From: Subdoligranulum variabile
Lineage (GTDB): Bacteria; Bacillota; Clostridia; Oscillospirales; Ruminococcaceae
Length of the DNA stretch: 64,000 nucleotides
Assembly: GCF_025152575.1 (NCBI RefSeq)
Contig: NZ_CP102293.1
Location: 2,852,001 to 2,916,000, forward strand
Reading direction: 5' to 3'
Part shown: piece after piece, positions 1 through 64,000 of the stretch
How the letters are laid out: every line of letters begins with the position of its first letter
Position numbering within the stretch: position 1 is the first letter of the stretch
Position numbers and translations under genes: made by a program
Notes under the pieces: model-generated
Database searches by the model: none
What the model saw: only the letters and a program-made list of their open reading frames with translations
Told to the model about the DNA's origin: nothing

Positions 1-1571
1 AGATCGTCATGATCGAAGCCGGTGCCAACGAGGTGGATGAGGCCACCATGATGGAAGCCATCAAGGCCGGCCACGCCGAGATCAAAAAGATGCTGGCCTT
101 CATCAACAGCATCGTTGCCGAGATCGGCAAACCCAAGAAGACCTTTACGCCGGTGGAGCTGGACCACGGTCTGCTGGCGGATGTCTATGCCAAGCATCTG
201 GACGAAGTCAAGGCTGCCATGGACACCGATGACAAGAACGTGCGCGACGCGGCGCTGCTGCCCATCATGGACGCCATCGCTGCCGAGCATCCCGAGCTGA
301 CCGCGGCGGACATCGACCTGATCAGCTACAAGCTGCAGAAAAAGGTCGTCCGCACCTGGCTGCTGGAGGATGGCAAGCGGGTGGACGGCCGCGGCATCAA
401 CGAGATCCGTCCGCTGGCCGCCGAAGTCGGTCTGCTGCCCCGTGTGCATGGTTCCGGCATGTTCACCCGTGGCCAGACCCAGGTGCTGACCGTCTGCACA
501 CTGGGCTCCACCAAGGATGCCCAGCTGATGGATGATCTGTCCGATACCCAGTACAAGCGCTACATCCACCACTACAACTTCCCGCCGTATTCTGTGGGTG
601 AGGCCCGTGCGCCCCGCAGCCCCGGCCGCCGCGAGATCGGTCACGGCAACCTGGCCGAGCGCGCGCTGGTTCCTGTGCTGCCCGATCAGAGCGAGTTCCC
701 GTACACCATCCGCTGTGTGTCTGAGGTGCTCTCCTCCAACGGTTCTACCTCCCAGGCTTCCATCTGCGGTTCGACGCTGGCTCTCATGGACGCCGGTGTG
801 CCCATCAAGGCGCCTGTGGCCGGCATTTCCTGCGGCCTGATCACCGATGGCGATCCGCTGCACGGCGGCCGCTGGATGACCATGCTGGACATCCAGGGCG
901 TGGAGGACTTCCACGGCGATATGGACTTCAAGGTGGGCGGTACCCGTCGCGGCATCACCGCCATCCAGATGGATATCAAGGTGGATGGTCTGACCTACGA
1001 AATCGTGGAGGAGGCCCTGGAGAAGTGCCGCAAGGGCCGTCTGTATATCCTGGACGAGATCATCAAGCCGGTCATCGCCGAGCCGCGCAAGGAACTGTCT
1101 CCCTACGCGCCCAAGATGTTCAGCATGATGATTCCCGTGGACAAGATCAAGGACGTCATCGGCAAGGGCGGCAAGGTCATTCAGGAGATGTGCGCCAACT
1201 TCAACTGCAAGATCGACATCGAGGAAGACGGTCACGTCTTTATCTCCGCTGTGGATCAGGAGGATGCCAAGCGCGCCATCGCCACCATCAAGACCATTGT
1301 GGAAGATCCCGAGATCGGAGCCATCTACAAGGGCCGTGTGACCCGTCTGATGAATTTCGGCGCTTTCGTGGAGATCGCGCCGGGCAAGGAAGGTCTGGTC
1401 CATATCTCCAAGCTGGATGACCATCGCGTGGAGCATGTGGAGGACGTGGTTGCTGTGGGCGATCCCATCTTCGTCATGGTCACCGATATCGACCAGCAGG
1501 GCCGCATCAATCTGTCCCGCAAGGATGCACTGGCGGCTATCGCCAAGAAGCGCGCTGCCCAGCAGCAGTAA
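1..1571 (+). CDS. pnp: Polyribonucleotide nucleotidyltransferase (PNPase), 5' end missing
   Basis: Phosphorolytic 3'-5' exoribonuclease of RNA turnover in the cytoplasm. About 522 residues of a roughly 700-residue protein are present; the reading frame is open at the left window edge (first full codon at base 3), so the first RNase PH-like core is cut off. Visible in order are the all-alpha linker, the second catalytic core (VDGRGINEIRPL, then GRREIGHGNLAERAL), a KH domain with its GKGG loop (IPVDKIKDVIGKGG), and a C-terminal S1 domain (GRVTRLMNFGAFVEIAPGKEG). It ends in a Gln-rich tail and stops just before a strong terminator, so it is the last gene of its transcript. The identification is firm; only the N-terminus is unknown. 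Confidence 0.97.
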   Translation, partial: IVMIEAGANEVDEATMMEAIKAGHAEIKKMLAFINSIVAEIGKPKKTFTPVELDHGLLADVYAKHLDEVKAAMDTDDKNVRDAALLPIMDAIAAEHPELTAADIDLISYKLQKKVVRTWLLEDGKRVDGRGINEIRPLAAEVGLLPRVHGSGMFTRGQTQVLTVCTLGSTKDAQLMDDLSDTQYKRYIHHYNFPPYSVGEARAPRSPGRREIGHGNLAERALVPVLPDQSEFPYTIRCVSEVLSSNGSTSQASICGSTLALMDAGVPIKAPVAGISCGLITDGDPLHGGRWMTMLDIQGVEDFHGDMDFKVGGTRRGITAIQMDIKVDGLTYEIVEEALEKCRKGRLYILDEIIKPVIAEPRKELSPYAPKMFSMMIPVDKIKDVIGKGGKVIQEMCANFNCKIDIEEDGHVFISAVDQEDAKRAIATIKTIVEDPEIGAIYKGRVTRLMNFGAFVEIAPGKEGLVHISKLDDHRVEHVEDVVAVGDPIFVMVTDIDQQGRINLSRKDALAAIAKKRAAQQQ

Positions 1572-1580
1572 ATGATAACA

Positions 1581-1617
1581 AAAGAAAGCAGGCTCCTGCA
1601 GGAGCCTGCTTTCTTTT
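1581..1617. terminator. Bidirectional intrinsic terminator between pnp and ackA
   Basis: A perfect GC-rich inverted repeat (AAGAAAGCAGGCTCC, loop TGCA, then its complement) is flanked by A-run and T-run on the two sides. It can therefore end both the rightward pnp transcript and the leftward ackA transcript. Confidence 0.93.
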
Positions 1618-1659
1618 TGCTTGTATGGAAATTTGCGGGAACAACTGTGCGGGTACGGA

Positions 1660-2871
1660 TTACTCGGCGCTGAGAACTTCCTTGGTGTCGCGGGCAATCA
1701 TCAGCTCTTCGTTGGTCTCAACGACCAGCGTCCGGACACGGGCACCCCAGGCGGTGATTTCCACCACGTCCTTGTGCTGGCTGCGCACGCCGCGGTTCTT
1801 GTCGGTGTCGATGCGGATGCCCAGCCAGTCCATGTGGTGGCAGATCTTGGCACGGGATTCATCGTCGTGCTCGCCGATGCCGCCGGTAAAGACGATGGCG
1901 TCCACACCGCCCATGGCGGCAATGTAGCTGCCGATGGTCTTCTTGATCTGATAGTTCAGCATATCCAGAGCCATCTGAGCGCGCTCATTGCCGTCTTTGG
2001 CGGCAGATTCCACGTCACGCATGTCGCTGGAAACGCCGGAAACACCCAGCAGGCCGGACTTCTTGTTCAGGATCTCGTCCAGCTGATGGCCGGTGATCTC
2101 CAGCGTATACTTCAGATAGTTGACCACCGAGGGATCCAGGTCGCCGCAGCGGGTGCCCATCATCAGGCCGGCCAGCGGGGTCATACCCATGGAGGTGTCG
2201 ACCACCTTGCCCTGGTCCACAGCGGCAATGGAGGAACCGTTGCCCAGATGGCAGGTGATCAGCTTCAGGCGCTCAATGGGCTCTTCCAGATACTCAGCCG
2301 CGCGATGGCTGACATACTTGTGGCTGGTACCGTGGAAACCATAGCGGCGCACGCCGTACTTCTCGTAGTACTCGTAAGGAATGGCGTACATGTAGGCCTT
2401 CGGCGGCATGGTGGAATGGAAGGCAGTGTCAAAGACGGCCACGTTGGGCTTGTCCTGACCGAACACTTTGTAGGAAGCCTCGATACCCAGGATGGCGGCG
2501 GGATTGTGCAGCGGCGCCAGGGGAGACAGATCCCGGATGGCCTTGACGACATCGGGGGTGATCAGGCAGCTCTTCTTGAATTTTTCGCCGCCATGGACCA
2601 CGCGATGGCCGATGGCATCGATCTCGCTGACGTCCTCAATGACTTTGCCCTCGCCGGTGGTCATCTTCTTGACGACTTCGCCGAACGCTTCGGTATGGGT
2701 GGGGAAGATCGCAGGCGTCGTGGCCTTGTGGCCATTGGCTTCATGGGTGATCATGCTGCTCTCCATGCCGATGCGTTCACACAGGCCTTTGCAGAGTACC
2801 TTCTCACCTTCCATATCGATGAGCTGGTACTTCAGGCTCGAAGAACCGCAGTTGATAACCAGAATTTTCAT
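1660..2871 (-). CDS. ackA: Acetate kinase
   Basis: Interconverts acetyl phosphate plus ADP with acetate plus ATP, giving substrate-level ATP in fermentation. The 403 residues match the usual family length. The ASKHA-fold signature MKILVINCGSSSLKYQL is at the N-terminus, HRVVHGGEKF and the FDTAFHSTMP segment are present, and the second family signature region (YGFHGTSHKYV) follows. The start at 2871 is chosen because a GGAGGAAAC ribosome binding site lies just upstream and the family signature begins immediately; ten further in-frame codons upstream have no such support. No phosphotransacetylase gene is adjacent. It is divergent from tmcAL, whose product uses acetate. Confidence 0.97.
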   Translation of the reverse strand: MKILVINCGSSSLKYQLIDMEGEKVLCKGLCERIGMESSMITHEANGHKATTPAIFPTHTEAFGEVVKKMTTGEGKVIEDVSEIDAIGHRVVHGGEKFKKSCLITPDVVKAIRDLSPLAPLHNPAAILGIEASYKVFGQDKPNVAVFDTAFHSTMPPKAYMYAIPYEYYEKYGVRRYGFHGTSHKYVSHRAAEYLEEPIERLKLITCHLGNGSSIAAVDQGKVVDTSMGMTPLAGLMMGTRCGDLDPSVVNYLKYTLEITGHQLDEILNKKSGLLGVSGVSSDMRDVESAAKDGNERAQMALDMLNYQIKKTIGSYIAAMGGVDAIVFTGGIGEHDDESRAKICHHMDWLGIRIDTDKNRGVRSQHKDVVEITAWGARVRTLVVETNEELMIARDTKEVLSAE

Positions 2872-2927
2872 GGGGTTTCCTCCTTCAGTGGTGTGGGGCA
2901 AAATGCCCTTTTCGAGTTACTAAAAAT

Positions 2928-2956
2928 ATTATATAATGGGAACAATGGATTTTCAA
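2928..2956 (-). promoter_or_regulatory. SigA-type promoter of ackA
   Basis: Reading leftward, TTGAAA (2951-2956) and a perfect TATAAT (2928-2933) are separated by 17 bases. The start site would fall about 50 bases upstream of the ackA start codon. Confidence 0.8.
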
Positions 2957-3003
2957 GGACAATAAACGCAAGATAGCACAATTTTTGCATAGTAGGAGTG
3001 ACT

Positions 3004-4170
3004 ATGAAATTTGCCGGTATCATTACGGAATATGATCCTTTTCACAATGGACACGCCGCACAGATTGCCGCTGTGCGTCGTGCAGGAGCGGAGTCTGTTG
3101 CGGTTTGCATGAGCAGCGGAACGGTCCAGCGGGGTGGTGTGCCCATCCTGCCGGATGCGGTCCGGGCACGGGCCGCCCTGGAAGCCGGCGCGGATCTGGT
3201 GGTGGCCATGCCGGCGCCCTATGCCTGTGCCACGGCGGAACAGTTTGCGTCGGCAGGGGTGTTTCTTCTGACGGCGCTGGGGTGCGATACACTGGCCTTT
3301 GGTGCCGAAACACCGCAGGGAAACACCCTGATGCAGGCAGCGGAGCTGTTGGGGTCGGCATCCCTGCAGGAACTTTTGCGGCAGAGATTGGCTACCGGGA
3401 TGACCTATGCGGCGGCCCGGGCCGAGGCTGCGGAGGCCCTGCAGCCCGGTATGGGAGCGTTGCTGCGTACCCCCAACAACATACTGGGCATTGAATACTG
3501 CAAGGCAATCCTGGCACAGGGCAGCGGTCTGCAGCCCATGCCGCTGCCCCGTTGGGGCGCGGCCCACGGCGGACAGGCCGGCGAATATAACGGTACACCG
3601 ATGGCCAGTGCCAGCTATCTGCGGGCACGACCGATGGATGAATGGGCCCCCTTTGTGCCAACAGCTGCCATGAAACTGTACCGGGAAGCTGGGGAAGCGG
3701 GGCAGCTGCTGGATCCTGTGAAATTTGAGACGGCTGTGCTTTCTTTGCTGCGTGCCGTTCCCCCGGAGCGTTTTGCCAGGACGCGCGGCATCAGTGAGGG
3801 GCTGGAACATCGCCTGGAGGCGGCTGTCCGGGAGGCCACCGGGTTGGAAGATCTGTACACCCGGCTGAAAACCAAGCGGTATCCTCATGCCCGTCTCCGC
3901 CGCCTGGTGCTGGATGCGGCGCTGGAATTCCCGGCAGTGCTGCCGCAGCCGCCCTATCTGTTGGTGTTGGGAGCGAGAAAACAGGCCCTTTCTCGGCTGA
4001 AAAACGCATCCTTGCCGGCAGGCACCTCCCTGGCGGATCTGATGCGCACCGGGGATGATGCGGCAAAAATTGGAGGCCTGCACAGCCGCGCAGTGGATTT
4101 TTCGTCACTTTGCAGAGAAAAAATCCGTCCCATGGGACTTGCCTTTACCGCAAAACCGGTGTTACTATAA
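3004..4170 (+). CDS. tmcAL: tRNA(Met) cytidine acetate ligase (TmcAL/YlbM family)
   Basis: Expected to form N4-acetylcytidine at the wobble base of elongator tRNA-Met using ATP and free acetate, as shown for Bacillus TmcAL. The 388-residue length fits the family. The N-terminal nucleotidyltransferase-like fold shows GIITEYDPFHNGHAAQI, with the HNGH variant of the HxGH adenylate-binding motif, followed by SGTVQRGGVPI and TPNNILGIEYCKAI, both typical of YlbM. Start at ATG 3004 is favoured over an in-frame GTG six bases earlier because TAGGAG lies at the proper spacing. It is divergent from ackA, which controls supply of acetate, an apt neighbour. Family assignment is strong; the reaction is inferred from characterised homologues. 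Confidence 0.88.
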   Translation: MKFAGIITEYDPFHNGHAAQIAAVRRAGAESVAVCMSSGTVQRGGVPILPDAVRARAALEAGADLVVAMPAPYACATAEQFASAGVFLLTALGCDTLAFGAETPQGNTLMQAAELLGSASLQELLRQRLATGMTYAAARAEAAEALQPGMGALLRTPNNILGIEYCKAILAQGSGLQPMPLPRWGAAHGGQAGEYNGTPMASASYLRARPMDEWAPFVPTAAMKLYREAGEAGQLLDPVKFETAVLSLLRAVPPERFARTRGISEGLEHRLEAAVREATGLEDLYTRLKTKRYPHARLRRLVLDAALEFPAVLPQPPYLLVLGARKQALSRLKNASLPAGTSLADLMRTGDDAAKIGGLHSRAVDFSSLCREKIRPMGLAFTAKPVLL

Positions 4171-4303
4171 TATGGAGAAATAGAGCAAAAAACATTAACA
4201 TTGTTGCACTTTTGCGCCGCAAAATGCGTGCTGTAAAAATCCGAAAAGGCTATTCAGAGCCCCGTCCGCTTAAAAGTTCCTGTCCCTGGAAAGGAGGCCA
4301 CCG

Positions 4304-5575
4304 ATGAAAAAACTCTGCGTTTCCCTGCTGTTGCTTTTGGCGCTGACAGCCTGCAGTGAACCGGCGGAAGAGACGGCACCGGTTCCCTCGACCTCCCCGG
4401 AAACCGCAGAAACGGCCGGAGCGCCCGAATCCACCGAAGAACCCACGCTGCCGCTGTACTGGATCGATGCGCAAAACAGTACGGCGTACTACCAGCGGGA
4501 ACCGCTGTACGGTGAGGGCGGCTACGGGTACGGGAATGGCGGTGTTGCCGCCCATTCCTTCGATTTTGCCCAAGCCACGGAACAGATCGTTGGGGAGCCG
4601 CTGGAGCTGGAAACGGCCAATCTGAATGTGTTTGCCGATGAGGAGTCTCTCTACTGGATCTGGTCCGGGATGATTACCGATACCCCTATGCTGCTGCGCA
4701 GTGATCTGGACGGCAGCAACCGGGAGGCACTGTATGAGTTCCCCCAGGGCACTTCGGTGGCCGTCTGGAACGGTGGATTGGCAGGAGATGGCGAGTCTCT
4801 GTATTTTTCCTATTGCCAAATCTCGGATGATCCTTCCCGACCGGATGCCTACGCCCTGGTACGGCTGGACCCGGAAGCGCGGACTCTGGAGACTCTCACC
4901 GAGTGGACGCCCTTTAGCGGAGAATTGATGGGGGTATGGGAGGGCAAGCTGCTCATCACCCGCAGCACGCTGGCGGAGGATTGCCCGGTGGAGCCGGTCT
5001 ACGACCATTATCGGGTACAGAATAGCGGCGAGTTGAATCCCTGGATGACCACATCTCTCTGTGCCTTCAACCCGCTCACTGGCACAGAGGAAGTGCTGTA
5101 CAGCTGTTCCGGTTGGATGCTGGACCGCGCCCTGGTGGAAGATGCCCTGTGGTGCGAGGATGGGGAGCACCGGCTGGTCCGGCGCCCGCTGGGCCAAACC
5201 GAGGATGTCGTGGTGACGCAACTGCCCCAGGATCTGCAGCTCATGGGCATCTATACGGAAGATGTGATGTTCTACGGTCAGGAGGAAGGCAAGGAATGGC
5301 TGTATGTCTATAACCGCGCAGATGACACTCTGACCCGCAGTCCGCAGCGTCGCTGGATCGGCGGCGAGGATCGTGCCATCTGGGTGGTGTGCGAAGCCGG
5401 ACCGGGGCAGTATCTGGTGTGGGACGATGCCTCCACCGGCATGCAGCAGTTGGCGGACCGCGATGGGACGCTCTATCTGATTGACGGGTATGCCCGCTAT
5501 GCAATCGCCAGTCGGGAATCCCTATTGGATCAATCCGTCCCGATGACCCCTGTGACCCGGCCGGGAACGCCCTGA
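4304..5575 (+). CDS. Lipoprotein of unknown function, probable beta-propeller
   Basis: A 423-residue secreted lipoprotein: positively charged start, hydrophobic core, then lipobox LTAC with the lipidated Cys at residue 17. A Pro/Glu/Thr/Ala-rich linker (about residues 18-48) precedes the folded part. The rest has repeated aromatic beta-strand segments such as ADEESLYWIWSG, GDGESLYFSYC and EGKLLITRS, spaced like blades of a DUF5050/TolB-type propeller; that fold is an inference from pattern. No catalytic motif is evident. The start is supported by AAGGAGG at 4291-4297. It precedes fruK by 31 bases and may be co-transcribed with it, though no functional link is obvious. Confidence 0.8.
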   Translation: MKKLCVSLLLLLALTACSEPAEETAPVPSTSPETAETAGAPESTEEPTLPLYWIDAQNSTAYYQREPLYGEGGYGYGNGGVAAHSFDFAQATEQIVGEPLELETANLNVFADEESLYWIWSGMITDTPMLLRSDLDGSNREALYEFPQGTSVAVWNGGLAGDGESLYFSYCQISDDPSRPDAYALVRLDPEARTLETLTEWTPFSGELMGVWEGKLLITRSTLAEDCPVEPVYDHYRVQNSGELNPWMTTSLCAFNPLTGTEEVLYSCSGWMLDRALVEDALWCEDGEHRLVRRPLGQTEDVVVTQLPQDLQLMGIYTEDVMFYGQEEGKEWLYVYNRADDTLTRSPQRRWIGGEDRAIWVVCEAGPGQYLVWDDASTGMQQLADRDGTLYLIDGYARYAIASRESLLDQSVPMTPVTRPGTP

Positions 5576-5606
5576 AAATTCTACATCTATAAAGGAAGCG
5601 CTTTCT

Positions 5607-6512
5607 ATGATTTATACCGTCACCTTGAATCCGGCCATTGATTATGTCGTCCGGCTGGAGACACCACTGCAAACAGGGACCATCAACCGCTCTGCGGGGG
5701 AGGATTGTGTCCTGGGCGGTAAGGGCATCAATGTCTCCGGAATCCTGGCACAGCTGGGGCGTCCCAGCATAGCGCTGGGATTTGTGGCCGGCGAGACGGG
5801 CGCCTGGCTGGAACGGGGACTGGTGGCGCAAGGGCTGCAGACGGATTTTGTTCACCTTGCCGCCGGAATGACCCGTATCAATGTGAAGATCAAGGCCGGG
5901 CAGGAAACCGAGCTCAACGGTGCAGGACCGGAGATCCCGCAGGAAGCCATGGAAAAACTCCACCAGAAGCTGGAGGCCCTGCAGCAAGAGGATATCCTTG
6001 TGCTGGCGGGCAGTATTCCGTCCTGTCTGCCCGCGGATACCTATGAGAAGATTTTGGCGCGACTGCAGGGACGCGGTGTGCGGAGCGTTGTGGATGCCTC
6101 GGGAACCTTGCTGGCAAACGTGCTGCTGTATCAGCCGTTTCTGATCAAACCCAATCACCATGAACTGGCTGAAATTGTGGGACGCCCTTTGCAGGGGGAC
6201 ACACAGATCCTTCAGGCGGCGAGAGAACTGCAGAGCCGTGGGGCGTGCAACGTACTGGTCAGTATGGCCGGGGATGGGGCCCTGCTGCTGGACGAAACGG
6301 GGGCAGTACATCGTATCGGCGTTCCAAGCGGTACCGTTGTCAACAGCGTAGGCGCAGGGGACAGCATGCTGGCGGGTTTTCTGGCCGGCTATCTGGAGAC
6401 CGGCTCCTACGAAACCGCCCTGCGTCTGGGAACGGCCTGCGGCAGTGCTACGGCTTTCAGTTTGGGATTGGCGGCGCGCAGTGATATTGACCGGCTGTTT
6501 CATCAACTGTAA
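5607..6512 (+). CDS. fruK: 1-phosphofructokinase (PfkB-family sugar-phosphate kinase)
   Basis: Phosphorylates fructose 1-phosphate to fructose 1,6-bisphosphate with ATP; tagatose-6-phosphate kinase is the close alternative in the same subfamily. The 301 residues begin with the typical MIYTVTLNPAIDYVV, followed by GGKGINVSGILAQLG (substrate-binding signature), LAGSIP, and the C-terminal PfkB signature VNSVGAGDSMLAGFLAGYL with the catalytic Asp in GAGDS. No fructose PTS or DeoR regulator sits next to it, so the exact sugar cannot be read from context. A ribosome binding site AAGGAAG precedes the ATG. It is followed by a weak terminator that overlaps the next promoter. Confidence 0.88.
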   Translation: MIYTVTLNPAIDYVVRLETPLQTGTINRSAGEDCVLGGKGINVSGILAQLGRPSIALGFVAGETGAWLERGLVAQGLQTDFVHLAAGMTRINVKIKAGQETELNGAGPEIPQEAMEKLHQKLEALQQEDILVLAGSIPSCLPADTYEKILARLQGRGVRSVVDASGTLLANVLLYQPFLIKPNHHELAEIVGRPLQGDTQILQAARELQSRGACNVLVSMAGDGALLLDETGAVHRIGVPSGTVVNSVGAGDSMLAGFLAGYLETGSYETALRLGTACGSATAFSLGLAARSDIDRLFHQL

Positions 6513-6518
6513 AGTAAG

Positions 6519-6545
6519 ACCCGGCGGGGCTTGTCCCGGCCGGGT
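6519..6545 (+). terminator. Weak terminator after fruK
   Basis: ACCCGGC (6519-6525) pairs with GCCGGGT (6539-6545), followed by a short, interrupted T stretch. The right arm overlaps the spacer of the downstream promoter. Termination strength is doubtful. Confidence 0.4.
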
Positions 6546-6559
6546 TTCTGTGTTATGAT
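6531..6559 (+). promoter_or_regulatory. Candidate promoter of the phosphatase gene
   Basis: TTGTCC (6531-6536) and TATGAT (6554-6559) are separated by 17 bases, 25 bases before the start codon. It overlaps the hairpin after fruK. Confidence 0.6.
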
Positions 6560-6584
6560 GAAGCGAAATCATGGGAGGAGAGCA

Positions 6585-7403
6585 ATGGCAATGGAACAGG
6601 AGAAAAGGCCGGCGCCCGGCGCAGAGATCGCGCTGGAGGGGGCAGTGAATTTCCGGGAATTGGGCGGCTATGCAGCGGCGGACGGCCGGACGGTGCGATG
6701 GGGGATGTTGTATCGCGGTGGAAATCTGGACGCTTTGCAGAGCCCGGCGGATCAGGCCGTTCTGCAGAGTTGGCATCTGCGGGATATTCTTGATTTGCGC
6801 AGTGCCGGGGAGGCCGACAAGCATCCCAATCCCGCAGTGCCTGAAACCGCTTATCACCGCGTTTGCGCTATGCGGATGAACGACGGTACCGAGATGGACT
6901 TCTCCTCCACAGGGATTGAACGGCTGGCTGCCGAAAAGGCTGCGTTTGAGAAGGCGGCGGGGCATCCGGTCCATGACTTTGATTGGTTCAGTGTGCTGTA
7001 CCGGCAGATGCCTTTCGGCAATCCGGCCTATCACACGCTGTTCCGGCTTCTGGAAGAACACCGCGGTCCGTTGTTGTTCCACTGTACCTGCGGAAAGGAC
7101 CGGACGGGTATTGCCGCCATGCTGATTCTGCTGGCACTGGGAGTCCCCCGGGAGACAGCGTTGGCGGATTATATGTTGACCAATGTCTATCGCCGCCAGA
7201 TCATTGAGGCGTCCCTGCGGGGAAAATCTCCTGAGGAGCGGCGGCTGCTCTTGTCGGTGGAGGGGGTCAGCGAGGAGATGGGCGCTGGTGCCATTGACGA
7301 AATTCTGGTGCGCCATGCCAGTTATGAGGACTATTTCCGGCAGGAGTACGGCCTCGATGCGCAACGGCTGAACGCACTGCGGGATTTTTACCTCACAACA
7401 TAA
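6585..7403 (+). CDS. Tyrosine-protein phosphatase-like protein (dual-specificity fold)
   Basis: A 272-residue cytoplasmic protein with the cysteine-phosphatase loop HCTCGKDRTG (HCxxGxxR), where the first Cys is the nucleophile and the Arg binds phosphate. The N-terminal NFRELGGYAAADGRTVRWGMLYRGGNL and LRDILDLRSAGEA segments are characteristic of the bacterial Y_phosphatase3 family, whose members act on phosphotyrosine or phosphoinositides. The start at 6585 follows GGGAGGAG at a four-base gap; a second in-frame ATG lies six bases later and cannot be excluded. It has its own promoter and ends at a shared terminator, so it is probably monocistronic. The substrate is unknown. Confidence 0.85.
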   Translation: MAMEQEKRPAPGAEIALEGAVNFRELGGYAAADGRTVRWGMLYRGGNLDALQSPADQAVLQSWHLRDILDLRSAGEADKHPNPAVPETAYHRVCAMRMNDGTEMDFSSTGIERLAAEKAAFEKAAGHPVHDFDWFSVLYRQMPFGNPAYHTLFRLLEEHRGPLLFHCTCGKDRTGIAAMLILLALGVPRETALADYMLTNVYRRQIIEASLRGKSPEERRLLLSVEGVSEEMGAGAIDEILVRHASYEDYFRQEYGLDAQRLNALRDFYLTT

Positions 7404-7433
7404 AAAGCGCTGCCCCCTCGGGGCAGCGCTTTT
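7403..7433. terminator. Bidirectional terminator between the phosphatase gene and pfkA
   Basis: A 14-base perfect stem (AAAAGCGCTGCCCC with its complement) closes a three-base loop, with A-run and T-run ends. It serves both converging genes. Confidence 0.93.
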
Positions 7434-7456
7434 GCTTTCAGAGAATGGCGAACCGA

Positions 7457-8533
7457 TCAGCCGAGACTGATGCCCATGGCACGAGCAACATGAACCATAT
7501 CGCAGTCCCCGGGAACGCCACGGGTCTTGCCGGCAATATCAGCAAGGGGATTGGCGGTTACATGACGGTTGACCATCGCCACGGTCACGCCGTAATGCTC
7601 ATCCGCCACCAGGCTGGCGGCATAGGAACCGAACTGGGTAGCCAGCACGCGGTCGTAGGCACTGGGGCTGCCGCCGCGCTGCATATGACCCGGCACGCAG
7701 ATACGCGTCTCGGCGCCGGTCATCTCCTCGATCTGGTGTGCGATGCGGGCAGTGGCGGTGGTGTACCCGGCCTGGGCACGCTGGGCAGTCCACTCCTTGC
7801 GTTTCAGTTTGGCTTCCTCCACCGAGAAGGCCCCCTCGGCCACCGCCAGGATAGAGAAGTTCTTGCCGGCCTTGGCTCGGTTCTCCACGGCGGCGGCGAC
7901 CTTCTTGATGTCATAAGGCATTTCGGGGATCAGGATAATGTCGGCACCGCCGGCAATGCCGGAATACAGCGTCAGCCAACCGGCTTTGTTGCCCATGATT
8001 TCGATACACATTACGCGGCTGTGGCTGCCGGCGGTGGTGTGGATGCGGTCGATGACTTCAGTGGCGATATCCACAGCCGTGTGGAAACCGAAAGTCACAT
8101 CGGTGCCGTAGATGTCGTTGTCAATGGTCTTGGGCAGACCGATGATGTTGAGCCCCTCTTGACTCAGCAGATTGGCGGTTTTATGGGTACCGTTGCCGCC
8201 CAGACAGAGCAGGCAGTCCAGTTTGGCGGCGCGATAATTCTTTTTCATGGCCGCGACCTTGTCCACCTTGTCGTCCTCGACCACGCGCATCTTTTTGAAG
8301 GGAGTGCGCTTGGTGCCCAGAATGGTGCCGCCCACGGTCAGGATGCCGGAAAACTCATCCGGGCTCATCTCGCGATAGTTGCCGTTGATCAGGCCGTCGT
8401 AGCCGTTCAGGATGCCTACGATTTCGACCTTGTCGCCCATGCGGTTGTACAGCGCCTTAGCCACGCCGCGGATGGTGGCGTTCAGACCGGGGCAGTCGCC
8501 GCCGGAAGTCAGGATACCAACACGAATTGCCAT
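7457..8533 (-). CDS. pfkA: 6-phosphofructokinase (PfkA, group III type)
   Basis: Committing step of glycolysis: fructose 6-phosphate to fructose 1,6-bisphosphate. The 358 residues carry GILTSGGDCPGLNATIRG at the N-terminus, GGNGT in the phosphoryl-donor loop, PKTIDNDIYGTD in the catalytic loop, and MGNKAGWLTLYSG. The donor loop has Gly where pyrophosphate-dependent enzymes have Asp, while the catalytic loop has the Lys of the PPi/mixed group. This Gly/Lys combination is known from ATP-dependent group III enzymes of actinobacteria, so ATP is the likelier donor. The start at 8533 follows GGGAGGTAATCAT; the open frame upstream of it is not protein-like. It is transcribed alone. Confidence 0.95.
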   Translation of the reverse strand: MAIRVGILTSGGDCPGLNATIRGVAKALYNRMGDKVEIVGILNGYDGLINGNYREMSPDEFSGILTVGGTILGTKRTPFKKMRVVEDDKVDKVAAMKKNYRAAKLDCLLCLGGNGTHKTANLLSQEGLNIIGLPKTIDNDIYGTDVTFGFHTAVDIATEVIDRIHTTAGSHSRVMCIEIMGNKAGWLTLYSGIAGGADIILIPEMPYDIKKVAAAVENRAKAGKNFSILAVAEGAFSVEEAKLKRKEWTAQRAQAGYTTATARIAHQIEEMTGAETRICVPGHMQRGGSPSAYDRVLATQFGSYAASLVADEHYGVTVAMVNRHVTANPLADIAGKTRGVPGDCDMVHVARAMGISLG

Positions 8534-8600
8534 ATGATTACCTCCCGTATGCCGCGCCGTGCGCGGTTTCTGCACAGCCATGCCATGCAATCTTACTATA

Positions 8601-8629
8601 AATGTACGACACAGGGGGCGGCTTGTCAA
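8601..8629 (-). promoter_or_regulatory. Candidate promoter of pfkA
   Basis: Leftward TTGACA (8624-8629) is followed after 17 bases by TACATT (8601-8606), a poor -10. A better-looking TATAGT lies 8 bases further on but at the wrong spacing. Confidence 0.5.
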
Positions 8630-8697
8630 CCCTGGAAAAGAAAAATGGACGATGAAACGCCACTTGCAAAAAACATGAAAAAATCGCAAAAAAACTG

Positions 8698-8726
8698 TTG
8701 ACAAAAGCCTTATCACCGGCTATAAT
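8698..8726 (+). promoter_or_regulatory. Consensus SigA promoter of the tRNA-Gln gene
   Basis: Perfect TTGACA (8698-8703), 17-base spacer, perfect TATAAT (8721-8726), 38 bases upstream of the mature tRNA 5' end. Confidence 0.93.
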
Positions 8727-8764
8727 AGTTAAGCGTTGAGGGTAGCGCCCACAACACAATGCGA

Positions 8765-8838
8765 TGGGGATTCGCATAATGGTAGTGCAGCGGACTCTGA
8801 CTCCGCCCGTGGGAGTTCGATCCTCTCATCCCCAACCA
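8765..8838 (+). tRNA. tRNA-Gln (anticodon CTG)
   Basis: A 74-base cloverleaf. The acceptor stem TGGGGAT pairs with ATCCCCA, the anticodon stem GCGGA/TCCGC closes the loop CTCTGAC, and the T arm is GGGAG-TTCGATC-CTCTC. The 3' CCA is encoded. It reads CAG codons. Confidence 0.93.
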
Positions 8839-8840
8839 CA

Positions 8841-8871
8841 CCGCAGCAGCTCTGCTGCTGCGGTTTTTTTT
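8841..8871 (+). terminator. Terminator between tRNA-Gln and tRNA-Pro
   Basis: CCGCAGCAG, loop CTCTG, CTGCTGCGG and a run of eight T. It lies only three bases before tRNA-Pro, so expression of the second tRNA needs read-through. Confidence 0.85.
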
Positions 8872-8873
8872 AT

Positions 8874-8946
8874 CGGGGTGTAGCGCAGTTGGTAGCGCGC
8901 TTGGTTCGGGACCAAGAGGCCGTGGGTTCGAATCCCGTCACTCCGA
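8874..8946 (+). tRNA. tRNA-Pro (anticodon CGG)
   Basis: The acceptor CGGGGTG pairs with CACTCCG, the anticodon stem CTTGG/CCAAG closes the loop TTCGGGA, and the T arm is GTGGG-TTCGAAT-CCCGT. The discriminator is A; CCA is not encoded and must be added by tRNA nucleotidyltransferase. It reads CCG codons. Confidence 0.93.
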
Positions 8947-8954
8947 CTTGTCAT

Positions 8955-8991
8955 AACCGCGAAGAGCTGCAAAGCTGTTCGCGGTTTTTTT
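8955..8991 (+). terminator. Terminator after tRNA-Pro
   Basis: AACCGCGAA (8955-8963) pairs with TTCGCGGTT (8978-8986), with a GAGCTGCAAAGCTG top and a T run after the stem. Confidence 0.9.
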
Positions 8992-9002
8992 GTAGAAGTT
9001 AA

Positions 9003-9039
9003 AAAAGACCGCATCGCCATGAACGGGATGCGGTCTTTT
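9003..9039 (-). terminator. Terminator of the dnaD-dnaC operon
   Basis: AAAAGACCGCATC pairs perfectly with GATGCGGTCTTTT. On the minus strand the stem ends in a T run directly after the stop codon of the DnaC-like gene. It could also back up the tRNA terminator on the plus strand. Confidence 0.88.
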
Positions 9040-9042
9040 GTT

Positions 9043-10005
9043 TTAGGATTGCAGGCGCTGATCGGAGCCAAAGAACTTGAACATCTTGCAGCCGCCCAGC
9101 ATGCGGCTGGCAACTTTTTCGGTGTAACGGGCTACAAAGACACTCTGGTCGGTGATGTTGGTGGTGTAGATCGTCGGGCGCTCGGTAAGCATCCGGGTGT
9201 TGATCAGTTCATACAGCACGCTGATGGTCAGCGGAGTGATATATTCCGTGCCCAGGTCGTCCAGAATCAGCAGATCTGCTTCCTGGCAGGCGTTCAGCCA
9301 CTCGTCACTGCTGTCAAAATCAAAGTGTTCACGACCCAGTCGGGCAGCCAAAGCGGCGGCACTGGTGTAGAGTACGTCGTGGCCGCCCCCCAGGACGGCA
9401 TCGGCAATAGCCAGTGCCAGATGAGTCTTGCCCAGGCCGGTGTGGCCCATGAAGAGGAGATTGGTGCTTTTGCTGCTGAATTTCTGAGCATAGTTTTCGC
9501 AGTAGTGCAACAGTTTCTCCATATAGGCCCTTGCCGAGATTCCCAGTTCCGGTTCGATGTCGGCGGAGTATCGGTTGACGTCGAAGGTGGAGAACTGACA
9601 TAATCCCAACGGACTGGCAGCGTTGATTTCTTCACGGCGCAGACGACGGGCGATCTCTGCCACGCAGGTGCAGGGATTGCCGTTGTACATGCCGGTGTCG
9701 TGGCACCGGGGGCATGCGTAAGCGGGCTGAAAGGCGTTTTCGGCATAACCGGCTTCCCGGGTAGCTGCGGTCAGTGCTTCATCGGCCCGGGTCAGCGCTG
9801 TACGTGCCGCTTCCACATCGCCGCCCAAGGCGGCCGCTTTGGCCAGCGCCAGGCCGGCACGCATTTGTGCGTCATCTGCCTGTGCCAGGGCGGGGTGGGC
9901 CGCGAAAGCGGCGCGGCGGGCATTCTCGGCCTGCATGACGGCATACTGCCGACGGGAGGCAATCTCGCGCTGAGCGGCGCGGAACAATTCATCCTTGGTG
10001 CGCAT
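9043..10005 (-). CDS. DnaC/DnaI-like replicative helicase loader (AAA+ ATPase)
   Basis: A 320-residue ATPase expected to load the DnaB/DnaC replicative helicase at the origin or at restarted forks. After a helical N-terminal region (about 1-95) comes a zinc-binding cluster CPRCHDTGMYNGNPCTC, then the AAA+ core: Walker A GHTGLGKTHLA, Walker B LLILDDLGTE, a sensor-like YTTNIT and the arginine-containing C-terminal RMLGG region. The zinc cluster is typical of Clostridia loaders. The start at 10005 sits three bases after the stop of the DnaD-like gene, with GAGGAGGG overlapping the end of that gene, so the two are translationally linked. IstB-type transposition ATPases share the fold, but no transposase is nearby. 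Confidence 0.87.
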   Translation of the reverse strand: MRTKDELFRAAQREIASRRQYAVMQAENARRAAFAAHPALAQADDAQMRAGLALAKAAALGGDVEAARTALTRADEALTAATREAGYAENAFQPAYACPRCHDTGMYNGNPCTCVAEIARRLRREEINAASPLGLCQFSTFDVNRYSADIEPELGISARAYMEKLLHYCENYAQKFSSKSTNLLFMGHTGLGKTHLALAIADAVLGGGHDVLYTSAAALAARLGREHFDFDSSDEWLNACQEADLLILDDLGTEYITPLTISVLYELINTRMLTERPTIYTTNITDQSVFVARYTEKVASRMLGGCKMFKFFGSDQRLQS

Positions 10006-10008
10006 GGG

Positions 10009-10920
10009 TTATCCCTCCTCGTCAAACATGGCAGTCCAATCGCGGTTGAACAGATCTTTCTGGGCGCTGGCGGCCGCGGGCTGCGGTGCAGCGGGGCGTT
10101 CGGTGGCCAGAATATTGCTGCCGGAAAGCTGGCCCTGGCCCCGGGCGGCAGCCACCGTGGTGATACCCTGGGCACGCCAGGCACGCAGAATACCGTCCAC
10201 ATACCGTATGGTGTTTTTGCTTCCGGCACGCAGCAGGGCTTCGTCGATCATGTCTCGGCCGATGCCCCACTCCTCGTGCCAGCGGGCGATGGCACCGCGC
10301 TCCCACCGCGTCAGCGCAGCGGGGGCAATGCCGAACTGAGCTGCCGCATCGGCACACCAGTCCTCCCGCTGCTTGACTTTACGCAGGTAACGTTCGGCAT
10401 CCTCGCCGGATTCCACACCGTCCTCCCGCCAGCGAGCCAGTTCCCGCGCTACAGCAGCCACGCTGCGGCGCCCTTGCCGGGCAACTTCGGCACAGCACAA
10501 CAGGATGACATCGGGCTGCCAGCCTTCATTGAGGTAAAGTGCCACCAGACGCTGCATTTCGCTGCGGCTCAGCGCCTTGCCAAACGCTGTCTGTGCCTCT
10601 TCACACAGAACAGCTACGTAGGGGTCGTTCAGGCTGGCCAGATCGATTTTGGATGCTTTTTCTTCCGCTGGAACCAGCGGCGTGGCAGATTTGGAACTCT
10701 CCAATAAACCGGCTCCCGCCCAATACTGCAGCGCCCGGCGGGCTGCTTCGATGCTGGGCAATCCCAGCGAACGGGCGATGGTCCGCGGATCGGTATCGCC
10801 GGTCTGCAGCACATACAGCGCGGTGCGCACAGTATCTCCGTCGGCCTGGGCCAGATGTGTCAGCACGATCTGGGGGACCGCCAGAGTATCTCCATGGTAT
10901 TCCGCCAGTTTGTATGCCAT
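10009..10920 (-). CDS. DnaD domain protein (replication initiation/primosome)
   Basis: A 303-residue protein with an N-terminal winged-helix-like part (residues about 15-80, including DPRTIARSLGLPSIEAARRAL) and two copies of the DnaB/DnaD C-terminal module, the second containing KNTIRYVDGILRAWRAQGITT, which matches the YxxxIL-W motif of the family. These proteins bind DNA and hand the helicase and its loader to the replication fork in Firmicutes. The C-terminal tail is low-complexity and Ala/Pro-rich. It forms an operon with the downstream helicase loader gene, which strengthens the assignment. Whether it is the orthologue of Bacillus DnaD or DnaB cannot be decided here. Confidence 0.87.
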   Translation of the reverse strand: MAYKLAEYHGDTLAVPQIVLTHLAQADGDTVRTALYVLQTGDTDPRTIARSLGLPSIEAARRALQYWAGAGLLESSKSATPLVPAEEKASKIDLASLNDPYVAVLCEEAQTAFGKALSRSEMQRLVALYLNEGWQPDVILLCCAEVARQGRRSVAAVARELARWREDGVESGEDAERYLRKVKQREDWCADAAAQFGIAPAALTRWERGAIARWHEEWGIGRDMIDEALLRAGSKNTIRYVDGILRAWRAQGITTVAAARGQGQLSGSNILATERPAAPQPAAASAQKDLFNRDWTAMFDEEG

Positions 10921-10953
10921 ACCGCAAATCTCCCCACTTTAAAAAGTAATCTC

Positions 10954-10982
10954 ATTATACCAGTTTGCCTGCAAGGTGTAAA
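10954..10982 (-). promoter_or_regulatory. Promoter of the dnaD-dnaC operon
   Basis: Leftward TTTACA (10977-10982) and perfect TATAAT (10954-10959) with a 17-base spacer, about 30 bases before the start codon. Confidence 0.85.
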
Positions 10983-11041
10983 GCAAGGGCCGCAAAACTG
11001 CCCAAAAAGCTTTGCTTTATTTTGGGCAATGCGTTCCTTGC
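10983..11041. repeat. Nested inverted repeat between two divergent promoters
   Basis: Outer arms GCAAGG (10983-10988) and CCTTGC (11036-11041), inner arms GCCCAAAA (11000-11007) and TTTTGGGC (11020-11027), with a partial CGCA/TGCG pairing between. It fills the space between the -35 elements of the dnaD operon and of the phosphoribosyltransferase gene. Neither predicted transcript would contain it, so a DNA-level operator or a bend is more likely than an RNA structure. Confidence 0.6.
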
Positions 11042-11066
11042 AATCGGTCATCAAACTCTTTACAAT
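11038..11066 (+). promoter_or_regulatory. Promoter of the phosphoribosyltransferase gene
   Basis: TTGCAA (11038-11043) and TACAAT (11061-11066) with a 17-base spacer, 33 bases before the start codon. Confidence 0.75.
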
Positions 11067-11098
11067 ATAAGGTAGAAAGTTAAAGGGAGGGACCTCCA

Positions 11099-11737
11099 AT
11101 GGCCATGAATCTCGTCAAACTGCCCACCGGTAAGACCAACCTGATGCTCCGTGTCTGTAAAGGACACTTTGCTACCAGCCACAGCCATATCAACTATTAT
11201 ATTGATGTAACGATGACCAAATCCCGCCTGTCGGAAGCGCGTGCAGTCGCAGCGGAACTGGTCAAGGAGTATACCCTCAATACCATCGTGGACACCATCC
11301 TTTGCCTCGATGGTACCGAGGTCATCGGCGCCTGCATGGCCAGTGAACTGACCAAGGCGGGCTATGCCAATATGAACGCCCATCAGACCATTTATGTGGT
11401 GACACCCGAACATACTGTGGGCAGCCAGTTGCTGTTCCGCGAGAATACAGCCCCCATGATCGCCGGCAAACATGTGTTGGTGGTAGCCGCTTCGGTCACC
11501 ACCGGTTACACGGTGGAGAGCGCCGTGGAGGCTATCAACTATTATGGCGGTATCCCGGTGGGGATTGCGGCAATATTCGCAACCCAGCAGGAATGCGCAG
11601 GGTTCCCCGTCACCAGTATTTTTGATCCCAACGACCTGCCCGATTATGAGAGCTATGATTCTCATGCCTGCCCGTGGTGCAAGGCTGGACAAAAGATCGA
11701 TGCGCTGGTCAATAGCTTCGGATATTCCAGCCTGTAA
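11099..11737 (+). CDS. PRTase-fold phosphoribosyltransferase-like protein
   Basis: A 212-residue protein with a type I phosphoribosyltransferase core: a flexible-loop region, then VLVVAASVTTGYTVESAVE, which occupies the place of the PRPP-binding loop (orotate PRTases have a VEDVITTGGS-like sequence). The two acidic residues normally seen before the TTG turn are replaced by Ala-Ala, so classical catalysis is doubtful. Near the C-terminus is a CPWC pair (SHACPWCKAGQ), unusual for this fold and suggestive of thiol or metal binding. The start at 11099 follows GGGAGG at eight bases; a second in-frame ATG follows at 11105. It is monocistronic between its own promoter and terminator. Substrate unknown. 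Confidence 0.7.
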   Translation: MAMNLVKLPTGKTNLMLRVCKGHFATSHSHINYYIDVTMTKSRLSEARAVAAELVKEYTLNTIVDTILCLDGTEVIGACMASELTKAGYANMNAHQTIYVVTPEHTVGSQLLFRENTAPMIAGKHVLVVAASVTTGYTVESAVEAINYYGGIPVGIAAIFATQQECAGFPVTSIFDPNDLPDYESYDSHACPWCKAGQKIDALVNSFGYSSL

Positions 11738-11757
11738 AGGATTCTCCTCAAAGCACG

Positions 11758-11789
11758 AATCCCCCTGGTCACAGGGGGATTTTTCTTTT
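11758..11789 (+). terminator. Terminator of the phosphoribosyltransferase gene
   Basis: AATCCCCCT and AGGGGGATT close a six-base loop and are followed by TTTCTTTT. Confidence 0.9.
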
Positions 11790-11839
11790 GTTGCAAGAGT
11801 GTGTGCGCGTAACAACGTTATTTTTGTACAAAAAGCCTA

Positions 11840-11875
11840 TGACATTTTTGTCAAAAAAGGACTATACTATATAGT
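11840..11875 (+). promoter_or_regulatory. Promoter of the CarD-like gene with overlapping dyad
   Basis: TTGTCA (11848-11853) and TATAGT (11870-11875) with a 16-base spacer. The perfect dyad TGACATTTTTGTCA (11840-11853) covers the -35 element, as an operator might. Confidence 0.6.
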
Positions 11876-11923
11876 AGATGAAACTATATCCAGACGCGAA
11901 ACAGGGAAAAAGGAGGACGCAGC

Positions 11924-12427
11924 ATGTTTCAGGTTGGAGATGCGGTAAGTTACGGGACGAGCGGTGTGTGCACGATTGCAGAGAAGAAGAATGTGCGATT
12001 GGCGGGGCAGCAGTGCGAGTGCTATATTTTGAAGCCGGTCTATGACAGCACGATGAAGATCTGCGTGCCTTGCAACAGCCAGGTATTGCTGGACCGGATG
12101 CGTGCGCTGCCCAGCAAGCAGGAGCTGATGGATCTTCTGCAGGAACCGGCACCGGAGCATGAGCCTGACCCGGAGGTGCGCAAGGAACATTACCGCCAGA
12201 CATTGCAGAGCGGTGACCGGCATGCGTTGCTGCGGATGATCCGGGATATCTATACCGAGCGCCGTCATCGCCATGCCATGGGCAAACAGCTTTCCAGCTA
12301 TGAGGACAGCGCTTTGCGGGAGGCACAGAACATCCTGCACAGCGAGTTTGCCTATACCATGGGCATTGACCCCGGGGAGGTGCCGGATTTCATCGCCGGC
12401 GTGCTGGATAATGCCGCAAACCAATAA
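11924..12427 (+). CDS. CarD/CdnL-family RNA polymerase-binding regulator
   Basis: A 167-residue transcription factor. The N-terminal Tudor-like RNA polymerase interaction domain (residues 1-60) begins MFQVGDAVSYGTSGVCTI, as in CarD, CdnL and the TRCF interaction domain, and binds the beta-subunit protrusion. The helical C-terminal part (about 75-155) contains the basic segment YTERRHRHAMGKQLSSYED, matching the DNA-contacting region of CdnL proteins. Such factors stabilise the open promoter complex. The start follows GGAGG directly in the leader. It is a single-gene unit with its own promoter and a downstream terminator. Several CarD paralogues per genome are common in Clostridia, so its target set cannot be inferred. 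Confidence 0.88.
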   Translation: MFQVGDAVSYGTSGVCTIAEKKNVRLAGQQCECYILKPVYDSTMKICVPCNSQVLLDRMRALPSKQELMDLLQEPAPEHEPDPEVRKEHYRQTLQSGDRHALLRMIRDIYTERRHRHAMGKQLSSYEDSALREAQNILHSEFAYTMGIDPGEVPDFIAGVLDNAANQ

Positions 12428-12439
12428 AATATAAAACAA

Positions 12440-12463
12440 CGGGCCGCCTGTACAGGCGGCCCG
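12440..12463. terminator. Terminator between the CarD-like gene and sdpI
   Basis: A 24-base near-perfect palindrome, CGGGCCGCCTG and its complement around a TA centre, between converging genes. T runs on both sides are interrupted, so efficiency is uncertain. Confidence 0.75.
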
Positions 12464-12471
12464 CTTGCTGC

Positions 12472-13137
12472 TTATTTCATTTTTCCGATATACACGAGAT
12501 AGGAATACAGGTAGATCCAGGCCGTTCCGCCCAACGTAGAACCCAGCACTACAATCATGGTGCCGGTTTCGCCTAATGCGTGTGTGAACAGAGTGGCGAC
12601 CAGCATGGCAATGCCGATGACCACGAACACGATACCGCCCATGCGTTGGGTACGGTTCCAGTTGTGCTCGTCGTTCAGCGCCCAGGGCGTCTTGCAGCCG
12701 AAAGTGTAATTCTGCTTGATGCGTGGCATGTAATTGCCCAGTGCGATGAACAGTACACCGAGGCCGCCGCATACCAGAACGCTGACGAGATTGCTGCTGC
12801 CGGGCAATACGTTGTAAACGGTCAGCTCGGTCAACCAGGTGATACCGCACATGAAGACAATGATACCAATCACAAAGCCGCGATAGATTTTTTCGAACTT
12901 TTCGTAGTTTTGAGCACGTGGGTCGATTTTTGGGATAACGGCCAACAGGATCAAAAGTGCCAGCGGTATGATGCAGATGAACAGGGTAGAGGATTTGGGC
13001 CCCCAGCCATTGGCCTGGCCGTCGAAGCCCCAGTGGGTGGGTACGATATCCGGCAGGGACGGATAGAAGTAGAGGTGCGCAGCGAAATTCAGCACACAGA
13101 CAGCTGCCAGCAGCAGATAGAGTTTTTTATTTTTCAT
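12472..13137 (-). CDS. sdpI: SdpI-family membrane protein (immunity/signal-transducing)
   Basis: A 221-residue polytopic membrane protein. The N-terminal DUF1648 part contains the hallmark YPSLPDIVPTHWGFDGQANG, followed by five further hydrophobic segments and the SdpI-type NYMPRIKQNYTFGCKTPWAL and NWNRTQRMGG motifs. In Bacillus subtilis SdpI gives immunity to the SdpC toxin and sequesters the repressor SdpR at the membrane. The gene overlaps the upstream sdpR-like gene by 11 bases, so the two are co-translated. No SdpC-like toxin gene is nearby, so here the pair may respond to a foreign toxin or to envelope stress. Confidence 0.9.
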   Translation of the reverse strand: MKNKKLYLLLAAVCVLNFAAHLYFYPSLPDIVPTHWGFDGQANGWGPKSSTLFICIIPLALLILLAVIPKIDPRAQNYEKFEKIYRGFVIGIIVFMCGITWLTELTVYNVLPGSSNLVSVLVCGGLGVLFIALGNYMPRIKQNYTFGCKTPWALNDEHNWNRTQRMGGIVFVVIGIAMLVATLFTHALGETGTMIVVLGSTLGGTAWIYLYSYLVYIGKMK

Positions 13138-13408
13138 GGTCGGGATCCCCCTTCACAAGATCGACATCGTAGAACCATTTGACCAGTTCCTGAAAGACGG
13201 TCAGATTGACGCTGTATACGATATTCTGACCGCTGCGCTGATCACATACCAGGCCGGCTGCTTTCAGGATGCTGAGATGATGGCTGACGGACGGTTTGGT
13301 CATGGAAAACTGTGCGGCGATTTCCCCGGCGGTCATGTCACTTTGGGCCAGCAGTTCCAGAATATGGCGGCGGGTGGGATCAGCCAATGCTTTGAACGCA
13401 TCTCCCAT
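13127..13408 (-). CDS. sdpR: SdpR-like ArsR-family autorepressor
   Basis: A 93-residue winged-helix repressor. It starts with FKALADPTRRHILELLAQ, typical of ArsR/SdpR, and has the recognition helix region FSMTKPSVSHHLSILKAAGLV and the wing DQRSGQNIVYSVN. It lacks the CVC metal-binding motif of metal-sensing ArsR members, which fits the SdpR subgroup that is controlled by the membrane partner instead. Overlap with sdpI and a perfect palindrome just downstream of its -10 element indicate autoregulation. The start follows AAGGAAGGAG. Confidence 0.9.
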   Translation of the reverse strand: MGDAFKALADPTRRHILELLAQSDMTAGEIAAQFSMTKPSVSHHLSILKAAGLVCDQRSGQNIVYSVNLTVFQELVKWFYDVDLVKGDPDHEK

Positions 13409-13430
13409 AGCAAGCTCCTTCCTTTCATAA

Positions 13431-13462
13431 ATAGATATTTAGATAAACGTCTAAATATCTAT
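13431..13462. promoter_or_regulatory. Palindromic operator of sdpRI
   Basis: Two perfect 13-base arms, ATAGATATTTAGA and TCTAAATATCTAT, flank the six bases TAAACG. The site lies just after the -10 element, over the start-site region, where bound repressor would block transcription. SdpR binding is inferred from position. Confidence 0.85.
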
Positions 13463-13468
13463 GGGCTT

Positions 13469-13497
13469 ACTATACAACACCCGATTCCGGCTGTCAA
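13469..13497 (-). promoter_or_regulatory. Promoter of sdpRI
   Basis: Leftward TTGACA (13492-13497) and TATAGT (13469-13474) with a 17-base spacer, directly upstream of the operator. Confidence 0.85.
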
Positions 13498-13504
13498 GGG
13501 GGTA

Positions 13505-13536
13505 CAAAAAATCCGGTGCACGGGATGTGCACCGGA
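13505..13536 (-). terminator. Terminator of the prolyl-isomerase lipoprotein gene
   Basis: TCCGGTGCAC and GTGCACCGGA close a five-base loop; on the minus strand the stem is followed by a T run. Confidence 0.9.
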
Positions 13537-13543
13537 AGTAAGA

Positions 13544-14725
13544 TTATTCGTATTTGACGTTGTTGATGAGGTTCTGCATGACGATGCTGTCCAGCAGCTG
13601 GCACTTGACGTAATTTTCGCCGTAGATCTCGGTGAAGTTGCTGGGATCCTTGATGCCGTACTGGTTGACAAACTCGGTGTTCAGGGTATCGGTGTCACAC
13701 TGGATGCCCTCTTTTTCGGCGATGGCCTGCAGCAGCAGCGTCTGCTCCAGCTGGGTGTTGATGCTGCCGTCCATGTCGGCGATGAACTCATCCACGGTGG
13801 AGTAGCCGGAACCCAGGAAACCGGAGGTCACGATGGTGGTCATATCCGTGCCGTACTTCTGAGCGTAGCTGTAGATGCCGTAGAGCAGTACATTCCGGAA
13901 GTATTCCTTGGCGGACTCGGGCAGTTCGTCGGCAAAGGAAACCTTGTCGTGCAGGGCGGTATAGACATCACTGTACTGGTTGTTGAAAGCAAGCTGTTTC
14001 TTGACGAAATCATTGAGGGTGGTCACGTCGCTGACTCCCATGGTGGGGGAAAGGTTCTCCTGTACCCAGGCGTCGGTCAGCTCGGGGGTGACGGTCTCGC
14101 TGATGTAGTTCAGCGTGGTGCTGAACACCGCCGCTTTGCCGGCCAGATCAGTGCTGCCGTAATTGTCGGGGAAGGTGACATTCACATCGAAGGTCTCGCC
14201 GGGGGTATGACCGACGATCTGATCTTCGAAGCCGTCGATGAAGGTGCCGCTGCCCAGCTCCAGATCATAGCCCTGGGCACTGCCGCCGTCAAACTCCACG
14301 CCGTCGATGGTGCCCACGTAGTCGATGTTGACGGTATCGCCGGTGGCGGCAGCGCGATCGGTGACCTGGTTGGTAGTGGCAAAGCTGGAAAGAATGTTGC
14401 TGTCGATGTAGTCAGTGATATCCTGGTCCGTCACCTCGGCCAGAGAAGCATCGATGGTGATGTCTGCGTAATCGTCGGGCAGGGTGACATAGTCGGCGGC
14501 CGTGACGCCTTTCAGATAACCATTCTCGTCAAAGCCGTCGGAATAGCTGAAGTCTGCAAGGTAGTCGTAGGCGGAATCATCCGCGGTCTCGCTGGTGGCG
14601 GTTTCCGGCGTGGCGGTCTCGGCAGTGGATTCGCTGTCAGCAGATTTGCTGCAGCCGGCCAGGGAAGCGGTCATGGCGACAGCCAGCGCGCAAGCCGCGG
14701 TACGGTATAAAGTTTTCTTTTTCAT
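13544..14725 (-). CDS. Lipoprotein FKBP-type peptidyl-prolyl isomerase (trigger-factor-like)
   Basis: A 393-residue extracytoplasmic lipoprotein with lipobox LAGC (lipidated Cys at residue 25) and a Thr/Ala/Glu linker. It has an FKBP domain recognised from AATGDTVNIDYVGTIDGVEFDGG, LELGSGTFIDGFEDQIVGH and FDVNVTFPDNYGSTDLAGKAAVF. The long helical C-terminal region resembles the chaperone arms of trigger factor. It probably helps fold secreted proteins on the outer face of the membrane. The start at 14725 is followed directly by the signal peptide and preceded by AGGAGAAC; the open frame upstream of it is not signal-like. It is transcribed alone. Confidence 0.88.
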   Translation of the reverse strand: MKKKTLYRTAACALAVAMTASLAGCSKSADSESTAETATPETATSETADDSAYDYLADFSYSDGFDENGYLKGVTAADYVTLPDDYADITIDASLAEVTDQDITDYIDSNILSSFATTNQVTDRAAATGDTVNIDYVGTIDGVEFDGGSAQGYDLELGSGTFIDGFEDQIVGHTPGETFDVNVTFPDNYGSTDLAGKAAVFSTTLNYISETVTPELTDAWVQENLSPTMGVSDVTTLNDFVKKQLAFNNQYSDVYTALHDKVSFADELPESAKEYFRNVLLYGIYSYAQKYGTDMTTIVTSGFLGSGYSTVDEFIADMDGSINTQLEQTLLLQAIAEKEGIQCDTDTLNTEFVNQYGIKDPSNFTEIYGENYVKCQLLDSIVMQNLINNVKYE

Positions 14726-14765
14726 GGGGTTCTCCTGTGTTGTAAAAATTGCATACGCAACCTTT

Positions 14766-14771
14766 ATTATA
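14766..14771 (-). promoter_or_regulatory. -10 element of the prolyl-isomerase gene
   Basis: A perfect leftward TATAAT about 40 bases before the start codon. No convincing -35 is seen at 16-18 bases, so the promoter is only half supported. Confidence 0.4.
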
Positions 14772-14826
14772 CACGTTTTTTGAAAAAAGTACAGTGAAAA
14801 ATGAAAAAATTGCGGCCTCGCAAGCA

Positions 14827-14857
14827 TTGACTTGAAGCGTGCTTTAAGATGTATAAT
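14827..14857 (+). promoter_or_regulatory. MerR-type promoter (19-base spacer with dyad)
   Basis: TTGACT (14827-14832) and perfect TATAAT (14852-14857) are 19 bases apart. The near-perfect dyad CTTGAAGC-GT-GCTTTAAG (14831-14848, seven of eight pairs) lies in the spacer. That layout is the hallmark of promoters activated by MerR-family regulators, which untwist an overlong spacer. No merR gene is in the window. Confidence 0.7.
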
Positions 14858-14918
14858 AGAAACATACCGGAGAACGGCAGAAGAATCTGCCGGGAACAAA
14901 CAACGGAGGAACCGGACA

Positions 14919-16055
14919 ATGGATATTTTCAATCATGCACAAAAACTGGGCTTTGGTCTGATGCGTCTGCCTTTGACCGACCCTAACGATGCGGGAAGTA
15001 TCGACATCGAGCAGACCAAACAGATGGTGGATACTTTTCTGGAACGCGGCTTTACCTATTTTGATACAGCCTGGATGTACTGTGCATTCCAGAGCGAGAA
15101 CGCAGTCAAGACCTGCCTGACCAGCCGTCACCCGCGGCAGTCTTTTACGCTGGCGGATAAGCTGCACGCAGGCTTTATCCACAATCTGGAGGATCGGGAT
15201 AAGATCTTCAACACCCAGTTGGAGAAAACCGGCGCGGGATATTTTGACTACTATCTGCTGCACGATGTGGGCACCGAGCACTACGAAATCTACAAGAAGC
15301 TGGATTGCTTTACCTGGCTACAGGAAAAGAAGCAGCAAGGGCTGGTGAAGCATATCGGCTTCTCCTTTCATGATCACGCCGATCTGCTGGATAAGGTGCT
15401 GACCGAACATCCGGAAGTGGAGTTTGTGCAGCTGCAGCTGAACTATCTGGACTGGGACAGCGAGGGCGTGCAGTCCCGCAAATGCTACGAAGTGGCGGAA
15501 AAACATGGCAAGCCGGTCGTTGTTATGGAACCAGTCAAAGGCGGTACGCTGGCCAAGGTGCCCGCAGGCGTGGAAAAACTCTTCAAGGGGTATGCGCCCG
15601 ACGCGTCGATCCCGTCCTGGGCCATCCGCTTTGCCGCCAGTTGCCCCAATGTGAAGATGGTGCTTTCCGGCATGAGCGATATGGCTCAGCTGTTGGACAA
15701 CACAGGTTACATGCAGCGCTTCCAGCCTCTCAACAAGGAGGAGGAAGAACTGATCCGGCAGGCGGTGTCCATCATCAATTCCAGCATTGCGATTCCCTGC
15801 ACGGGTTGCTCCTACTGCACCGATGGCTGCCCCATGCACATTGCCATCCCGAAGTATTTCTCGCTGTACAATGCGGATCTACAGGAAATGGAGGGCAAGG
15901 ACTGGACTCCGCAGGGCGAGTATTACGACAACCTGACCAAGACCTTTGGCAAAGCCAGCGACTGCATCGCCTGTGGCCAGTGCGAAGGCGTCTGCCCGCA
16001 GCATCTGCCCATCATCGAGAACCTGAAGCAGGTTGCCAAACATTTTGAAAAATAA
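14919..16055 (+). CDS. Aldo/keto reductase with C-terminal 2[4Fe-4S] ferredoxin domain
   Basis: A 378-residue cytoplasmic oxidoreductase. The TIM-barrel part has [20 protein letters not shown], the catalytic Asp and Tyr in FDTAWMY (residues 49 and 54), Lys 81 in ADKLHAGF and His 115 in YLLHDVG. The C-terminal part has two ferredoxin clusters, [13 protein letters not shown] and [12 protein letters not shown], each followed by the typical Pro. This fusion is common in anaerobes, where electrons can move between the barrel and a ferredoxin partner; the substrate is unknown. The start is chosen at 14919 because GGAGGA lies eight bases upstream. A MerR-type promoter suggests induction by a small molecule, an electrophile or redox stress. 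Confidence 0.9.
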
Positions 16056-16067
16056 GAATGCCTGAAG

Positions 16068-16101
16068 AAAGCCGCCCCGGCAGACCTGCCGGAGCGGCTT
16101 T
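16068..16101. terminator. Terminator between the aldo/keto reductase and lipoprotein genes
   Basis: AAAGCCGC-CCGGCAG and CTGCCGG-GCGGCTTT form a long stem with one bulge pair. T/A ends on both sides serve converging genes. Confidence 0.88.
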
Positions 16102-16104
16102 GTT

Positions 16105-17400
16105 TTATGTGGTGTATTCTCCTACTTCGGTGTAGTTGGGCACACCGTTCAGGAAATCTTCGGCGGAGATCAGTCCCAGATACTCGTGTTCGGTGTCAAT
16201 AGTATAGGGGGTGCCGTCGGTGCCGAGGACGGTGCGGGTATAAGGTTCGTACCGGCAATCCACCAGCAGTGTGTCGCCCAGATTCAGATAGATGTTGGGC
16301 TGGTGGCCAGAACCGTTCCAGTAGTTGTCGGGCAGATTCGGTTTCTCCCGGACTTCGCCGGTCTGCAAATTGACCATCGGGGACGGGGCGTAGAAAATCA
16401 GCCAGTCTTGCACGGTGTCCTGAATCGTGAAAGAATCCTGCAGCTGGTCGGTGGGGTACTGGTCGGTGAGCAGTTTGGCCTCGCCGGTAACAGGATTCAC
16501 CACCGAGATGGAACCAGTCTCCCGGTCCGCCTGGTAGTATTGCCCGTCCACGATGATGCTGTACATCCGGGTCAGACTGCCATCGTCGGAGGTATAAGTC
16601 TGGAACACCTTCCATTCACCGGTATAGGGATTGAAAAGCCAATGAGTGGAAGTGCCGGTGGGGGCTGCCTGCGCGTCCGCTATCAGGTCGCCGGTGGGCT
16701 CCGGGTAGGTCACATCGGACTGAGAAAAGACGAACTGGGTACCCAGCGCGCCCAAAAACTGCACATCCTGAACCGGTGCGTTTTCCAGCAGATCGGTCAC
16801 TTCGCCGCTCTCCGTATCGATGCGGAACAAGGCATCGTCTTCTCCGTACCCGGATTTATAGCCGGAGCAGTACAGATACTGTCCATCGGTGTAGGGACAA
16901 TCGGAGGCGCCGTATCCCAAGGATAAGAAGCAACTGTTGGGAATGGTGGCTGCCACCCGACGGTTCTGGCAGTTGCGGTCCAGCAATACCACAAGACTGT
17001 CCTCGGTTTCGGGGAACTGATTGTTGGTGAACGCCACCAGCGTGTCATCGTCCAGCACAAACACCCGGTCACATTCGCCCCGGCGGAAGACGGCCGGGCA
17101 ACTTTCGCTGTCGTGGGTGCAGCCTTCCACGTTGCAGGGGACCTCCGTCACATGGTTGACCAGATCAGCCACCCGGTAGCGGATGAGTTCGCCGGTTACC
17201 ATCTCGTCCATGTAATACTGTTTTTCATCACCCAGCTGCAGCGGGCGTAAGGATTGAGCATCGCCCGAGGTGGGGGTATCTGCGGCGGGAGTTTCCGCTG
17301 TGGCGGAAGTGCTGGTGGTTTCGCTTGTCTCGGATGCGGGCGCGGCGGCACAGCCTGCCAGCAGCAGGGTGACCAGTGCCAGGGAAAAAATACGTTTCAT
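16105..17400 (-). CDS. Lipoprotein with Cys/His motif, probable beta-propeller (paralogue 2)
   Basis: A 431-residue lipoprotein with lipobox LAGC (Cys 17), a Ser/Thr/Ala/Glu linker to about residue 50, and then a folded domain opening with LRPLQLGDEKQYYMDE. A compact motif CNVEGCTHDSESCP (Cys 89, 94 and 101, His 96) follows; three Cys and a His at such spacing could bind metal or form a disulphide knot. The rest has repeated DGQYLYCSG and DGQYYQADRETG type strands suggestive of propeller blades. It is the last gene of the two-component operon, 21 bases after its paralogue, and ends at a bidirectional terminator. The function is unknown. Confidence 0.82.
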   Translation of the reverse strand: MKRIFSLALVTLLLAGCAAAPASETSETTSTSATAETPAADTPTSGDAQSLRPLQLGDEKQYYMDEMVTGELIRYRVADLVNHVTEVPCNVEGCTHDSESCPAVFRRGECDRVFVLDDDTLVAFTNNQFPETEDSLVVLLDRNCQNRRVAATIPNSCFLSLGYGASDCPYTDGQYLYCSGYKSGYGEDDALFRIDTESGEVTDLLENAPVQDVQFLGALGTQFVFSQSDVTYPEPTGDLIADAQAAPTGTSTHWLFNPYTGEWKVFQTYTSDDGSLTRMYSIIVDGQYYQADRETGSISVVNPVTGEAKLLTDQYPTDQLQDSFTIQDTVQDWLIFYAPSPMVNLQTGEVREKPNLPDNYWNGSGHQPNIYLNLGDTLLVDCRYEPYTRTVLGTDGTPYTIDTEHEYLGLISAEDFLNGVPNYTEVGEYTT

Positions 17401-17421
17401 ACAAACTCCTTTATGCTGTTA

Positions 17422-18682
17422 TCAGTAGGGACCTTTGCAGACCTCGGTATAGTCGGGAATGCCGTTGAGAAAATCGTCAATGGAGATCAGCCCCAGGTAC
17501 ATCTGTTCGGTCTGGGTGGTAAACGGCGCGCCGTCTTCGGCGATGTCGGTCCGGGTGTAGGGCTCATACCGGCAGTCCACCAGCAGACGGTCTTTCAGCT
17601 GCAGAAAAATCTGTGGCTGGTGACCGTACCCGTTCCAGAGGTTTTCCGGCAGGTCGATCCGTTGACGGACCTCGCCGGTCTCGGCATTGACGATGATGGG
17701 CTGATTGTAGAAGATCAGCCAGCCGTTGAGGTTGGCCTCGATCAGATAGTCGGCCGAATGATCGTCACGATCAGCAGTGGGGAGCTGGTCGGTGATCAGG
17801 TGCTCCTCGCCGGTGTCAGGGTCCACCGTGCTGAGGGTCCCGGCGGCGCGGTCAACGGTGTAATACTGCCCGTCCACTACGCTGGCATCCAGCAAATCGA
17901 GATTGCACTCGTCGGAGGAGTAGCTTTTCAGCACGCGGGTCTCACAGGTGTCCGCGTTCAGCAGTACGTGGCTTTTGGTGCCGGTGGTTTCCGGCCAGCC
18001 GTCGGTGGCAACGTCTGCAGACGGGTCGGGATAGGTGAGATCTTCCTGCTGCAGGACAAAATCGCGGCCAACGACCCCCATCATGAACTGGGAATCCGAA
18101 AAGCGCTCCGTCAGATTGGTGATGCTGCCATCGGACAGGCTGATGCGATAGATATTATAGACGTTGTTTTCGCTTCCGGCGCAGTATAGAAAATCATCGT
18201 CGGTATAAATTTGGGTTGCATCCCAGAAAAGATTGATTCCATCCAGGTCCGTCAGGACCCGGCGGTTCTGGCAGTCACGGTCCATCAGCAGGACTTTGCT
18301 GTGGTAAGAAAGAGACACACTCCCGTCCGGAGAAGAATCCACTGCCCCGATTTGAGAAAAATCTGATTTTACGGAGATCACCACCAGCGTGGTGTCGTTC
18401 AGGACGAGGGGGTGGTAGGCAGGGACATCGGTGCTGACAGCGGGGCAGCTTTCGCTGTTGTGGGCACAGCTCTCTACATCGCAGGGGATTGTGTCTTCGC
18501 CGGACTGCAGATCCACTACATGGTACAGGGTCATGGTGCTGTCATGGAAAGATTCCTGGGTATAGTACTGCTTTTCGTCGCCGTTCTGCAGCCGCCGCAG
18601 GGGCGTCCCGCTTTCGGCAGCCGGTTCTGCCGCAGCCCACCAGCAGCAAGGTTGTCAGCAACACAGAACAAATTCGTTTCAT
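17422..18682 (-). pseudogene. Frameshifted Cys/His-motif lipoprotein gene (paralogue 1)
   Basis: A strong start lies at 18682 behind GGAGG and encodes the signal peptide MKRICSVLLTTLLLVGC, after which this frame runs into a stop. The rest of the protein continues in the next frame from about 18630: LRRLQNGDEKQYY, then CDVESCAHNSESCP, collinear with the downstream paralogue to the end. One extra G in the GCGGCAG stretch (about 18629-18633) explains the break; removing it would restore LVGCAEPAAES. About 370 residues from an internal ATG at 18534 remain open but would lack a signal peptide. It could be a real lesion, phase variation, or a sequencing error. Confidence 0.75.
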
Positions 18683-18710
18683 CCAAACATCCTCCCTTTA
18701 TACTATATAA

Positions 18711-19409
18711 TCACAATCCGGCATAGGCATAAGGCGCCATGGAGGTGACGCTCATGCTGAAGTACCCGCGGTCTATGTTGGCTACCAGATACAGCTGGGC
18801 GTCGGCACTGTAATAGGGAGCAGGGGCTCCATAGCCCAACGGCTCGGCGTCCTCCCAGTCAGTAAAGCTGTCCAGCCCCAGCATGGTGCAGTAAGCCGCG
18901 GCAACATCGGCAGGAACAAACCCATCCTGCAGGCCAAGATCTCCGTTCACCGCTGTCAGCGTTCCGTATTGGCTGACGGTCAGGGTGAGGTTGCGGCTGT
19001 TCTCGTCACTGAAATAGTAGGAAATTTGGTTGCTTTCCAGATCACTCGACAGGCACTGTGTGGCCTGGGTGACCAATTCGTCAGCTGCATTCAAAAAGGA
19101 TTCGGGCAGCACACCGGCGGTGCGTAAAGCAGCCAGATAAGGTTGTACCTCTTGCCGTGCTGTGACGGATTCGGTGGGCTGCACATAGGGGAGAGCCTCC
19201 GTCGGCTGTTGCCGCCAAAAGTACAATTCCCGCGCTACGGCGTTTTCCCGCCCGGCAGCACTCAGAAAGTCGCTGGCCGGGTCGGCACGCCAACAGGAAG
19301 CATCCAGCTGGCGGTCTCGCGCGGCAAACCACAAGAAGGGAAGCGCTGTACACAAAATTACCAGCAGGACAGTACCCAGCAGGGGAACCCATCGTTCACG
19401 CAGTTTCAT
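18711..19409 (-). CDS. Membrane-anchored protein of unknown function in a two-component operon
   Basis: A 232-residue protein with one N-terminal membrane segment (about residues 8-28, VPLLGTVLLVILCTALPFLW) and an extracytoplasmic remainder; no recognised domain. The segment GLQDGFVPADVAAAYCTMLGLD and a C-terminal strand-rich part give no family call. The start at 19409 overlaps the end of the histidine kinase gene by 14 bases, indicating coupled translation and a role linked to that kinase, such as a signal-binding partner. It is followed after 28 bases by the frameshifted lipoprotein gene. Confidence 0.75.
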   Translation of the reverse strand: MKLRERWVPLLGTVLLVILCTALPFLWFAARDRQLDASCWRADPASDFLSAAGRENAVARELYFWRQQPTEALPYVQPTESVTARQEVQPYLAALRTAGVLPESFLNAADELVTQATQCLSSDLESNQISYYFSDENSRNLTLTVSQYGTLTAVNGDLGLQDGFVPADVAAAYCTMLGLDSFTDWEDAEPLGYGAPAPYYSADAQLYLVANIDRGYFSMSVTSMAPYAYAGL

Positions 19410-20811
19410 TCTTAGCCTCCTTCGCTTTGTGCAATGTGAAAGTCGCCGCGGTCCCGGTTCCCGGGACACTCTCAAAGGAGAGGCGGGTGTCGTGCAGAAG
19501 GGCGATGCGTTCGCATAAAGCCAGCCCCATACCACTGCCTCCCTGCTGCCGTGCACGGGATTTGTCCACCATATAAAAAGGTTCGGTGATGCGGGGGAGA
19601 TCTTCGGCGGGAATGCCGCAGCCGGTGTCCCGCAAGGTGAGGGTGACGGCTTCGTTCTGCTCGGAAACTTCCAACGTGATTTTTCCGTCGGGCGGGGTGG
19701 CATGGCGGGCGTTCTGTACCAGGTTGTACAGCAGGTCGCACAGCAGTTCCGGCTGCGCCAGTACGGTGAGCTTGCAGGCAGGCAGTTCCAGCGGCGGTTT
19801 TCCGGCGGGGAGTGCCCGGGTCAGCTGGCGGAATACGGTGTCCAGTCGGACGGGTTCCAGGGCAGGCGGCTCGCTGTCATTGAGCCGCATCAGCTCCATC
19901 AGGCGACCGCTCAGTGCTTCCAGCCGCTTGCTCTCATGGTAGATGAAATCGGCGGCCTTTTGCCGCGTGGCGGGTGGCACCTCGGTGCCGCGCAGCAGAT
20001 CGGCATAGCCCAGCATGCTGGTCATGGGGGTCTTCAGTTCGTGGGTAAAGGCGGCAATGAAATCTTCCCGTTCCTGCAGATGGGTCTGCAGGGCGTTGAC
20101 TTTGTCTTCCACGGCGGCGGCCATCTCGTCAAAGCTGCGGCTCAGCCCGGCAATTTCATCGGATCCGGGCAGGGTGGTACGCCGGTCGTAGGCGCCGGCG
20201 GCGATCTCCCGGCTGGCGGTATTCAGCTGCTCCAGGGGGCGGACCATTCGGCGGCAGAGCAGCAAGGCCAGTACAGCGGCGATCGCCAGAGCCAGCGTCT
20301 GCCCCAATACGGCATCCCGCAGCCGCAGTGCCCGGTCGGCAAACAGGCTGCCAAGACTCTGGGCGCTCACAAAGGTCAGGCATTGCTCCGGGCAGACGAT
20401 AAGACCGCTGCTGATCAGGTAGCGTGTGCCGTCTGTCCCGGTGGCTACATGGCTTTCCAGCGCTTCGCTGCCCGGAACATTCTGGGTCAACTCGCTCTGG
20501 GCCAGTGTGGCGGGCATGGTGGACGCCAGCGACCGGCCGCTTTCGTCGTAGACGGCCAGCAGCCCGCTGCTGCCCTGCCGGGCCAGGCCGCCCAGGTAAC
20601 TCCAGGCCCGGACGCTCAGCGGCGTTTGGGCATCGGTGCGCAGCCCGCTTTGGAAGGCCATCGATTCCCGCTGCCATTCCTCCTGTGCGGTCTGCCGGAT
20701 GTCCTCCAGGGCGCGGTCAAACTGGCGTTCCTGCGTCCAGACGGTGCTCAGGCTCAGCACGATGGCCAGCACACCCAACAGTGCCAGCGTCAGTTTGTGG
20801 CCGAATTTCAT
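19396..20811 (-). CDS. Sensor histidine kinase
   Basis: A 471-residue membrane kinase: TM1 at about residues 7-24, an extracytoplasmic sensor of about 140 residues, TM2 at about 170-186, a HAMP domain, then the H-box FTHELKTPMTSMLGYADLL with phospho-accepting His 257. The catalytic domain has N-box LLYNLVQNARHA, G1 DTGCGIP, F-box EPFYMV and G2 GGSGMGLALC. The sensor contains a Cys pair in VCPEQC. The start at 20811 overlaps the stop of the response regulator (ATGA) and has AAGGAGGAAA upstream. Its partner is the adjacent regulator; the signal is unknown but the downstream lipoproteins suggest an envelope or extracellular cue. Confidence 0.95.
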   Translation of the reverse strand: MKFGHKLTLALLGVLAIVLSLSTVWTQERQFDRALEDIRQTAQEEWQRESMAFQSGLRTDAQTPLSVRAWSYLGGLARQGSSGLLAVYDESGRSLASTMPATLAQSELTQNVPGSEALESHVATGTDGTRYLISSGLIVCPEQCLTFVSAQSLGSLFADRALRLRDAVLGQTLALAIAAVLALLLCRRMVRPLEQLNTASREIAAGAYDRRTTLPGSDEIAGLSRSFDEMAAAVEDKVNALQTHLQEREDFIAAFTHELKTPMTSMLGYADLLRGTEVPPATRQKAADFIYHESKRLEALSGRLMELMRLNDSEPPALEPVRLDTVFRQLTRALPAGKPPLELPACKLTVLAQPELLCDLLYNLVQNARHATPPDGKITLEVSEQNEAVTLTLRDTGCGIPAEDLPRITEPFYMVDKSRARQQGGSGMGLALCERIALLHDTRLSFESVPGTGTAATFTLHKAKEAKNETA

Positions 20812-21476
20812 GGCGTATTTTCCTCCTTTTCCAGGCGATAGCCCACACGGAACACCGTGCAGATCTCGCTTTTCCAGCCCAGCTTTTTGCGCAGCCGGGT
20901 GATGCAAAGATCCAGGGGACGGGTGTCAAAAGTGTCGTCGTCGCCCCACAGCCGTTCATAAAGAACTTCCCGGTAGAGTGTCATGCCGCGGTTGCGCATC
21001 AGCAGTTCCAGCAGCTCGAACTCCCGCGGGGACAGATGAACCGGTCTGCCATTCTGCAGGACGGTGCGGCCTGCGGGATCCAGATCAACGCCGAAGGCGT
21101 GCAGGATCACGTTGGCGCGGCTGGTGCGCCGGAGCACGCTTTCCACCCGGGCCACCAGTTCCAGCGGTTCAAAAGGTTTGGTCAGATAATCGTCGGCACC
21201 TTCGTGCAGACCGCGCACCCGGTCTTTCAGGGAGGTTTTGGCCGTGACAAAAATAACCGGCGTGCCCACACTGCGAAGATACCCAAGCAATTCATAACCG
21301 TCTACCTTGGGCAGCATAATATCCAGAATGGCCAGTTCGTAATCGTGGTCGGCAATCCGATCAGCGGCGGTCTCGCCGTCGTTGACCTGCTCACAGGTGT
21401 ACCCGGCTCCGGTCAAGGTCAGTTCGATCAGGTCGGCGATGGGGCGTTCATCTTCTACGATCAGAATGGGGCGCAT
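20808..21476 (-). CDS. OmpR/PhoB-family response regulator
   Basis: A 222-residue two-domain regulator. The receiver has acidic residues Glu 8 and Asp 9, phospho-acceptor Asp 52 in LAILDIMLP, Thr 78 and Lys 100 in LTKPFEP. The C-terminal winged helix has the recognition region LCITRLRKKLGW and the wing RVGYRLE. It is the first gene of the operon, with a promoter 34 bases upstream of the start; GGAGGAATT precedes the start at 21476. It presumably regulates its own operon, including the membrane protein and lipoproteins. Confidence 0.95.
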   Translation of the reverse strand: MRPILIVEDERPIADLIELTLTGAGYTCEQVNDGETAADRIADHDYELAILDIMLPKVDGYELLGYLRSVGTPVIFVTAKTSLKDRVRGLHEGADDYLTKPFEPLELVARVESVLRRTSRANVILHAFGVDLDPAGRTVLQNGRPVHLSPREFELLELLMRNRGMTLYREVLYERLWGDDDTFDTRPLDLCITRLRKKLGWKSEICTVFRVGYRLEKEENTP

Positions 21477-21509
21477 AGGGGAATTCCTCCTTCGAAGTAC
21501 TCTCAGTCT

Positions 21510-21538
21510 ACTGTACACTTCTTTCCGACTTCTATCAA
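21510..21538 (-). promoter_or_regulatory. Promoter of the two-component operon
   Basis: Leftward TTGATA (21533-21538) and TACAGT (21510-21515) with a 17-base spacer. Confidence 0.75.
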
Positions 21539-21584
21539 CCGGCAAAAAAGCCGGGGCATTCACAAAATGTTTTCAATTTTCCTA

Positions 21585-21612
21585 TTGACACACCGTATGG
21601 TTGTGGTACAAT
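21585..21612 (+). promoter_or_regulatory. Promoter of clpB
   Basis: Perfect TTGACA (21585-21590), 16-base spacer, TACAAT (21607-21612), immediately followed by a CIRCE element. Confidence 0.85.
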
Positions 21613-21613
21613 A

Positions 21614-21640
21614 TTAGCAGTCGGATGCATAGAGTGCTAA
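21614..21640 (+). promoter_or_regulatory. CIRCE operator (HrcA binding site)
   Basis: TTAGCAGTC, nine bases, GAGTGCTAA. It matches the consensus TTAGCACTC-N9-GAGTGCTAA with a single mismatch in the left arm, and lies on the transcription start region of clpB. Confidence 0.92.
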
Positions 21641-21762
21641 TTCAAACAAAACGGTGCCTATACCGCGCCGCCATAGAGGTAGACGGGAAAAGAAAGCACT
21701 CGATGGCCTCCGTTGCTAATAGATGAATTTGCGTGTATCTGCACGGTAAGGAGGTACGCACT

Positions 21763-24375
<2,613 letters not shown>

Positions 24376-24391
24376 TATCCGTATACCCTTC

Positions 24392-24431
24392 TGCATCTGG
24401 CAAAGCGTTACGCTTTGCCAGATGCATTTTT
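24392..24431 (+). terminator. Terminator of clpB
   Basis: TGCATCTGGCAAAGCG and its perfect complement close a TTA loop, followed by five T. Confidence 0.94.
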
Positions 24432-24472
24432 GTTTGTCAAAATGGGGTATTTGCTTTTGGCAGTTCTGCCCA

Positions 24473-24502
24473 TTGACGCTCTTTTGCAGGAACCTGTACA
24501 AT
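24473..24502 (+). promoter_or_regulatory. Promoter of the lipoprotein gene
   Basis: TTGACG (24473-24478), 18-base spacer, TACAAT (24497-24502), 30 bases before the start codon. Confidence 0.75.
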
Positions 24503-24532
24503 GAAATCAGACAGCAAAGGGGGGCGAAGAAG

Positions 24533-25687
24533 ATGAAACGGAGTTTCTACCGGCAGGTGGCGTTGGCGCTGGCTGGGGTGATGCTGATTGCCTTGACAGG
24601 CTGTCAGAGGGATCCGGCTTCTGCAGCGCATACGGAAGAAATTTCCACTGAAACAGCAGAAAGCGCGGCACCCGAGCAGACGCCGGAGGCGGCAGAAAAC
24701 GAGAGCGCCGTCGAGCAGACCTCTGAACCGTCGCTGCCGGACCCGGAAGGCGCCGCTGTTTTCACCTATGAACAGTGCGAGGATGCGGCGCTGCGGGCCC
24801 AGCAGTACTGGTATGCCGATATGACCACCGGTCCGGCATCCTATCGCTACGCCCTGGTGGACAGTGTGGCTGCGTCGGTGGTGCCCTACGAAACTTGTAT
24901 ATACAATGACCAATTGTTGACAATGATGTCTTATGGAGAGGTGGGGGAACGGGCACTGGATCGTGTTTATGCCGGAACCGATCTTCTGGTGGAGGTCTAC
25001 TTTTATGTGGAATATGAACCGGAAACTTACTATCAGGGGCCTCAATACGGGGACGGCCTGACCGCAGTGTATATTCTGGTGCCTGCAGACACCACGCAGC
25101 CCTGTGAGATAATCAGCGGTTGGCATAATGCTCAGAATGGTGAAAAAATGCCCCGACCGGGGCAGACGATGATGGCGGAAGGTCTGACAATTTACCAGTC
25201 CCGTATGGTGCTGCATCAGTGTCAGGCCATGGCCGCTGCAGGGCTGCGGGAATTTACCTCACCTGCCGACTGGACCGAGGAGGAACTCTATCGCTATCTG
25301 TATTACCGGGGCCAGGATTTTGGCATCGAGGAGGATACCTGGCAGAATGCAAGGAGAGCGATAACAGAGGGAAACCGGATTCTGACCATCGACTTTACCG
25401 CAGAGGATGATTGGAGCGGCAACCAGCGGTTTCTGTCGGCAGAGTGGCCGGGCTTTGCCGCGAAAAATATCGAAGCTTATACGTCCGGATTGGACAGTGG
25501 TTCGGTGCCGGGGTATCAGGGACAGAACACCGGCTGGCAGTTCGGATGGGATGGCGATACGCTGGTAGCCAAACTCAGCAGCGAAGCCGGATACACTGCG
25601 CAGGAATATCGCTTCCAGACTTGTGAAGGCTTTTCCCCCTGGAATGGACGCACGTTCTGCGTAGAGGGCAAACCGTTGGACGGATGA
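24533..25687 (+). CDS. Lipoprotein of unknown function
   Basis: A 384-residue secreted lipoprotein: basic start MKRSFYRQ, hydrophobic core, lipobox LTGC (Cys 24), and a Glu/Ala/Thr-rich linker to about residue 67. The folded domain has two Cys in single positions (YETCIYN and FQTCEGF) and many Tyr/Trp, but no motif I recognise. The start is supported by a strong promoter and by AAAGGGGGGC upstream. It stands alone between clpB and tRNA-Leu. It shares the linker style of other lipoproteins in the window but no obvious domain. Confidence 0.8.
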   Translation: MKRSFYRQVALALAGVMLIALTGCQRDPASAAHTEEISTETAESAAPEQTPEAAENESAVEQTSEPSLPDPEGAAVFTYEQCEDAALRAQQYWYADMTTGPASYRYALVDSVAASVVPYETCIYNDQLLTMMSYGEVGERALDRVYAGTDLLVEVYFYVEYEPETYYQGPQYGDGLTAVYILVPADTTQPCEIISGWHNAQNGEKMPRPGQTMMAEGLTIYQSRMVLHQCQAMAAAGLREFTSPADWTEEELYRYLYYRGQDFGIEEDTWQNARRAITEGNRILTIDFTAEDDWSGNQRFLSAEWPGFAAKNIEAYTSGLDSGSVPGYQGQNTGWQFGWDGDTLVAKLSSEAGYTAQEYRFQTCEGFSPWNGRTFCVEGKPLDG

Positions 25688-25735
25688 CTTGTCGGTGCTC
25701 CGGAAGAGCTGCTGGAAAAACCTGCAAAAAAGGGC

Positions 25736-25765
25736 TTGACTTATCTGTCAGCTTTGTGCTAAAAT
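25736..25765 (+). promoter_or_regulatory. Promoter of tRNA-Leu
   Basis: TTGACT (25736-25741), 18-base spacer, TAAAAT (25760-25765), 22 bases before the tRNA. Confidence 0.75.
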
Positions 25766-25787
25766 ATCCCTTGCAGTTAAGCTGTGA

Positions 25788-25871
25788 GCGGAAGTGCTGG
25801 AATCGGCAGACAGGCACGTTTGAGGTGCGTGTGTCCATGACGTGTGGGTTCAAGTCCCATCTTCCGCACCA
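25788..25871 (+). tRNA. tRNA-Leu (anticodon GAG)
   Basis: An 84-base class II tRNA. The acceptor GCGGAAG pairs with CTTCCGC, the anticodon stem CACGT/GCGTG closes the loop TTGAGGT, a long variable arm follows, and the T arm is GTGGG-TTCAAGT-CCCAT. CCA is encoded. It reads CTC and CTT codons. Confidence 0.93.
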
Positions 25872-25872
25872 A

Positions 25873-25908
25873 CAAAAAGCGATGTAACCAGGGTTACATC
25901 GCTTTTTG
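25873..25908 (+). terminator. Terminator of tRNA-Leu
   Basis: CAAAAAGCGATGTAACC and its complement close an AG loop and end in a T run. Confidence 0.94.
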
Positions 25909-25935
25909 TTTTAGTTTTATATGAACAGACAAAGG

Positions 25936-25970
25936 AAACCCGCGGTACGAGTGACTCGCACCGCGGGTTT
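25936..25970 (-). terminator. Terminator of the Wzy-like membrane protein gene
   Basis: AAACCCGCGGT pairs perfectly with ACCGCGGGTTT around a 13-base loop. On the minus strand it follows the stop codon by two bases; the T tract is short. Confidence 0.75.
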
Positions 25971-25971
25971 G

Positions 25972-27171
25972 CTATCTCTGTCGGGTTCGCCGGCAAAGGA
26001 CCGGCAGTGGCTCTTCGGAAGATTTCCCGGAGCCTGTAAAGAATACGCAGGGGGCCAACAGGAGGAAGGGGTCTGCTGAGAGCAAAAACGGTTTGTTTTC
26101 CATGAACAGATAGAGTGTCAATGCCACCAGGCAGAGAATCTCAGTGGCATGACGATGCTTGGCCAACCGCCACAGGAGCAGCAGGAAGAAAACCGCGATC
26201 AGAATCGCACCGAGGTAGCCCTTGTTCATGGGAATTGCCAGGAAGGTGTTGTCGATGGCACTGTGTTCGTCGCCGTCTGTGGGCAAACCGCCCAGCCAGG
26301 AAAGTTTGGAGCCCCAGAACACATTGTGCCAGATCTCGAACCGGCCGGAGAGAAAAATGCTCAGCAAAAGCAGTGCCATCCGCTCGTAGGGCCATTCGGG
26401 GTTGTACACATATCCGGCATAATGGCTGAAGGCGGCCAGCACCACCGGCAGGGCCAGAACCAGGGTATACCAGATCCGGTTATCGAAGAGGCGGGGCACA
26501 AACCGCTGCACTGCAAAGAGCACCAGCAGGGCAGCCATGGCGCCGGCAGCGCCGCGGCTGCCGGGCACCTTGTAGGTGAATACAAACAGGGCAGCCAATC
26601 CGGCCCAGTCGAACCAGCGCAGCCGGTCGTGCCGCAGCCAGGCCCAGGCGAAGAAGACGCCCACCAGACGGGCACCGAAACCATTGTAATGACCGTAACC
26701 AAAATCCCAGTTGCGGCAGTAAAAATTGTAGGGCATCAGCGGCGTGGCAAAATGCAGCAGTTGTACAAACACAAGCCCTGCGGCTGCCGCAACCAGATAG
26801 GTCCGCAGGGCGCCGCGCAGATCGATATCCTTGGCGCCGAGCCCCACCAGAGCGGCCAGGAAAAACCAGACGTCGTCACCGTGCCAGGCAGCAAACGCCG
26901 TGTAGAGCAGAACCAGTCCTGCCAGAATCGGCTGCCACCGATGTTCGTAGTCGGTGAGCAGAACAACTTTGGCGCCCAGCAGCAGGACGGCACCGCCGGT
27001 CAGGGCAAGGCGTGCCAGATGGCTGAGAGCGGGCAGCGTAGCCTGAATATTGGAACTGAACACCTCGGACAGAATCAGGAGCAGAACCAGGGCTGCACAG
27101 AAAATGCGCTGCGCCCAAGCCTGCCGCCGAGTCTGTCCCGGGTCCAAGAACTTGCAATGGTGCAATAGCAT
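25972..27171 (-). CDS. Polytopic membrane protein, O-antigen ligase/polymerase (Wzy)-like
   Basis: A 399-residue protein with about ten hydrophobic segments. A large loop contains YNFYCRNWDFGYGHYNGFG and another loop near the C-terminus contains DNTFLAIPMNKGYLGA, resembling the periplasmic loops of Wzy/WaaL-type glycan polymerases; the call rests on this pattern and topology only. The start at 27171 follows AAAGGA. The gene is alone, without glycosyltransferases around it, which is unusual for a polysaccharide polymerase. Alternatives are another type of exported-glycan or lipid-linked sugar enzyme. Confidence 0.5.
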   Translation of the reverse strand: MLLHHCKFLDPGQTRRQAWAQRIFCAALVLLLILSEVFSSNIQATLPALSHLARLALTGGAVLLLGAKVVLLTDYEHRWQPILAGLVLLYTAFAAWHGDDVWFFLAALVGLGAKDIDLRGALRTYLVAAAAGLVFVQLLHFATPLMPYNFYCRNWDFGYGHYNGFGARLVGVFFAWAWLRHDRLRWFDWAGLAALFVFTYKVPGSRGAAGAMAALLVLFAVQRFVPRLFDNRIWYTLVLALPVVLAAFSHYAGYVYNPEWPYERMALLLLSIFLSGRFEIWHNVFWGSKLSWLGGLPTDGDEHSAIDNTFLAIPMNKGYLGAILIAVFFLLLLWRLAKHRHATEILCLVALTLYLFMENKPFLLSADPFLLLAPCVFFTGSGKSSEEPLPVLCRRTRQR

Positions 27172-27201
27172 AGGGAAAAATCCTTTCGTTGGAATGGGCC
27201 T

Positions 27202-27229
27202 ATTATACCATAAAATCAGCGCGCCGCAA
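27202..27229 (-). promoter_or_regulatory. Promoter of the Wzy-like gene
   Basis: Leftward perfect TATAAT (27202-27207) with TTGCGG (27224-27229) 16 bases upstream. Confidence 0.65.
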
Positions 27230-27327
27230 ACTCCCTGCGCTGCGCGGTTAGAACCGTGAAAAATGAAGTCGTACTTTTCGGAATGGCTTTGGTGCAAATT
27301 CAACAACTTTCGCGGTTCCCGTGCAAG

Positions 27328-27348
27328 AAAGATTTTCGTGAAATCTTT
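27328..27348. repeat. AT-rich dyad abutting the guaB promoter
   Basis: AAAGATTT, five bases, AAATCTTT. The right arm touches the -35 element of the guaB promoter. It could be an operator; no regulator is identifiable. Confidence 0.5.
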
Positions 27349-27376
27349 TGTGTTTTGTCCGCGAATGTGGTACAAT
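27348..27376 (+). promoter_or_regulatory. Promoter of guaB
   Basis: TTGTGT (27348-27353), 17-base spacer, TACAAT (27371-27376). The predicted leader is about 70 bases and I see no purine riboswitch core in it. Confidence 0.6.
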
Positions 27377-27450
27377 CTTCCTAATCACATAAAAACAATG
27401 GTTCTGTGTTCATGGGACCTTGGAAATCAGGAAGTCAGGAGAGTGCATTT

Positions 27451-28956
27451 ATGGCGTATTATTTTTCCGAACCGTCTCGTACCTTTGGTGAATATCTGCT
27501 CGTCCCCGGCTATTCCTCTTCGGAATGCGTGCCGATGGCTGTCAGCCTCAAGACCCCGCTGGTAAAGTACCGCAAAGGGGAGGAAGAGTGCCCCCTGGAA
27601 ATGAACATCCCGATGGTTTCTGCCATCATGCAGTCCGTTTCCGGCGAGAAGCTGGCCATCGCGCTGGCCAAGCAGGGCGGTGTTTCGTTCATCTATGGTT
27701 CGCAGACCATTGAGCAGGAAGCGGATATGGTACGCCGTGTGAAAGCCTATAAAAAGGGTTTTGTCACTTCCGACTCCAACCTGCCGCCGGAGGCGACTCT
27801 CGGCGATGTGCTGGACCTGAAGACCCGCACCGGTCACTCCACCGTGGCCATCACTGATGACGGCACGGCCCACGGCAAGCTGCTGGGTATTGTGGCTTCC
27901 CGTGACTATCGTCTGTCCCGCATGACCCACGACCTCAAGGTCACCGAGTTTATGACGCCGCTGGACAAGCTGGTCACGGCCCCCGCTACTACCAGCCTGC
28001 ATGACTGCAACGACATCATCTGGGATAACAAGATCAACTCTCTGCCTCTGGTGGATGAGGAAGGCCATCTGCAGTATATGGTCTTCCGCAAGGACTACGA
28101 CTCCCACAAGGAAAACGTCAACGAACTGCTGGACGCCAACAAGAGCTATGTGGTCGGCGCCGGCATCAACACCCGCGACTACGCCGAGCGCGTTCCCGCG
28201 CTGGTGGAAGCCGGTGTGGACGTGCTCTGCATCGACTCCTCCGAGGGCTTCAGCGAGTGGCAGTCCCGCACCATCGACTGGATCCGTGAACATTACGGCG
28301 ACAAGGTAAAGGTTGGCGCTGGCAACGTGGTGGACCGCGATGGCTTTATGTTCCTGGCCAAGGCAGGTGCCGACTTCGTCAAGATCGGTATCGGCGGTGG
28401 TTCTATCTGCATCACCCGTGAGACCAAGGGCATCGGCCGCGGTCAGGCTACGGCGGTCATCGAGGTCGCCAAAGCCCGCGATGAGTATTATAAGGAAACT
28501 GGCATCTATGTGCCCATCTGCTCCGACGGCGGCATTGTGCAGGACTATCACATCACGCTGGCGCTGGCCATGGGTGCGGACTTCGTCATGCTGGGCCGTT
28601 ACTTCGCCCGTTTTGACGAATCCCCCACGAACAAGCTGCGTGTGGGCGGCAACTATGTGAAGGAATACTGGGGCGAGGGTTCCAACCGTGCCCGCAACTG
28701 GCAGCGGTATGACCTGGGTGGCGCCCAGAAGCTGAGCTTTGAGGAAGGCGTCGACTCTTACGTGCCCTACGCCGGACCGTTGGCGGACGGTGTGCAGACC
28801 ACCCTGTACAAGGTGCGTTCCACCATGTGCAACTGCGGTGCGCTCTCCATCCCCGAACTGCAGGAGAAGGCCCGCCTGACCGTGGTTTCTTCCACTTCCA
28901 TCGTGGAAGGCGGCAGCCATGACGTCATTCTGAAGAACAATGTGCAGAACAGCTGA
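27451..28956 (+). CDS. guaB: Inosine-5'-monophosphate dehydrogenase
   Basis: Oxidises IMP to XMP with NAD, the committed step of GMP synthesis. The 501 residues form a TIM barrel interrupted by a CBS pair (about residues 100-215, including [13 protein letters not shown] and [18 protein letters not shown]). The catalytic Cys lies in [20 protein letters not shown], the Asp of the IMP site in [11 protein letters not shown], and the mobile flap follows [13 protein letters not shown]. The N-terminus ([20 protein letters not shown]) resembles a less common IMPDH subgroup with a longer sequence than the ~485-residue Bacillus enzyme. The start at 27451 follows AGGAG; an upstream in-frame ATG at 27406 lacks one. 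Confidence 0.95.
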
Positions 28957-28983
28957 TTGAACCAGAACATCTGAACCATTCGC

Positions 28984-29020
28984 AATACGGCTTTTCCACG
29001 TGGGAAGGCCGTATTTTTTT
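28984..29020 (+). terminator. Terminator of guaB
   Basis: AATACGGC-TTTTCCAC pairs with GTGGGAAG-GCCGTATT and is followed by a T run. Confidence 0.92.
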
Positions 29021-29082
29021 GCCCGCGGAGGAATGAAAATTTGATGGCGCAGGGCTTTGCCATACATTCAGGGAAAGCCCTA

Positions 29083-29110
29083 TTGCTTTTTTTGTCCGCT
29101 TTGTTATAAT
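29083..29110 (+). promoter_or_regulatory. Promoter of trkA-trkH
   Basis: TTGCTT (29083-29088), 16-base spacer, perfect TATAAT (29105-29110). A small TCCCAT/ATGGGA hairpin (about 29134-29156) lies in the leader. Confidence 0.65.
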
Positions 29111-29183
29111 TAAACCTGATAACGTAAAAAATGCTCCCATTTGACGGTAGATGGGAACACAGGAAAAGAGAAGGAGTAACGCT

Positions 29184-30548
29184 ATGAGAATCGTGGTCGT
29201 CGGCCTGGGAAAGGTCGGCCGTGCCCTGACGGCGCAGCTTGCCGGGGAGGGACACGATCTTGTCGTCATCGACCAGAATTCGGAGATCATCGACAATATC
29301 GTCAACATCTATGATGTGCGAGGAGTGGCCGGCAACGGCGGTTGCTACGGTGTACAGAAGGAGGCGTTCGAGGAAGGGGCCGATCTGCTGATTGCCACTA
29401 CCTCCAGCGATGAGATCAACATTCTCTCCTGTCTGGTTGCCAAAAAGATCGGTACGCGGCATACCATTGCCCGTATCCGCAATCCGGAATACGCCAAACA
29501 GCTGCGCTTTATGCGCGGAGAACTGGGCCTTTCCATGGTCATCAATCCGGAGCAGGCCACCGCGCGGGAAATTGCCCGTGTGCTGCGTTTCCCCAGTGCC
29601 ATCAAGCGGGAGCAGTTCTGCCGCCAGCGGTTTGAACTGGTGGAATACCGCATCGGTCCGGACAATCCGCTGGTGGGCATGCCGCTGACGGATCTGTACC
29701 GCAATATCCGCGTCAAAATCCTGATTTGTGCAGTGGCCCGCGGCCAGGAGACCATCATTCCCTCCGGCTCCTTTGAATTGCAGGCGGGGGACAAGATCTA
29801 TCTGACAGCTTCCCCCCGGGATCTGGAAACTTTCTTCCGCAAACTGCATCTGTTCAAGGAACGTGCCAACAACATTATGATTGTGGGCGCCGGCCGTATG
29901 ACCTACTATTTGGTCCGGGAGCTGCAGGATGCCCAGAAGCGGCTGACCGTCATCGACAACAATCTCCAGCGCTGCCAGGATATGAGCGAAAAGTTTCCCG
30001 GCGTGCTGGTCATCCACGGAGACGGTGCCGACAGTGAACTGCTCAGCGAGGAACGCATCGATGAGATGGACGCCTTTGTAGCGCTGACCGGTATGGATGA
30101 GACCAACATCATCCTGGCGATGTATGCTTCCCAGTTCAATGCCTGCAAGGTGGTGGCCAAGATCAACCGGCCGTCTTTCGCGGATCTGGCGGCGGCCAAC
30201 AATCTGGTAGACAGCGTCGTTTCCACGGCGGCGGTCACCAGCGAAGCCATTGCCCGTTACGTGCGCGCCATGCAGAACAGCATTGATTCCGACAACATCA
30301 AGACGCTGCATCGCCTGGTGGGCGGCCGGGTCGAAGCACTGGAATTCAACGTGGGGGCCGGCCTGCCGTTTATCGGTAAGCCGTTGAAAGAACTGCAGTT
30401 CAAGGACGGACTGCTCATTGCCGGCATTGTGCGGCGCAATGGTCAGACCGTTATCCCCTCCGGCGACGATGCGCTTTCCGAGGGGGATGACGTGGTCGTC
30501 GTCACCACCGACACTACGCTGCACGCGCTGCGCGATATTGTAAAGTGA
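29184..30548 (+). CDS. trkA: Trk system potassium uptake protein TrkA
   Basis: A 454-residue cytoplasmic gating subunit of the Trk/Ktr potassium transporter. It has two tandem RCK units: an N-terminal Rossmann domain with MRIVVVGLGKVGRALTAQL and an acidic ribose-binding Asp in LVVIDQN, an RCK_C domain (about 140-220), a second Rossmann domain with NIMIVGAGRMTYYLVREL, and a final RCK_C domain. Two-unit architecture is that of TrkA rather than KtrA. It binds NAD(H) or ATP/ADP and controls TrkH encoded 10 bases downstream. The start at 29184 has GAAGGAG upstream. Confidence 0.95.
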   Translation: MRIVVVGLGKVGRALTAQLAGEGHDLVVIDQNSEIIDNIVNIYDVRGVAGNGGCYGVQKEAFEEGADLLIATTSSDEINILSCLVAKKIGTRHTIARIRNPEYAKQLRFMRGELGLSMVINPEQATAREIARVLRFPSAIKREQFCRQRFELVEYRIGPDNPLVGMPLTDLYRNIRVKILICAVARGQETIIPSGSFELQAGDKIYLTASPRDLETFFRKLHLFKERANNIMIVGAGRMTYYLVRELQDAQKRLTVIDNNLQRCQDMSEKFPGVLVIHGDGADSELLSEERIDEMDAFVALTGMDETNIILAMYASQFNACKVVAKINRPSFADLAAANNLVDSVVSTAAVTSEAIARYVRAMQNSIDSDNIKTLHRLVGGRVEALEFNVGAGLPFIGKPLKELQFKDGLLIAGIVRRNGQTVIPSGDDALSEGDDVVVVTTDTTLHALRDIVK

Positions 30549-30558
30549 GGCGCCAGGC

Positions 30559-32025
30559 ATGAACTATAAAATGGTTGGTTTTGTCCTGGGGCGTATCTTC
30601 TGGATCGAAGCGGTGCTGATGCTCTGTCCGATGGCCTGTTCGGCGCTGTACGGGGAATGGAATATCGTGCTGGCATTCCTGTGGCCGGCGTTGGCGCTCA
30701 CGCTGCTGGGTATTTTGCTCAGTCACCGGCAGCCCCGCAACACCACGATCTACGCCCGGGACGGCCTTGTCATCGTGGCGCTGGTCTGGGTGCTCATGTC
30801 GGTGTTCGGAGCGCTGCCTTTCATGATCTCGGGAGAAATCCCGTCCTTCTTTGACGCCTTTTTTGAGATGGTTTCGGGATTCACCACCACTGGCTCCACC
30901 ATCCTCACCGATGTGGAAGCTATGAGCAAGGGACTTCTGTTCTGGCGCAGTTTTTCCCACTGGGTGGGCGGCATGGGTGTGCTGGTCTTCGCCATGGCGA
31001 TCCTGCCCATGACAGATGGCCGTGCCATGCACCTGATGCGCGCGGAGGTCCCCGGGCCCACCGTGGGTAAGATCTCCAGCAAACTGCGGGACAGTGCCAA
31101 GATCCTCTATGAGATCTATTTTGCGCTGACCGTGGTGGAAGTGGTGATCCTGTGTGTGGGCGGCATGCCGTTGTATGATGCACTGATCCATTCCTTTGGT
31201 ACTGCCGGTACCGGTGGGTTCAGCAACCGGGCCCTCAGCGTAGGGGCTTACCAGAACCCCTTCTTTGAAGTGGTCATCGGTGTCTTTATGCTTTTGTTCG
31301 GCATCAATTTCAATCTGTACTACTTTATCTTGCTGCGCCATTTCAAGGAAGCCTTCCACTCGGAGGAACTGCGGGTCTATCTGGGAATTGTGGCGTTTTC
31401 CACCATCACCATCACCATCAACATCGCCAGTCTGTATGACAATGTGGGGACCGCATTGCGCACTGCTTTCTTCCAGGTGGCATCCATCGTTACCACTACC
31501 GGCTATGCCACCACGGATTTCAATCTCTGGCCGAACTATTCCCGCACAGTGTTGGTGCTGCTCATCTTCATTGGCGCCTGCGCAGGTTCTACGGCCGGCG
31601 GATTGAAGGTCTCCCGAATTATTATTTTCTTCAAGGCAGCCCGGCAGGATCTGAACAAAATGCTGCACAGCCACGCCATCACTTCCATCCGGTTCGAGGG
31701 CAAGGCACTGGACGAAAAAACGCTGCGCGGCGTGCACAACTACTTCAACATCTATATGCTGCTGTTCTCGGCTTCGGTGCTGCTGGCATCCCTCGACGGA
31801 TTCGATCTGGTCACCACTTTTACGGCGGTGGCAACCTGCTTCAACAATGTGGGCCCTGGTCTGGAGCTGGTGGGCCCGATGGGCTCCTTTGCGGATTTCT
31901 CCGACCCGGTCAAGCTGCTGCTTTCCTTTGATATGCTGGCGGGTCGCCTGGAATTGTATCCCATTCTGGCCCTCTTCTCGCCGCGGCTGTGGCGTAAGCG
32001 TCCCGTCAATCCCTTGCACGGGTAA
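30559..32025 (+). CDS. trkH: TrkH-family potassium channel subunit
   Basis: A 488-residue integral membrane protein forming the potassium pathway. The four selectivity-filter loops are visible: TTTGST, TAGTGGF, TTTGYAT and NNVGPG, each between membrane helices of the M1-P-M2 repeat. The intracellular gate region before the fourth repeat is present (GACAGSTAGGLKVSR). Two extra N-terminal helices precede the first repeat, as in TrkH. It forms an operon with trkA and is followed by a strong terminator. Confidence 0.95.
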   Translation: MNYKMVGFVLGRIFWIEAVLMLCPMACSALYGEWNIVLAFLWPALALTLLGILLSHRQPRNTTIYARDGLVIVALVWVLMSVFGALPFMISGEIPSFFDAFFEMVSGFTTTGSTILTDVEAMSKGLLFWRSFSHWVGGMGVLVFAMAILPMTDGRAMHLMRAEVPGPTVGKISSKLRDSAKILYEIYFALTVVEVVILCVGGMPLYDALIHSFGTAGTGGFSNRALSVGAYQNPFFEVVIGVFMLLFGINFNLYYFILLRHFKEAFHSEELRVYLGIVAFSTITITINIASLYDNVGTALRTAFFQVASIVTTTGYATTDFNLWPNYSRTVLVLLIFIGACAGSTAGGLKVSRIIIFFKAARQDLNKMLHSHAITSIRFEGKALDEKTLRGVHNYFNIYMLLFSASVLLASLDGFDLVTTFTAVATCFNNVGPGLELVGPMGSFADFSDPVKLLLSFDMLAGRLELYPILALFSPRLWRKRPVNPLHG

Positions 32026-32037
32026 ATCGTTTTCCCG

Positions 32038-32070
32038 AACCCTGCCCTTTCTTCGGAAAGGACAGGGTTT
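32038..32070 (+). terminator. Terminator of trkA-trkH
   Basis: AACCCTG-CCTTTC and GAAAGG-CAGGGTT around TTCG with a small bulge, followed by TTTATTTT. Confidence 0.9.
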
Positions 32071-32126
32071 TATTTTGTCCACCGCCCGCATAGGCTGTAG
32101 CAAAACGCCGGGAGGAGGGACCTGTC

Positions 32127-32945
32127 ATTCGTTACGATCGCCGACAGGAGGAACTGCACCAGAAACTGCTGGCCTGGAGTGTGCTGGGGCTGCTGCTGGC
32201 CATTCTGGCCGCGGTGGTGCATCTTTTGTATCATCAGGAATTCGCCGACACGGACATCCCCAACGACTGCTTTGCGGTGGCGGCTGCTACGAGGGAAACG
32301 GCATTGCCCAAACAGGTCTGCCTGACCTTTGACGATGGCCCCAGTGTAAACACCCGTCCCATTCTGGAAATCCTCGCCAGGGAAAAGGTCCCTGCAACAT
32401 TTTTTGTTTGTGCCCAGGATATCAATCAGGAATATCTGCCGATGGTCCGCACCATTGTGCAGCAGGGCCACCAGGTGGCGATGCACAGCGCCAGTCACCG
32501 TTATGCGAAGATCTACCAGAGCAGTGAGGCGTTCTGGCAGGATATCAAGACTTTGCGGCAGGCACTGGAACCGTACCTTTCGCTGGAAGACCTGACCTGG
32601 CTGCGGTTTCCCGGCGGCAGCACCAATACCGTCAGTCACCGGTATGGAGGCAGTGGTATCATGAAGGAACTCAAAGCCGAAACGGAGGAAAAGGGGTGGC
32701 ACTGGATTGACTGGAATGTCTGCGGGGAGGATGCCACAGCATCCCACCCGGATGCTGACAGGATCCTGCGCAACATTCAGGAAGATGCAAAAGATCTTGC
32801 CACCTGTGTGGTACTGCTGCACGACACCAGGGCGACCGCTCAGACAGTGGAGGCTCTTCCGCAGATTATTGCGTGGTTCCGTGAAGAAGGCTATACTTTT
32901 TGTACGGTGGAACAGCTGGCAGAATTGCAAAGCGCCGGGGAATAG
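32127..32945 (+). CDS. Polysaccharide (peptidoglycan) deacetylase, NodB domain, likely ATT start
   Basis: A membrane-anchored enzyme that removes acetyl groups from N-acetylglucosamine polymers, most likely peptidoglycan. The NodB domain shows VCLTFDDGPS (catalytic Asp and metal-binding Asp), the metal-binding HSASH, RFPGGSTNT and VLLHDT. The N-terminal anchor is LLAWSVLGLLLAILAAVVHLL. No ATG, GTG or TTG matches the strong GGGAGGAGGGA at 32110-32120; ATT at 32127 has the correct spacing and yields IRYDRRQEELHQK before the anchor. The alternative GTG at 32181 lies inside the anchor and lacks a usable ribosome binding site. ATT initiation is therefore my preferred reading, giving 272 residues. 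Confidence 0.82.
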   Translation: MRYDRRQEELHQKLLAWSVLGLLLAILAAVVHLLYHQEFADTDIPNDCFAVAAATRETALPKQVCLTFDDGPSVNTRPILEILAREKVPATFFVCAQDINQEYLPMVRTIVQQGHQVAMHSASHRYAKIYQSSEAFWQDIKTLRQALEPYLSLEDLTWLRFPGGSTNTVSHRYGGSGIMKELKAETEEKGWHWIDWNVCGEDATASHPDADRILRNIQEDAKDLATCVVLLHDTRATAQTVEALPQIIAWFREEGYTFCTVEQLAELQSAGE

Positions 32946-32953
32946 GGTATAAT
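32925..32953 (+). promoter_or_regulatory. Promoter inside the end of the deacetylase gene
   Basis: TTGCAA (32925-32930), 17-base spacer, perfect TATAAT (32948-32953), 26 bases before the next gene. Confidence 0.75.
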
Positions 32954-32978
32954 AACTGCGAAAGCAGGTGAAACCCGA

Positions 32979-33518
32979 ATGCGCAAGACCGAAAGCCAGA
33001 AGATTGCCCTCTGCGGAGTGCTGGGGGCACTCTCGGTGGTGATGATGCTGTTGGGGGCTGCCTTGCAGATCGGCACGTATGCGGCGCCGATGCTGGCTTC
33101 TTTCCTGCTGATTCCGGTGCTGGAGGAATATGGCGCCCGGTATGCGCTGCTTCTGTACGGGACCGCCGCGGTGCTGGGACTGCTGCTGGTGCCGGAAACG
33201 GAACTGGCCTTATTTTATGCGCTGGTGGTGGGATACTATCCGGTGCTGCGCCGCGCATTGTGGAAGCTGAAGCCGGCCGCGCTGCGCTGGACGGTGAAAC
33301 TGGTGGTTTTCAATGCCGCCACGGTGATCGTTTATGGCCTGCTGTTTGCCTTGCTGGGGCCGGTTGTCCTGCAGGAACTTACGGCGGAGGGCCCGGGAAT
33401 CCTGGCACTGCTGCTGGCTCTGGGCAACCTTTCCTTCTTTTTATGTGACCGTGCGCTGGGCGCCGTGACGGTGTATTATCGTCGCGTGCTGCGCCGGCGG
33501 GTACGGCGTTTTTTCTGA
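32979..33518 (+). CDS. Small polytopic membrane protein, ECF S-component-like
   Basis: A 179-residue membrane protein with about five hydrophobic segments and a basic C-terminus (YYRRVLRRRVRRFF). The opening MRKTESQKIALCGVLGALSVVMMLLG, with a charged stretch followed by an Ala/Gly-rich helix, resembles substrate-binding S components of energy-coupling factor transporters. No energising ATPases are nearby, so if this is right it would use a shared module encoded elsewhere. Substrate unknown. It has its own promoter and is 48 bases from the GH13 gene. Confidence 0.6.
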   Translation: MRKTESQKIALCGVLGALSVVMMLLGAALQIGTYAAPMLASFLLIPVLEEYGARYALLLYGTAAVLGLLLVPETELALFYALVVGYYPVLRRALWKLKPAALRWTVKLVVFNAATVIVYGLLFALLGPVVLQELTAEGPGILALLLALGNLSFFLCDRALGAVTVYYRRVLRRRVRRFF

Positions 33519-33566
33519 CGGCAGAGCGGGGAAAGCGCCCCGCTGAAAATAATAGGAGGACAAACT

Positions 33567-34889
33567 ATGTGGTACAATGAAGCTGTGGTCTATCAGATCT
33601 ACCCGCTGGGACTCTGCGGTGCGCCGCTGCAAAATGACGGAGATACGGCCCAGTCGGAACAGCACCGGTTGTTGCGGGTGTTGGACTGGGTGGAGCATAT
33701 CCGGGATCTGGGGGCTACCTGTGTGCTCTTCAACCCGCTGTTTGAGAGCGACGCCCACGGGTACGACACCCGGGATTATACCAAGGTGGATTGCCGCCTG
33801 GGCACCAACGAGGATCTGAAGAAGGTCGTGGATGCACTGCATCAGGCGGGCATCCGGGTGCTGCTGGACGGTGTATTCAACCATGTGGGCCGTGGTTTCT
33901 GGGCGTTCCGGGATGTACAGGAAAAAAAGTGGGACAGCCCTTACAAAGATTGGTTCCACATCAGTTTTGACGGCAATACCAATTACAACGATGGTTTCTG
34001 GTACGAGGCATGGGAAGGCTGCAATGAGCTGGTGAAGCTCAACCTCCAGAACCCGGCGGTGAAACAGTATCTGTTTGACGTGGTGCGCGGCTGGGTCAGG
34101 GACTATGACATCGACGGTCTGCGTCTCGACGTGGCCTACTGCCTGGATCTGGGGTTCCTGGCGGAACTGCGCTCTCTGGCCAATGAAGTCAAGCCGGAGT
34201 TTGTGCTGGTGGGTGAGACGCTGCATGGCGATTATAACCGTTGGATGAATGACCATGCCTGCCACAGCGTAACCAACTACGAGTGCTACAAGGGGCTGTA
34301 TTCCAGCTTCAACACCGGCAATATGCACGAAATCAGCTATAGTCTCAACCGGCAGTTCGGCTCGGAGCCCTGGTGCCTTTATACCGGCAAGCACCTGCTC
34401 AGTTTTGTGGACAACCACGACGTCACCCGTGTGGCGACGATTCTGACCGACAAGGCGTGCCTCAGGCCGCTGTATGGCCTGCTCTTTGGTATGCCGGGTG
34501 TTCCGGCGATCTACTACGGCAGTGAGTGGGGGATCGAAGGCGACAAGAAAAACGGCGATCCCACCCTCCGCCCGGCCATTGAGAAGCCGGAAGAAAACGA
34601 GCTGACGCAGTGGATTTCGCTGCTGGCCCAGGCTCGTACGTCCAGCCCAGCCCTCTGCAACGGCAGCTACCGCAATGTGTTGGTGCAGCCCAAACAACTG
34701 ATCTTTGAGCGCCGCACCGACGAGGAACGGGTCCTGGTGGCGATCAATGCTGACGGTGCACCGTATGTGGCCCACTTTGATGCGGGCTGCGGTATGGCGA
34801 TGGATCTCATCACCGGGGAGCCCCATGACTTTGGCGGCGGCAGTGAATTGCCTCCCTACAGCTGCGCTTTCTGGAAGATGGAACGCTGA
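33567..34889 (+). CDS. GH13 alpha-amylase-family glycosidase, intracellular
   Basis: A 440-residue alpha-glucan-active enzyme without signal peptide. The four conserved regions are present: DGVFNHVG (region I), DGLRLDVAYCLD with the nucleophile Asp (II), VLVGETLHG with the acid/base Glu (III), and FVDNHDVTR with the transition-state Asp (IV). The start of the barrel is AVVYQIYPLGLCG. A short C-terminal beta domain follows (about 365-440). It resembles cytoplasmic maltodextrin/neopullulanase-type hydrolases that cleave imported maltodextrins, but the bond specificity cannot be read. GGAGGA precedes the ATG. No maltose transporter is adjacent. Confidence 0.9.
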   Translation: MWYNEAVVYQIYPLGLCGAPLQNDGDTAQSEQHRLLRVLDWVEHIRDLGATCVLFNPLFESDAHGYDTRDYTKVDCRLGTNEDLKKVVDALHQAGIRVLLDGVFNHVGRGFWAFRDVQEKKWDSPYKDWFHISFDGNTNYNDGFWYEAWEGCNELVKLNLQNPAVKQYLFDVVRGWVRDYDIDGLRLDVAYCLDLGFLAELRSLANEVKPEFVLVGETLHGDYNRWMNDHACHSVTNYECYKGLYSSFNTGNMHEISYSLNRQFGSEPWCLYTGKHLLSFVDNHDVTRVATILTDKACLRPLYGLLFGMPGVPAIYYGSEWGIEGDKKNGDPTLRPAIEKPEENELTQWISLLAQARTSSPALCNGSYRNVLVQPKQLIFERRTDEERVLVAINADGAPYVAHFDAGCGMAMDLITGEPHDFGGGSELPPYSCAFWKMER

Positions 34890-34905
34890 GTCTTTTTCCT
34901 ATAAC

Positions 34906-34946
34906 AAAAAACGCCCTGCGAAGGAATTCCTTCGCAGGGCGTTTTT
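34906..34946. terminator. Bidirectional terminator between the GH13 gene and gltD
   Basis: AAAAACGCCCTGCGAAGG and its perfect complement around AATT, with A-run and T-run ends. Confidence 0.95.
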
Positions 34947-34955
34947 CTTTGCAAT

Positions 34956-36428
34956 TTACAGGTTGGTATAGCCCATCAGGCTCTTATCCACCACGGCGGC
35001 CGTGTCGCGGCCCTCCCGCAGGGCCCAGACAACCAGGCTCTGACCACGGCGCATATCGCCGCAGGCAAAGACACCGGGAACATTGGTGGCATAGTGGTCA
35101 TCTGCCACTACGCCGCGGGCCGTCAGATCCACGCCGAAGGCGTCGGCTACGTAGGATTCACAACCCACAAAACCCGCGGCAATCAGAACGAGATCGCAGT
35201 CCACACTGAATTCTTCACCGGTGGGGACCATCTGGCGGCGTCCGTCCACGACCTGGCTCTCCAGCTTTTCCAGCAAAGCACCACAGACCTGCCCGGCTTC
35301 GTTCTTATAGAACTCCTTCACGGTGGTCTGATAGACGCGGGGATCGCTGCCGAACTTGGCGATGGCTTCCTGCTGACCGTAGTCCGTCTTCAACACACGG
35401 GGCCATTCCGGCCAGTCATTGCCGGGCGCACGTTCGGCGGGCGGGCAGGGCATCATTTCCAACTGCAGCACACTCTCGCAGCCCTGGCGGATGGCCGTAC
35501 CCACACAGTCGTTGCCGGTATCGCCGCCGCCGATGACCAGCACCCGCTTGCCTTCGGCGCTGATGGCCTTGCCGTCAGCAAAGTTGGAATCCAGCAGACT
35601 GCGGGTCACGCTGGTCAGGTAATCCACCGCAAAGTAGATGTTGCCCGCGTCCCGGCCCGGAGCGTTGATGTCACGGGCCTGCTTGGCACCGCAGCAGAGC
35701 ACCACGGCGTCGTACTGGGACTTCAGATCTTCGGCACTGATATTGCCGCCTACATTGGCGTTCATGACAAATTCGATGCCTTCGTCCTGCAGGATCTTCA
35801 CACGACGGTCGATGACCCATTTCTCCAGCTTCATGTTGGGGATGCCGTACATCAGCAGGCCGCCCACGCGATCCTCGCGCTCATAGATGGTGACCCTGTG
35901 ACCGCGCTTGTTCAGAAGATCGGCCACCGAGAGGCCGGCGGGGCCGGCGCCCACGACCGCAACCTTTTTGCCGGTGCGGGTCGGCGGAGGAACCGCATGG
36001 ATGGCACCGCTTTCATAGCCGTATTCCACGATGGCCCGTTCGTTCTCCTTGACGGTGACCGGGTCGCCGGTGGTCATGCCGCAGGTGCAGGCAGCCTCGC
36101 ACAGGGCGGGGCAGACCCGGCTGGTGAATTCGGGGTAGCGGTTGGTGGCAATCAGACGATGCACCGCCAGATTCCACTTGCCCTGGTAGATCAGGTCATT
36201 CCATTCAGGGATCAGGTTGTTCAGCGGGCAGCCGCTGAACATACCGCCCAGCAGCATACCGCTCTGGCAGAAGGGAACACCGCAATCCATGCAGCGTGCA
36301 CCCTGTGCCTGCTGTTCTTCCGCCAGAAGGGGCAGATGAAACTCCTTGAAATTCTGAATACGTTCTTCAGGCGGCAGTTCCAGGCTGTTCTGCCGCTTGA
36401 TCTCCATAAATCCTGTCGGTTTACCCAT
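34956..36428 (-). CDS. gltD: Glutamate synthase small (NADPH) subunit
   Basis: A 490-residue subunit passing electrons from NAD(P)H via FAD and iron-sulphur clusters to the large subunit. N-terminal cluster ligands are seen in CMDCGVPFC, CPLNNLIPEW and CPALCEAACTCG; the FAD-binding VVGAGPAGLSVADLL and the NADPH-binding VIGGGDTGNDCVGTA follow, and the C-terminal FAD contact is GVFACGDMRRGQSLVVWA. It is translated from the same transcript as gltB, 14 bases upstream. The complex converts 2-oxoglutarate and glutamine to two glutamates. Confidence 0.97.
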   Translation of the reverse strand: MGKPTGFMEIKRQNSLELPPEERIQNFKEFHLPLLAEEQQAQGARCMDCGVPFCQSGMLLGGMFSGCPLNNLIPEWNDLIYQGKWNLAVHRLIATNRYPEFTSRVCPALCEAACTCGMTTGDPVTVKENERAIVEYGYESGAIHAVPPPTRTGKKVAVVGAGPAGLSVADLLNKRGHRVTIYEREDRVGGLLMYGIPNMKLEKWVIDRRVKILQDEGIEFVMNANVGGNISAEDLKSQYDAVVLCCGAKQARDINAPGRDAGNIYFAVDYLTSVTRSLLDSNFADGKAISAEGKRVLVIGGGDTGNDCVGTAIRQGCESVLQLEMMPCPPAERAPGNDWPEWPRVLKTDYGQQEAIAKFGSDPRVYQTTVKEFYKNEAGQVCGALLEKLESQVVDGRRQMVPTGEEFSVDCDLVLIAAGFVGCESYVADAFGVDLTARGVVADDHYATNVPGVFACGDMRRGQSLVVWALREGRDTAAVVDKSLMGYTNL

Positions 36429-36442
36429 TGCAGTCTGCCTCC

Positions 36443-39400
36443 TTACTTGGCGTTTTTCATTGCGTAGAATGCTTCGATCTGGGCCTGCTCACTGTCTTCG
36501 CCCTTCTCTTCCATCTGGGCGATCAGCCGCAGCATCTTGTCGTAGTCATGGGGCAGGACCTTCTTGAACTTGGGCAGATATTCACCGAAGTTCTCCAGAA
36601 TTTCCTTGCCGCGGGGCGAACCGGTCAGTTCCACATGCTCGCGGATCAGATCCTTCAGCAGCGAAACATCGTACTTGTGCTCCACCGGCTCCAGGCTGAC
36701 CATGTCCTTGTTGACGCGCTTGTAGAAGTCCCAGTCCTCGTCCAGCACGTAGGCGATACCGCCGCTCATGCCGGCCGCGAAGTTTTTGCCGGTTTTGCCC
36801 AGCACGACCACGGTGCCGCCGGTCATATACTCGCAGCCGTGATCACCCACGCCCTCCACCACAGCGGTGGCGCCGGAGTTGCGCACGCAGAAGCGTTCGC
36901 CGGCCACGCCGTTGATGAAGGCTTTGCCGCCGGTAGCACCGTACAGCGCCACGTTGCCGATGACGATGTTCTCGCTGCGGTCAAAGGAGGCGTCCTGGGG
37001 CGGGTAAACGATGAGTTTGCCGCCGCTCAAGCCTTTGCCCATATAGTCGTTGGAGTCGCCGACCAGCTCCAGGGTCAGACCTTTGGGCAGGAAGGCACCG
37101 AAGCTCTGACCGCCGTAGCCGTGGCAGAGCACATGGAAAGTGTCGTCGGGTAGGGTATTGCCGAACTTGGCGGTGATCTCACTGCCGAAGATGGTGCCGA
37201 AAGCACGATCGGTGTTGCCCACATCCAGGGTGACGGTCATCGGCTTGGGTTCTGCCATGTCGAAGGATTTCTTGAACTTCTTCATGAGCACCCGCATATC
37301 AGGGGTCTTTTCCAAACCGAAGTTGTAGACCGCTTTGGGGTCGAAGTGGATGTTGGTGTCGGGAACCAGAGGATTGCTGAGCAGAGCGCTCAGATCCAGT
37401 TCGCTGGCACGGGAGCCGGCGGGCACAGCCTTGACCTTCAGCAGATCGGTACGGCCGACCAGCTCATCCACGGTATGCACGCCGAGTTTTGCCATGTATT
37501 CCCGCAGTTCTTCTGCCATGAAACGCATGAAGTTCATGACGTATTCCGGCTTGCCCTTGAACCGCTTGCGCAGCTCGGGGTTCTGGGTGCAGATACCCAT
37601 GGGGCAGGTGTCCAGATTGCAGACACGCATCATCACGCAGCCCATGACGACCAAGGGACCGGTGCCGAAACCGAATTCCTCGGCACCCAGCAGAGCAGCG
37701 ATAGCCACATCGCGACCGCTCATCAGCTTGCTGTCGGCCTCGATGCGGACGCGGCTGCGCAGGCCGTTCATGATCAGGCACTGGTGAGCCTCTGCAATAC
37801 CCAGCTCCCAGGGCAGGCCGGCGTTGTGGATGGAGTTGCGGGGGGCCGCACCGGTACCGCCGTCAAAGCCGGAGATCAGGATGACTTCGGCACCGGCCTT
37901 GGCCACACCGGCGGCGATGGTGCCGACACCGGCCTCACTGACCAGCTTGACATTGATGGCAGCCTTGCGGTTGGCGCATTTCAGGTCGTAGATCAGCTGG
38001 GCAAGGTCCTCGATGGAGTAAACGTCGTGGTGCGGCGGGGGAGAGATCAGGCCCACACCGGTGGTAGAGTTGCGGGTTTTGGCAACCCAGGGGTAGACCT
38101 TGCCACCGGGCAGCTGGCCGCCCTCGCCGGGCTTGGCACCCTGGGCCATTTTGATCTGAATCTCGCTGGCGGAGACCAGGTATTTGCTGGTCACGCCGAA
38201 ACGGGCGGATGCCACCTGCTTGATGGCGGAGTTGCGCTCGGTGCCGTAGCGGTCCTCGGCCTCGCCGCCTTCACCGGTGTTGGACTTGCCGCCCAGCCGG
38301 TTCATGGCGATGGCCATGCATTCGTGGGCTTCCTCGGAAAGGGCGCCGTAGCTCATGGCTGCGGTCTTGAAGCGTTTGACGATGGACTCAACGCTCTCCA
38401 CTTCCTCCAGCGGGATGCCCTGCTCAGGATAGTTGAACTCCAGCAGGCTGCGCAGATGCATCTCGTCGCCGCCCTCGTTGGCGACGGCCTTGGTGTACTG
38501 CTTGAAGGTATCGTAGTTGCCGGTCCAGCAGGCCTGCTGCAGCAGATGGATGGTCTGGGGATTGTACAGATGCTGCTCGGCAGCGGGACCGCTGCGGAAC
38601 TTGTGGGCACCCAGGCTGGGAAGCTCCCGGTTGATGTCCAGACCCAAGGGGTCGAAAGCTTCCTGATGGCGGGCTTCCAGGTCGTCCTGGATGTCGTGGA
38701 TGGTGATGCCGCCCACACGGGAGATGGTGTTGGTGAAGTATTTATCCACCACTTCCTTGCTCAGGCCCAGAGCCTCGAAGATCTGGCTGCCGGCGTAGGA
38801 CTGGATGGTGGAGATGCCCATCTTGGAGGCGATTTTCACGATGCCGGCCAGAACAGCCTTGTTGTAGTCCTGCACGGCGGCGTAATAGTCCTTGTCAAGC
38901 AAACCCTCGTCGATGAGGTTGCCGATGGTCTGCTGTGCCAGATAGGGGTTGATGGCGCTGGCGCCATAGCCCAGCAGGGTGGCAAAGTCATGGACCAGAC
39001 GGGGCTCGCCGCTCTCCAGAATCAGCGCCATGGCGGTACGTTTGCGGGTGCGGACCAGATATTTGCTCACGGCACCCACCGCCAGCAGGCTGGGAATGGC
39101 CACATGGTATTCGTCGATCTCACGGTCGGAGAGAATCAGGATGTTGGCGCCGTCGCGGTAGGCGCGGTCGACATCCACGAAGAGACGCTCAATGGCTTTC
39201 TCCAGGTCGGTGTTCTTGTAGTAGCAGATGGACAGTGTCTCGACCTTGAAGCCAGGCACGTTCATGGATTTGATCTTGAGCAGGTCGGTCTCGGTAAGGA
39301 TGGGATTGTCGATCTTGAGGACCTTGCAGTTGTCGGCCTCTTCCTCCAGCAGATTGCCCTGGGCGCCTACATAGACGGTGGTGGAAGTGACGATCTTCTC

Positions 39401-40993
39401 ACGCAGGGCATCGATGGGCGGGTTGGTGACCTGGGCAAACATCTGTTTGAAGTACTCAAACAAAGAAGGCCGGGTGTGGCTCAGCACAGCCAGAGGTGTA
39501 TCGCTGCCCATGGCGCCGGCCGGTTCGCCGCCGTTCTTCGCCATCGGTAGAATGATGGTAGAGACATCTTCGTACCGGTAGCCGAAGGCCTTCTGCAGCT
39601 GGACCAGCTGTTCCTTGTCGTAGATGGGCGCGCGCTTGTTGGGCACTTTCAGGGAGGACAGATTGACCAGGTTGCGGTCCAGCCATTCGCCATAGGGCTG
39701 GCGGCTGGCGTAATCGTCCTTCAGTTTCTCATCGTCCACCAGTTCACCTTTCTGGGTGTCTACCAGAAGCATCTTGCCGGGGCGCAGGCGATCCTTGCGG
39801 ACGATTTCGCTGGCGGGAATATCCAGCACGCCCACCTCGCTGGAGAGGATCAGTCGGCCATCCTTGGTGATGTAGTAGCGGCTGGGGCGCAGACCGTTGC
39901 GGTCCAGTACGGCGCCCATCACGTCGCCGTCGCTGAACAGAATGCTGGCGGGGCCGTCCCAGGGCTCCAGCATGGTGGCATAATACTGGTAGAAGTCCCG
40001 CTTCTTGGAGTCCATGGCCTGGTTGTTGCTCCAGGGCTCGGGAATGGTCACCATCACAGCCAGAGGCAGATCCATGCCGTTCATGACCATGAATTCCAGG
40101 GTGTTGTCCAGCATGGCCGAGTCGGAACCGCCCTGGTTGACGATGGGCAGCACCTTGGTCATGTCATCTTTCAGGTAATTGGAGCCGATGGTTTCCTCAC
40201 GAGCCAGCATGGTGTCCACGTTTCCGCGGATGGTGTTGATTTCACCGTTGTGCAGGATCAGGCGGTTGGGATGGGCGCGATTCCAGCTGGGGGCCGTGTT
40301 GGTGGAGAACCGGCTGTGTACCATGCCGATGGCGGACTCATAATCGGTATCCTGCAGGTCGGGGTAGAACAGGCGCAGCTCCTTGACCAGGAACATGCCC
40401 TTGTACACGATGGTACGGCTGGACAGGCTGCAGACGTAGGTGTCGGGGCTGGACTGCTCAAAGACGCGGCGCGCCACGTAGAGGCGGCGGTCAAAGGCGA
40501 TGCCGGTTTCCAGACGGGCCGGTTTGCCCACAAAGCCCTGCCAGATGCTGGGCATGCAGTCCCGGGCCTTGTGGCCCAGCACTTCGGGGCAGATGGGCAC
40601 TTCGCGCCAGCCGAGGAACGGCAGGCCCTCTTTTTTGCAGACGATCTCAAACAGTTTCTTGGCCTGATTGCGGCGCAGTTCGTCCTGCGGGAAAAAGAAC
40701 ATGCCAATGCCATATTCCCGCTCCTTGCCCAGCTCAATGCCGAGCTCGGCCGCTACTTTCTGGAAGAACTTGTCACTGATCTGCGTCAGGATGCCGACAC
40801 CGTCACCGGTTTTGCCCTCGGCATCCTTGCCGGCGCGATGCTCCAGATGTTCGACGATCTGCAGTGCGTCCTCGATGGTTTTATGGGTCTTGCGGCCTTT
40901 GATATCGACCACAGCGCCGATGCCACAGTTGTCGTGTTCAAAGCGCGGGTCGTACAGACCGGCAGGGGCTTTGCGTTCGGTAAAATTCTCCAT
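36443..40993 (-). CDS. gltB: Glutamate synthase large subunit
   Basis: A 1516-residue GOGAT catalytic subunit. The glutaminase nucleophile is Cys 23 in DNCGIGAVVD, exposed after removal of a 22-residue propeptide. The central domain and FMN-binding barrel follow with GGTGAAPRNSIHNAGLPWEL, then the [3Fe-4S] ligands in CVMMRVCNLDTCPMGIC, and the beta-helical GXGXG domain (AGMSGGIAYVLDED). Ammonia released from glutamine is channelled to 2-oxoglutarate. It is first in the gltB-gltD operon; the leader carries a terminator-like hairpin suggesting attenuation. Confidence 0.97.
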   Translation of the reverse strand: MENFTERKAPAGLYDPRFEHDNCGIGAVVDIKGRKTHKTIEDALQIVEHLEHRAGKDAEGKTGDGVGILTQISDKFFQKVAAELGIELGKEREYGIGMFFFPQDELRRNQAKKLFEIVCKKEGLPFLGWREVPICPEVLGHKARDCMPSIWQGFVGKPARLETGIAFDRRLYVARRVFEQSSPDTYVCSLSSRTIVYKGMFLVKELRLFYPDLQDTDYESAIGMVHSRFSTNTAPSWNRAHPNRLILHNGEINTIRGNVDTMLAREETIGSNYLKDDMTKVLPIVNQGGSDSAMLDNTLEFMVMNGMDLPLAVMVTIPEPWSNNQAMDSKKRDFYQYYATMLEPWDGPASILFSDGDVMGAVLDRNGLRPSRYYITKDGRLILSSEVGVLDIPASEIVRKDRLRPGKMLLVDTQKGELVDDEKLKDDYASRQPYGEWLDRNLVNLSSLKVPNKRAPIYDKEQLVQLQKAFGYRYEDVSTIILPMAKNGGEPAGAMGSDTPLAVLSHTRPSLFEYFKQMFAQVTNPPIDALREKIVTSTTVYVGAQGNLLEEEADNCKVLKIDNPILTETDLLKIKSMNVPGFKVETLSICYYKNTDLEKAIERLFVDVDRAYRDGANILILSDREIDEYHVAIPSLLAVGAVSKYLVRTRKRTAMALILESGEPRLVHDFATLLGYGASAINPYLAQQTIGNLIDEGLLDKDYYAAVQDYNKAVLAGIVKIASKMGISTIQSYAGSQIFEALGLSKEVVDKYFTNTISRVGGITIHDIQDDLEARHQEAFDPLGLDINRELPSLGAHKFRSGPAAEQHLYNPQTIHLLQQACWTGNYDTFKQYTKAVANEGGDEMHLRSLLEFNYPEQGIPLEEVESVESIVKRFKTAAMSYGALSEEAHECMAIAMNRLGGKSNTGEGGEAEDRYGTERNSAIKQVASARFGVTSKYLVSASEIQIKMAQGAKPGEGGQLPGGKVYPWVAKTRNSTTGVGLISPPPHHDVYSIEDLAQLIYDLKCANRKAAINVKLVSEAGVGTIAAGVAKAGAEVILISGFDGGTGAAPRNSIHNAGLPWELGIAEAHQCLIMNGLRSRVRIEADSKLMSGRDVAIAALLGAEEFGFGTGPLVVMGCVMMRVCNLDTCPMGICTQNPELRKRFKGKPEYVMNFMRFMAEELREYMAKLGVHTVDELVGRTDLLKVKAVPAGSRASELDLSALLSNPLVPDTNIHFDPKAVYNFGLEKTPDMRVLMKKFKKSFDMAEPKPMTVTLDVGNTDRAFGTIFGSEITAKFGNTLPDDTFHVLCHGYGGQSFGAFLPKGLTLELVGDSNDYMGKGLSGGKLIVYPPQDASFDRSENIVIGNVALYGATGGKAFINGVAGERFCVRNSGATAVVEGVGDHGCEYMTGGTVVVLGKTGKNFAAGMSGGIAYVLDEDWDFYKRVNKDMVSLEPVEHKYDVSLLKDLIREHVELTGSPRGKEILENFGEYLPKFKKVLPHDYDKMLRLIAQMEEKGEDSEQAQIEAFYAMKNAK

Positions 40994-41018
40994 GCTTCGT
41001 GTTCGCTCCTTCCCAAGA

Positions 41019-41039
41019 TTACCGCCGCTGCGGCGGTAA
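41019..41039 (-). promoter_or_regulatory. Second hairpin in the gltB leader
   Basis: TTACCGCCG, loop of three, CGGCGGTAA: a perfect nine-pair stem, between the terminator-like hairpin and the gltB ribosome binding site (AAGGAG at 41006-41011). Confidence 0.6.
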
Positions 41040-41041
41040 AC

Positions 41042-41086
41042 AAAAAGGCGTTCCCTAAGGGTACACTGACCCTTTATGGGAACGTC
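41042..41086 (-). terminator. Candidate attenuator in the gltB leader
   Basis: On the minus strand GACGTTCCC pairs with GGGAACGCC and the inner AAGGGT with ACCCTT around the hexaloop CAGTGT; CTTTTTG follows at once. It lies about 10 bases after the predicted gltB start site, within the leader, so it may stop most gltB transcription unless relieved. It could alternatively block read-through from mrp. Confidence 0.65.
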
Positions 41087-41101
41087 TTTGTTCTTGCCGC
41101 T

Positions 41102-41130
41102 ATCATACCATGAAAAACGGCACTTTACAA
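41102..41130 (-). promoter_or_regulatory. Promoter of gltB-gltD
   Basis: Leftward TTGTAA (41125-41130) and TATGAT (41102-41107) with a 17-base spacer. It gives a leader of about 100 bases. Confidence 0.7.
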
Positions 41131-41237
41131 CACTAAAGCAAAAGAATCTTTAGAAATTAAGAGAAAAACCTTTTGAAAATTAAATCTGCTATTTATAACT
41201 TAATTTTCTTCGGCGCAGGCCGGACAAAATCCGGGTT

Positions 41238-42059
41238 TCACTTAATTAACTTCGCCACGGCATCGGCAGCACCGTTCAAAAAGTCGCCGGCGTACATTTC
41301 GATCATACCGGCGTCCGCCTCTTTGGAAAGTTCGGGATCGATGGGCATCTTGGCCAGAACGGGCAGCTGATACTTGCCGGCAATCTCGTCCACATGGCTG
41401 TCGCCAAACACGTTGATATGCTTGCCGCAGTCGGGGCAGACGGCGTAGCTCATGTTTTCCACCAGGCCCAGGATCGGCACGTTCATCATCTTGGCCATCT
41501 GTACGGCCTTGCCGACGATCATGCCCACCAGTTCCTGGGGGCTGGACACGATGATGATGCCGTCCACCGGCAGCGTCTGGAAGACGGTCAGCGGCACGTC
41601 ACCGGTTCCCGGAGGCATGTCCACAAACAGGAAATCCACATCCCATACCACTTCCTGCCAGAACTGCTTGACGGCGCCTGCAATAACGGGGCCGCGCCAG
41701 ACCACCGGGGCTTCGGGATCATCCAGCAGCAGATTGATGCTCATGATCTCGATGCCGGTACGGCTGGCAATGGGGTTGATGGATTCGCCGTCGCCGGTAG
41801 CCGGACCTTTTACCCCGAACAGGCGGGGGATAGAGGGACCGGTGATGTCGGCGTCCAGAATGCCGGCCTTGTAGCCAAGGCGGCGCATGGCGACGGCCAG
41901 CATGGCGCTGGTCATGCTCTTGCCGACGCCGCCCTTGCCGGACACAACGCCGATGACCTTTTGGATATGGCTTCTCGGGTGGGGCGGCTCATGCTGCGGG
42001 GCACGATGATCACAATTCGCACTGCAGGTGCTGCAATCGTGGGTACATTCTTCACTCAT
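41238..42059 (-). CDS. Mrp/ApbC-family P-loop ATPase (iron-sulphur cluster carrier)
   Basis: A 273-residue cytoplasmic ATPase that carries or assembles Fe-S clusters. The deviant Walker A VVSGKGGVGKSMTSA, the Mrp signature FLFVDMPPGTGD and the Cys pair CPDCGKH near residue 215, which holds the bridging cluster in the dimer, are present. An extra N-terminal cysteine tract CTHDCSTCSANC resembles the ferredoxin-like N-terminus of Nbp35-type members and is found in anaerobic bacteria. It is alone on its transcript, with its own promoter, upstream of the Fe-S-rich gltB-gltD. Confidence 0.93.
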   Translation of the reverse strand: MSEECTHDCSTCSANCDHRAPQHEPPHPRSHIQKVIGVVSGKGGVGKSMTSAMLAVAMRRLGYKAGILDADITGPSIPRLFGVKGPATGDGESINPIASRTGIEIMSINLLLDDPEAPVVWRGPVIAGAVKQFWQEVVWDVDFLFVDMPPGTGDVPLTVFQTLPVDGIIIVSSPQELVGMIVGKAVQMAKMMNVPILGLVENMSYAVCPDCGKHINVFGDSHVDEIAGKYQLPVLAKMPIDPELSKEADAGMIEMYAGDFLNGAADAVAKLIK

Positions 42060-42102
42060 GATGTTTTGCTCCTTACCATAAAAATGCGCTCAGGCAACGT
42101 AT

Positions 42103-42131
42103 AGTATACCAAAAATGCCCTGTTATTGCAA
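42103..42131 (-). promoter_or_regulatory. Promoter of mrp
   Basis: Leftward TTGCAA (42126-42131) and TATACT (42103-42108) with a 17-base spacer. Confidence 0.75.
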
Positions 42132-42145
42132 GGTTGCCGTCGACT

Positions 42146-42955
42146 TTACATTGCCTCGACAATGCCGCGCACCAGCTGCTGGAACACGGCACCGCGCTGG
42201 TTGGCGATCTCGATAACCTCGTCGCCGGACAGCCGCTTTCCCGCCATGCCGGCAGCCATATTGGTAATCAGGCTGAGCCCCAGCACGGGCAGCCCGCAGT
42301 GGCTGGCGGCGATGGCTTCGGGGACGGTGCTCATGCCCACGGCATCGGCACCAAGGGTCCGGAAAGCGCGGATCTCGGCGGGGGTCTCAAAGCTGGGGCC
42401 CATATAGCCCAGATATACGCCCTTCTGCAGGACCAGGTTCTGTTCGGCGGCAACTTTCAGCGCGACTTCCTGCAGTTCCGGGGCATAGACATGGGTCATA
42501 TCGCAGAAGCGCGGGCCGATACTGTCATCGTTGGCGCCGCGCAGCGGGTTGGCGCCCATAAAATTGATATGGTCGGTGATGAGCATGAAATCGCCCACGT
42601 TGAAATCCCAGTTCACGCCGCCGGCGGCGTTGGTCAGCACCAGGGCAGTACATCCCAGCGCTTTGAATACCCGCACGGGCAGTGCAATGGCACTCATCTC
42701 GTGGCCTTCGTAGTAATGGAAACGTCCCTGCATGCAAAGCACATTTTTCCCGCCCAGCCGTCCGGCGACAAACTGTCCGGCATGGCCCGGCGCAGTGGAG
42801 ATGGGAAAGCCCGGTACCTCCCGGTAGGGGATGACGACGGCGTCCTCAATCTCTTGTGCCAGACCGCCCAGGCCGGAACCCAGCACCAGGGCCAGGTCGG
42901 GGGCAAAGGGCAGATGCTCGCGCAGATAGGTGGCAGCGGTATCGACTTCTTTCAT
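42146..42955 (-). CDS. punA: Purine-nucleoside phosphorylase (trimeric type)
   Basis: Cleaves inosine and guanosine with phosphate to the base and ribose 1-phosphate, for purine salvage. The 269 residues contain LALVLGSGLGGLA (phosphate loop), PGHAGQFVAG, MQGRFHYYEGHEM, LTNAAGG, GYMGPSFETPAEI and GMSTVPEAIAA, the standard motif set of the type I family. The start at 42955 has an AGGAGG just upstream; the open frame extending beyond it is not conserved-looking. It is monocistronic. Confidence 0.95.
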   Translation of the reverse strand: MKEVDTAATYLREHLPFAPDLALVLGSGLGGLAQEIEDAVVIPYREVPGFPISTAPGHAGQFVAGRLGGKNVLCMQGRFHYYEGHEMSAIALPVRVFKALGCTALVLTNAAGGVNWDFNVGDFMLITDHINFMGANPLRGANDDSIGPRFCDMTHVYAPELQEVALKVAAEQNLVLQKGVYLGYMGPSFETPAEIRAFRTLGADAVGMSTVPEAIAASHCGLPVLGLSLITNMAAGMAGKRLSGDEVIEIANQRGAVFQQLVRGIVEAM

Positions 42956-42984
42956 GGAAAACCTCCTGCAAATTGTTGGCTTCA

Positions 42985-43014
42985 TTGTACCACCGGGGCC
43001 CATGGGTGTGCAAG
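42985..43014 (-). promoter_or_regulatory. Promoter of punA
   Basis: Leftward TTGCAC (43009-43014) and TACAAT (42985-42990) with an 18-base spacer. Confidence 0.65.
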
Positions 43015-43070
43015 GAATAATCTGCGGTGTGGGAACATAGGCATGCAAAGGGGAAGAGAGGGGGCACACC

Positions 43071-44381
43071 ATGACAAGACGCCGCGTGTATCTCAAGAAT
43101 GCAATGCTGCTGACTGCCTCGGGCCTGGTGCTGCGGATGCTGGGCATGGGGTTTCGGGTGGTCCTCTCGGCCTACCTGGGCGGCGAGGGCATGGGGCTGT
43201 ATCAGCTGATCCTGGCGATGTATATGGTGTTCGTTTCGTTGGCGACAGCCGGCATCAATGTGGCGGCCACCCGGCTGGCGGCGCAGAGTCTGGCGAGGGG
43301 GCAGGGAATGTCTGCCACACTGCGAGGTCTGTGTGCAGCGGCGCTGGCTTTCGGTACGGTTGCGATGGTGGCGCAGGCGGTGCTGGCCGGTCCGGCAGCG
43401 CGTCTTTTGCTGCACGATGCCCGGGCCGAGACAGCCCTGCGGGTGCTGGCTCCCAGCCTGCCGTTTATGGCGGTGGCAGGGGCATTGCGGGGATGCTTTC
43501 TCGCAGCGCGGCGGGTGACGCCCAATGTGGTGGCCCAATTGATCGAACAGCTGGTCCGCATGACGGTGGCGGTAGCGGGATTGCGGGTCATGGCGCAGTG
43601 GGGGGCCGGATACGGCTGCGCGGCGGTGGTGTTGGGCAATACGGTTTCGGAAGGTGTATCCTGCTGCCTGATGTTGACTTTCGCGGCCAGGACCCGGGAG
43701 TTTGCCCGGCGCAGCAACGAGCCGCTGCACCCGTATACCCGGCGGGAACTGTATGAGATTGTATGGCCGGTGACAGGCAGCCGGCTGCTGGGCAGTGGAC
43801 TGCAGGCGGTGGAAAGCAGCCTGATCCCGCTGACGCTGTCGCTGTATACCGGCAGCCGTGCAGTGGCCATGACCCAGTACGGCAACTTCAAGGGGATGGC
43901 GTTGCCTCTGTTGTTCTTCCCGTTTTCGGTGCTTTCTGCGCTGTCCGGTCTGTTGATGCCGGAGATCACTCGCGCCTATACCCGCGGAGACGGACAGAGC
44001 ACCCGGCGTTTGATCGTTACGATGCTGAAACTGACCGGAGTGTTTTCTCTGGCGGCAGGGGCCTGTTTTGTGGTGTTTGGCCCGCAGCTGGCCCAGTGGG
44101 TGTACCGGGATGCCGAGGTGGGGCGGTATGTGCAGGTGTTGGGCTTTGTGGCGCCCTTCATGTATCTGGAAAGTATGGTGGACGGTGTTCTCAAGGGGCT
44201 GGGGGAGCAGCTGGCCACGTTCCGGTATTCTCTGATGGATTCCATTTTCCGGATTGCGGCCATTGCGCTGCTGCTGCCTCGCTACGGCATTATGGCATTT
44301 CTCGGCATCATGATTGCCTCCAATCTTTTGACTTTTACCCTCAATACACGTCGTATGCTCAAAGTGGCTGCCGCCGTATAA
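43071..44381 (+). CDS. MOP-superfamily flippase, SpoVB/MurJ-like
   Basis: A 436-residue polytopic protein with about 12 membrane segments in the arrangement of the polysaccharide transporter branch of the MOP superfamily. The N-terminal LKNAMLLTASGLVLRMLGMGFRVVLSAYLGGEGMGLYQL closely follows the SpoVB pattern. Such proteins move lipid-linked precursors (lipid II or related) across the membrane; SpoVB acts in spore cortex synthesis. In an organism with an apparently degenerate Spo0A-like gene nearby, a vegetative role such as MurJ/Amj-like function is possible. Which of these applies is not visible. It starts after a GA-rich ribosome binding site and is monocistronic. Confidence 0.8.
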   Translation: MTRRRVYLKNAMLLTASGLVLRMLGMGFRVVLSAYLGGEGMGLYQLILAMYMVFVSLATAGINVAATRLAAQSLARGQGMSATLRGLCAAALAFGTVAMVAQAVLAGPAARLLLHDARAETALRVLAPSLPFMAVAGALRGCFLAARRVTPNVVAQLIEQLVRMTVAVAGLRVMAQWGAGYGCAAVVLGNTVSEGVSCCLMLTFAARTREFARRSNEPLHPYTRRELYEIVWPVTGSRLLGSGLQAVESSLIPLTLSLYTGSRAVAMTQYGNFKGMALPLLFFPFSVLSALSGLLMPEITRAYTRGDGQSTRRLIVTMLKLTGVFSLAAGACFVVFGPQLAQWVYRDAEVGRYVQVLGFVAPFMYLESMVDGVLKGLGEQLATFRYSLMDSIFRIAAIALLLPRYGIMAFLGIMIASNLLTFTLNTRRMLKVAAAV

Positions 44382-44386
44382 AAATA

Positions 44387-44405
44387 CCCCGCCGGAAAGG
44401 CGGGG
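44387..44405 (-). terminator. Terminator of the ABC exporter gene
   Basis: CCCCGCC and GGCGGGG close a five-base loop; on the minus strand TATTTTTA follows. It probably also serves the converging flippase gene. Confidence 0.8.
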
Positions 44406-44414
44406 GATTGGGAT

Positions 44415-46190
44415 TTACAGGGTCTGACCACTGACAAGTCCGTTCCACAACCGGTAATAGATGCCTTTTTTGGCCAGCAGTTCGGTGTGGGTCCCTTCCT
44501 CCTCGATGCCGTCCTTGCCAAGGACAAGGATGCGGTCGGCGTTCTGGATGGTGGTCAGGCGATGGGCGATGGTCAGTGTGGTACGCCCCTTGGCCAGCTT
44601 GTCCAGGCTTTGTCCCACGAGAATCTCGCTCTCGTTGTCCAGAGCGCTGGTGGCCTCATCCAGCAAAAGAATGGGTGGATTTTTCAGAAAGACCCGCGCA
44701 ATGGCAATACGCTGTTTCTGACCGCCGCTGAGTTTGACACCGCGTTCTCCCACATAGGTGTCGTACCCGTCTTTCAGGGCACGCACAAAACCGTCGGCTC
44801 CGGCAAGTTTGGCAGCGGTCTCGATTTCCTCCCGGGTGGCGCCGGGCTTGCCATAAGCAATGTTTTCGGCTACGGTGCCGCTGAAGAGGTAGACGTCCTG
44901 CTGTACGACGCCGATGGCATCCCGCAGGCTGTGCAGTGTGACATGGCGCACATTCTGCCCGTCAATGAGAATCTCACCGCCGGTTACATCATAGAAGCGG
45001 GGGATCAGGTTGCACAATGTCGTTTTGCCGCCGCCGGAAGGCCCTACCAGGGCCAGGCTTTCTCCGGGACGGATACGCAGGTTTACATGGCGCAGGACCT
45101 GGTTGTGGTCATCGGGGTATTCAAAACTCACATCCCGGAATTCGATGCCGCCTTCCCGCACCACCAGCGGCTGAGCATCAGGAGCGTCGGCAATGGCCAC
45201 AGGCGTGTCCATGATCTCCAGAAACCGCTCGATGCCGGTCATGCCCCGCTGGAATTGCTCGGCAAATTCCACGATGCGGCGGATGGTGGCAATCAGGGTG
45301 GAAACATACAGCACATAGGCGACGAGGTCGCCGGCGTTGATGGCGCCATAGACCAGGGCAAGACCGCCGGCCAGGATAACAACCAGGTACATCAGGCCGT
45401 CGAACAGGCGGGTAGAGGTGTTGAAGGCGGCCATGGCGTGGTAAGTCAGCGTTTTGATGCGCTCAAACGCACGGTTGCCTTCGGCAAATTTTTCCCGCTC
45501 CTGTTCCTCAGCGGCGAAGGCTTTGACCACCCGCTGCCCCAGCAGGCTGTCCTCAATGGTGGCGTTGAGCTCGCCGATCTGAAAGCGCTGCTGCCGGAAC
45601 CGGGCCCGCAGTTTGAGATTGAGACAGACCGAAACAACACCCATCAGCGGAACACAGGCGAATACCACCAGCGTCAGCGGGATGCTGGCCTGACAGAGAA
45701 TCACAAAGGAAGCTACAATCTTGATAAAGGCGATGAAAAATTCCTCGGGACAGTGATGGGCAAATTCCGTTACATCGAACAGATCGTTGGTGATTCGTCC
45801 CATGATCTGGCCGACTTTGGTGTTGTTGTAGTAGGTATGGTCCAGCCGCAGCAGATGATCGAAGGCATCCCGGCGCATATCGGTCTCGATATGCACGCCC
45901 ATAATGTGCCCGATACCGGACATGAAATAGCTGGCGGCGCCGTCGATGATGCGCAGCACGAAATACAGAGCGGCCAGTCGCAGAACAGCCTGTACAGTCA
46001 GTGCAGCCCCCTGACCGGAAGCGGCGTTGGTCAAGGTGCCCATGATCTTGGGCAGAACGATATCGCACAAGGTGGTCAGAGCGGCACAGAATAAATCGAA
46101 AAACAGGATGCCCTTGTATTTCATCAGGTAGGGCAGGAACCGGCGCATCAATTCGCCGCTGCCGCCTTGTTTCTTGGGGGAAGAATCCAT
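44415..46190 (-). CDS. ABC exporter, fused membrane and ATPase domains
   Basis: A 591-residue half-transporter of the multidrug/lipid exporter type. Six membrane helices occupy about residues 20-310 (FDLFCAALTTLCDIVLPKIMG begins the first), followed by an ATPase domain with Walker A LVGPSGGGKTTLCNL, signature VKLSGGQKQRIAIARV, Walker B ILLLDEATSALD and the H-loop AHRLTTI. A single gene means a homodimer unless a partner is encoded elsewhere. The start at 46190 follows GAGGA; the upstream in-frame extension lies in a terminator hairpin. The substrate cannot be told. Confidence 0.93.
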   Translation of the reverse strand: MDSSPKKQGGSGELMRRFLPYLMKYKGILFFDLFCAALTTLCDIVLPKIMGTLTNAASGQGAALTVQAVLRLAALYFVLRIIDGAASYFMSGIGHIMGVHIETDMRRDAFDHLLRLDHTYYNNTKVGQIMGRITNDLFDVTEFAHHCPEEFFIAFIKIVASFVILCQASIPLTLVVFACVPLMGVVSVCLNLKLRARFRQQRFQIGELNATIEDSLLGQRVVKAFAAEEQEREKFAEGNRAFERIKTLTYHAMAAFNTSTRLFDGLMYLVVILAGGLALVYGAINAGDLVAYVLYVSTLIATIRRIVEFAEQFQRGMTGIERFLEIMDTPVAIADAPDAQPLVVREGGIEFRDVSFEYPDDHNQVLRHVNLRIRPGESLALVGPSGGGKTTLCNLIPRFYDVTGGEILIDGQNVRHVTLHSLRDAIGVVQQDVYLFSGTVAENIAYGKPGATREEIETAAKLAGADGFVRALKDGYDTYVGERGVKLSGGQKQRIAIARVFLKNPPILLLDEATSALDNESEILVGQSLDKLAKGRTTLTIAHRLTTIQNADRILVLGKDGIEEEGTHTELLAKKGIYYRLWNGLVSGQTL

Positions 46191-46224
46191 GGTAAAGTCC
46201 TCATTTCTTTGTGTTGCATAGAAA

Positions 46225-46248
46225 GACCGCTCCCGCAAGGGAGCGGTC
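46225..46248 (-). terminator. Terminator of the SGNH-hydrolase gene
   Basis: GACCGCTCCC and GGGAGCGGTC close a four-base loop; on the minus strand TTTCTATG follows. It lies just before the exporter gene. Confidence 0.8.
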
Positions 46249-46275
46249 CGAAGCAAATGTTACTGTATGGTGGTG

Positions 46276-48162
46276 TCAGCCTTGCTCAGAAGAAGCCGGG
46301 ACACTTTCCGCTTGTATTTCAGGCTCTGGCTCGGCGGGCGGCTCGGGGGCAGGAGCGCCTCCATCGCCGCCTTCGCCTCCGGAGGAGCTGCTTTCGGAGG
46401 AACCTGCAGAACTGTTGTCGGTGGAACTGCTGCTCTCGGAAGGTGCTGTCTCTGTAGAACTGCTGCTTTCCGTTGAACTACTGGAACCGTCTCCGCTGGG
46501 GGGCGGGGTCCCGGGATCGGTAGACGTTGCAGGTGGAGCAGTGGCCGCTGGCGCTTCCTGCAGCAGCACTCCGCATCGGCCGCAGACCACACTGCTGTCA
46601 CCCTGTGTCACGGGCTGGTGCCCCAGAGCACTCTGGCCGTAGGTGGTGGTCTGCGCACCGCAGCTGCATTTCAATTGGATGACCTCGGCGCTGGTGCAGG
46701 TTGCAGGCGTGTCGCTCACCACAATGTTGTAATTGTGGGTGTGCGCAATGGTTTCACTCTTGGTCTGGCCGCAGCGACGGCAGGTGTATACCATCTGATC
46801 CCCCTGCTGGCTGCCACCATCCCAATCGTGGCCCAGTGCAGGAATATCCTTCTCAATGATCTCCCCGCAGATGCTGCACTTGTATTTGGCACTGCCCGCA
46901 TTCAGGCAGGTGGGAGCCACGGCGGTGCCGCTTACCTCCACATATTGATGCTCATGGGCATCCGCCTGAAAATGAGCCGTCAGGACCACACCGCCGGCGT
47001 TGGCGTCAGAGGGCATGGTGAACTGAATGGTAGCGCTGCTGTAGCTGCCGCCGGTGCTGGAAGTCCATCCGGCAAAAACGAAGCCTTCTTTCGCAACCGC
47101 AGTGACGGCGCTGGCGGTGCCGCCCTTCTTGACAAGCTGGCTGGTGGACCCGGACAGGGTACCGCCATTGGTGGCCACGAATTCCAGGGGAACTTTGGCG
47201 CCGCGCACGGCAATGGGGTCTTCGGAGATCAGGTTGGCCGGGACGCCGTCGGGGGTGGGAATGGTGCCCAGCGGCTGGGGACGGCGGTCTTCGGTCACAT
47301 AGGCGTGAGTCCGCACATAATTGAAGTAGGCGGTTACAGCAGCCTTGGACAGATGCACCCCATCCGAAAGGGTGTAATCCGTCTTGGCCCAGCCGGTGGT
47401 GCTGTCCCGCAGCACTTCGGAACTGTTCAGAAACTTGAAGCCGTTTTCCTCACACATGGTCACCAGGGCGGCGTTGTAGGCGTCCACCTGGGTCATGGTG
47501 AGATTGGTGTTTTCCCGCTGTTTGTCCAGCGGCGGGATTGCACTGACAATGATGTCGCAGTATGGCCAGGCCGTCTGGATGGCCTGCAGGCCTTTTAAGT
47601 AGGTGGAGATGAAATTGGTGGCGTCTGTGGAGGAACCGCTGAGATTGTTGGTACCATAGCAGATGATGATGCGTTTGGGCTTGAGCATGGCCACCGCCTC
47701 TGGTACGGTGTACATGGTGGAGGAGCCTTTGAATTTCTCACACTTGAGGGTGGTGATGGCACCGGCTCCCATGCTCACCACACCGATGTTGTTGTTCAGC
47801 GATGTGAATGCTTGTCCGGTCTCGTCGGCATACATCAGGTACCGGGCGGTGTTGGAATCGCCGATGAACAGTGTTTCGTCCACATAGCTGCGCCCGGCGT
47901 CCTCTGTCTGCGGCAGAACGGTGCCCACCGCGGCGGTTTCCACGGCCAGGTCGGCGGCGTGAGGAATTTCCGCCGTCTCGGCAGAGGCGGTCTCGGCCGT
48001 TTCGGCGGTAGCCTGATCGAAATTTCCTTCCGGCGCGGGCTTGCCGTTCAGGGCGATGATCAGAAGACAGCAAAACACCACGATGGCCCCGGCGCAGCCG
48101 GCAGCCGTCAGGAGCAGTTTGCGGTTCCAGCTTTCCCAGGGGGCGAAGGACGGCAATTTCAT
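46276..48162 (-). CDS. Membrane-anchored SGNH-hydrolase surface protein with repeat and Cys-rich modules
   Basis: A 628-residue extracytoplasmic protein. An N-terminal anchor (about residues 15-38) and a Thr/Ala/Glu linker precede an SGNH/GDSL hydrolase domain: TLFIGDSNTARYLMY (nucleophile Ser 103), CYGTNNLSG and DGVHLSKAA, with the catalytic Asp/His. This is followed by an InlB-type repeat (GFVFAGWTSSTGG), then two Cys-rich repeats of the kind CLNAGSAKYKCSICGEIIEKD and TCTSAEVIQLKCSC plus CGRCG, and a Ser/Glu/Pro-rich tail of about 90 residues with no LPXTG motif. The likely role is de-acylation or esterase action on cell-wall or host glycans; the modular tail suggests adhesion or wall retention. 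The start at 48162 follows GAGGAG. Confidence 0.87.
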   Translation of the reverse strand: MKLPSFAPWESWNRKLLLTAAGCAGAIVVFCCLLIIALNGKPAPEGNFDQATAETAETASAETAEIPHAADLAVETAAVGTVLPQTEDAGRSYVDETLFIGDSNTARYLMYADETGQAFTSLNNNIGVVSMGAGAITTLKCEKFKGSSTMYTVPEAVAMLKPKRIIICYGTNNLSGSSTDATNFISTYLKGLQAIQTAWPYCDIIVSAIPPLDKQRENTNLTMTQVDAYNAALVTMCEENGFKFLNSSEVLRDSTTGWAKTDYTLSDGVHLSKAAVTAYFNYVRTHAYVTEDRRPQPLGTIPTPDGVPANLISEDPIAVRGAKVPLEFVATNGGTLSGSTSQLVKKGGTASAVTAVAKEGFVFAGWTSSTGGSYSSATIQFTMPSDANAGGVVLTAHFQADAHEHQYVEVSGTAVAPTCLNAGSAKYKCSICGEIIEKDIPALGHDWDGGSQQGDQMVYTCRRCGQTKSETIAHTHNYNIVVSDTPATCTSAEVIQLKCSCGAQTTTYGQSALGHQPVTQGDSSVVCGRCGVLLQEAPAATAPPATSTDPGTPPPSGDGSSSSTESSSSTETAPSESSSSTDNSSAGSSESSSSGGEGGDGGAPAPEPPAEPEPEIQAESVPASSEQG

Positions 48163-48196
48163 CCAGAAACACTCCTCATAAAACCGATTTGCTCTA

Positions 48197-48225
48197 ATCA
48201 TACACCATTTGCGCGGCGGGCGCAA
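48197..48225 (-). promoter_or_regulatory. Promoter of the SGNH-hydrolase gene
   Basis: Leftward TTGCGC (48220-48225) and TATGAT (48197-48202) with a 17-base spacer. Confidence 0.6.
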
Positions 48226-48307
48226 ACCATTCCGACAGAAAAAAGGCGTCCGGGTCGATCTTTTTACAACTTCGGATTTGTTCATCCCATTTTTTTGGCA
48301 GCACCCC

Positions 48308-48336
48308 TTGACAATTTTCCGGGAATGCGGTAGACT
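48308..48336 (+). promoter_or_regulatory. Promoter of tRNA-Ala
   Basis: Perfect TTGACA (48308-48313), 17-base spacer, TAGACT (48331-48336), 19 bases before the tRNA. Confidence 0.75.
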
Positions 48337-48355
48337 ATTCAAGTCGGAAAAATTT

Positions 48356-48431
48356 GGGCCTGTAGCTCAGTTGGGAGAGCGTTCGGTTCGCATCCGAGAG
48401 GTCAAGGGTTCGAATCCCTCCAGGTCCACCA
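48356..48431 (+). tRNA. tRNA-Ala (anticodon CGC)
   Basis: A 76-base cloverleaf: acceptor GGGCCTG with CAGGTCC, D arm TAGCTCAGTTGGGAGAGC, anticodon stem TTCGG/CCGAG closing TTCGCAT, T arm AAGGG-TTCGAAT-CCCTC. CCA is encoded. It reads GCG codons. Confidence 0.93.
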
Positions 48432-48468
48432 AAAAGATCCGCACTGCATGCAGTGCGGATCTTTTTTT
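48432..48468 (+). terminator. Terminator of tRNA-Ala
   Basis: AAAAGATCCGCACTG and its perfect complement around CATG, followed by a T run. Confidence 0.95.
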
Positions 48469-48598
48469 GTTGCCCGATGGGAGATGGTTTTCACCAAATT
48501 TTCTCATAAAACGTTCCCATTTTGCACTTTTTGTGCTATACTGAATCAAAACACACTTTTTTTGCGCTTCGCGTAGGAAAACGTAGGTTCGGTGTGGA

Positions 48599-48627
48599 TT
48601 GAATCCTTTCCCTGTTTGCCCTATAGT
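48599..48627 (+). promoter_or_regulatory. Promoter of the Spo0A-like operon
   Basis: TTGAAT (48599-48604), 17-base spacer, TATAGT (48622-48627). The leader then carries an AAAGGAGG (48636-48643) with no start codon at proper distance, 60 bases before the first gene. A weaker alternative is TTCCCA/TATACT at 48514-48542. Confidence 0.65.
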
Positions 48628-48705
48628 ACCTTATTAAAGGAGGTCTGTACCGCGGCAGGCTCTCCTGGGATTTCGGTTTCGTATAGTGGAGAGGATGAAG
48701 AATTC

Positions 48706-48987
48706 ATGGAACAAGCCGGACAGGAATATCTGGCCGTTTACCGGCGGGATTTTTCGGAGCTGGAGGGGCTGCAAAAGGCGGAACAGGTGACCTATGCGCT
48801 GCAGCGTGCCGGTCATGCGCTGTGTTTTCATGCCAAGCGCAGAACGTCCGCAGAAGATGTTTCCTGCAGTTTGTGCGGATTGGATGAGGCATTTGCCGGT
48901 CGGCTGCTGTGTTACATGTACGAGAATGCGGTGGCACCGGAACAACTCCCCGACGTTTTGCGGGACCTGTGCGGAACGGCGGTGTAA
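48706..48987 (+). CDS. Small protein of unknown function, first gene of the Spo0A-like operon
   Basis: A 93-residue acidic, mostly helical, soluble protein with high third-position GC, as in its neighbours, so it is probably real. It holds a CSLCG pair and several aromatic residues but no motif I recognise. The start at 48706 follows GGAGAGGA at ten bases. The frame stays open upstream to 48592, but that part overlaps the promoter. It overlaps an ATG of the next gene by one base (TAATG), so the products are likely made together. It could be a partner or modulator of the Spo0A-like regulator. Confidence 0.6.
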   Translation: MEQAGQEYLAVYRRDFSELEGLQKAEQVTYALQRAGHALCFHAKRRTSAEDVSCSLCGLDEAFAGRLLCYMYENAVAPEQLPDVLRDLCGTAV

Positions 48988-49046
48988 TGGCCATGCAAGG
49001 GACGTTGGAAAGGGGCCGGAGCGCTCCGGAAAGAGGAACAGCCGCG

Positions 49047-49802
49047 ATGCAGCCGCTGGTACAAAAGAAGACGGTGATAGCAGCCTTTGTGGCCGAGGCC
49101 CGTATGGAGCGGGACTGCATCCGCCTCTATGCACAGACCCACCCTGAAGTTTGTGCGGCGGCGGTACTGTCCGGTGGGCGGGAGCTGTTGCAGCAGCTGC
49201 GCTGCGGTCTTACACCGCAGGTCCTGGTGCTGGATGTACTGTTGGCGGATATGGGAATCCTTTCTTTGATGGAGGCCATCCACGAGCTGCATTTGGAGCC
49301 GGAGCCGGTTATTCTGCTCACGGTCCCGGTGCCGGAACAGACGGCTGCGCGCCGGGCTATGCAGATTTTTGAGGACTGCCAGATCCTTCTCAAACCATAC
49401 CGCCTCAAGGATTTGTTTGACCAGGTTTATCTGCTGGGAGCAGGTGCGGACCAGTATCGTTTGTACCGGGCACGGGGATTCTGCAGACGCTGCCTGCAGC
49501 AGATGCATGGTGATCCGGCCATGAGTGGCTGTGACTATCTGGAGCAGATGCTGCTGTACGCATATACGGCAGACCGGCCCTGTTCTGCGGCCGCGCTTTA
49601 TCAGATGGTAGCGCAGGACAACAACACGCAGGAGGCCAGCGTTGCGGCGGCAGTCATGCGGTTGTCGCGCAAGATGTGGCAGCAGGGAACACCGCTGTAC
49701 CGGCAGCTGTGTCTGCGGTGCGGACTGCCGGAAGATGCAGTGCTGCCCAATGGCAAGTTGCTCAAAGGAATGCTGGAACTGCTGAAGCAGGAGATCATAT
49801 AA
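49047..49802 (+). CDS. Divergent Spo0A-like response regulator
   Basis: A 251-residue two-domain protein, close to Spo0A in length. The receiver has phospho-acceptor Asp 63 (QVLVLDVLLADMG), Thr 92 and Lys 116 (ILLKPYRLKDLFDQV), but the N-terminal acidic pair that holds magnesium is replaced by AAFVAEA. The C-terminal domain (about 147-248) is collinear with the Spo0A DNA-binding domain: GCDYLEQMLLYAYTADR, then NNTQEASVAAAVMRLSRKMW in the recognition-helix position and LPNGKLLKGMLELL at the end. The usual SRVERAIRHAI residues are not kept, so DNA specificity must differ. Start 49047 (AGAGGA upstream) is preferred; 48987 is an alternative. Confidence 0.72.
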   Translation: MQPLVQKKTVIAAFVAEARMERDCIRLYAQTHPEVCAAAVLSGGRELLQQLRCGLTPQVLVLDVLLADMGILSLMEAIHELHLEPEPVILLTVPVPEQTAARRAMQIFEDCQILLKPYRLKDLFDQVYLLGAGADQYRLYRARGFCRRCLQQMHGDPAMSGCDYLEQMLLYAYTADRPCSAAALYQMVAQDNNTQEASVAAAVMRLSRKMWQQGTPLYRQLCLRCGLPEDAVLPNGKLLKGMLELLKQEII

Positions 49803-49836
49803 AGCCAACCGGGCCCGGAAAGGGGAGGAACACGGC

Positions 49837-50640
49837 ATGCAGGCAAACGAAAAGGAACTGGCGATGGCGCTGCGCGGCGGACTGCGCGGACGCTTCCGCC
49901 AGTCGTTCCATCTGCTGGAGAATGCCTTTGAAGTGTTGGACGACCAGATGGCCCATTGTGTGACGCCGTCCGAATATGAAACGCTCCGCCCGCTTTTGCG
50001 GCAGATCACCGAACAGCTTTTGACCCTGCAGCGTCTGGGAAACCACGCGGCGGATGCGGCCGTTGCGCCGGTTCTGCATCAGGTCTGTGCGCCGCGCCCC
50101 ATGGAATTGCTGGGACAGTTGCGGGAACTGGCAGCTTTCTGCAATGAGATTTTGCTGCAGGAAACGGTGGATGCTTCGGTCTCGGTGGAAGCACCGGATT
50201 CGATGCCGGTTTTGCTGACCATGGGAGACGATACCCTTCTCAACGGGTTGCTGGCCAATCTGGTTTCCAACTCTCTGGCGGCAGGCCGACCTGTGAAGAT
50301 CACGCTGTCCTGTGAGCCGGGACTGTTTTACTATCGGGACAACGGGCCGGGCCTGCCGGAAGACGCAGCGGGGCTGCTGGAAGGCGGCGTTTGGAGCGAG
50401 CATCTGCTGGAGCAGGGCGGATTGGGACTTCCGCTGATTCGCGCCTATGCAGCGGCGATGGGCTGGACTCTCGCGGTGGAACGGGGGCAGGGGACCTGCC
50501 TTCGGTTCACATTGCCGTCCTGTGCGGTGGATTTGGGGAGTATGATGCTGGAATCGGCAGCGGCTGCGCCCGCACAGCGGGAACGGCGCCGCCGCGCGCT
50601 TCAGCTGGAACTCTATCCGCTTCTGCAGCCTCCTCAATAG
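49837..50640 (+). CDS. Soluble HATPase-domain protein (histidine kinase-like)
   Basis: A 267-residue cytoplasmic protein without membrane segments. A helical N-terminal region (about 15-110) could form a dimerisation bundle; it has His 25 in RQSFHLLENAF and His 40, but no standard H-box with Glu/Pro. The ATP-binding domain has N-box LLANLVSNSLAAG (138-150), G1 RDNGPGLP (168-174) and G2 GGLGLPLIRA (194-203). It might phosphorylate or dephosphorylate the adjacent Spo0A-like regulator, or act like Spo0B as a phosphotransfer protein. It begins 34 bases after that gene behind GGGGAGGAA and is closed by a terminator. Confidence 0.78.
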   Translation: MQANEKELAMALRGGLRGRFRQSFHLLENAFEVLDDQMAHCVTPSEYETLRPLLRQITEQLLTLQRLGNHAADAAVAPVLHQVCAPRPMELLGQLRELAAFCNEILLQETVDASVSVEAPDSMPVLLTMGDDTLLNGLLANLVSNSLAAGRPVKITLSCEPGLFYYRDNGPGLPEDAAGLLEGGVWSEHLLEQGGLGLPLIRAYAAAMGWTLAVERGQGTCLRFTLPSCAVDLGSMMLESAAAAPAQRERRRRALQLELYPLLQPPQ

Positions 50641-50647
50641 TTTTTAT

Positions 50648-50681
50648 GGGCATCACCCGCGGGGGTGGTGCTCTTTTTTTT
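50648..50681 (+). terminator. Terminator of the Spo0A-like operon
   Basis: GGGCATCACCC pairs with GGGTGGTGCTC (two G-U pairs) around a short loop, followed by eight T. Confidence 0.9.
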
Positions 50682-50695
50682 CGGCGGCGCTTTAC

Positions 50696-50724
50696 TTTAC
50701 CTGCAATCTATTGTAAAATACTAT
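50696..50724 (+). promoter_or_regulatory. Candidate promoter of the pyrH-polC run
   Basis: TTTACC (50696-50701), 17-base spacer, TACTAT (50719-50724), about 70 bases before pyrH. Confidence 0.5.
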
Positions 50725-50793
50725 ACAAATAACAATGGTTTATTGTGCCCATGCGGCATAAAACCGTACTAAACAACAGGTGGTGTAATCATT

Positions 50794-51501
50794 ATGGGGA
50801 TTCAATACAAACGCATCCTGCTGAAAGTCAGCGGCGAGGCCCTTTCCGGCCCCAAGGGAACCGGCTTTGACGAAGCGACCATCGCTTCCATCTGCGCCGG
50901 CATCAAGGCGGCGCACGAACTTGGCGCCCAGATCGGCATTGTGGTAGGCGGCGGCAACTTCTGGCGTGGCCGCTCCAGTGGAAAGATGGATCGGATGGAT
51001 GCCGACAAAATCGGCATGTTGGCCACGGTCATGAATGCGCTGGCTGTCAAGGATGCCCTGCGGCAGCAGGGGGTGCCCGCGGTGGTCATGACCAGTTCTT
51101 TCATGCCGCAGGTGGCGGAAGTTTTTACCAGTGACAAAGCCATTGCTGCCCTGGAAAGCGGTAAGATCGTTGTCTTCGGCGGCGGGACCGGCAACCCGAT
51201 CTTCTCGACAGATACGGCCTCGGCACTGCGTGCGCTGGAGATCGGCGCTGACGCTATGTTCAAGGCGACGATGGTGGATGGGGTATACGACAAGGATCCG
51301 CATAAATATTCCGATGCGGTGCGCTATGACACCCTGACTTTCACCCGGGTGCTGGATGAGCGCCTGGCGGTGATGGATTCCACTGCGGCAACGCTGTGCC
51401 GTGACAATGGTCTGCCCATCGTTGTCTTTGATCTGGGCGAGCCGGCCAACATTGCAAAAGCCGTGCAGGGCGAGCGTGTGGGAACCATCGTCAAAGAGTA
51501 A
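50794..51501 (+). CDS. pyrH: UMP kinase
   Basis: Phosphorylates UMP to UDP; a hexameric amino-acid-kinase-fold enzyme of 235 residues. Visible motifs are RILLKVSGEAL, IVVGGGNFWRGR, the UMP-binding FGGGTGNPIFSTDTASALRA and FKATMVDGVYDKDP. GTP activation and UTP inhibition are known for the family. It is first in the run pyrH-frr-cdsA-dxr-rseP-ispG-polC found in many Firmicutes, here without rpsB-tsf directly upstream. A GGTGG precedes the ATG. Confidence 0.97.
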   Translation: MGIQYKRILLKVSGEALSGPKGTGFDEATIASICAGIKAAHELGAQIGIVVGGGNFWRGRSSGKMDRMDADKIGMLATVMNALAVKDALRQQGVPAVVMTSSFMPQVAEVFTSDKAIAALESGKIVVFGGGTGNPIFSTDTASALRALEIGADAMFKATMVDGVYDKDPHKYSDAVRYDTLTFTRVLDERLAVMDSTAATLCRDNGLPIVVFDLGEPANIAKAVQGERVGTIVKE

Positions 51502-51554
51502 GAAAAATTCATAAAATGTGCCTATACTACTATAAAAACTAAGGAGAAATTGCC

Positions 51555-52109
51555 ATGAGCAGCACGACCAAACCTTTTGAAGAAAAGATGAACGCCAGCG
51601 TGGACCATCTGGTCCGGGAGCTGGCTTCGATCCGCGCCGGCCGCGCCAACCCTGCGGTTCTCGACCGCGTCACGGTGGATTATTACGGCAGCCCCACGCC
51701 GATCAACCAGATCGCCGCTGTGTCCGTGGCGGAAGCACGGATCCTGACCATCACCCCCTGGGACCGCCAGATGCTCAAGCCCATCTCCAAGGCGATCCAG
51801 ACCAGTGATATCGGCATCAATCCCATTGATGACGGTCAGGTGATTCGGCTGGTGTTCCCGGCCCCCACCGAGGAACGCCGCAAACAGCTGACCAAGGATG
51901 TTCAGAAACAGGGCGAGGAAGCCAAGGTCGCGGTGCGCAACGTCCGCCGCGATGCCATGGATAAGTTCAAGGCCATGAAGAAGGCCGGCGAACTGACCGA
52001 GGATGACCAGAAGAAACTGGAGGAAGAAACCCAGAAACTGACCGACAAGTACGTCAAGATGATTGACGAGACTTGTGCTGCCAAGAACAAGGAAATCATG
52101 GAAGTCTGA
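51555..52109 (+). CDS. frr: Ribosome recycling factor
   Basis: Splits post-termination ribosomes with EF-G. The 184 residues match the family length; the three-helix bundle shows LVRELASIRAGRANPAVLDRV, INQIAAVSVAEARILTITPWD, and the C-terminal VRNVRRDAMDKFKAMKKAGELTEDD. AAGGAG lies at good spacing before the ATG. A TATACT-like element in the 50-base gap after pyrH may give extra transcription. Confidence 0.97.
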   Translation: MSSTTKPFEEKMNASVDHLVRELASIRAGRANPAVLDRVTVDYYGSPTPINQIAAVSVAEARILTITPWDRQMLKPISKAIQTSDIGINPIDDGQVIRLVFPAPTEERRKQLTKDVQKQGEEAKVAVRNVRRDAMDKFKAMKKAGELTEDDQKKLEEETQKLTDKYVKMIDETCAAKNKEIMEV

Positions 52110-52135
52110 TTGCATCGGAACTTCCTCATCGTCTG

Positions 52136-52163
52136 TGCGGGCATGCCGATGGGCACGCCCGCA
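52136..52163 (+). repeat. Hairpin in the frr-cdsA gap
   Basis: TGCGGGC (52136-52142) and GCCCGCA (52157-52163), with a further GGGC/GCCC option inside. There is no T run, so it is more likely a processing or stability element than a terminator. It marks the place where uppS would normally lie. Confidence 0.5.
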
Positions 52164-52214
52164 TAGGCTGTTATGAGTATTTGTATTATTCCATCCGTGA
52201 AAGGGAACCACCGT

Positions 52215-53075
52215 ATGAAGACCCGCGTCATTACCGCCGTCGTCGGCCTGGCTTTGCTTGCTGTCGTACTGGCATTTTTCAACACCATCCTGTTTGATCT
52301 GGTGCTCACTGCCGTTTGCCTGATTGCCATTCATGAAGTATTTTCCGCCATGGGATTCGGCAAAAAGCAGTGGTATCTCTATGCTGTGGCTGTGCCGTAC
52401 ACGCTGCTGATCATGCTCACGACTACCCAGGCGGCCCGCATGCTGGTGCTGCCGGTCAGCTTTCTGGTGGTGCTGTTTTTCAATATCTGCCAGATTGCAC
52501 AGGTGCAGAAACTGGATTTCGGCAAACTGGCAGGATACGTCTATTTTTCCGGGGTCATTATCTTCTGTTTTTACTCTCTCATTCACCTGAAACGGATGTT
52601 GCCTTTTGAAACATACCGCTACGACGCCGTATATTTTATTCTGTTGATTCTCTGCTTCGCCTGGGGCGGCGACACCGCCGCCTACTTTGCAGGGCGTGCC
52701 TTTGGCAAGCGCAAGCTGGCACCGATTGTCAGTCCCAACAAGACGGTGGAAGGTGCCATCGGGGGTGTTGTGGGCAGTATCATTGCCGGAATGCTGCTGA
52801 CGGCGGCTTATACGCTGCTTTCTTCCGGATATAATGTGATCAGTATCCAGATGCGTCCCAAACATTACCTGGTGTTGCTCTTCATGGGAGCCATCGCCTC
52901 GGTGCTGGGTATTCTGGGAGATTTGTTTGCCTCGGCAGTCAAGCGTCAGTCGGGCATCAAGGACTACGGTACGATCTTCCCGGGACACGGCGGGATTCTG
53001 GACCGTTTTGACAGCGTGATGTTTATTGCCCCGTTTGTGGCGATTGTCGTGCGTTATTTCTTCTATGTACTGTAA
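52215..53075 (+). CDS. cdsA: Phosphatidate cytidylyltransferase
   Basis: Makes CDP-diacylglycerol from phosphatidate and CTP for phospholipid synthesis. The 286-residue membrane protein has about eight helices and the family signature SAVKRQSGIKDYGTIFPGHG followed by GILDRFDS. Also conserved is the WGGDTAAYFAGRAFGKRKLAP segment. The start at 52215 is preferred because the hydrophobic N-terminus begins there and GAAAGGGA lies nine bases upstream; the in-frame extension to 52173 adds a short polar stretch. It directly follows frr, with no uppS between them. Confidence 0.95.
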   Translation: MKTRVITAVVGLALLAVVLAFFNTILFDLVLTAVCLIAIHEVFSAMGFGKKQWYLYAVAVPYTLLIMLTTTQAARMLVLPVSFLVVLFFNICQIAQVQKLDFGKLAGYVYFSGVIIFCFYSLIHLKRMLPFETYRYDAVYFILLILCFAWGGDTAAYFAGRAFGKRKLAPIVSPNKTVEGAIGGVVGSIIAGMLLTAAYTLLSSGYNVISIQMRPKHYLVLLFMGAIASVLGILGDLFASAVKRQSGIKDYGTIFPGHGGILDRFDSVMFIAPFVAIVVRYFFYVL

Positions 53076-53093
53076 AATAAAGGATGAAAAATC

Positions 53094-54245
53094 ATGAGTA
53101 AGACCATCACTCTGCTGGGCTCCACCGGTTCCATCGGTACCCAGAGCCTGGATGTATGCCGCATGCACGGTTATTCGGTTTTTGGTCTGGCAGCGCATTC
53201 CCGCGTGGATAAACTGCTGGAGCAGATTCAAGAATTTCATCCGCGCTATGTCGTGGTTGTGGACCCGGACGCTTTCCGCAAACTGGAAGGAGAACTGGCC
53301 GGGCAGCCCGATGCACCGATACTGATGCAGGGGCCTGACGCATTGCGGGAGCTGGCCGCCATGGACGGCCCGGATGTGGTTCTCAACGCGGTGGTCGGCA
53401 TTGCGGGTCTGGATGCCTCGCTGGCAACCATCGAGAGCGGTCATGATCTGGCGCTGGCCAACAAGGAGAGCCTTGTTACCGGCGGTCACCTGGTAACCGA
53501 TGCGGTCAAACGCAACGGTGTGCACCTTTTGCCGGTGGACAGTGAGCACAGTGCCATCTTCCAGTGTCTGCAGGATGCCCACAGCGCCAAAACGCTGGAG
53601 AAAATTTTGCTGACAGCGTCGGGCGGCCCGTTCTTCGGCATGACCACCGAGGAACTGCGCGGCAAGACCAAGGCGGATGCGCTGCGCCATCCCAACTGGA
53701 ACATGGGAGCTAAAATTACCATCGACTCGGCGACGTTGATGAACAAAGGTCTGGAACTGATTGAAGCGGCATGGCTGTTCGGCCTGCCGGAAGACAAGAT
53801 CCAGATTGTCGTTCAGCGCGAGAGCATCATTCATTCGGCGGTTCAGTTTGCCGATCATTCCATCATTGCCCAGCTGGGCGTGCCGGATATGCGCATCCCC
53901 ATCCAGTATGCCCTGACCTGGCCGGAGCGCCTGCCCAGCCCGGTCCCGGAGCTGGATTTTACAGCGCTGACCAAGTTGAGCATTGCCACGGCGGATGAGG
54001 AAACTTTCCGCTGCCTGGCCGCCTGCAAAAAGGCCATCCGTAAGGGAGGTCTTGCACCCTGTGCGGCAAACGGCGCCAATGAGGCGGCGGTTGCCCATTT
54101 CCTGCGGGACGAGATCGGATTTCTGGATATCGGCCGCCTGGTGGAAGGCATGGTGGACAGCGACAGCTTCGGCGGTGACTACACCCTGGCTGACGTACAT
54201 GAATGTGACCGGATGGCCCGCGCGTATGTGGAAGCCCATATTTGA
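53094..54245 (+). CDS. dxr: 1-deoxy-D-xylulose 5-phosphate reductoisomerase
   Basis: Second step of the MEP isoprenoid pathway: DXP to 2-C-methyl-D-erythritol 4-phosphate with NADPH. The 383 residues show the NADPH motif LLGSTGSIGTQSLDV, NKESLVTGG, the metal/substrate loop PVDSEHSAIFQ and LTASGGPFFGM with the flexible flap after it. It is 18 bases after cdsA and 16 before rseP. Together with ispG it places MEP-pathway isoprenoid synthesis in this run. Confidence 0.97.
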   Translation: MSKTITLLGSTGSIGTQSLDVCRMHGYSVFGLAAHSRVDKLLEQIQEFHPRYVVVVDPDAFRKLEGELAGQPDAPILMQGPDALRELAAMDGPDVVLNAVVGIAGLDASLATIESGHDLALANKESLVTGGHLVTDAVKRNGVHLLPVDSEHSAIFQCLQDAHSAKTLEKILLTASGGPFFGMTTEELRGKTKADALRHPNWNMGAKITIDSATLMNKGLELIEAAWLFGLPEDKIQIVVQRESIIHSAVQFADHSIIAQLGVPDMRIPIQYALTWPERLPSPVPELDFTALTKLSIATADEETFRCLAACKKAIRKGGLAPCAANGANEAAVAHFLRDEIGFLDIGRLVEGMVDSDSFGGDYTLADVHECDRMARAYVEAHI

Positions 54246-54261
54246 GATTTGAGAGGTGCCT

Positions 54262-55353
54262 ATGACTGCATTGCTGACCGGGCTGGTATCCCTGCTCGTG
54301 TTCGGGGTTGTCATTTTGGTGCATGAGCTGGGCCATTTTTGGGCGGCCCGGCATTGCGGCATCCGGGTGGAGGAATTTTCCATCGGATTTGGCCCAAAGC
54401 TGTTTGCCTGGAACCGCGGCGGAACCCGGTATACATTGCGGCTGATCCCGCTGGGCGGGTACAATCTTTTTGCCACGCCGCCGGATCCAGATGAGGACGG
54501 GGAAGAAATACTTCCGGTTCGTCCGCCGGAACGGAAGAAAACGCTGTTCCCGGTAACGGTGCGCGGTCTGGAATTCGAGCAGGCCGGAGCCTGGCAGCGC
54601 TTCTTTGTGACGCTGTGGGGAGCAGTGATGAATTTTCTGCTCGGGCTGATCGTTCTGCTTGTGTTGGTTTTCAGCATGGCGAATCTGGGCGGTACTACCA
54701 TCGCTCAGTTCGTGGATGGCGCTTCCAGCAGCCAGACCGGGCTTGAGCTGGGGGATACCGTTGTGGCTGTGGACGGTAACCGGGTGCGCACCGCCAATTC
54801 CCTGGCACAATTGTTTGACGGGACATCAAAACAGCATACGATGACGGTGCTGCGCCAGGGAGAAATCGTAACGCTCCATGATGTGACGGTGGCCCCCACT
54901 ACCGATGAAAACGGCAACGTCATCAGCGGTGTGGATTTCCGCGTGGCGGCGGTGCCCAAGACGCTGCGCAATGTGCTGGTACAAACCGGGGAATTCTTTC
55001 AGTATTACAGTACAGCCATTCTTGGAGGTTTCTGGGAACTGGCTACCGGACGGGTCGGCGTCGACCAGCTATCCGGCCCCATCGGTACGGTTTCAGCGGT
55101 CAGCCAGGCGGTACAGTACGGCTGGCGGGACGTTCTTTCCCTGATGGCTCTTCTGACCATCAACGTGGGAATTTTCAACCTGCTGCCCATTCCCGCTCTG
55201 GACGGCTGCAAACTGTTGTTTTTGTTGTTTGAAGGCCTGACGGGACATGCAGTGCCCCAGCGCTTTCAGATCGCGGTCAATACCGCGGGAATGGTCCTGC
55301 TTCTGTGGCTGATGCTGCTGGTGACGATGCAGGATATTACCAGGATTTTATAA
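54262..55353 (+). CDS. rseP: Site-2 intramembrane metalloprotease RseP
   Basis: Cleaves membrane-embedded substrates such as anti-sigma factors or signal-peptide remnants. The 363 residues carry the zinc motif HELGH (His 21, His 25) in the first helix, a PDZ domain (about residues 140-225, containing [16 protein letters not shown]) and the second active-site motif [10 protein letters not shown] in the third helix. The start at ATG 54262 is preferred over a GTG two codons earlier. The Firmicute orthologue RasP acts in envelope stress and cell division. Confidence 0.95.
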
Positions 55354-55365
55354 GGAGGAGCAGCT

Positions 55366-56418
55366 ATGACGCGCCAACTGAAACGAGAAGTCAAGATCGG
55401 AAACATTACCATCGGCGGCACCCATCCCATCACCGTACAGACGATGCTCAACGTTCCGGTCAAGGATATTGCGGGCAATGTGGCCCAGGCCAAGCGGGTG
55501 GCGGCAGCCGGCTGCCAGATCGTTCGTGTTACCGTGCCTACGCCTGCCGATGCGGCGGTGGTTTCTGCCATTAAGGAAGCGGTGGATATCCCCGTGGTGG
55601 CGGACATCCATTTTGATTACCGCGCCGCATTGGCCGCCTTGGATGCCGGGGCCGACAAGATCCGCATCAACCCCGGCAACATCGGCGATGATGACCGGGT
55701 CAAGGCGGTGGCGGATGCCTGCAATGCCAAAAATGTGCCCATCCGGATCGGTGTCAACGGCGGCAGCCTGGAAAAGCATATCCTTGCCAAGTATGGCGCT
55801 CCGGTGCCGGAGGCTATGGTGGAAAGTGCACTGTATCATGTGCGCCTGCTGGAAAAACACGATTTTGACAACATTGTCATCTCCATCAAATCCAGCAATG
55901 TCCCCCGTATGATGGCAGCCTATCGAATGCTGTCGGCGCAGACGGACTACCCGCTCCACGTGGGTGTGACCGAGGCGGGCGGCAACCGTATGGGGCTCAT
56001 CAAGTCCGGCATGGGCATTGGGGGACTGCTGCTGGAAGGTATCGGCGATACGCTGCGTGTTTCGCTGACGGAGGATCCGGAAAATGAGGTCTACGCCGGA
56101 TATGATATCCTGCGGGCGGTGGGCTATGCTGTGGCAGGGCCTGAGATCATCAGCTGCCCCACCTGCGGCCGGACCCAGTATCCGATGATCGAGATTGCCA
56201 ACGAGGTGGAGCGCCGTCTGCGTGACGAAGGATTCAAGAAGCCTCTGAAAATTGCCATTATGGGTTGTGTGGTCAACGGTCCCGGCGAAGCATCCGATGC
56301 GGACATCGGTATTGCCGGCGGCAAGGATGAGGCCCTGCTCTTTATCCGCGGAGAAAAAGTCCGCATGCTGAAAGGGGATATCGTCGGTCAGTTCATTGAC
56401 GAAATCCATAAACTGTGA
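55366..56418 (+). CDS. ispG: (E)-4-hydroxy-3-methylbut-2-enyl-diphosphate synthase
   Basis: Penultimate MEP-pathway step, converting MEcPP to HMBPP with a [4Fe-4S] cluster. The 350-residue bacterial form has the TIM barrel start GGTHPITVQTMLNVPVKD, DIHFDYRAALAALDAGADKIRINPGN, and the cluster ligands CPTCGRTQYP and MGCVVNGPGE. AAGGAGGAGC precedes the ATG. It is 12 bases after rseP. Low-potential electrons are expected from flavodoxin or ferredoxin. Confidence 0.97.
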   Translation: MTRQLKREVKIGNITIGGTHPITVQTMLNVPVKDIAGNVAQAKRVAAAGCQIVRVTVPTPADAAVVSAIKEAVDIPVVADIHFDYRAALAALDAGADKIRINPGNIGDDDRVKAVADACNAKNVPIRIGVNGGSLEKHILAKYGAPVPEAMVESALYHVRLLEKHDFDNIVISIKSSNVPRMMAAYRMLSAQTDYPLHVGVTEAGGNRMGLIKSGMGIGGLLLEGIGDTLRVSLTEDPENEVYAGYDILRAVGYAVAGPEIISCPTCGRTQYPMIEIANEVERRLRDEGFKKPLKIAIMGCVVNGPGEASDADIGIAGGKDEALLFIRGEKVRMLKGDIVGQFIDEIHKL

Positions 56419-56451
56419 GCTGCTGAAGTGCCGGAAAGGAGCCGGTCCGTC

Positions 56452-56718
56452 ATGGAGACTCTGGTGGAGATCATCGGCACGATCCTGTTGGAAGTCCTGC
56501 AGGCAATCTGGCCGCCCATTCTGGCCATTGTCAACGGCGCGCTGGTTCTTTTTCTGGGGTTGGCGAGCTATCTTTACTATGCCGCGGACCAGCCCTTCCG
56601 GGCCGGTGGCAGTCTGGCTGCGGCCATCCTGTTTCTGGTCGTTTTCATCGCGGGATTCAAAACGGGCGTTTATAAGCGGTGTGCTGCCCAAAAACGGCAG
56701 AACGGACGCCGGAAATGA
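56452..56718 (+). CDS. Small two-helix membrane protein between ispG and polC
   Basis: An 88-residue protein with two hydrophobic segments (about residues 6-40 and 55-70) and a basic C-terminus (KRCAAQKRQNGRRK). AAAGGAG is at proper distance from the ATG at 56452. No family is recognised. It occupies the ispG-polC gap and is probably co-transcribed, but its position does not reveal a role. Confidence 0.65.
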   Translation: METLVEIIGTILLEVLQAIWPPILAIVNGALVLFLGLASYLYYAADQPFRAGGSLAAAILFLVVFIAGFKTGVYKRCAAQKRQNGRRK

Positions 56719-56757
56719 TGCAAGGACTTTTGCTTATTCAGTTGCAAAGGAGCTATT

Positions 56758-59700
56758 TTGAAACCACTTGTTACCCAGGTCTGGCCGCAGTTTACGGCGG
56801 ACCAGCAGTTCTGCAACGCCTTCGGCAGCGTACTGGTTGAGCGCGTGGAACTGCACCGTACCAAACGTCAGGTTGTTATCTGCCTGCGCAGTGCCGAACC
56901 TCTGGACCAGGCGCTGTGCGGGCGCCTTTGTGCATCCCTGCAGGAAGTATTTGCAGGGTATGAGCTGCATCTTCGCAATTATTTTTCCTATCCGAATATT
57001 ACGCCGGAATCGGTCTGCCTGATGATCGAGGAACTGAAAGAAAAAGGCATGCCGGTCAATGGCTTTTTGGACAAGAACCAGCCGGTGGTGTTTGGCGAAG
57101 ACGGAATTACCATCCGGGTGAACGCGGGACGTACCATTCTGGAAAGCGTGGAATTGCCCCGGGTATTGGCGGAGCTGATTCAGGAGCGCACGGGTTCACT
57201 GCCGATTGTGCGCCTGGCCGATACCGGCAACGCCCGCACCGAGGAAGAATTCGAGCAGTATCTGCAGGAAAAGACGCCGGTGGTCAAATTCGAGGCCAAG
57301 GAAACGCCGCCTGATTTCACCATTGAAGGTCTGTCCCTGTCCAACAAACCGGTCAAAGTATTCTACGGCAAGAATTTCAAACCTGCCGAGACCCGTCGTC
57401 TCAACGATCTGGGCGACGGCGGCAAGGTGGTGGTCTGGGGCGACGTCTTTGCCACCGAAGTCAAAGGCAGCCGCCGCAAGATCTATTTTACTTCCATCAC
57501 CGACTATACCGGGTCGGTCAACCTCAAGATCCTGGGCGACGAAGATGCCGACATGTCCAAGTGGGAAGGGCTCAAGCCCGGCACCACGCTGATTGTCCGC
57601 GGCAATTATATGTACGACAAGTATGAGCATGATTTTGTCATCATGCCCTACGATGTGCTGCAGGTGGAGCGGGAACCCCGCCAGGACACCGCTCCCGACG
57701 GACAGAAGCGGGTGGAACTGCATCTGCATACCAAGTCCAGTTCCATGGACGGCTTCAACGATCCCGGCAAGATTGTGCGCCTGGCCCACCGGATGGGGCA
57801 CCGTGCCATTGCCATCACCGACCACGGTGTCTGCCAGGGGTATCCCGAAGCGATGCTGGCGACCGACGATATTCACAAAAACGACCCGAATTTCAAGCTG
57901 ATCTACGGCTGTGAAGCGTACTTTGTGGACGATATGATTCCGGCCGTTTATGGCAAGGCACAGATGCCGCTGTCCGGGTCTTTTGTGGTGTTTGATACCG
58001 AGACCACAGGCCTGGACTCCAACGTGGAGGCGTTGACCGAGATCGGTGCCGTCTACGTGGAAAACGGCAAGATCAACGAGGAAAAGAAGTTCTGCACCTT
58101 TGTGAATCCCGGTAAGCCCATTCCTCAGAAGGTTGTGGAACTGACCGGTATCAACGATGCCATGGTGGCCGATGCACCCACGCCTGAGGAAGCCATCCGT
58201 GCATTCAAGGAATTCTGTGGGGACCATGTACTGGTAGCGCATAATGCCCACAGCTTTGATATGCTCTTCATCCGCAAGGCGGGGGAGAAGGCGGGCATCA
58301 GCTTTGACGAAAACACCTATATTGATACGTTGCCCATGGGCCAGGCGCTGTTCCCGGGCCTGCGCAACTATAAGCTGGACACCATCAACAAGCACTTGGA
58401 AATTCCGCCTTTTAACCATCACCGGGCGGTGGACGATGCCATGGCCCTGGCACGGATTTTTGAGGTCATGCTCAATGACCTGCAGGAAAAGGACATCCCC
58501 ACCGTGGAAGCCATCAACACCGGTCTGGGCGGCAACAAGGAAGTTCTGAAAAAGAAATACTATCACCTGATCATTCTGGTGCAGAACCAGGTTGGCCTGA
58601 AAAATCTGTATCGGATTGTCAGCGCGGCGCATACCCAGTATTTCTTTAAAAAGCCCCGCGTGCCGCGCAGCCTGCTGAACAAATACCGCGAGGGCCTGCT
58701 GCTCTCGCCGGCCTGTGAAGCAGGCGAACTTTACAGGGCAATTGTGGCCGGACAGCCCTATGAGCAGCTGCTGCGCATTGCCGATTACTACGATTATCTG
58801 GAAGTGCAGCCGCTGGGCAACAACGAGTTCATGGTCCGCAACGGCCAGGTGGACTCTATCGAGGCCATCAAAAACTTTAACCGAACCGTGATCAAACTGG
58901 GCGAGGATCTGCACAAGCCGGTGGTGGCCACGGGAGACTCCCACTTCCAGGAGCCGGAGGACTGGATCTACCGTGCTGTGCTGCAAGCGGGCAATGGCTT
59001 CAAGGATGCCGACAACCAGGCGCCGCTGTACTACCACACCACTACAGAAATGCTGGAGGACTTCAGCTATCTGCCCCAGGACAAGGCCTTTGAAATCGTT
59101 GTCACCAACCCCAACAAGATTGCGGCTACCATCGACAACAATCTGCGGGCTATCCCCAAGGGCACCTACCCGCCCAGCATCCCGGGCGCCGAGCAGGAAC
59201 TGCGCGACGATACCTGGAAACATGCAGCCAGGGATTACGGCACGCCGCTGCCCGATGTGCTGCAAAAACGTCTGAAGAAGGAACTGGACTCTATCTGTGG
59301 CCACGGTTACGCGGTTCTGTATGTCATTGCTGTGCGTCTGGTGGCCTACTCCAATGCGGGCGGTTACCAGGTTGGCAGCCGTGGTTCCGTCGGCTCGTCG
59401 GCGGTTGCCCACTTCTCCGGTATTTCCGAAGTCAACTCCATGCCGCCTCATTATCTGTGCCCTGAATGCAAGCACAGCGAGTGGATTGATGACGGTATCC
59501 ATATGGACGGTTTCGACCTGCCCGATAAAAACTGCCCGGTCTGTGGGCATAAGATGATCGTGGAAGGACACGACATTCCCTTCGAAACCTTCCTGGGGTT
59601 CTATGGTGACAAGGAACCGGATATCGACCTGAACTTCTCGGGTATGTATCAGTCTCATGTCCATCGCTACACGGAGGAACTCTTCGGCAAGGAAAACGTC

Positions 59701-61065
59701 TTCAAGGCCGGTACGGTTTCCGGTCTGCAGGATAAGACGGCCTATGGCTATGTCAAAAAGTATCTGGAGGAGCGTGGAAAGACCGTCAACCGTGCGGAGG
59801 AAAACCGCCTGGTTATCGGCTGCACCGGCGTCAAACGCACCACGGGCCAGCATCCCGGCGGCATGGTCGTTGTGCCCGATACGTTTGATATCTATGACTT
59901 TTGTGCCATCCAGCATCCGGCGGACGACGTCAAGGGCGGCCTGCTGACCACCCACTTCGAATTCAAATATCTGCACGATACGCTGCTCAAGCTGGATGAG
60001 CTGGGCCACGATGTGCCTACGTTCTATAAATACTTTGAGGAATATTCCGGTATCCCCATCGACTCGGTGCCGATGAACGACGAGAAGGTGTACAGCCTGC
60101 TCACCAGCCCGGAGGCGCTGGGGGTGACGGAGGAACAGATCGGTTCCAAGACCGGTACCTTTGGAATTCCCGAGATGGGCACCAACTTCGTGCGCCAGAT
60201 GCTGCTGGATGCACAGCCTAAGAATTTCTCGGAACTGATCCAGATTTCGGGGCTGTCCCATGGTACCGACGTTTGGACCAACAACGCCGACGAACTGATC
60301 CGTTCGGGCACCTGCACCATCGCGGAAGTGATCGGCTGCCGTGACAGTATCATGTTGTATCTGCTGCGCAAAGGCCTGGAACCCAAAATGGCTTTCGATA
60401 TTATGGAGGCCGTGCGTAAAGGCAAGGTGGCCAAAGGTGGTTTCCAGCCGGGCTGGGAGGAAGCTATGCGGGAACACGACGTGCCGGACTGGTACATCGA
60501 ATCCTGCCGCAAGATCAAATATATGTTCCCCAAAGCCCATGCGGTGGCCTACCTGATGGCGGCCATCCGACTGATGTGGTTCAAAGTCTATCATCCGGCC
60601 ATCTTCTACGCAGTGTACTTCACGGTGCGCGGCGCGGATATCGACTACGAAGCGGCCGTGGGCGGCGTGCGGGTGGCCAAGGAGCATCTGCGGGACAACG
60701 AGCGCATCCCCAAGGAGGAGCGCACCGCCAAGGATGACGATGCGCTGGTCAGCCTGCAGTTGGAAAATGAAATGCTGCAGCGCGGTTGTCAGTTCCTGCC
60801 CATCGAACTGGGCAAGAGCCATGCCAGCAAATACGTGGTGGAGGACGGCAAAGTCCGTCTGCCGTTTACGTCGCTGCGCGGCCTGGGTGAAGCGGCTGCT
60901 GTGGCGCTGGAGGAAGCTACGATCCACGGTCAGGAGTATATCTCCATCGAGGAACTGCAGCAGGCCAGTGGCGTGGCAAGCTCGGTGTTTGACAAACTTC
61001 GCTCGGTGGGCGCCCTGGGCAACCTGCCGGAAACCAGTCAGGTGGACCTTTTCAGCCTGATGTAA
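56758..61065 (+). CDS. polC: DNA polymerase III alpha subunit, PolC type
   Basis: Replicative polymerase with built-in proofreading, 1435 residues as usual for PolC. In order: N-terminal domains, an OB fold (about 200-310), a PHP domain split by the exonuclease (ELHLHTKSSSMDG and ITDHG), the 3'-5' exonuclease FVVFDTETTGLDSNVEALTE with HHRAVDDAMALARIF, and the polymerase core with PDIDLNFS (catalytic Asp pair). A zinc module is seen in CPECKHSEW and CPVCGHKM. The start is TTG at 56758 behind AAAGGAGC; no ATG fits nearby. It ends the cluster. Confidence 0.97.
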   Translation: MKPLVTQVWPQFTADQQFCNAFGSVLVERVELHRTKRQVVICLRSAEPLDQALCGRLCASLQEVFAGYELHLRNYFSYPNITPESVCLMIEELKEKGMPVNGFLDKNQPVVFGEDGITIRVNAGRTILESVELPRVLAELIQERTGSLPIVRLADTGNARTEEEFEQYLQEKTPVVKFEAKETPPDFTIEGLSLSNKPVKVFYGKNFKPAETRRLNDLGDGGKVVVWGDVFATEVKGSRRKIYFTSITDYTGSVNLKILGDEDADMSKWEGLKPGTTLIVRGNYMYDKYEHDFVIMPYDVLQVEREPRQDTAPDGQKRVELHLHTKSSSMDGFNDPGKIVRLAHRMGHRAIAITDHGVCQGYPEAMLATDDIHKNDPNFKLIYGCEAYFVDDMIPAVYGKAQMPLSGSFVVFDTETTGLDSNVEALTEIGAVYVENGKINEEKKFCTFVNPGKPIPQKVVELTGINDAMVADAPTPEEAIRAFKEFCGDHVLVAHNAHSFDMLFIRKAGEKAGISFDENTYIDTLPMGQALFPGLRNYKLDTINKHLEIPPFNHHRAVDDAMALARIFEVMLNDLQEKDIPTVEAINTGLGGNKEVLKKKYYHLIILVQNQVGLKNLYRIVSAAHTQYFFKKPRVPRSLLNKYREGLLLSPACEAGELYRAIVAGQPYEQLLRIADYYDYLEVQPLGNNEFMVRNGQVDSIEAIKNFNRTVIKLGEDLHKPVVATGDSHFQEPEDWIYRAVLQAGNGFKDADNQAPLYYHTTTEMLEDFSYLPQDKAFEIVVTNPNKIAATIDNNLRAIPKGTYPPSIPGAEQELRDDTWKHAARDYGTPLPDVLQKRLKKELDSICGHGYAVLYVIAVRLVAYSNAGGYQVGSRGSVGSSAVAHFSGISEVNSMPPHYLCPECKHSEWIDDGIHMDGFDLPDKNCPVCGHKMIVEGHDIPFETFLGFYGDKEPDIDLNFSGMYQSHVHRYTEELFGKENVFKAGTVSGLQDKTAYGYVKKYLEERGKTVNRAEENRLVIGCTGVKRTTGQHPGGMVVVPDTFDIYDFCAIQHPADDVKGGLLTTHFEFKYLHDTLLKLDELGHDVPTFYKYFEEYSGIPIDSVPMNDEKVYSLLTSPEALGVTEEQIGSKTGTFGIPEMGTNFVRQMLLDAQPKNFSELIQISGLSHGTDVWTNNADELIRSGTCTIAEVIGCRDSIMLYLLRKGLEPKMAFDIMEAVRKGKVAKGGFQPGWEEAMREHDVPDWYIESCRKIKYMFPKAHAVAYLMAAIRLMWFKVYHPAIFYAVYFTVRGADIDYEAAVGGVRVAKEHLRDNERIPKEERTAKDDDALVSLQLENEMLQRGCQFLPIELGKSHASKYVVEDGKVRLPFTSLRGLGEAAAVALEEATIHGQEYISIEELQQASGVASSVFDKLRSVGALGNLPETSQVDLFSLM

Positions 61066-61101
61066 TATGGGAAAGAACGGCAAATAAATCGCAAAAAAAG
61101 C

Positions 61102-61130
61102 TTGCACCATCGGCATATCTGTGTTATACT
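61102..61130 (+). promoter_or_regulatory. Promoter of secG
   Basis: TTGCAC (61102-61107), 17-base spacer, TATACT (61125-61130), about 35 bases before secG. Confidence 0.8.
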
Positions 61131-61165
61131 ATACCCCGCATGAGAAGTTAAAGGAGTGCTATTCA

Positions 61166-61411
61166 ATGAACTGGTATGAGATCGCTCTCGGCTGCGTTCT
61201 GATTGCAGTGTCGCTTTTGATCATCGTTTTCACCCTTGCGCAGGAGCAGAAGGGCCAGGGCCTCTCTGCCGCAATCATGGGCGAGAACACCCACATGGCG
61301 GCCGGCCGTGAGCGCGGCATCGACGCCAAGCTCGCCAAATGGACCAAGGTCTTTGGCGGTGTGTTCTTTGTGGTGGTGCTGGTTGTCTGCGTACTCAGCG
61401 CCCGCCTGTAA
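61166..61411 (+). CDS. secG: Preprotein translocase subunit SecG
   Basis: An accessory subunit of the SecYEG channel, 81 residues with two membrane helices (about 4-23 and 60-80) and the conserved cytosolic loop QEQKGQGLSAAIMG. AAGGAG is nine bases before the ATG at 61166. It is followed by rnr after a terminator-like hairpin, the usual secG-rnr order in Firmicutes. Confidence 0.92.
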   Translation: MNWYEIALGCVLIAVSLLIIVFTLAQEQKGQGLSAAIMGENTHMAAGRERGIDAKLAKWTKVFGGVFFVVVLVVCVLSARL

Positions 61412-61440
61412 TCGGAGAAACAGCAATCACAAAACAAAAG

Positions 61441-61488
61441 GGTCCGCCAAGCGCGAAGAAGTCTCTGCGCCCCGGCGGGCCGTTTTTT
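61441..61488 (+). terminator. Terminator between secG and rnr
   Basis: GGTCCGCC (61441-61448) pairs with GGCGGGCC (61474-61481) around a 25-base loop and is followed by a T run. It may be leaky, leaving rnr partly co-expressed. Confidence 0.75.
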
Positions 61489-61567
61489 GTGGGAAAGTGG
61501 CGGGACGAGTCCCGCAGTTGGAAGGGCTGCACCGGACGGTGCGGCGACGTAAATTAAAGGAGCAAGT

Positions 61568-63700
61568 ATGACACCGTTACAAAAAAGTATCCTGTCTGCT
61601 GTCAAGCGCCGTCCCATGACGCTGCGCGAGCTGCAGAACAACCTGCAGGTGGACAATTCCCGCCTGCGTACCACCGTGTCGGCTATGGTGGCCACGGGTG
61701 AGCTGTCGATGCGCAATGGCACCTATGTGCCGGGCTTTGCCACCTATCAGAATGACGCCAATCCCAACACGATTCCCTGCACGCTGGTCAAGCTGGCGGC
61801 CCGGTTTGGCTTTGCCAGCCGGGATGATGGGCAGGGAGATATCTTTATCCCGGGCCGGGCGCTGCACGGCGCCATGCCCCAGGATAAGATCGACGTCAAG
61901 CTCTTCGAGCATCCCCGTGTGGAGGGCTCTTCCGAAGGCGAGGTGGTGGAGGTCAAGGTCCCCAACAACCGTTTTGCCGGTACGGTTTGTCTGGCTGATG
62001 ATGGCCGTCTGGCGGTGGAACCCGACGGATGCCGGGATGTGAAGTTCCTGCTGGCCAAGCAGGGGAGTGAAGGCGTGCATATCGGCGACAAGGTCGGTAT
62101 TCTGATCACCCACCGCGGACCGCGTCACAGCGATCACCGCGCTGCGGTGGTGGAAAAATTCGGCTCCTCCGACCGTGCCGCAGAGTGTGCCAAGGCCATT
62201 CTCTACGGCCGCAATGTGCGGCAGGAATTCCCGCCGGAGGTGCTGGCGGAAGCGTACGCTTACGATAATGCGGTCATTGATCCCACCGAGGCGGCCCGTC
62301 GGATGGACCTGCGGGGCATTCCCATCTTTACCATTGACTCGGCCGAGACCAAGGATATCGACGACGCCATCAGTCTGCAGAAACTGGAGGACGGTGGCTA
62401 TGAGCTGGGCGTGCATATCGCAGATGTCAGCCATTATGTCCGCCCGGGCTCGGCGCTGGACAACGAGGCTTTTGAGCGTGCTACGAGTATCTATTACGCC
62501 GATAAGGTCATCCCGATGCTGCCGACCCAGCTTTCCAACGGTATTTGCTCGTTGAATCCCGCGGAGGACCGTCTGGCTTTTTCCTGCTTGATGCGCCTGG
62601 ACGGGGAAGGCAATATTCACAGCTATCATTTTGTGAAAACGGTTATCCGCAGCCGCGTGAAGGGCGTTTATAAGGAGATCAACGCGCTCCTCGAACCTGA
62701 AGAAGGGGCAGATCTGACGGAGCTGAAAGATAAGTACGCGGATGTGCTTGAGCAGCTCCCGGTGATGGACGAGCTCTATCGCAAGCGCCTGGAACTGCGC
62801 CGCAAGCGGGGAGCGATGGAGATCGAATCCGACGAGGCAAAACTGATTATCGATCCGGAGAGCGGCCGCTGCGTGGACATCGTCAAGCGGGGCCGTGGCA
62901 CGTCGGAGTGCATGATCGAGGAATTTATGCTGTTGGCGAACCAGTGCGCCGCCAATGCCGGCCGCACCAACAAGGTGCCCTTTGTCTACCGCGTGCATGA
63001 GGCACCCGATGCCGAAAAGATGGAAAAACTGTCGGCCACGCTGTTGGCCTGCGGTCTGAACGCCAAGTTCAAGAATCCCATCCCCACCCAGTTGGAGTTG
63101 GCGGCGCTGCTGGATGAAACCCGTGGTCAGCCCATCCAGACGCCGGTGCACACCGGTATCCTGCGCAGCATGCAGAAGGCCCGCTATGCCCCGCAGCCCC
63201 TTGGCCATTACGGTCTGGTGCTGGCGGACTATGCGCACTTTACCAGCCCCATCCGCCGTTACCCTGACCTGGCGATTCATCGCATCCTGAGCGAGATGCT
63301 GCTGGGAGCCTCTTCGGAGCGCATCGGCAAGGACTTCAACGAGTTCGCACAGAAAGCCAGCGAGCAGTCCAGCCGGAAAGAGGTGGATGCTGTGCGTATC
63401 GAGCGCGATGTGGAAGACCTTTACAAGGCTGAATATATGCATGAACACCTGGGCGAAGTGTATACCGGCACGGTGGCCGGTATCACGCCCCGCGGTGTCT
63501 TTGTGGAGCTGGAAAACACCGTGGAAGGCTTTGTGCCGGCGGCGCAGCTTTGCAAAGGTGAGGCTCAGGTTGTGGACGGCGTCAGCATGCTGGATCCGCT
63601 TACCGGCCGCAGCTGGATGCTGGGCACTTCCATGAAGATCCGTGTGGCGGCGTCCGATGTGGCGCTGGGCCGTATCGACTTCGAGTATATGGTGGAGTAA
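61568..63700 (+). CDS. rnr: Ribonuclease R
   Basis: A 3'-5' exoribonuclease that degrades structured RNA. The 710 residues include an N-terminal winged-helix segment (MTLRELQNNLQVDNSRLRTTV), two cold-shock domains (about 70-200), the RNB catalytic domain with TIDSAETKDIDDAISLQ (the Asp cluster) and FTSPIRRYPDLAIHR, and a C-terminal S1 domain (YTGTVAGITPRGVFVELENTVEG). AAAGGAGC precedes the ATG. smpB, often next, is not found here; a terminator and a tRNA follow. Confidence 0.96.
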   Translation: MTPLQKSILSAVKRRPMTLRELQNNLQVDNSRLRTTVSAMVATGELSMRNGTYVPGFATYQNDANPNTIPCTLVKLAARFGFASRDDGQGDIFIPGRALHGAMPQDKIDVKLFEHPRVEGSSEGEVVEVKVPNNRFAGTVCLADDGRLAVEPDGCRDVKFLLAKQGSEGVHIGDKVGILITHRGPRHSDHRAAVVEKFGSSDRAAECAKAILYGRNVRQEFPPEVLAEAYAYDNAVIDPTEAARRMDLRGIPIFTIDSAETKDIDDAISLQKLEDGGYELGVHIADVSHYVRPGSALDNEAFERATSIYYADKVIPMLPTQLSNGICSLNPAEDRLAFSCLMRLDGEGNIHSYHFVKTVIRSRVKGVYKEINALLEPEEGADLTELKDKYADVLEQLPVMDELYRKRLELRRKRGAMEIESDEAKLIIDPESGRCVDIVKRGRGTSECMIEEFMLLANQCAANAGRTNKVPFVYRVHEAPDAEKMEKLSATLLACGLNAKFKNPIPTQLELAALLDETRGQPIQTPVHTGILRSMQKARYAPQPLGHYGLVLADYAHFTSPIRRYPDLAIHRILSEMLLGASSERIGKDFNEFAQKASEQSSRKEVDAVRIERDVEDLYKAEYMHEHLGEVYTGTVAGITPRGVFVELENTVEGFVPAAQLCKGEAQVVDGVSMLDPLTGRSWMLGTSMKIRVAASDVALGRIDFEYMVE

Positions 63701-63717
63701 TCCTGGAAAAATAAATG

Positions 63718-63751
63718 GCCCGCCTGGGAGTTTCCCGGGCGGGCTATTTTG
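63718..63751 (+). terminator. Terminator of rnr
   Basis: GCCCGCC-GGGA pairs with CCCGGGCGGGC around a short loop, followed by TATTTTGC. Confidence 0.85.
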
Positions 63752-63776
63752 CTGGGCAAATAAAACAAAAATAAAA

Positions 63777-63806
63777 AAGCACCCACAGCCAAAACCGTTG
63801 GTGCTT
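63777..63806 (-). terminator. Terminator of tRNA-Ser
   Basis: AAGCACC and GGTGCTT close a 16-base loop; a run of T follows on the minus strand. Confidence 0.8.
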
Positions 63807-63811
63807 CTTTA

Positions 63812-63903
63812 TGGCGGAAAGAGAGGGATTCGAACCCTCGAGGGCTTTAGGGGCCCTACACGATTTCCAGTCGTGCGCCTTAGACCAGCTCAGCCATCTT
63901 TCC
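63812..63903 (-). tRNA. tRNA-Ser (anticodon GGA)
   Basis: A 92-base class II tRNA read leftward. Acceptor GGAAAGA pairs with TCTTTCC, the anticodon stem CACGA/TCGTG closes CTGGAAA, a long variable arm follows, and the T arm is GAGGG-TTCGAAT-CCCTC. Discriminator G and encoded CCA. It reads TCC and TCT codons. Confidence 0.94.
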
Positions 63904-63929
63904 ACAGCAGTCGTCTGACTGCATGGGCT

Positions 63930-63958
63930 ATTATAGCAATTTATGGGGGAGATGTCAA
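63930..63958 (-). promoter_or_regulatory. Promoter of tRNA-Ser
   Basis: Leftward perfect TTGACA (63953-63958), 17-base spacer, perfect TATAAT (63930-63935). Confidence 0.93.
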
Positions 63959-64000
63959 GTACAAAATCAAAAAAAGTTTTTTCGTCAATATTCACAAAGA

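Follow-up and report, generated by a model that had tools for sequence, protein, structure and literature searches.

A three-gene unit on the chromosome of Subdoligranulum variabile combines a small DUF6514-type protein, a Spo0A-like response regulator and a homologue of HisKA-type histidine kinases that carries glycine in place of the phospho-acceptor histidine, and its signalling probably dispenses with the customary transfer of phosphate from histidine to aspartate. As judged from the sequences, the gene order is kept among relatives, the kinase homologue has lost its histidine and kept its ATP-site residues, and the regulator has kept the predicted Spo0A folds and, in Gemmiger, its aspartate. 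The best reading, on which our belief and our doubt are evenly balanced, is a Spo0A-type two-component system that was repeatedly turned into a pseudokinase-regulator unit. A first-pass annotation of the window (the whole stretch of 64,000 nucleotides analysed here) had already pointed to a Spo0A-like unit or a new two-component variant, and the latter proposal is supported by our results. What goes beyond it is the presence of the unit over many genera, the normal histidine kinases in other members and the repeated loss of the histidine.

Layout, regulation and distribution of the unit

The three genes lie on the plus strand between a tRNA-Ala gene (48356–48431) and pyrH (50794). Gene 1 (48706–48984) is an open reading frame for a divergent DUF6514-family protein of 93 residues, and its stop is overlapped by the ATG of gene 2 (48987–49799), which encodes the Spo0A-like response regulator and has an alternative start at 49047. 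Gene 3 (49837–50637) encodes a soluble HisKA-type histidine kinase homologue of 267 residues. Consensus scans placed a sigma-70-like promoter, TTGAAT-17-TATAGT, 5' of gene 1 (48599–48627, plus strand), and a terminator-like hairpin of 11 pairs followed by a T run between gene 3 and pyrH (50648–50673, plus strand). The stretch holds five promoter-like sites against 1.1 expected and seven terminator-like sites against 3.1 expected; the hairpin has the longest stem among the latter, and the TATAGT hexamer is invariant in all 11 aligned upstream regions. As the candidate promoter and the terminator-like hairpin flank genes 1–3, the unit would form an operon of its own, apart from pyrH-frr. It looks like one operon, with both signals being consensus predictions rather than proof of either. 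The unit also adjoins a minus-strand gene (46276–48342) for a secreted SGNH-hydrolase-like protein, so named by eye; this neighbour recurs at L031–L037 and L052 and found no match in the remaining genus stretches.

A conserved upstream element, CGTAnnAAAnCGTA (48572–48585, plus strand), adjoins the promoter in the window clade and is a candidate operator of the operon. It differs from the TGTCGAA box and occurs at exactly one site in its own genome (reversed control, none), and a genome-wide regulon defined by it was therefore rejected. In 15 of the 28 Gemmiger-type loci the element stands 97–212 bases upstream of gene 1, these 15 sites being all of its matches on both strands of the 28 loci (432 kb), and one of two other Gemmiger groups carries it as CGTATAAAATCGTA. 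The single site and its placement upstream of gene 1 suggest local autoregulation in Gemmiger through this candidate operator.

Each of the 25 genomes from the window's genus contained gene 2 and, in this first set, the complete unit with three open genes. A search with gene 2 in the order gave a weak match in one of 16 other genomes, and this match was a canonical Spo0A. The question of whether the three genes stay together in related genomes, raised by the first-pass annotation, was answered by a survey in which the order 1-2-3 was kept in 24 of 24 relatives. pyrH lies downstream in 22 of the 24 fetched stretches (3.4 kb away at L049), and the same holds for 8 of 12 further family units. Scanning named genomes yielded 42 loci, 37 with all three genes, three with genes 1 and 2 and two with gene 1 alone, which were labelled Gemmiger, Subdoligranulum, Faecalibacterium, Fournierella, Ruthenibacterium, Anaerofilum or Avimonas, or were unnamed.

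Of the 396 genomes in the GTDB family, 51 carry gene 1, spread over 16 of 115 genera, and the operon-like unit is complete at 61 of the 72 gene-1 places examined, which bears out the proposed three-gene arrangement. Sixty of these units were recognised by script and one, L150, by hand, its kinase (6693–8498) standing behind a long input part; four weak gene-1 places (G482, G545, G605 and G077) are outside the 72-place count. The 11 places without a complete unit comprise six second places in genomes that have one (L148, L226, L231, L235, L243 and L245), three weak gene-1 matches (L161, L251 and L252), L157, which is in the genome of L158, and L247, which stands alone. Five of the six second places fall in one genus (g75), and L245 is at a contig end in g40. 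Judging by the genomes sampled, the unit is a feature of the GTDB family. Between the window and seven relatives, dN/dS was 0.03–0.16 for gene 1, 0.06–0.18 for gene 2 and 0.15–0.28 for gene 3, compared with 0.01–0.04 for pyrH, which indicates that all three genes are under purifying selection and that gene 3 is the least constrained.

The regulator, the kinase homologue and the DUF6514-type protein

The middle gene had been described as resembling both Spo0A domains, and this description is matched by its predicted structure, which has the fold of both and finds Spo0A chains as the best fold matches for each domain. The profile searches proposed at the same time gave a divided outcome: HATPase_c was matched by gene 3 (E 3.2e-10), while Spo0A_C remained below its cut-off for the window's gene 2 (18.1 against 25 bits). 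The whole-protein equivalog TIGR02875 scored 27.8 bits against a cut-off of 200, and the best Spo0A_C match among gene-2 family members reached E 4.6e-18. By its structure model, gene 2 is a receiver joined to a Spo0A_C effector fold. The putative phospho-acceptor Asp63 (49233–49235, plus strand, numbered from the start at 49047) is invariant in 25 of 25 genus proteins and in 28 of 28 Gemmiger-type loci. In the recognition helix, Arg205 (49659–49661, plus strand) takes the place of the His in SRVERAIRHAI, as Arg does in 51 of 62 unit regulators, including 27 of the 27 Gemmiger regulators counted. The arginine which we take to be R214 in Spo0A numbering is kept in 3 of 62, with Ala or Ser mostly found instead. 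The canonical SRVERAIRHAI helix is thus missing from gene 2, as the earlier reading had it, and the DNA-binding specificity of the regulator is likely changed but conserved.

Gene 2 shares the receiver and the Spo0A_C effector fold with Spo0A (TIGR02875; PF00072 and PF08769). Unlike Spo0A, it falls below every curated cut-off, has a changed recognition helix and an eroded acidic pair, and shares its operon with a kinase homologue instead of following spoIVB. The possibility that it is the genome's own Spo0A was rejected, because the canonical gene stands elsewhere: the one locus over the Spo0A_C cut-off (G000:C1:2921346, E 3.5e-45) is about 20 kb downstream of the unit, behind a gene for the SpoIVB peptidase (Peptidase_S55, E 2.1e-75). 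The first-pass annotation had named the lack of a Spo0A match and the identity of gene 2 with the canonical Spo0A as the outcomes that would overturn it, and neither came about; its view of gene 2 as a Spo0A derivative distinct from the genome's Spo0A stands. The spoIVB-spo0A pair (G000:C1:2919379–2921684; L055 4379–6684) lies just outside the window, and the canonical receiver is also without one of the two acidic residues (D-T). By hand count, about 70 of 148 family genomes have at least two Spo0A_C matches, including some regulators of the three-gene unit, with up to eight in one genome (G043). Second Spo0A_C proteins are hence common in the family and a paralogue alone is not remarkable; unlike these paralogues, the window's gene 2 is too divergent to be among the matches.

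The suggestion of a non-spore-forming lineage found no support, as genes for SpoIVA, SpoIVB and SpoVAD are present in the genome, although a search there for alpha/beta SASP returned no match. SpoIVA was found in 135 of 148 family genomes and in all 16 genomes in which the first family scan (148 genomes) detected gene 1, so that the unit was rejected as a marker of genomes without sporulation genes. That scan missed G125, which has the complete unit and SpoIVA. The phosphorelay is described as absent from many Clostridia, including Ruminococcaceae, in a study of clostridial sporulation kinases (PMC11210211). Among open-licence papers, our searches found nothing relevant on sporulation genes of Gemmiger, Faecalibacterium or Subdoligranulum, and none on Spo0A paralogs or Spo0A-like regulators of Ruminococcaceae or on the Spo0A recognition-helix residues by name.

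HisKA was not matched by the window's gene 3 and was matched by one of its 25 genus members (E 0.13). N141, D168, G194 and G197, which we take to represent the N-box, G1 and G2, are invariant in 25 of 25 genus proteins, and no invariant or nearly invariant His was found among them. Gly18 (49888–49890, plus strand) occupies the phospho-acceptor position, with G-R for H-E. It was placed there by its MAFFT column in an alignment with His-keeping unit kinases and two canonical kinases, and also by profile-profile alignment (E 1.7e-22). The G-R pair is invariant in gene 3, and the glycine is present in 28 of 28 Gemmiger-type loci, which substantiates the earlier remark that the protein lacks a normal H-box. 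Gene 3 accordingly has a HATPase_c domain with the N-box Asn and the G1 Asp, and no phospho-acceptor His of the HisKA type. As a control, other kinases in the fetched stretches kept the His in 4 of 4 cases (L147 6217, L077 1370, window 19399 and L087 185), chosen by eye among 16 listed kinases, the others of which belonged to the unit itself. The one in the window (19399–20925, minus strand) is an ordinary HAMP-HisKA-HATPase kinase with the H-box HELKTP.

The window's gene-1 protein scores 12.7 bits against DUF6514 (PF20124; cut-off 23.9, E 0.15). The same profile is matched by 23 of 66 gene-1 family members at E≤0.1 (best 7.9e-9) and by 11 of 25 genus members at E≤1 (best 7e-5), and a C-terminal motif is common to gene 1 and DUF6514. 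Conserved positions are R14, S17, Q23, Y30, L32, Y72-E73-N74-x-V76 and D87, of which Q23, Y72, E73, N74 and V76 are invariant in 66 of 66. At the named aligned loci outside Gemmiger, identity to the window protein is 26–34% for gene 1 versus 15–26% for gene 2 and 18–23% for gene 3, which makes gene 1 the least diverged. Across the class, DUF6514 is present in 84 of 196 genomes. Unlike gene 1, its best 30 loci there had neither the unit's regulator nor its kinase within 1.5-kb flanks in any case, and a general association of DUF6514 with Spo0A-like regulators was rejected on this ground. Literature on DUF6514 was not found among open-licence papers, and print may hold some. At one locus (L084, CASEBB010000065.1) a gene-1-like end was seen by eye in frame with a DNA-methylase-like stretch; the contig is labelled Succinivibrionaceae and is probably mis-binned or chimeric.

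Loss of the histidine and the aspartate

Sixty-two loci were scored for both phosphotransfer residues, namely the 61 complete units and L158, which has regulator and kinase and whose genome carries gene 1 on another contig. The acceptor column holds His in 12 loci and is replaced in 50 by twelve different residues (G in 33, E in four, Q in three, S in two, and M, Y, A, T, C, D, K and R once each), while the N-box Asn and the G1 Asp are each present in 60 of 62 unit kinases. Nine of the 12 His-bearing kinases were included in the Pfam scan (L236, L238 and L241 were outside); HisKA exceeded its cut-off in five of them, stayed below it in two (L151 and L152) and was unlisted in two (L160 and L250), and PAS was found in two (L150 and L162). 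Judging from these domains, the His-bearing kinases of the unit look ordinary.

A quick tree of both proteins with the scored columns masked requires at least four changes between His and non-His on supported branches. A careful tree, from which six rows were left out (L249, absent from both trees, and L224, L160, L149, L147 and L250), requires three. When this tree was rooted by us on L150/L162, seven losses were counted if His was never regained, though L153 and L156 share their residue and may stand for a single loss. For the receiver Asp, each tree requires two changes. In one genus (L152, L159, L227 and L233) the receivers are intact and the kinase column reads H, Y, C and K, whereas in another (L236, L153 and L156) Ser replaces Asp in all three receivers and one kinase keeps its His. 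Losses have therefore taken place in both orders, His going first beside intact receivers in the former genus and Asp going first with a His still present in the latter. Of the 12 loci with His, 11 have an intact receiver, versus 4 of the 50 without (Fisher p 3e-8, uncorrected for kinship), and a test on independent pairs, His versus Asp, found four pairs only and has no power.

Competing explanations and meaning

We propose that a DUF6514-type protein, a regulator derived from Spo0A and what was once a histidine kinase make up a self-contained operon. The ancestor was probably an ordinary HisKA-HATPase kinase, in some cases with PAS input, and a Spo0A-like partner, from which the phosphotransfer step would have been lost several times while the unit was retained. 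Gene 3 would now be a pseudokinase, predicted from its residues to bind ATP and to contact the regulator through its helical (DHp-like) part. Its nucleotide state, together with gene 1, would set the dimerisation and DNA binding of the regulator with no phosphate handed over, and the regulator, if it binds DNA, may control its own promoter from the lone upstream element and perhaps act at a few other sites. The place of gene 1 in this mechanism is a guess. It speaks against this best reading that 13 of the 28 Gemmiger-type loci and all 33 units outside Gemmiger have no upstream element.

Known kinase homologues of this kind offer partial parallels. Caulobacter DivL, a HisKA-type kinase homologue like gene 3, is reported to have Tyr in place of the His, to bind its regulator while lacking kinase and phosphatase activity, and itself to bind ATP weakly (PMC4211667); the conserved ATP-site residues of gene 3 could therefore equally mean a remaining enzymatic activity. 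DivL differs from gene 3 in carrying Tyr and PAS domains in place of Gly and, in Gemmiger, no input domain, and gene 3 alone has a Spo0A-type regulator in its operon and a His loss that recurs over a clade. RocA of CovRS is presented in PMC7028121 as a pseudokinase working by protein interaction; its partner there is the kinase CovS, and no such partner kinase is known for gene 3. PMC9491836 reports a ChrS variant that arose by frameshift in an evolved strain, and PMC4395418 treats aspartate-less receivers as a known class.

The most serious rival, which we hold to be possible but rather unlikely, is that phosphorylation of Asp63 still switches the regulator, the phosphate coming from another kinase or from acetyl phosphate and gene 3 only removing or protecting it. 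Asp63 is one of only eight invariant positions among the 25 genus regulators, the 28 Gemmiger-type loci keep Lys116 in 25 cases and the first acidic receiver residue in 16, and Asp is retained in 41 of the 50 loci without His. The invariance of Asp63 in the Gemmiger regulators and this retention of Asp count against the best reading, as both would be odd if phosphate had no role. The invariance of Asp63 keeps the rival alive. However, the first acidic residue is lost in 12 of 12 window-clade members and nine of the 50 loci without His are also without Asp, and phosphate therefore cannot be general to the unit.

It is improbable that the unit tunes sporulation through pairing of its regulator, or competition, with the canonical Spo0A. 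All 16 gene-1 genomes of the first family scan keep a Spo0A_C protein over the cut-off beside SpoIVA, none of 13 genomes without SpoIVA has gene 1, and both Spo0A folds are retained in gene 2; but 119 of 135 SpoIVA-bearing genomes are without gene 1 (in the scan that missed G125), so that 16 of 135 versus 0 of 13 makes no clear difference, and neither the recognition-helix residues nor the upstream element correspond to those of Spo0A and its TGTCGAA box. Very improbable, too, is that gene 3 remains an active kinase with its phospho-acceptor shifted to a different residue. The kept ATP site would permit it, and a His does stand one helical turn later in the Faecalibacterium-type loci L225, L230 and L158, yet the regulators of these three have no Asp and the 25 genus proteins share no conserved His. 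Decay of the unit to a functionless remnant, for which fast divergence relative to pyrH and the lost catalytic residues might speak, was rejected as practically negligible in view of dN/dS values of 0.03–0.28 across the three genes and seven relatives, the intact frames of the first set and an order fixed over many genera.

Returning to the pseudokinase-regulator unit, we tentatively surmise, at somewhat less than even confidence, that His-Asp phosphotransfer was discarded several times and in both orders, and that the real signal would be binding between proteins under the control of nucleotide and gene 1, phosphotransfer having been an optional extra of the ancestor. Through such a history the DUF6514 partner above all, but also the operon, its ATP site and the Spo0A-type effector, would have been retained.

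Regulators of the Spo0A type are regarded as phosphate-switched, and here one has an operon of its own across at least eight genus labels of gut bacteria. Since a single operon spans the range from an ordinary histidine kinase to twelve histidine-less kinds, it offers a direct test of a kinase homologue without phosphotransfer, and the uncharacterised DUF6514 family gains a partner in this lineage.
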